DNA from: Erysipelotrichaceae bacterium
Lineage (GTDB): Bacteria; Bacillota_I; Bacilli_A; Erysipelotrichales; Erysipelotrichaceae
NCBI GenBank assembly: GCA_030533035.1
Contig: JAUNJW010000010.1
Span: 1 to 17,206 of the forward strand
Direction: 5' to 3'
Length of the DNA: 17,206 bases
A model generated the notes under the pieces. It ran no database searches. It was not told the origin of the DNA and saw only the letters and a list, made by a program, of their open reading frames with translations. This document shows, in pieces, positions 1 to 17,206 of the stretch. The position numbers and the translations under genes are program-made. Each line of letters begins with the position of its first letter. Within the stretch, counting starts at the first letter, position 1.

Positions 1-2
1 TC

Positions 3-1307
<1,305 letters not shown>

Positions 1308-1326
1308 TCTGAGCTGACGCATCATA

Positions 1327-1355
1327 AGCAGGGACTTGCACAGTTCCTGCTTTTT
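1327..1355 (+). terminator. Intrinsic terminator after the GH1 gene
   Basis: A 9-bp stem (AGCAGGGAC pairing with GTTCCTGCT, one G-U pair), a 7-nt loop, and a run of five T at 1351-1355. It closes the GH1 transcript. Confidence 0.85.
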
Positions 1356-1371
1356 CCATGCCTTTTCGGAG

Positions 1372-1377
1372 TATAAT
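1372..1377 (+). promoter_or_regulatory. Possible -10 box for the ACP-like gene
   Basis: An exact TATAAT lies 27 bp before the ATG at 1405 and just after the GH1 terminator. No convincing -35 is visible at 16-18 bp because that stretch overlaps the terminator T-run, so the promoter call is tentative. Confidence 0.4.
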
Positions 1378-1404
1378 TTCATAGAATACCGGAGGCGTAA
1401 CAAT

Positions 1405-1635
1405 ATGTTTGATTTCGTTCTTGACGCGGTCATGAAGTATACACCGCTTGAATCCTGGGATGTCAGCACTGACTCACTTCTCAGGGAAGACCTGAAGATG
1501 GACCGTTCAGACATCTTCCTGCTCAAAAATGAGCTGGAAAAGATGTTTGAGGCGGAAATCTCAGATGAAGAAATGGAAAACACCCGGTCCGTCATGGATC
1601 TTCTCAGACTTGCCGAGAAATTTGCCAAAATGTAA
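1405..1635 (+). CDS. Acyl-carrier-protein-like small protein lacking the canonical attachment Ser
   Basis: A 76-residue acidic protein with the length and pattern of an acyl carrier protein. ATG at 1405 is chosen over the upstream in-frame start at 1336 because GGAGG at 1391-1395 is correctly spaced and the family begins here; 1336 lies inside the preceding terminator. Aligning by eye to ACP helix II, LKMDRSDIFLL matches the canonical LGADSLDTVEL, so the phosphopantetheine Ser is replaced by Arg34, with Ser35 one position later. The following ELEKMFEAEISDEEMENTRSV matches the acidic ACP helix II-III region. It stands alone between two terminators, with no fatty-acid or polyketide genes nearby. 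It may be a non-acylated ACP-fold protein, or it may use the shifted serine. Fold is likely; function is unknown. Confidence 0.8.
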   Translation: MFDFVLDAVMKYTPLESWDVSTDSLLREDLKMDRSDIFLLKNELEKMFEAEISDEEMENTRSVMDLLRLAEKFAKM

Positions 1636-1658
1636 CTGATCCACTGTTTTCGCGAGAG

Positions 1659-1687
1659 TCCTGCCCGAAGGCAGGATTTTTCTTTTT
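1659..1687 (+). terminator. Intrinsic terminator after the ACP-like gene
   Basis: A perfect 7-bp stem (TCCTGCC / GGCAGGA), a CGAA tetraloop, and a T-rich tail (TTTTTCTTTTT) at 1677-1687. Confidence 0.93.
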
Positions 1688-1723
1688 GCCGTTGTAAAAT
1701 ATGAATATACAGATTTCTTTTTT

Positions 1724-1750
1724 TGAAACCGCTGCTGACTAAATGTCGAC
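1724..1750 (+). promoter_or_regulatory. Candidate ECF-sigma promoter in front of the sigma gene
   Basis: TGAAAC at 1724-1729, a 17-bp spacer, then CGAC at 1747-1750. This matches the -35/-10 style recognised by Bacillus ECF sigma factors (TGAAAC or TGTAAC, 16-17 bp, CGTC or CGAC). A start near 1757 would leave a leader of about 19 nt holding the AAGGGG ribosome binding site and the ATG at 1776. It fits autoregulation by the sigma factor directly downstream, which is usual for this class. Motif seen directly; function inferred. Confidence 0.6.
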
Positions 1751-1775
1751 TGATTAAGTGAAGGGGAAAAGAAGT

Positions 1776-2333
1776 ATGGAAGACAGGGAAATCATTGAAC
1801 TGTACTGGCAGCGGGATGAAAACGCCATCCGGGAAACAGATTCCAGATACGGCAGCTATCTCCTTGCGGTTGCCCGCAATATTCTCAATGATCAGGAAGA
1901 CTCAAAAGAAGCGGTGAATGATACATATCTCAAAACATGGGATTCCATCCCGCCGCAGAGACCGAATGCTTTTCTTGTATGGCTGAGCAGGATCACCAGA
2001 TCACTGGCGATTGACAGGCTGCGCTTTCTGACCAGAAAGAAAAGAGGGTCTTCCCAATATGATGTCTCACTGGAAGAAATCGGTGAGTGCATCGGCGAAA
2101 GATCATCGGAAAAAGAATATGATCTGTCTTTATTGAAAGACGCGATCAGTTCTTTTCTGCGCAGTTTTCCGCAAAAGCAGAGAAACCTGTTCCTGTGCCG
2201 ATACTTCTATTTCGATTCCCTCAAAGAGGCAGCCGCGGCCTGCGGATTCAGTGAGTCCGGGGCAAAAACACAGCTTTTCAGAATGCGTGCCGCCCTGAAA
2301 GAATACCTGGAAACGGAGGGATTCCTGTCATGA
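1776..2333 (+). CDS. ECF-type RNA polymerase sigma factor
   Basis: A 185-residue sigma-70 family protein of the extracytoplasmic-function group. Region 2 covers about residues 20-85: EDSKEAVNDTYLKTWDSIP is the helix that melts the -10 element, and AIDRLR follows. An acidic linker comes next. Region 4 covers about 125-180, where SLKEAAAACGFSESGAKTQL is the helix-turn-helix for -35 recognition. The N terminus DREIIELYWQRDENAI is characteristic of a sigma subgroup common in Firmicutes. ATG at 1776 is preferred over the in-frame GTG at 1758, because AAGGGG (1761-1766) serves only the former and the predicted transcript start lies near 1757. The stop overlaps the next gene by 4 bp (ATGA), so sigma and partner are translationally coupled. 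No regulon can be inferred beyond its own promoter. Confidence 0.93.
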   Translation: MEDREIIELYWQRDENAIRETDSRYGSYLLAVARNILNDQEDSKEAVNDTYLKTWDSIPPQRPNAFLVWLSRITRSLAIDRLRFLTRKKRGSSQYDVSLEEIGECIGERSSEKEYDLSLLKDAISSFLRSFPQKQRNLFLCRYFYFDSLKEAAAACGFSESGAKTQLFRMRAALKEYLETEGFLS

Positions 2334-4273
2334 TAAAGGAAGATATCATTCAGGCCATAAACGAAGTGGACGATGACCTGCTGGAATCTGCCCAGCAGGC
2401 AAGAACCGGTCATATAAAAAAGAACAAACAGTCATCAATGATCAGAAGAACCGTTATTTCCCTGACGGCAATGGCTGCGGTGATTGCGGCTGTGATGATC
2501 ACAAACCGCCGGAAGCCGGAAGAAACAGAACCCGTCGCGGCTGTTACTCCGACGCCGGAAATCAGTGAACCGGGTGAAAAAGCTGTCCTTACGCTCAGCC
2601 ATCAGAGCACTGCAGGCACCGGCATGAGTGTTGTTATGTATCCGGACCTGAAAGAAGAACCGGACTATAATCCATGGAACGATTCCATGAATCTCACGGA
2701 ACTGCCGGTCTACAGGCGAAATATGAGCATTACCGGAAGTATATGGGGTCCTGGTGAAGAGGAGATGCGGTCTATCCTGAAGGAAACTGCAGACTGGTTC
2801 GGATTCACCCTGACAGAGGAAACGGTGTATAAAGCCGGGGAATATGATGAAAGACACAGGACTTATGATCATGTGCCGGGAGTCGAAGACGGAACTGTAC
2901 TGTATATCAAAGCTGAATCTGAAGAGGCACAGCTGACTTGCTATGGCAGCGGTGAAGTGACTGTTTTCTTCCATGAAGGCCATGAGCCGCATGTACCGCA
3001 GTCTCTGAAGATGAATGTCTATGATCTTTCGGAAGAGGAAGCCGAAAAAACAGCACAGTATCTCGCGGATACCTATGGCGGCCTTCTGGGCGAAGGGGAA
3101 ACAGCCTGGGATATCGGCGGTGATTACGGATATAACCGCCAGCCCAGTGAAGAGCTCGGCGAAAAAGAAGGACTGTTCAGAATCCGTCATTACTGGTTCT
3201 GGAAAAAAGGAAACAGCGACGCGGAAACAGTTGTGAACAGTGCGCTGAATGATTTGCAGATCTGGGGCTTCGATCCGGATGATGATACCCTGATCACCGG
3301 AATCAGACTCAAGAACAGACTCAGAGCGTATCAGAAGACAGATGAGTATCCGCTGATCAGTGCGGAAGAGGCATATGAACAGCTGCTGACCGGAAACTGC
3401 ATCGCCAATGCCGGCGGGATCCTGCCGGATGAGAAGACAGAGACCGGCAATATCGACATGGTTTACCGGGATGATCCGTCATCACAGTATGTATACCCCT
3501 GCTATCTGTTCTATATGGATATCACAGATGCTCTGAAAGAAAAACATATGATGGAAATCGACGGAGTTCGTCAATATGGTCTCTATTGGGTTCCCGCCAT
3601 TGATCCTGTGTATTATGAATGGAGCGATGAGCCGTCCGTTCCGGAAGAAGACGTGACTCCCGGGACGCAGCGTCCGGAAGAAACCATCACGCCAGAGCCG
3701 GAGATACCGGCTGTCTCAAACAGCATTTCCATCATCCGCAGTACACAGGAAACTTCATGGTACTGTTCTGTTGCCTGCACGCAGATGATCCTGAGCCGCT
3801 TCGGGATTTACAAAGAACAGAATTCACTGGCAGCTGAACTGAACACATACGCACCGGGAATCCGCGAAGACGGAATCAGAGGAACATACGATACGGATGT
3901 CGCCAGAGTACTGAATGATTATCTGTTCGGAGGACAGCCGCAGAAAGATACTGACGGAGGCTATCGTGTGCAGCCGGTATCGGAAAGTTTTGTACAGAGT
4001 GAGTACAGTAAGTTTATTTCCAGAATGAGAAAGAATATTGACGATGGCTATCCGTCCATTCTGCAGGTCAGAGTCTGTGATGTCTATGGCGGCTCAACCA
4101 CGGAAAACCACAATGTGATCGTCAGCGGATATGAAGAGAAAGACGGAAATCTTTGCTTCACCATTGTCGATCCGTATTTCGGCGGGCCTTCAGGAACAGG
4201 CCTGAATACATTCAGCGCCTCAGCACTGTTCAGCGCCATAGTGAACAGCGTAGAACCATCCTACATATGGTGA
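2330..4273 (+). CDS. Membrane anti-sigma-like protein fused to an extracellular C39-like cysteine peptidase domain
   Basis: 647 residues. The cytoplasmic N terminus (about 1-38) contains the INEVDDDLLESA motif seen in membrane partners of this sigma subgroup. One transmembrane helix follows at about 39-58. A Thr/Pro/Glu linker (about 62-85) leads to a large extracellular region with no confident family; its part near 355-430 (ISAEEAYEQLL ... YWVPAI) resembles segments of other sigma-linked membrane proteins. A second Pro/Thr-rich linker (about 437-462) precedes a C-terminal papain-like domain. There QETSWYCSVACTQMIL places the nucleophile at Cys479, ENHNVIVSGY gives His594, and IVDPYFGG gives Asp614. 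The usual CGPA box of C39-like peptidases is CSVA here. The ATGA overlap with the sigma gene supports a sigma/anti-sigma pair. I infer a signal-sensing anti-sigma factor; a peptidase role for the C-terminal domain is predicted, not shown. Confidence 0.8.
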   Translation: MIKEDIIQAINEVDDDLLESAQQARTGHIKKNKQSSMIRRTVISLTAMAAVIAAVMITNRRKPEETEPVAAVTPTPEISEPGEKAVLTLSHQSTAGTGMSVVMYPDLKEEPDYNPWNDSMNLTELPVYRRNMSITGSIWGPGEEEMRSILKETADWFGFTLTEETVYKAGEYDERHRTYDHVPGVEDGTVLYIKAESEEAQLTCYGSGEVTVFFHEGHEPHVPQSLKMNVYDLSEEEAEKTAQYLADTYGGLLGEGETAWDIGGDYGYNRQPSEELGEKEGLFRIRHYWFWKKGNSDAETVVNSALNDLQIWGFDPDDDTLITGIRLKNRLRAYQKTDEYPLISAEEAYEQLLTGNCIANAGGILPDEKTETGNIDMVYRDDPSSQYVYPCYLFYMDITDALKEKHMMEIDGVRQYGLYWVPAIDPVYYEWSDEPSVPEEDVTPGTQRPEETITPEPEIPAVSNSISIIRSTQETSWYCSVACTQMILSRFGIYKEQNSLAAELNTYAPGIREDGIRGTYDTDVARVLNDYLFGGQPQKDTDGGYRVQPVSESFVQSEYSKFISRMRKNIDDGYPSILQVRVCDVYGGSTTENHNVIVSGYEEKDGNLCFTIVDPYFGGPSGTGLNTFSASALFSAIVNSVEPSYIW

Positions 4274-4295
4274 ATCATTTCTGATGAAAAGACCC

Positions 4296-4320
4296 AAAAC
4301 CGCAGAAATGCGGTTTTCTT
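4296..4320 (+). terminator. Intrinsic terminator after the sigma/anti-sigma pair
   Basis: AAAACCGCA pairs perfectly with TGCGGTTTT around a GAAA tetraloop, followed by CTT. The A-tract on the 5' side could let it work from the other strand too. Confidence 0.92.
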
Positions 4321-4367
4321 CTGACTGATCATGCATGTTTTCACCATAAAAAAGTTTTCCTGAAACG

Positions 4368-4395
4368 TAGACAAATGGGCTGACCATGCTATAAT
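4368..4395 (+). promoter_or_regulatory. Sigma-A type promoter for the PurF-like gene
   Basis: TAGACA (4368-4373), a 16-bp spacer and a perfect TATAAT (4390-4395) with an upstream TG (extended -10). Transcription would start near 4402, giving a leader of about 45 nt. Confidence 0.75.
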
Positions 4396-4410
4396 GCGTG
4401 GGTTAATAAA

Positions 4411-4430
4411 GATCTCTGTATGATGAGATC
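4411..4430 (+). repeat. Small hairpin in the PurF-like gene leader
   Basis: GATCTC (4411-4416) and GAGATC (4425-4430) are perfect complements around an 8-nt loop, ending 3 nt before the GAAAGGA ribosome binding site (4434-4440). It could affect translation. It lacks a T-run, so it is not a terminator. No purine or PRPP riboswitch signature was recognised. Confidence 0.4.
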
Positions 4431-4446
4431 ACGGAAAGGATGACTT

Positions 4447-5862
4447 ATGGGCGGATTCTTTGCGGCAGCACTCAAGGAAGACTGTGTCTTCGACCTGTTT
4501 TACGGCACCGATTACCATTCTCATCTCGGTACAAGAAGGGCCGGGCTTGCGGTTTACGGAATGAACGGTTTCAACCGGGCGATCCATAATATCGAAAACT
4601 CTCCCTTCAGAACAAAGTTTGATTCTGATGTCGGCGATATGTTCGGCTACATGGGAATCGGATGTATTTCGGACTATGATCCCCAGCCTCTGATCGTCCG
4701 CTCTCACCATGGCACCTACGCAATCGTGACAGTCGGCAAGGTCAACAACACGGATGAGATCATTGAAAAGATCTTCAGCGGCTCAAGAGCCCATTTCATG
4801 GAAATGAGCGGCGGTGAGATCAACAAGACGGAACTTGTCGCGGCACTGATCAACCAGCAGGACAACCTGATTGACGGCATCCGTGCCGCCCAGAGCGTGA
4901 TCGACGGCTCGATGACAATCCTGCTGATGACGCCCAAAGGCATTTACTGCGCCAGGGACAGACTGGGCAGAACACCGATTCTGATCGGCAAGAAGGAAGA
5001 GGGCTACTGCGCTACCTTTGAATCCTTTGCCTATCTGAAACTGGGCTACCAGGACTACAGGGAACTGGGTCCGGGTGAAATTGATGTCATCACACCGGAT
5101 GGCGTGACAATGCTTGCCTCACCGGGCAAGAAGATGCGGATCTGCACCTTCCTGTGGACATATTACGGTTATCCGCCAAGCAAGTATGAAGGCGTCAACG
5201 TCGAAGCAATGCGCTATAACTGCGGCAAATACATGGCCAGAAGAGACGGACTGACCATCGAGGATATCGATACGGTCGCCGGCGTTCCCGACTCCGGTCT
5301 CGGCAGTGCGATCGGCTATGCCAATGAATCGCATGTGCCTCATTCCAGACCGTTTATCAAATACACACCTACATGGCCGCGTTCCTTCATGCCGACCATG
5401 CAGACAAAGAGAAACCTGATCGCGAAGATGAAGCTGATTCCGGTCCAGGAACTGATCGAAAACCAGAGGCTGCTGCTGATCGACGACTCCATTGTCAGAG
5501 GCACCCAGTTAAGGGAAACCACAGCCTTCCTGTATGAAAGCGGCGCGAAAGAGGTCCATGTCAGACCTGCCTGCCCGCCGATCATGTACGGCTGCAAATA
5601 TATCAGCTTCTCCAGAAGCACCAGCGACATGGAACTGATTGCCCGCCGCATCATCGCCCAGGAAGAAGGCGAAAATGTGGAACGCGACATTTTGGATGAC
5701 TATACAAATCCGGACAGCGACAGATACCACAAGATGCTTGACCGCATGTGCGAGCAGATGAATTTCTCCTCACTGAAATTCAACCGTCTCGATGACATGG
5801 TCAAGGCTGTCGGTATTCCGGAAGAGAACCTCTGCACGTACTGCTGGAACGGAAGAGAATAA
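4447..5862 (+). CDS. PurF-like protein (amidophosphoribosyltransferase family) with a degenerate glutaminase site
   Basis: 471 residues, the usual PurF length, preceded by GAAAGGA. True PurF makes phosphoribosylamine from PRPP and glutamine. The PRPP loop LLLIDDSIVRGTQLRE (about 344-359) and GVPDSGLGSAIGYA are intact. Cys233, Cys383, Cys463 and Cys466 fall where Bacillus subtilis PurF has its four [4Fe-4S] ligands. The N terminus, however, reads MGGFFA where PurF has MCGVFG, so the Ntn nucleophile Cys is Gly. By eye the glutaminase Arg (HVRYAT), Asn (AHNGN) and Asp are also replaced (GIGCISD, TVGKVNN, EINKTE). The gene is monocistronic, with its own promoter and terminator and no pur neighbours. 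It could use free ammonia, take nitrogen from a partner, or do something other than purine synthesis. Fold is certain; the reaction is not. Confidence 0.85.
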   Translation: MGGFFAAALKEDCVFDLFYGTDYHSHLGTRRAGLAVYGMNGFNRAIHNIENSPFRTKFDSDVGDMFGYMGIGCISDYDPQPLIVRSHHGTYAIVTVGKVNNTDEIIEKIFSGSRAHFMEMSGGEINKTELVAALINQQDNLIDGIRAAQSVIDGSMTILLMTPKGIYCARDRLGRTPILIGKKEEGYCATFESFAYLKLGYQDYRELGPGEIDVITPDGVTMLASPGKKMRICTFLWTYYGYPPSKYEGVNVEAMRYNCGKYMARRDGLTIEDIDTVAGVPDSGLGSAIGYANESHVPHSRPFIKYTPTWPRSFMPTMQTKRNLIAKMKLIPVQELIENQRLLLIDDSIVRGTQLRETTAFLYESGAKEVHVRPACPPIMYGCKYISFSRSTSDMELIARRIIAQEEGENVERDILDDYTNPDSDRYHKMLDRMCEQMNFSSLKFNRLDDMVKAVGIPEENLCTYCWNGRE

Positions 5863-5868
5863 GAATCT

Positions 5869-5889
5869 GAGACCTCCGGGTCTCTTTTT
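5869..5889 (+). terminator. Intrinsic terminator after the PurF-like gene
   Basis: GAGACC and GGTCTC form a 6-bp stem around a TCCG loop, followed by five T (5885-5889). Confidence 0.9.
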
Positions 5890-5930
5890 CGTTTGTATGC
5901 ATATCCGGATTTCTGGTGTAACATTAATGA

Positions 5931-5946
5931 GACAGCGAACGCTGTC
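5931..5946 (+). repeat. Short inverted repeat just upstream of the cobalamin riboswitch
   Basis: GACAGC and GCTGTC are perfect arms around GAAC. It lies between the purF-like terminator and the riboswitch core. It may be a 5' hairpin of the leader or an operator. No convincing promoter could be fixed in 5890-5945. Confidence 0.35.
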
Positions 5947-5949
5947 ATT

Positions 5950-6158
5950 ATATGGATAGTTTCAGGTGCAGCGAGGCACAGGAATTGTGTCTGGTCGCTG
6001 TGAAAAGGGAAACAGGTGAGAATCCTGTACGAACCCGTCACCGTATCCGGCGGGTGGATGCCATTATGCCATTGGGAAACTGAGAAGGCGTGCATCCGCA
6101 ATGCGCCGCAAGCCGGGAGACCTGCCTGGAGCTGTGCGATAGTCACGGGATCCTGACT
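5950..6158 (+). ncRNA. Cobalamin (vitamin B12) riboswitch
   Basis: The conserved core is present: AGGGAAACAGGTGAGAATCC (6007-6026), CCCGTCACCGT, the GCCATTGGG/GAAGGC stretch, and the B12 box AAGCCGGGAGACCTGCC (6110-6126). After the core, AGTCA/TGACT (6141-6158) forms a hairpin whose loop CGGGATCC can pair with ATCC in the loop of the CCCG/CGGG arm (about 6033-6054), the expected kissing-loop contact. It precedes the DUF4430 and S-component genes, so binding of adenosylcobalamin should switch off B12 uptake. The outer boundaries are approximate because the closing stem is hard to fix by eye. Confidence 0.96.
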
Positions 6159-6179
6159 GCACGGGTATGGTCCGCGATT

Positions 6180-6201
6180 ACAGTTGAGTCAACTGTTTTT
6201 T
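6180..6201 (+). terminator. First hairpin/T-run of the riboswitch expression platform
   Basis: ACAGTT and AACTGT (6-bp stem, GAGTC loop) are followed by six T (6196-6201). An outer stem TGCACG (6158-6163) / CGTGCA (6205-6210) encloses it, so this region may switch between folds. The hairpin is A/U-rich and weaker than the next one. Confidence 0.6.
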
Positions 6202-6211
6202 CAGCGTGCAT

Positions 6212-6242
6212 GCTCTTTGGTCAGAACCCGGAGAGCTTTTTT
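6212..6242 (+). terminator. Second, stronger riboswitch terminator
   Basis: GCTCTTTGG pairs with CCGGAGAGC over 9 bp (two G-U pairs) around a TCAGAAC loop, followed directly by six T (6237-6242). It ends 19 nt before the ATG at 6262, with the GAAAGGGG ribosome binding site in between. This is the likely ligand-controlled terminator. Confidence 0.75.
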
Positions 6243-6261
6243 GTTTGAAAGGGGAAAGAAA

Positions 6262-6690
6262 ATGAAAAACAAAAAACCGCTGATTTGGCTGATTGGCCTG
6301 ATCGCTGCCGCCCTGATCATGTTCGGCTTATGGAAGGGACTCTCACCCAAACCCACCGAAGGTTCCAAATCTGTCACCGTGGAAGTTGTTGATGACAAGG
6401 GCGAAACAAAAACATACAAAGAAAAAACCGACGCGGAATATCTCAGCCAGCTGATGGATGAGATGAAGGCGGACGGTGACTTTGCCTATGAGGGCAGCAC
6501 CTCTGAATATGGTTTATACATTACTTCCATCAATGAGATCACACCGGACTATGAGAAGGACGGCGCTTACTGGTCCATCTATGTCAATGGTGAATACGGT
6601 CAGTACGGCGCTGACCAGCAGCCGGTGACAGACGGTGATACCTACCGCTTCGCCTACGAGGTTTACGTACCTGAAGAGCCGCAGAAATGA
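6262..6690 (+). CDS. DUF4430 (transcobalamin-like C-terminal domain) membrane-anchored protein
   Basis: A 142-residue protein with an N-terminal hydrophobic segment (about 7-23, signal anchor or signal peptide) and an extracellular domain. The region from about 95 to 135, YWSIYVNGEYGQYGADQQPV then DGDTYRFAYEVY, is typical of DUF4430, a domain related to the C-terminal domain of transcobalamin and intrinsic factor. ATG at 6262 is chosen over the in-frame start at 6184: it follows GAAAGGGGAAAG, while 6184 lies inside the riboswitch terminators. It overlaps the S-component gene by 4 bp (ATGA) and is controlled by the cobalamin riboswitch. I infer that it helps capture B12 or a related corrinoid at the cell surface for the adjacent transporter component. 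No lipobox cysteine was seen. Confidence 0.85.
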   Translation: MKNKKPLIWLIGLIAAALIMFGLWKGLSPKPTEGSKSVTVEVVDDKGETKTYKEKTDAEYLSQLMDEMKADGDFAYEGSTSEYGLYITSINEITPDYEKDGAYWSIYVNGEYGQYGADQQPVTDGDTYRFAYEVYVPEEPQK

Positions 6691-7205
6691 CGGATAACGG
6701 ACTGGCGGTCCGCAGGATTGTCTATATTGCGGTCATGACCGCAATCATGGAAGCTGCGAAAATCGCCCTGAATCCGGTCCCGAATGTTGAGCTGATCACG
6801 CTTCTGGTCATTGTCTTCACAAAGCAGTTCGGCTGGAAAATGACTCTGCCGGCTGTTCTGATTTTCGCGTTCATTGAATGCACGTACTGGGGATTCGGGA
6901 CCTGGTCAATTGTTTATTTTTACATGTGGCCGCTCCTGGTTCTTCTGACCCATCTGAACAGGAACGCAGAATCAATCTGGAATTACACGGTTCTTTCGGC
7001 AGCCTTCGGGCTGACCTTCGGCGCATTCTGCTCCGTTGTCACGCTGATCGCCGCCGGACTGAAAGCAGCCTTCGCGTGGTGGATCGCCGGGATTCCCTAT
7101 GATCTGGTCCACGGAATATCCAATTTCATCATCTGCCTGCTGTTATTCAGACCTCTGAATAACGCGCTGGAAGCTCTGAAACGTGTCAACGGGATGTCAT
7201 GGTGA
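6687..7205 (+). CDS. ECF transporter S component, probably for vitamin B12
   Basis: A 172-residue, very hydrophobic protein with about five to six membrane segments. The N-terminal AVMTAIMEAAKIALNPVPNV resembles the first helix of energy-coupling-factor S components, which gives the contact with the shared T subunit, and NVELITLLVIVFT follows as in this family. S components bind one vitamin and need EcfA, EcfA' and EcfT, encoded elsewhere. Substrate assignment rests on context: the gene is the second in a cobalamin-riboswitch unit, coupled by ATGA to the DUF4430 gene, and it converges on a B12-dependent methionine synthase. A CbrT-like role is likely, but precursor corrinoids or cobinamide are also possible. 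The stop codon lies inside the terminator stem. Confidence 0.85.
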   Translation: MTDNGLAVRRIVYIAVMTAIMEAAKIALNPVPNVELITLLVIVFTKQFGWKMTLPAVLIFAFIECTYWGFGTWSIVYFYMWPLLVLLTHLNRNAESIWNYTVLSAAFGLTFGAFCSVVTLIAAGLKAAFAWWIAGIPYDLVHGISNFIICLLLFRPLNNALEALKRVNGMSW

Positions 7206-7217
7206 CATCCCGTTTTC
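7188..7217 (+). terminator. Intrinsic terminator between convergent B12 uptake and met operons
   Basis: A 12-bp perfect stem (AACGGGATGTCA / TGACATCCCGTT) with a TGG loop and a short T-run. It overlaps the last codons and stop of the S-component gene. On the minus strand the hairpin has no T-run after it, so metH transcripts may end elsewhere or be blocked only by the structure. Confidence 0.88.
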
Positions 7218-7226
7218 ATATCTGAT

Positions 7227-9632
7227 TCAATTCTGCTCAAAGACACTGTCGGCATATCTGACGGAAGCCATGGCGTCTTTGCCGTAGGCGTCCGCGCCGA
7301 TCTGATCGGCATATTCCTGGGTCATGACGGCACCGCCGACGACAACCTTTGTGTCTGGCTTCTTCTCACGTAAGAGTTTGATTGTTTCAGCCATTGAGAC
7401 AACTGTTGTTGTCATCAGGGCGGAAAGTCCGACCAGCTTTATATCCTCTTTGATCGCTGTGTCAACGATCACTTCCGGATCCACATCCTTGCCGAGATCA
7501 ATGACTTCGTAGCCGTAGTTTTCCATCATGACCTTGACGATGTTCTTGCCGATATCATGGATGTCGCCTTTGACCGTCGCCAGAATAATTCTGCCTTTGA
7601 CTGTCTGGGGAACAGCAGACATGCTTTCCTTGATGACCGCGAAAGCAGCCTTTGCGGCGTCGGCGCTCATCAGCAGCTGCGGCAGGAAGGTGGTGCCTGC
7701 CTCAAATCCTCTGCCGACTTCATCGAGGGCGGGAATGATTTCGCCGTCAATGACTGACAGCGGGGAAATGGCTGTTTTCAGAGCTTCCCTGGCAGCTTCA
7801 GCGGCAGGGGAGGCAAGGCCCCTGACAATGCACTGGTGCAGGGACTGTCCGGCTGCCGGAACCTGGCCGGCTTCTGCCTGCTTTGCGGAAACCGGTGTAT
7901 TGACTTCGGCAGTGCCGGCATAGGCTGCGATGTAATCTGCGCAGTTGGGATCCTTTGCCAGCAGGGCGTTGGACGCTCTGTAGGCGGCCATGATCTGGGC
8001 GTTGTTCGGATTGATGATCGCCGCCGACAGTCCGTTCTGCATCGCCATGCTCAGGAAGTGGGCGTTGACAATGCCTCTCTGGGGCAGACCGAAGGAAATA
8101 TTGGAAACACCGAGGATTGAGCGCACATGCAGCTCATCCCGGCATCTTCTGACTGTTTCCAGTGTGCATAAGGCAGACTTCGGATCGGAAGAGACAGTCA
8201 TGCACAGGCCGTCGATGACGATATCCTTCTGAGGTATGCCATAGGAAGCCGCAGCCTCCAGGATCCGTTTCGCGATGGCGATTCTGCCGTCCGCAGTTGA
8301 CGGGATTTCCTTATCCAGGCACAGGCCCACGAGAACACCGCCGTATTTGGCGACCAGCGGCATAATACTGTTCAGAGTTTCCTCTTTGCCGTTGACCGAG
8401 TTGATCATCGGCTTGCCGTTGTAAATCCGCATCGCTCTTTCCAGAGCGGCAGGGTCGGAAGAGTCCAGCTGCAGCGGAAGTCCGCACACAGCCTGCAGTT
8501 TCTTCACGACAGTTTCCATCATGGCCGGCTCATCAATCTCGGGAAGACCGACATTGACGTCCAGGATATGGGCGCCGGCGTCCTCCTGTTTCAGGCCTTC
8601 GGCGATGATGTAGTCAATGTTATTGTCACGCAGCGCCTGCTTGAATGCTTTCTTGCCGGTCGGGTTGATTCTTTCGCCGATGACGGCGCAGGTATCGCCG
8701 ATTTCAACTGCCCGGTTATAGGAGCTGACAACCGTTCTGTTTTTCTGTGTGGCAGGTCTGAATTTCTTTTTCGAAACAGCTTCGATGGTCATGCGGATAT
8801 GCTCGGAAGTTGTTCCGCAGCAGCCGCCGACACACTGCACGCCGATCTGCGCGATTTCCGCCATCAGTTCCGAGAATTCCTCCGGCTGCACCGGATAGAA
8901 GGTCATGCCGTGCCTTGTGACAGGCAGGCCGGCATTGGGATTGACAATGACCGGGATGGAAGAGGCAGCCGCAAGCCGCTGAATGATCGGCACCATTTCT
9001 CTCGGGCCGAGGGAACAGTTGACGCCGAGGGCGTCCACCCTGAGTCCTTCCAGCATCGCCACGACTGCTTCCACGGAGGCGCCGGTCAGCAGTTTTCCGT
9101 TTGCGTCAAAGGTGACAGTAATGCATACAGGCAGATCGCAGCTTTCCTTCGCCGCAAGAACCGCTGCCTTGGCTTCATAGCTGTCATTCATGGTTTCGAT
9201 CAGAACCAGGTCAGCCCCGGCTTCGGCGCCGGCTCTGACAGCTTCCGAGAAAATATCCACCGCTTCTTCAAAAGAAAGATCGCCGAGCGGCTCAAGCAGC
9301 TTTCCGGTAGGGCCGATATCAATGGTGATATAAGCGTCTTCCCGTCCGGCTTCAGTCCTCGCTTCTTTTGCCAGTTCCACCGCGGCAGTGATGATTTCTT
9401 TGACATTGTCCGGATAATGGAGGCGGTTGGCTCCGAACGTGTTGGCATTGAACACATCAACACCGGCATTCAGGTAGCCTTTGTATAATTCTTTGATTCT
9501 GTCAGGATATTTCAGATTCCATGTCTCCGGCAGCTCACCGCCGCGCAATCCCATTTTCTGCAGGATTGAACCGGTGCCGCCGTCAAAAAAGAGCCATTCT
9601 TTTCCCAGGCGTTCGAGGAATTCCTTTTTCAT
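7227..9632 (-). CDS. metH: Cobalamin-dependent methionine synthase, core without reactivation domain
   Basis: 801 residues. Transfers methyl from 5-methyl-tetrahydrofolate via cobalamin to homocysteine; cytoplasmic. Domain order: homocysteine-binding barrel (about 1-290) with zinc ligands Cys206 (GVNCSLGP), Cys271 and Cys272 (GGCCGTT); pterin-binding barrel (about 310-565, starting VIGERINPTG); helical cap (about 595-680); cobalamin-binding Rossmann domain (about 680-800) with the cobalt ligand His692 in GDIHDIGK. E. coli MetH is about 1227 residues because it carries a C-terminal AdoMet-binding reactivation domain; here the protein ends after the B12 domain. The missing function is supplied by the gene just upstream, which overlaps by ATGA. 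AGGAGG stands before the ATG. It is the last gene of the met operon and faces the B12 uptake genes. Confidence 0.97.
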   Translation of the reverse strand: MKKEFLERLGKEWLFFDGGTGSILQKMGLRGGELPETWNLKYPDRIKELYKGYLNAGVDVFNANTFGANRLHYPDNVKEIITAAVELAKEARTEAGREDAYITIDIGPTGKLLEPLGDLSFEEAVDIFSEAVRAGAEAGADLVLIETMNDSYEAKAAVLAAKESCDLPVCITVTFDANGKLLTGASVEAVVAMLEGLRVDALGVNCSLGPREMVPIIQRLAAASSIPVIVNPNAGLPVTRHGMTFYPVQPEEFSELMAEIAQIGVQCVGGCCGTTSEHIRMTIEAVSKKKFRPATQKNRTVVSSYNRAVEIGDTCAVIGERINPTGKKAFKQALRDNNIDYIIAEGLKQEDAGAHILDVNVGLPEIDEPAMMETVVKKLQAVCGLPLQLDSSDPAALERAMRIYNGKPMINSVNGKEETLNSIMPLVAKYGGVLVGLCLDKEIPSTADGRIAIAKRILEAAASYGIPQKDIVIDGLCMTVSSDPKSALCTLETVRRCRDELHVRSILGVSNISFGLPQRGIVNAHFLSMAMQNGLSAAIINPNNAQIMAAYRASNALLAKDPNCADYIAAYAGTAEVNTPVSAKQAEAGQVPAAGQSLHQCIVRGLASPAAEAAREALKTAISPLSVIDGEIIPALDEVGRGFEAGTTFLPQLLMSADAAKAAFAVIKESMSAVPQTVKGRIILATVKGDIHDIGKNIVKVMMENYGYEVIDLGKDVDPEVIVDTAIKEDIKLVGLSALMTTTVVSMAETIKLLREKKPDTKVVVGGAVMTQEYADQIGADAYGKDAMASVRYADSVFEQN

Positions 9633-10282
9633 ATGTCCTCCTGTTCACGGTACTCGCAGGTCGGCGACATCGCGCATGCCGCGCAGCCTGTTTCCTGTGT
9701 TTCTTTCTTTTCCGCTGAAAGGCCGATGAAGGCGGTCACGGATTTGAAAGGCGTCATCAATAATGAACTGTTGAGAGTCAGGCCGATGGCTTTCGGCAGA
9801 TTGATCAGGGAAAAGATCAGCTTCTGGTTTTCCAGAAGAAGATCGCCATAGCCCGGTGAAAAGCGGGGATGGCAGAAATATCCTTTTTTCTCTGCCTTCT
9901 GCCGGATCTCTTCATTGACCTCATCGCAGACCTCCTCAACCATGGCGGCTGCGCATGCCTGCAGGACAGCGGCTTTGGACATGGAGAGGATGCTGTATTT
10001 CTGAATCAGACGGTCGACATCGGCTCCCAGGGTCACCGCCATAATGACGATCCGCGTGCAGCCATCCAGGTTTTTCGCCAGATTCCGGCTTTGAATCACA
10101 TTGCCTTCAATCACGGGAAAACCGTTCTCCCAGCCAAGGGGAAACTTTTCATAGATATGCCTGGGCTTCGCGGCGTCCTCAAGCAGGGCGACACACTCTT
10201 CAATGAGCGCATCAGCGGTTTCATCGCTGTCTGCCTTCATCATGCCGAGATAGCGTCTGATTTCTTTTCTGGATATGTTCAT
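9629..10282 (-). CDS. Stand-alone methionine synthase activation (reactivation) domain protein
   Basis: 217 residues. It resembles the C-terminal activation domain of MetH, which binds AdoMet and remethylates cobalamin after oxidation. The signature is at about 140-147, RFSPGYGD (equivalent to the RxxxGY AdoMet-binding segment of E. coli MetH), followed by LENQKLIFSLI, IGLTLNSSLLMTPFKSV and AFIG. The C terminus has a small cysteine cluster (Cys200, Cys203, Cys209, in GCAACAMSPTCEYR) absent from E. coli MetH, which may bind a metal or cluster for electron delivery. It is coupled by ATGA overlaps to metF before it and metH after it. Together with the 801-residue MetH it forms a split version of the enzyme. 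The AdoMet role is by family; the cysteine role is inference. Confidence 0.92.
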   Translation of the reverse strand: MNISRKEIRRYLGMMKADSDETADALIEECVALLEDAAKPRHIYEKFPLGWENGFPVIEGNVIQSRNLAKNLDGCTRIVIMAVTLGADVDRLIQKYSILSMSKAAVLQACAAAMVEEVCDEVNEEIRQKAEKKGYFCHPRFSPGYGDLLLENQKLIFSLINLPKAIGLTLNSSLLMTPFKSVTAFIGLSAEKKETQETGCAACAMSPTCEYREQEDI

Positions 10283-11139
10283 TTAATAATTTCCGAAAGG
10301 TTGTCCATGATGCCTTTTGCGACATCGGGCTTGTTCATGGAATAAACATGGATATGCTTTATGCCGTTGGCGATCAGGTCGATGATCTGCTCGGAGGCAT
10401 AGACAATGCCGGCCTGTTTCATGGCAGCCGGATTGTCCCTGAATGTATCGACAATCGCCCGGAAGCGCTCGGGTACATTTGTGCCGGAAAGGGCAACCGA
10501 GCGGTCGAGCTGCTTCGCGTTTGTGATCGGCATGATGCCGGGAAGGATCGGTACACGGATCCCGGCCTCTCTTGCCCGGTACAGGAAGTTATAGAAGATA
10601 TTGTTGTCAAAAAACATCTGGGTTGTCAGGAAATCACAGCCGGCTTCCACCTTGGTTCTCAGATTCCTGAGGTCCTGATTCTTGTTGTAGCTTTCAATAT
10701 GTCCTTCCGGATAGCAGGCGCCGCCGATGCAGAGGTCCGCCTGTTTCTTGATATAGGCAATCAGGTCGCTGGCGTGGGTGAAGTCTGTTTCTGCTTCACC
10801 GCTTGCCGGCATGTCACCGCGCAGAACCATGATATTTTCAATGTTCTCACAGCGATACTGGGCAATCATCCGGTCTGTGTGTTCCTTTGAGGAGCCGACA
10901 CAGGTCAGATGCGGCATGACGGGAACGCCGGTATCCTTCTTCAGGTCCGCTGCCAGTTCAGCCGTAAAACCGGCCGTGGAGCCGCCGGCGCCGTAGGTGA
11001 TGGACATGAAGCTGGGATGCAGTTCAGCGATATCTTCCGCGGCTGTTTTGACCGCTTCGAACCGTTCCGCTTTTTTCGGCGGGAAAACCTCAAAGGAGAG
11101 GGTGATTTTATCCTGTGCGAGCAGTTCACTTATCTTCAT
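10279..11139 (-). CDS. metF: 5,10-methylenetetrahydrofolate reductase
   Basis: 286 residues, the bacterial MetF length. Reduces methylene-tetrahydrofolate to methyl-tetrahydrofolate, the methyl donor for MetH; flavoprotein with a TIM-barrel fold. Visible family marks are SFEVFPPK near the N terminus (the Glu matches the catalytic Glu of E. coli MetF), [20 protein letters not shown] and QMFFD. The start has AGGAAGG upstream. It overlaps the end of metA by 14 bp and the activation gene by 4 bp, so all four genes form one translationally coupled unit. Nothing unusual in the catalytic regions. MetF in some anaerobes needs a partner such as MetV; none is present here. Confidence 0.97.
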
Positions 11140-12094
11140 GGCTGCGTACCTTCCTGTGCTTTCTCTCTTCCCTGAGCTTCTGCACTTCGCTCAGATCATA
11201 CGGTGTCTCCTGATAGACGAAGTAGTTCAGCCAGTTGGAGTAGAGCAGGTTGGCGCTTGACCGCCATGTGCATACCGGCCGCTTTGTGTCATCGTCATTG
11301 GGATAGTAGTTGTACGGCACATGAATCGGCAGACCCGCGTTTTTATCGCGGAGATATTCTTTTTCAAGGGTATCGGGATCGTATTCACTGTGGCCTGTGA
11401 TAAAGATCTGGCGGCCTTCATCAGTGGAAATGGCATAGACGCCGGCTTCCTCACTTTCAGCGAGAATCTTCAGTTCGGGTGTGTTGATGATTTCCTCACG
11501 GCTGATTCCGGTGTGACGGGAATGGGGCACCATAAAGGTGTCGTCGAATCCTCTGAACAGGATCGAGCCCTTGTGGGTCACCTTATGCGGGAAGACGCCG
11601 AACATCTTTTCCGGCAGGGGAATCTTGTCAATGCCATAGTGATAATACAGGGCTGCCTGGGCGCCCCAGCAGATGTGGAAGGTGCTGTGGACATGGGTGG
11701 TGGACCACTCCATGATGTCGCACAGTTCGTCCCAGTAATCCACTTCCTCGAAAGGCAGGTGTTCCACCGGCGCGCCGGTGATGACCATGCCGTCAAAGTT
11801 TCTGTCTTTGACATCATCGAAGGTCTGGTAGAAGGCGACCATATGCTCAATCGGGGTATGCTTGGGCTGTCTGCCGCTGACAGTCAGCAGCTCCATTTCC
11901 ACCTGGATCGGGGTGTTGCCAAGCAGTCTGGCCAGCTGTGTCTCAGTCACGATTTTCAGCGGCATCAGGTTCAGGACAAGAATGCGCAGGGGACGGATCT
12001 GCTGGCTTTCAGCTCGGGTTTCCCGCATGACAAAGATGTTCTCGGACTCAAGAACACCGGCGGCAGGAAGTTCATTCGGAATTCGGATCGGCAT
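11126..12094 (-). CDS. metA: Homoserine O-acyltransferase, predicted acetyl-CoA type
   Basis: 322 residues. Activates homoserine for sulfur incorporation, the first committed step of methionine synthesis; cytoplasmic. Catalytic Cys142 is in [13 protein letters not shown], with His235 and Glu237 in ITGHSEYD. Residue 111 is Glu ([17 protein letters not shown]). Glu at this position marks acetyl-CoA users such as Bacillus cereus MetA, while E. coli, a succinyl-CoA user, has Gly. So O-acetylhomoserine is the predicted product, despite the common annotation as succinyltransferase. AAAGGAG lies 9 nt before the ATG. First gene of the operon, downstream of the attenuator-like leader at 12112-12243. 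No sulfhydrylase gene is nearby, so the next step is encoded elsewhere. Confidence 0.96.
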
Positions 12095-12111
12095 AAATAT
12101 GGTCTCCTTTC

Positions 12112-12150
12112 AAAAACATCCCCGATGCGGGACGGCACCGGGGTATGTTT
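12112..12150 (-). terminator. Leader terminator (attenuator) upstream of metA
   Basis: On the minus strand AAACAT, a bulged A, CCCCG and GTGC pair with GCAT, CGGGG and ATGTTT: about 15 bp with one bulge around a CGTCCC loop. A run of five T (12116-12112) overlaps its 3' edge, 17 nt before the metA start. Its 5' arm shares bases 12150-12143 with the 3' arm of the competing inverted repeat, so the two folds exclude each other. Confidence 0.8.
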
Positions 12151-12178
12151 ATATTTTTCTTAATGGTTATAAACATAC
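12143..12178 (-). promoter_or_regulatory. Candidate antiterminator hairpin in the metA leader
   Basis: A perfect 11-bp inverted repeat: GTATGTTTATA (12178-12168 on the minus strand) and TATAAACATAC (12153-12143), with a 14-nt loop holding the leader-frame stop TAA (12162-12160). The 5' arm is the last codons of the leader frame, so a ribosome reaching the stop would mask it. The 3' arm overlaps the terminator's 5' arm. Being near-palindromic DNA, it could instead be a protein operator. Confidence 0.7.
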
Positions 12179-12243
12179 AAAAGGATGCCGGTACGGTGTG
12201 CCGTGATGCGCATTCGTTTTTGCATGAAAGCTTTTCTGCCCAT
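12160..12243 (-). CDS. Putative methionine leader peptide (27 codons)
   Basis: A short open frame starting with ATG at 12243 and ending with TAA at 12160, preceded by AAGGA (12253-12249) five bases from the start. Methionine is at codons 1, 7 and 11 (begins MGRKAFMQKRMR, ends LLYVYNH), rich for 27 residues. It sits 10-20 nt after the predicted met promoter start and its end overlaps the 5' arm of the antiterminator-like repeat. It is too short for usual gene calling. Inferred role: ribosome stalling at Met codons when charged tRNA-Met is scarce leaves the repeat free to form, prevents the terminator, and lets metA-metF-activation-metH be expressed. No leader peptide of this sequence is known to me; coding is supported by position and ribosome binding site only. 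Confidence 0.6.
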   Translation of the reverse strand: MGRKAFMQKRMRITAHRTGILLYVYNH

Positions 12244-12269
12244 AACAATCCTTATGTGTGTTACCAACT

Positions 12270-12298
12270 ATATTAAAGGCTGATGCATGTAAAATCAA
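12270..12298 (-). promoter_or_regulatory. Promoter of the met operon
   Basis: Minus-strand TTGATT (12298-12293), a 17-bp spacer and TAATAT (12275-12270). The start would fall near 12263, about 10 nt before the leader peptide ribosome binding site. Each hexamer matches the consensus at four of six positions, so an activator may be needed. Confidence 0.55.
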
Positions 12299-12304
12299 AC
12301 GATA

Positions 12305-12322
12305 ATACAAATGATATTGTAT
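12305..12322. promoter_or_regulatory. Dyad operator candidate for the divergent LysR regulator
   Basis: ATACAA and TTGTAT are perfect arms separated by ATGATA. It lies just upstream of the met -35 box, centred about 50 bp before the predicted start, where LysR-type proteins usually bind to activate. A second, weaker dyad, CTGAA-N8-TTCAG, is at 12396-12413 nearer the regulator gene; its spacing does not fit the E. coli MetR site (TGAA-N5-TTCA). Rest of 12323-12538: A/T-rich, no further gene seen, no clear promoter for the LysR gene (TTAACC-N17-TTAATA at 12362-12390 is a weak possibility). Confidence 0.4.
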
Positions 12323-12538
12323 CTGAAAACAGGGAAAATACGGAGAATGCGGGCAAGTGGATTAACCGATTACTGCATATAGGTTTAATATATAGCTGAA
12401 ATACATCGTTCAGGGTTATGTTATTCTCTGTCAAAACAGCAGAACCGCCGCTTTCTCCATATCCTGTCCATCAAACAAAGGGCAGGAATATCCGCCTTTC
12501 CGTCATAACGAATATTGTCCTACAGGAGGTTTGCAGGC

Positions 12539-13492
12539 ATGACAATTCAGCAGATATATTACGCGATCACAGTTTCCGAATGCGGCTCCATCAACAAGGC
12601 CGCCGAGATGCTCTATATTTCACAGCCTTCCCTGACCAGCGCCATCCAGGAGCTGGAGAAGTCGATCGGCATCCAGATCTTCAACCGCACCGGCAGGGGT
12701 GTGACAGTCACCAATGACGGCCGTGAATTCCTCCTGTATGCCAGACAGGTTTACAGCCAGTACGAGCAGCTCAGAAGCCGCTACAGCGGCGACGAAAAGA
12801 TCCGCAAGAAGTTCGCTGTCAGCACCCAGCATTATTCTTTCGCGATCAAGGCGTTTGTCGAGATGGTCAAAAAGTTTGATACGACCGAGTATGATTTCGC
12901 GATCATGGAGGAGCGCACAAAAGAAGTCATTGCCGATGTGGCCGGAATCAGAAGCGAGATCGGCATCCTTTACCTGTCCGATTTCAACCGCTCCGCCATC
13001 ACAAAGCTGCTGCGCACCAACAGCCTTGAATTCCATCACCTGATCGACTGCCAGGCCTATGTCTATATTTATAAAGACCACCCGCTGGCGAAAAAGAAGT
13101 CAATCACCCTTTCCCAGCTGCAGGAATACCCCTGCCTGCAGTTTGACCAGGGCGACAGCTCCTCCTTCTATTTCGCTGAGGAAATCCTGAGCACCAATGA
13201 GTATCCCAGGATTATCAAGGCCAATGACAGGGCCACCATGCTCAACCTCATGATCGGCCTCAACGGCTATACACTCTGCTCGGGAATCATCTGTGAGGAA
13301 CTTAACGGTGATGATTACATCGCGGTGCCGTACAAGGAGGATGAATCCAATCCCAACAGCCACATGGAGATCGGCTATATCACCAAAAAGAACAGTGTCC
13401 TTTCCGAAGTCGGTTCCATGTATATTGAGGAACTGAAAAAGTATCTTTCCACGGTTACTGCCGGCAGGAAAAAGAAAACAGCCGCAAGGTGA
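12539..13492 (+). CDS. LysR-type transcriptional regulator, candidate met operon regulator
   Basis: 317 residues. The N-terminal winged helix-turn-helix (about 1-60) reads MTIQQIYYAITVSECGSINK then AAEMLYISQPSLTSAIQELE, a textbook LysR DNA-binding domain. The rest (about 90-300) is the two-lobed effector-binding domain. ATG at 12539 is chosen because AGGAGG (12524-12529) precedes it by 9 bp; the in-frame TTG at 12515 lacks a site and would add non-family residues. It is divergent from metA across 444 bp that hold dyad sequences. LysR regulators usually control their divergent neighbour, so homocysteine-, O-acetylhomoserine- or sulfur-responsive control of the met operon is likely. The ligand cannot be read from sequence. 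Confidence 0.93.
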   Translation: MTIQQIYYAITVSECGSINKAAEMLYISQPSLTSAIQELEKSIGIQIFNRTGRGVTVTNDGREFLLYARQVYSQYEQLRSRYSGDEKIRKKFAVSTQHYSFAIKAFVEMVKKFDTTEYDFAIMEERTKEVIADVAGIRSEIGILYLSDFNRSAITKLLRTNSLEFHHLIDCQAYVYIYKDHPLAKKKSITLSQLQEYPCLQFDQGDSSSFYFAEEILSTNEYPRIIKANDRATMLNLMIGLNGYTLCSGIICEELNGDDYIAVPYKEDESNPNSHMEIGYITKKNSVLSEVGSMYIEELKKYLSTVTAGRKKKTAAR

Positions 13493-13514
13493 CGGCTGTC
13501 ATCAGATTATCCGG

Positions 13515-13543
13515 GAGACTGAAGCCTGCTTCGGTCTCTTTTT
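13515..13543 (+). terminator. Intrinsic terminator after the LysR gene
   Basis: GAGACTGAAG pairs with CTTCGGTCTC (10 bp, one T-G) around CCTG, followed by TTTTTG and TTTTT. A second hairpin, ACAGCCG/CGGCTGT (13478-13499), spans the LysR stop codon. Neither shows a T-run on the minus side for the converging HAD gene. Confidence 0.9.
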
Positions 13544-13547
13544 GTTT

Positions 13548-14399
13548 TTAACGGAGTCCTTCAATATGTTTATACAGAGATTCGGCGATGCCGTCCTCGT
13601 CGTTGGAAAGGGTGATTTCATCTGCGATGGCTTTGACGGCTTCGGTGGCATTGCCCATGGCGACGCCGATGCCGGCATACTCCAGCATGGAGATGTCATT
13701 CTCCGCGTCTCCGAAGGCGATCATTTCATCCGCTGTATAGCCGAGCTTTGTAAAAGCAGTGTCAATGGCTTTTGCCTTGTCCACATTCTTCGCGGTGAAC
13801 TCATAGTAGAACGGGGCGGTGAACATACAGGAGAGAGTGTCTCTGAACGGCGCTCCCATTTCCTGCCAGTGATCACGCAGGTACTCCGGCTCGCCGGCGG
13901 TCAGGATCTTCTCGATCGGGAAATCCGCAAAAGCAGCCAGGTCTCTTTTTTCACAGAGAATGAAGAAGTTTCCCCGGCTTTCATACTGGATGACATTGAA
14001 GATTTCATCGGAACCGATGTTTTTGTGGATCATTCCTGCATACACATCGTTGGTATACATATATTCATCTTTTGCGATGATCGGGCTGACTTCGAATTTC
14101 TTCATGTGCTCAAGGACAGCTTTTCCCTCTTCGATGCTCATGGGCTGATGGAAATAAACTTCCTTCGTCTGGCAGTCCATGACCTTGGCGCCGTTGTAGC
14201 AGACAAAGATGCCGTGGTGGGAAGGCATGTCCAGTACGTCGGCATACTGGTAAAGTCCCTGGTCGGCGCGGCCGCTGGCGATGACCAGCCGCACGCCCAT
14301 GGCCTGTGCTTTTTTCAATGCTTCGGCTGTTTTCGGAGTGATGACTTTCTGACTGTTGGTTAAGGTGCCGTCGATATCAAGCAGAATTGCGCGGATCAT
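13548..14399 (-). CDS. Cof-type HAD-IIB phosphatase
   Basis: 283 residues. Motif I is LLDIDGTLTN (Asp8 nucleophile, Asp10 acid/base), motif II is VIASGR, the motif III lysine is in VDKAKAID, and motif IV is AFGDAENDISMLEYAG. The IIB cap lies between motifs II and III (about 85-195). Such enzymes dephosphorylate sugar phosphates, flavin mononucleotide or pyridoxal phosphate; the substrate cannot be told from sequence. GGAGG precedes the ATG. The gene follows the PHP gene by 32 bp on the same strand, so the two phosphatases are probably cotranscribed. It converges on the LysR gene. Confidence 0.95.
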   Translation of the reverse strand: MIRAILLDIDGTLTNSQKVITPKTAEALKKAQAMGVRLVIASGRADQGLYQYADVLDMPSHHGIFVCYNGAKVMDCQTKEVYFHQPMSIEEGKAVLEHMKKFEVSPIIAKDEYMYTNDVYAGMIHKNIGSDEIFNVIQYESRGNFFILCEKRDLAAFADFPIEKILTAGEPEYLRDHWQEMGAPFRDTLSCMFTAPFYYEFTAKNVDKAKAIDTAFTKLGYTADEMIAFGDAENDISMLEYAGIGVAMGNATEAVKAIADEITLSNDEDGIAESLYKHIEGLR

Positions 14400-14431
14400 A
14401 ATCGTTTCCTCCGTTTCTTCAGCAGTCCTGT

Positions 14432-15298
14432 TTACAGAGCGTGGAATACCGGCTGCATTTTTTCAAATGTGCAGATCTCTTTAAAGCCGATCTCATCGCG
14501 CAGGATCCTGTATCCTTCGTCGAGATGATCCGCCAGCATCTTAGCGACGTGGGCGTCGGAGCCGGCAGTGAGGATTCTTCCGCCGAGATCCTTGTACAGC
14601 TTCAGGATGGCTCTGGAAGGCTGGGTATCGGCGAGACCGTATTTCCAGCTGGAAGTGTTCAGTTCGATTCCCTTGCCGTCAGCGATTGCCAGCTTCAGGA
14701 TTTCAGCGATCATGTCCTTCACGTTCTCAAACGGATACACGCCGTTATTGTCATAGCGGACAATCAGGTCGAGATGAGCCAGAACAGAATAATCTTTGAA
14801 GATCTTCATGGTTTCATAGATTTCCCGGTAATACTCCTCGTTGTATTCTTTCTGGGTCTTGCCTCTCTGGAAGTCCTGGGTCCAGAATTCCAGGTTGTTG
14901 ACCTGGTGCATGGAGAACAGGACAAAGTCCAGTTCATCCTGATACTTGTTATAGAGTTCCCGGAACTGATCAGCGGTAATGGACTGGATACCGAATTCCA
15001 GGCCTTTCTTAATCACGATCTGTCCTTTGTATGTTTCTCTCATGCGGTCAATCTTGGAGAAGTATTCCGGATAATTGACATTGGCAAGCGGGTCTTTTCC
15101 TTCAATACCTGAGCTCATGGCATCACCGCCGCGCCAGACAATATTGCCTTCGGACCAGTCTTTTTTGATGCCGTAGTCGACGTGATCCGTAAAGCAGATC
15201 TCATCCAGTTTCAGTTCAATGGCGCGCTCAATCTGAGTTTCCATTCTTTCCCGTGAGTCGTCGGAAAATTCGCAGTGTAAATGATAGTCTGCACGCAT
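14432..15298 (-). CDS. PHP-family phosphoesterase, histidinol-phosphatase (HisK-like)
   Basis: 288 residues. Metal ligands expected for the PHP barrel are visible in order: DYHLHCEFSDD at the N terminus, CFTDHVDY (about 36-43), GLEFGIQ, FSMHQV, LAHLDLIVRYD, and GSDAH near 247-251. NTSSWKYG before the last motif is typical of HisK-type histidinol-phosphate phosphatases. AAAGGAG stands before the ATG. No other his gene is in the window, and it pairs with a HAD phosphatase, so the substrate may be another phosphate ester; the histidinol-phosphate assignment rests on family resemblance alone. Confidence 0.9.
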   Translation of the reverse strand: MRADYHLHCEFSDDSRERMETQIERAIELKLDEICFTDHVDYGIKKDWSEGNIVWRGGDAMSSGIEGKDPLANVNYPEYFSKIDRMRETYKGQIVIKKGLEFGIQSITADQFRELYNKYQDELDFVLFSMHQVNNLEFWTQDFQRGKTQKEYNEEYYREIYETMKIFKDYSVLAHLDLIVRYDNNGVYPFENVKDMIAEILKLAIADGKGIELNTSSWKYGLADTQPSRAILKLYKDLGGRILTAGSDAHVAKMLADHLDEGYRILRDEIGFKEICTFEKMQPVFHAL

Positions 15299-15438
15299 AG
15301 TTATAGCTCCTTTATTCAGGCGGTCTGCAGCGCCGTTATATACCTTTGTATAAGAATCATATCATGATTTATGACGAAAACACCGGTACCGTGATTATAC
15401 CCGGCGGGCAGTGATATGATTACTGAGAGGAAAAACAT
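15299..15438. promoter_or_regulatory. Divergent intergenic region between PHP gene and 196-aa protein gene
   Basis: Holds a minus-strand TATAAT (15399-15394) whose -35 at 17 bp (TAATCA) is poor, and plus-strand TATGAT (15415-15420), which is too close to the GAGAGG ribosome binding site of the next gene to be a good -10. The start of each transcript is therefore uncertain. No RNA element was recognised. Confidence 0.3.
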
Positions 15439-16029
15439 ATGGATGAAAGAGATCTCAGAATACTTGACCGTGCCATTGAATATACTTCAAGGCTGGCGAA
15501 CGGCGTCAATCCGCTGAACAATACAAGGGTTTCACCCAATGACGTGGTGAACCAGGAAAAAATAAAGGCATATCTTCAATACGTTGAGCAGGTTCTCAGA
15601 AAATACAGATATGACCAGCTCAATCCCACCGTATACCGCAAAAACACAATTCCTTTTTCAATCAAGCCGGAACAGCTGAGACAGTATCAGTATTTCCAGG
15701 AACCCGTCACCGCCAGCGTCATATGCAAAGCCATTACTGATCTTGCGGCGACCGAAGGCATGCAGGCAATGAAGGCCCAGGATGTCAGTGCCTGGCTGCT
15801 GAAAGAAGGATACCTGCAGGAGATTCCATATGGAAACAAAACCGCGAAGATCCCCACAGAAAAAGGGGAGGCGGCAGGCATTTACGGCCAGGAAGCGGTC
15901 AATGCGGCCAATGAAAATTACATCCGCCTGACCTATGGCCCCAAAGCCCAGGAACTGATTGTCAGAAATATAGACCGGGTGATCGGCAGCTATACCAGGC
16001 CGTCGTCAAAACAGAATAATCCCCGGTAA
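15439..16029 (+). CDS. Protein of unknown function, possible winged-helix C-terminal domain
   Basis: 196 residues, soluble, no signal peptide or membrane segment. N-terminal part (about 1-60): MDERDLRILDRAIEYTSRLA then NGVNPL and a helical stretch ending VEQVLRKYRY. This layout, with NG(V/I)NPL and a following Val-Asn-rich turn, is one I associate with uncharacterised proteins common in Firmicutes, but no function is known to me. The C-terminal part (about 88-190) alternates helices and short strands: VTASVICKAI, a segment ending WLLKEGYLQEI, then KIPTEKGEAAGI. The phrase 'no-gain helix, wL..G.L, PTekG' resembles the layout of phage antirepressor-type or winged-helix modules. Start chosen by GAGAGGA eight bases upstream. 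Monocistronic, ending in a strong terminator. DNA or nucleic-acid binding is a guess. Confidence 0.8.
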   Translation: MDERDLRILDRAIEYTSRLANGVNPLNNTRVSPNDVVNQEKIKAYLQYVEQVLRKYRYDQLNPTVYRKNTIPFSIKPEQLRQYQYFQEPVTASVICKAITDLAATEGMQAMKAQDVSAWLLKEGYLQEIPYGNKTAKIPTEKGEAAGIYGQEAVNAANENYIRLTYGPKAQELIVRNIDRVIGSYTRPSSKQNNPR

Positions 16030-16034
16030 AAAAC

Positions 16035-16073
16035 AGGACCTGACTGCATCAATCAGTGCAGCAGGTCCTTTTT
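16035..16073. terminator. Bidirectional intrinsic terminator
   Basis: AGGACCTG and CTGCA pair with TGCAG and CAGGTCCT (13 bp with one bulged A) around an 8-nt loop. T-run on the plus side (16069-16073); on the minus side TGTTTTTT follows the stem (A-run at 16028-16033). It serves both the unknown gene and the converging deacetylase gene. Confidence 0.9.
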
Positions 16074-16092
16074 CACGGAACTCTGTAAAAGT

Positions 16093-17016
16093 CTACTTGT
16101 TGATCATGGCACTTTCGTAAAACAGAGGAAGAAGAGTATATCCCTGTGCCCGCAGGCCGTCGATGATCTCCGGCAGGGCGGCCAGGGTGTTTTCACTGTA
16201 GTCATGCATAAGGACGACCAGAACACTTCTGCCGCCTGTTTTTTTAAGCACATTGTCCCGGTATTCCTGCGGGGACATGATTTCAACGCCATCGCCGGTG
16301 GCGGCGTTCCAGTCGACCCAGCCATAGCCCAGTTCTCTTAACTCTTCAATAATTGCCGGCTTCAGTGACCTGGCCGTTGAAGATCCGCCCGGGAAGCGGA
16401 GGATATTGGTGGTATATCCGAGCTTGTCCTGAATGAATTCACGGTTCTTTATGACATCGTTGATGAAATAGCTGACGCCCCGGTAGATCCCGTTTCTGAT
16501 CTGATGGGAATATGTGTGGTTGGCAATCGTGTGGCCTTCGTCATAGGCTCTGCGATAGAGCGCGTCCAGTTTTTCCGACGGCCTTCCAAGCTGGAAGAAG
16601 GTGGCCAGGACATTGCGGTCTTTCAGAATATCCAGATATCTTCCGGTTGTTCTTTCGTAAGGACCGTCATCAAAGGTCAGATAGGCGATTTTATTTGGAT
16701 TTGTGCCGGCCAGGATCTCATCCTCAAGCTGTCTGCAGGTTTCATAGTATCCGGCTTTCGTGTCTGCCAGGGCAGTCTCCGCATTGTTCAATTCTTCTGC
16801 GGCTGCTTCTTTTTCGGCCAGTGTTCCGGTTTCCAGTTCCAGTTCTTTCTGCAGGTCCGCGTTGGCTGATTCCAGTTCCGCGATATGAGATTCGATCGCT
16901 GTCAGTTCTTTTTTCTGGTTATAGTATACGGCGCCGGCAGCGGCCAGCCCTGCCGCCAGCAGGACCGCGGTTAATCTGAAAGCAGCGCGCGTATTTCTTC
17001 TGTTCTCTGCTTCCAT
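16093..17016 (-). CDS. Membrane-anchored coiled-coil polysaccharide deacetylase (NodB domain, CE4)
   Basis: 307 residues. A short basic N terminus and one membrane helix (about 13-31) are followed by a Glu/Leu/Ala-rich coiled coil (about 36-102) and a CE4 catalytic domain (about 108-300). Motif 1 is TFDDGP (114-119; Asp116 base, Asp117 metal ligand), motif 2 is HTYSH (167-171, metal ligands), motif 3 is RFPGGSS (207-213), motif 4 is around DW at 235-236, and motif 5 is LMHD with His271. All key residues are present, so an active metal-dependent deacetylase of peptidoglycan or another N-acetylated surface glycan is predicted, facing outward. GGAGG lies 10 nt before the ATG, inside the end of the preceding coiled-coil gene (46-bp overlap). 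The coiled coil suggests dimerisation or a partner. Substrate unknown. Confidence 0.93.
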   Translation of the reverse strand: MEAENRRNTRAAFRLTAVLLAAGLAAAGAVYYNQKKELTAIESHIAELESANADLQKELELETGTLAEKEAAAEELNNAETALADTKAGYYETCRQLEDEILAGTNPNKIAYLTFDDGPYERTTGRYLDILKDRNVLATFFQLGRPSEKLDALYRRAYDEGHTIANHTYSHQIRNGIYRGVSYFINDVIKNREFIQDKLGYTTNILRFPGGSSTARSLKPAIIEELRELGYGWVDWNAATGDGVEIMSPQEYRDNVLKKTGGRSVLVVLMHDYSENTLAALPEIIDGLRAQGYTLLPLFYESAMINK

Positions 17017-17206
17017 ACGTCTTCCGCCTCCAGAACGGGCTTCTTCTCTTCGGCAAGATCTGCGATCTCAATGTCTTTCGCGGTGATGTTTTCCTTAATG
17101 GTGCTTACCTGCCCAGTGAGTTTTTCATTTTCACTGATCAGCTGCTGTTCTGTTTCCTTCATGGCCGCGGTTTTCTGGGAAAGGGTCCAGATGAAGCCGC
17201 ATGATA
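16971..17206 (-). CDS. Coiled-coil protein, C-terminal part; 5' end outside the window
   Basis: The frame is open to the window edge and ends at TAA (16973-16971). About 77 residues are visible. First CGFIWTLSQK, which may be the outer end of a membrane helix, then a highly charged heptad-like stretch (KETEQQLISENEKLTGQV and onward) with no recognisable domain, ending IRALLSD. An internal ATG at 17162 exists but has no good ribosome binding site, and the residues before it look coding, so the gene probably starts beyond 17206. It overlaps the deacetylase gene by 46 bp in another frame, which implies tight coupling. Both proteins then appear to be membrane-tethered coiled coils and could interact. 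Family unknown. Confidence 0.6.
   Translation of the reverse strand, partial: SCGFIWTLSQKTAAMKETEQQLISENEKLTGQVSTIKENITAKDIEIADLAEEKKPVLEAEDVWKQRTEEIRALLSD

Follow-up and report, generated by a model that had tools for sequence, protein, structure and literature searches.

We propose that positions 12298-12095, on the minus strand of the 17,206-nt stretch of Erysipelotrichaceae DNA analysed here (the window), very probably form a trp-type ribosome-mediated transcription attenuator through which the metA-metF-(MetH activation)-metH operon answers to charged elongator tRNA-Met. SAM riboswitches, Met T-boxes and DNA-binding regulators are the usual explanations for methionine control in Bacillota, and leader-peptide attenuation is usually described for amino acids other than methionine. 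In the proposed mechanism, RNA polymerase would transcribe the leader as a ribosome translates a short peptide. When Met-tRNA is short, the ribosome would wait at an internal Met codon, leaving bases 12190-12133 free to fold into an antiterminator that would take 12139-12133 from the 5' arm of a terminator, and transcription would continue. When Met-tRNA is plentiful, the ribosome would cover 12190-12168 in the window's own genome (G000) and in one of four other species of the same genus (G068), or would stop just before the element in the remaining three (G004, G050 and G043); the antiterminator would then be blocked, and the terminator at 12143-12120 would end transcription before metA. That transcription really terminates here, that ribosomes stall on the Met codons and that cells respond physiologically we infer from sequence and predicted folds. 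Such an attenuator would read elongator tRNA-Met, yet fMet starts translation of the leader, so cells would have to starve elongation before initiation; the puzzle that this poses is that the attenuator could work only if elongator Met-tRNA runs short ahead of the initiator.

Anatomy of the leader and its operon

The leader begins with a sigma-70-type promoter (12270-12298) composed of a -35 box TTGATT at 12298-12293, a 17-nt spacer and a -10 box TAATAT at 12275-12270, which aligns across all five species, the -10 box of G050 reading TAAGAT. A Shine-Dalgarno (SD) sequence, AAGGA, lies at 12249-12253, and its counterparts stand 5-7 nt 5' of the start codon in each of the five leaders. It precedes a frame of 27 codons plus a stop (12160-12243; ATG at 12243, stop at 12162-12160) with the translation MGRKAFMQKRMRITAHRTGILLYVYNH*, in which codons 7 and 11 (12225-12223 and 12213-12211) are internal Met, the second of them within an invariant CGA-AUG at 12216-12211. 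Promoter, SD sequence, frame and both Met codons are present as the initial annotation of this DNA had claimed. Two internal Met in 26 codons are not significant when taken alone (P 0.16), and it is conservation and the wider class of leaders described below that carry the claim.

Within and beyond the frame lies an antiterminator hairpin (12133-12190), whose inner helix is the perfect 11-bp inverted repeat that had already been noted (12178-12168/12153-12143) and whose outer helix pairs CGGCAUC at 12190-12184 with GGUGCCG at 12139-12133. The folding energy of the hairpin, -19.4 kcal/mol, compares with a mean of -7.7 for shuffles (z -4.9), and none of 200 shuffles was equally stable. The intrinsic terminator (12112-12143) has its 5' arm at 12143-12135, its 3' arm at 12128-12120 and a T5 run at 12116-12112. 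Its stem had been given as 15 bp; hairpin and T5 run are there, and the stem is a 9-bp core (12143-12120, with the tail ATGTTTTTGA) that reaches 14 pairs around one bulged base when AAACAU/AUGUUU is included (39-nt fragment folded). This structure folds at -21.1 kcal/mol (z -3.8; 0 of 200 shuffles equally stable). The two folds had been said to exclude each other through the 11-bp repeat, which by itself does not suffice: its overlap with the terminator core is a single base, and the folded fragment 12243-12100 contains them both. Exclusivity stands by way of the outer helix, which had been missed, because its bases 12139-12135 are part of the terminator 5' arm. The attenuator interpretation is supported as largely right, with its anatomy corrected. 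A further suggestion, that leader codons and terminator bases pair in a third state, holds for the window in that 12204-12198 can pair with 12138-12132, and was rejected as a conserved state, the pairing being worth -12.7 kcal/mol here vs -6.5, -8.1, -4.8 and -2.0 kcal/mol in the other four species.

A different use of the same RNA would be a translational switch, in which CAUCCUUU (12187-12180) acts as an anti-Shine-Dalgarno element blocking the metA SD sequence, with or without termination. The element does pair with the metA SD sequence in the lowest-energy fold of the G000 and G068 fragments, but, of 27 SD sequences, 8, 6, 16, 16 and 23 paired with it as strongly as that of metA (G000, G068, G004, G050 and G043, respectively), and the hairpin with its T5 tail in the window has the standard form of a terminator, so that we regard this explanation as highly improbable. 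Pairing of the leader's own SD sequence with CAUCCUUU (-13.3 to -14.7 kcal/mol in four species, -8.8 kcal/mol in G043) was likewise considered and rejected, because the SD sequences of other genes equal it (5, 3, 7, 7 and 15 of 27).

The operon behind the leader comprises, all on the minus strand, metA of the homoserine O-acetyltransferase type (11126-12094; NF047918, 492 bits, cut-off 460.5), metF for methylenetetrahydrofolate reductase (10279-11139; TIGR00676, 307 bits, cut-off 293.7), a gene for a separate MetH activation-domain protein (9629-10282; PF02965, 28.3 bits, cut-off 25) and a metH-like gene for a cobalamin methionine synthase in which PF02965 finds no match (7227-9632). Divergently, on the plus strand, lies a gene for a LysR-type regulator (12539-13492; PF00126 and PF03466 within 12551-13489), its ATG start having been picked by eye within the open reading frame 12515-13492. 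The order lysR, metA, metF, activation gene, metH is common to all five species, with metH of G050 split over two frames. It is conceivable that there is no attenuator and that the divergent LysR protein sets expression at the promoter, hairpins and frame being relics or chance. The constant position of lysR beside metA in all five species is in keeping with this, as is a palindrome, ATACAA-N6-TTGTAT at 12322-12305 (minus strand), directly before the -35 box, which is a candidate site for the LysR protein. Yet in five of five species shuffles fall far short of both hairpins, the frame survives indels, and the two layers could act together, as CodY and Rli60 reportedly do at Listeria ilv-leu (PMC5864092); regulation at the promoter alone thus appears very unlikely.

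The palindrome is partly kept in G068 (TACAA-N6-TTGTA), and by eye none was seen in G004, G050 and G043. The spacer of the promoter contains ATGCAT in all five leaders (12289-12283 in the window); ATGCATG occurs in the window at chance level (4 found vs 4.6 expected). In other members of the genus (L010, L013, L014, L015, L017 and L021) two ACATGC..GCATG-like boxes were seen by eye before metA, possibly the operator of a shared regulator. At the far end of the operon a cobalamin riboswitch (RF00174, 106.6 bits) at 5947-6143 on the plus strand adjoins the cobalamin-dependent metH; it precedes a DUF4430 gene (6256-6687) and a gene for a small protein without a family match (6687-7205).

Conservation in the genus and the effect of ribosome position

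Searches found MetA in 26 of the 70 genus genomes and 62 of the 272 family genomes. Exact copies of the motif GGCATYCTTTYGTATGTYT number five across the 70 genus genomes and all precede metA, their carriers being the window and its four nearest orthologues (MetA 89-90% identical), so the leader is limited to five of the 70 genomes and to metA. Only exact matches are counted, because matches with up to two mismatches (42, in 29 of the 70 genomes) resemble those of a reversed control (33). No such leader was seen by eye in 18 other metA regions of the genus and 27 others of the family, many of which sit directly behind the coding end of another gene, and a DNA search with the G004 leader brought up no new leader that we could recognise among the matches listed.

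Alignment of orthologous metA leaders had been proposed as the check on the attenuator, and all four of the nearest keep an SD-preceded Met frame, an antiterminator and a terminator with compensatory changes. The SD sequence, the in-frame CGA-AUG, the 2:3 hairpin (z -3.0 to -5.7) and the 3:4 hairpin (z -3.4 to -5.1) are retained in five of five species. The leaders fall into two subgroups: in subgroup A (G000 and G068) the frame has 27 codons and passes through the 5' arm of the antiterminator, and in subgroup B (G004, G050 and G043) it has 16-17 codons and stops 1-5 nt before that arm. The position of the stop codon thus differs between the subgroups, and the same switch logic is kept. CGAATG stands in frame 0 in all five leaders, shuffles with a suitable open in-frame start amounting to 2.0-5.8% per genome, and the frame persists despite indels among the species. 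In the terminator, a C-G pair of G000 vs U-A of G068, and G-C to A-U plus C-G to U-A changes in G004 vs G043, are compensatory; such changes were read from the sequences by helix position, with no column statistics, because MAFFT misaligned the inner helix between the subgroups. A covariance model of the antiterminator built from G000 and G068 found G004 and G050 at E about 3e-6, missed G043 and gave no convincing other site in the 272 family genomes (best other E 0.006). The weak matches of this model in other genera of the family were L197 (G079:C1:573437-573493; E 0.006) and L198 (G269:C28:81567-81625; E 0.012). The U-tracts of G004 and G050 are weak, the G068 leader has one internal Met, and the independent leaders of this lineage perhaps number three.

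The influence of ribosome position was examined by folding only the RNA downstream of the ribosome, codon by codon, with the transcript ended before the 3' arm of the terminator. When an internal Met codon occupied the A site, the fraction of the terminator 5' arm that was paired upstream came to 0.70/0.70 in G000, 0.67 in G068, 0.87-0.88 in both G004 and G050, and 0.77/0.36 in G043, the value of 0.36 belonging to Met14, which lies in the partial zone. At the stop codon the fraction was 0.02-0.32 (G000 0.02, G068 0.07, G004 0.32, G050 0.32 and G043 0.17). The contrast drawn in the initial annotation between a stall at Met7 or Met11 and arrival at the stop codon finds its counterpart in the model, where the predicted switch point comes after all internal Met codons in five of five leaders, with the last Met of G043 in the partial zone. 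The scan does not single out Met: all codons before the switch act alike, Met or not. In G043 the antiterminator forms in a shifted register, and the strict outer helix is absent there in every state. Compared with 400 shuffles, the size of the switch was unusual in G004 and G043 (0 and 2 shuffles as large) and not unusual in G000 and G068 (39 and 54).

A second calculation, in which pairs were allowed to span the ribosome, agreed for G004 and mostly for G050, where the strict outer helix reached only 0.25 at Met10; in G000 and G068 the strict outer helix persisted at the stop codon (0.48 and 0.99). Spanning pairs are discounted on steric grounds, by inference. When the full terminator was included, it won in most ribosome states, and antitermination must therefore be kinetic, by trapping, if the attenuator is to work; estimated barriers were 1.5 to 14.8 kcal/mol. 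With no ribosome, the strict antiterminator helix formed in G000 (0.83) and G068 (0.99) and not in G004, G050 and G043; by a broader measure the terminator arm was sequestered in all five (0.63-0.77). A 1:2 helix between the Met codons and the antiterminator 5' arm was predicted in G004, G050 and G043 (-22.5, -21.3 and -18.1 kcal/mol), where 5, 2 and 29 shuffles per 1000 were as strong, compared with 420 in G000 and 444 in G068; it is above chance in subgroup B only, where the arrangement is that of trp leaders, subgroup A being no better than chance.

Known attenuators and other methionine control

In leader-peptide attenuators of the trp, his and leu type, a translated leader contains codons for the end product and is followed by mutually exclusive antiterminator and terminator structures. 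The window resembles them in its promoter, in a leader (here predicted to be translated) with codons for the product and in its exclusive antiterminator and terminator; it differs in reading methionine, an amino acid that also serves initiation, in having few control codons and in lacking a significant 1:2 helix. The leaders of G004, G050 and G043 resemble trpL in their layout, their Met codons falling within segment 1 and their stop codon between segments 1 and 2. The SAM-I (S-box) riboswitch RF00162, which controls methionine and SAM genes in Bacillota, differs in binding SAM directly, with no peptide, and has no match in the window leader. The Met T-box senses tRNA-Met charging by antitermination; it would thus share its signal with the attenuator, and differs in binding the tRNA directly, again with no peptide. 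The claim that the leader holds neither a SAM riboswitch nor a T-box is upheld by an Rfam search at E up to 5, which gave no riboswitch or T-box match in the leader and no SAM or T-box family anywhere in the window.

Elsewhere in the genus, SAM-I riboswitches were found in 41 of the 70 genomes at E up to 0.001 (27 of them above the Rfam cut-off); none was found in the window genome, a draft of 407 contigs that is 84% complete. They precede metK in G004, G043 and G068, the score in G068 (43.4) being just below the cut-off of 44.4. With SAM-I before metK and the attenuator before metA, a single cell would monitor SAM and Met-tRNA through separate leaders; if our reading is true, a codon-reading attenuator adds a Met-tRNA sensor beside the SAM sensor before metK in these three species.

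No methionine leader-peptide attenuator was recognised in the literature searched, an incomplete search that leaves novelty provisional. Within Bacillota, one parallel is Rli60 of Listeria monocytogenes, described as an experimentally tested ribosome-mediated attenuator of ilv-leu acting with CodY (PMC5864092); it is alike in combining a short peptide rich in codons of the pathway with a DNA-binding regulator, and differs in its experimental testing and in serving branched-chain amino acids, and no sequence relation is claimed. In Firmicutes, short frames containing histidine codons led to the prediction of histidine leader peptides ahead of hisZ/hisS (PMC2965389); these are similar as leader peptides outside Proteobacteria and Actinobacteria and differ in the amino acid. 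For methionine operons of Actinobacteria, no conserved structure upstream is reported (PMC1262725).

Methionine-rich leaders in other lineages

A first scan for an SD-preceded frame with at least two internal Met followed by a terminator-like hairpin was positive at three of 78 metA loci. A Met filter was then applied to the 350 nt before metA; it asked for a frame of 8-45 codons behind an SD sequence, with internal Met at three or more positions and a share of at least 12%. It was passed by 4 of 79 loci from named records, 5 of 16 from Synergistaceae, 1 of 23 from the window's genus (G004) and 5 of 60 from two Clostridia families, for which sixty further metA upstream regions gave 0 of 60; there were 238 rows in all, in which at least five loci were counted twice. 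The window leader itself does not pass. At least four internal Met were found in 12 of the 238 rows (nine genomes); L270 reaches this number only if its longer start is used. For the sets of 79, 60 and 60 loci, shuffled sequence produced 0.0 per set, and the reverse strand produced one passing frame, of 40 codons with five internal Met, in the set of 79 and none in either set of 60. Among 193 stretches upstream of other genes, 2 passed, both with three internal Met.

The leader peptides so found, in which Met enrichment is strong, include MLSRSMMMMRMYMPMGMCTIRHGLNRDAAAPQ, MRAVFGIRRMMMCMPMGMCMMSATRPCRSPW, MNAFDSRMMMCMSMGMCMPSPVLPPRSPL, MTRRIVNMCMAGMLRQPA and MSKNSYTMMLMCCMMMRGSAFGVYNGSSRP, to which that of L258, MTRNRRSMCMGRRPKQPA, was added by eye. 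Outside the window's lineage they are of the MMMCMPMGMCM type (Clostridia; before metA and a metN-like gene), the MTR..MxM..QPA type (Clostridia) and the MMLMCCMMM type (Synergistaceae). A pattern search of 345 genomes of one Clostridia family returned ten matches, of which L287-L289 were new, L295-L296 had already been found and the other five look like other sequence. L287 precedes metA, and L288 and L289 precede a MetN-like gene, the best model for the gene downstream of L289 being TIGR02314 at 365 bits, below its cut-off of 499.7. Between the four leader types we saw no sequence relation; what they share is Met codons and then a terminator ahead of a methionine gene. Rfam has no match within any of the 13 wider-class leaders. 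The support that the wider class lends is by convergence and not by homology.

In 9 of these 13 leaders the folding model sequesters the terminator 5' arm when the last Met codon occupies the A site (0.55-0.88) and releases it when the ribosome is at the stop codon (0.00-0.31). In the four Synergistaceae leaders the value already falls along the Met run, from 0.63-0.74 at its first codon to 0.35-0.41 at its last, and is 0.29-0.46 at the stop codon. Against 200 shuffles of the stretch between the last Met and the terminator, the drop was unusual in L233, L239 and L288 (three shuffles as large in each) and L289 (one). L270 was borderline (18), and no unusual drop was seen in L227 (32), L257 (31), L258 (52), L287 (39) and the Synergistaceae leaders (68-172). 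The leaders of L233, L288 and L289 have 7-8 internal Met. As a class, the Met-rich frame with its terminator is firm; the exact RNA switch is firm in some leaders only. Taken together, we think it rather likely that attenuators built on methionine leader peptides constitute a class for which Rfam release 15 has no model, with at least four unrelated-looking types (in Erysipelotrichaceae, two Clostridia families and Synergistaceae) and several origins, controlling synthesis through metA and probably metN-like uptake. Leaders with up to nine internal Met codons would offer a direct reporter for shortage of elongator vs initiator Met-tRNA.

The leader might instead read arginine, or the general rate of translation, by way of the rare CGA before the invariant Met. 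CGA-AUG is invariant in the five species, no other Arg codon is as rare as CGA (12216-12214) in the window genes that were counted (4 of 231), Arg outnumbers internal Met by 15 to 10 when the five peptides are summed, and the MTR-type leaders of Clostridia are rich in Arg (3-5 each), two of them with a CGA. The operon, however, serves methionine synthesis, the most codon-rich of the leaders elsewhere (the MMMC and MMLMCC types) stand out by Met rather than Arg, and in G004, G050 and G043 the 1:2 helix pairs CGAA with UUCG, which offers an RNA reason for its conservation; a response to arginine or to translation rate is accordingly most unlikely in our estimation. Alternatively, the nascent peptide might sense a sulfur metabolite such as SAM in the ribosome tunnel, its arrest setting the RNA switch. 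Some lineages do conserve residues beyond Met, as in SAFGVY.GSSR of Synergistaceae and M(P/S)MGMC of one Clostridia family. Against this, the Met codons are the feature common to the leader types and the remaining peptide differs, and the Synergistaceae tails overlie the antiterminator arm, so that RNA pairing could explain their conservation. We judge such peptide arrest to be very unlikely and continue to favour the reading of Met codons by the ribosome.

In the Synergistaceae leaders L207, L208, L210 and L212 the common tail after the Met run is SAFGVY(N/Y)GSSR(P/S), and once the last Met codon is in the A site, the RNA that remains free has a folding energy of -24 to -28 kcal/mol. A raiA RNA (RF03072) was found downstream of metA in L036, L257, L258 and L270, from genomes with MTR..MxM..QPA leaders, and also by metA in L044, a locus in which the Met filter picked out no leader.
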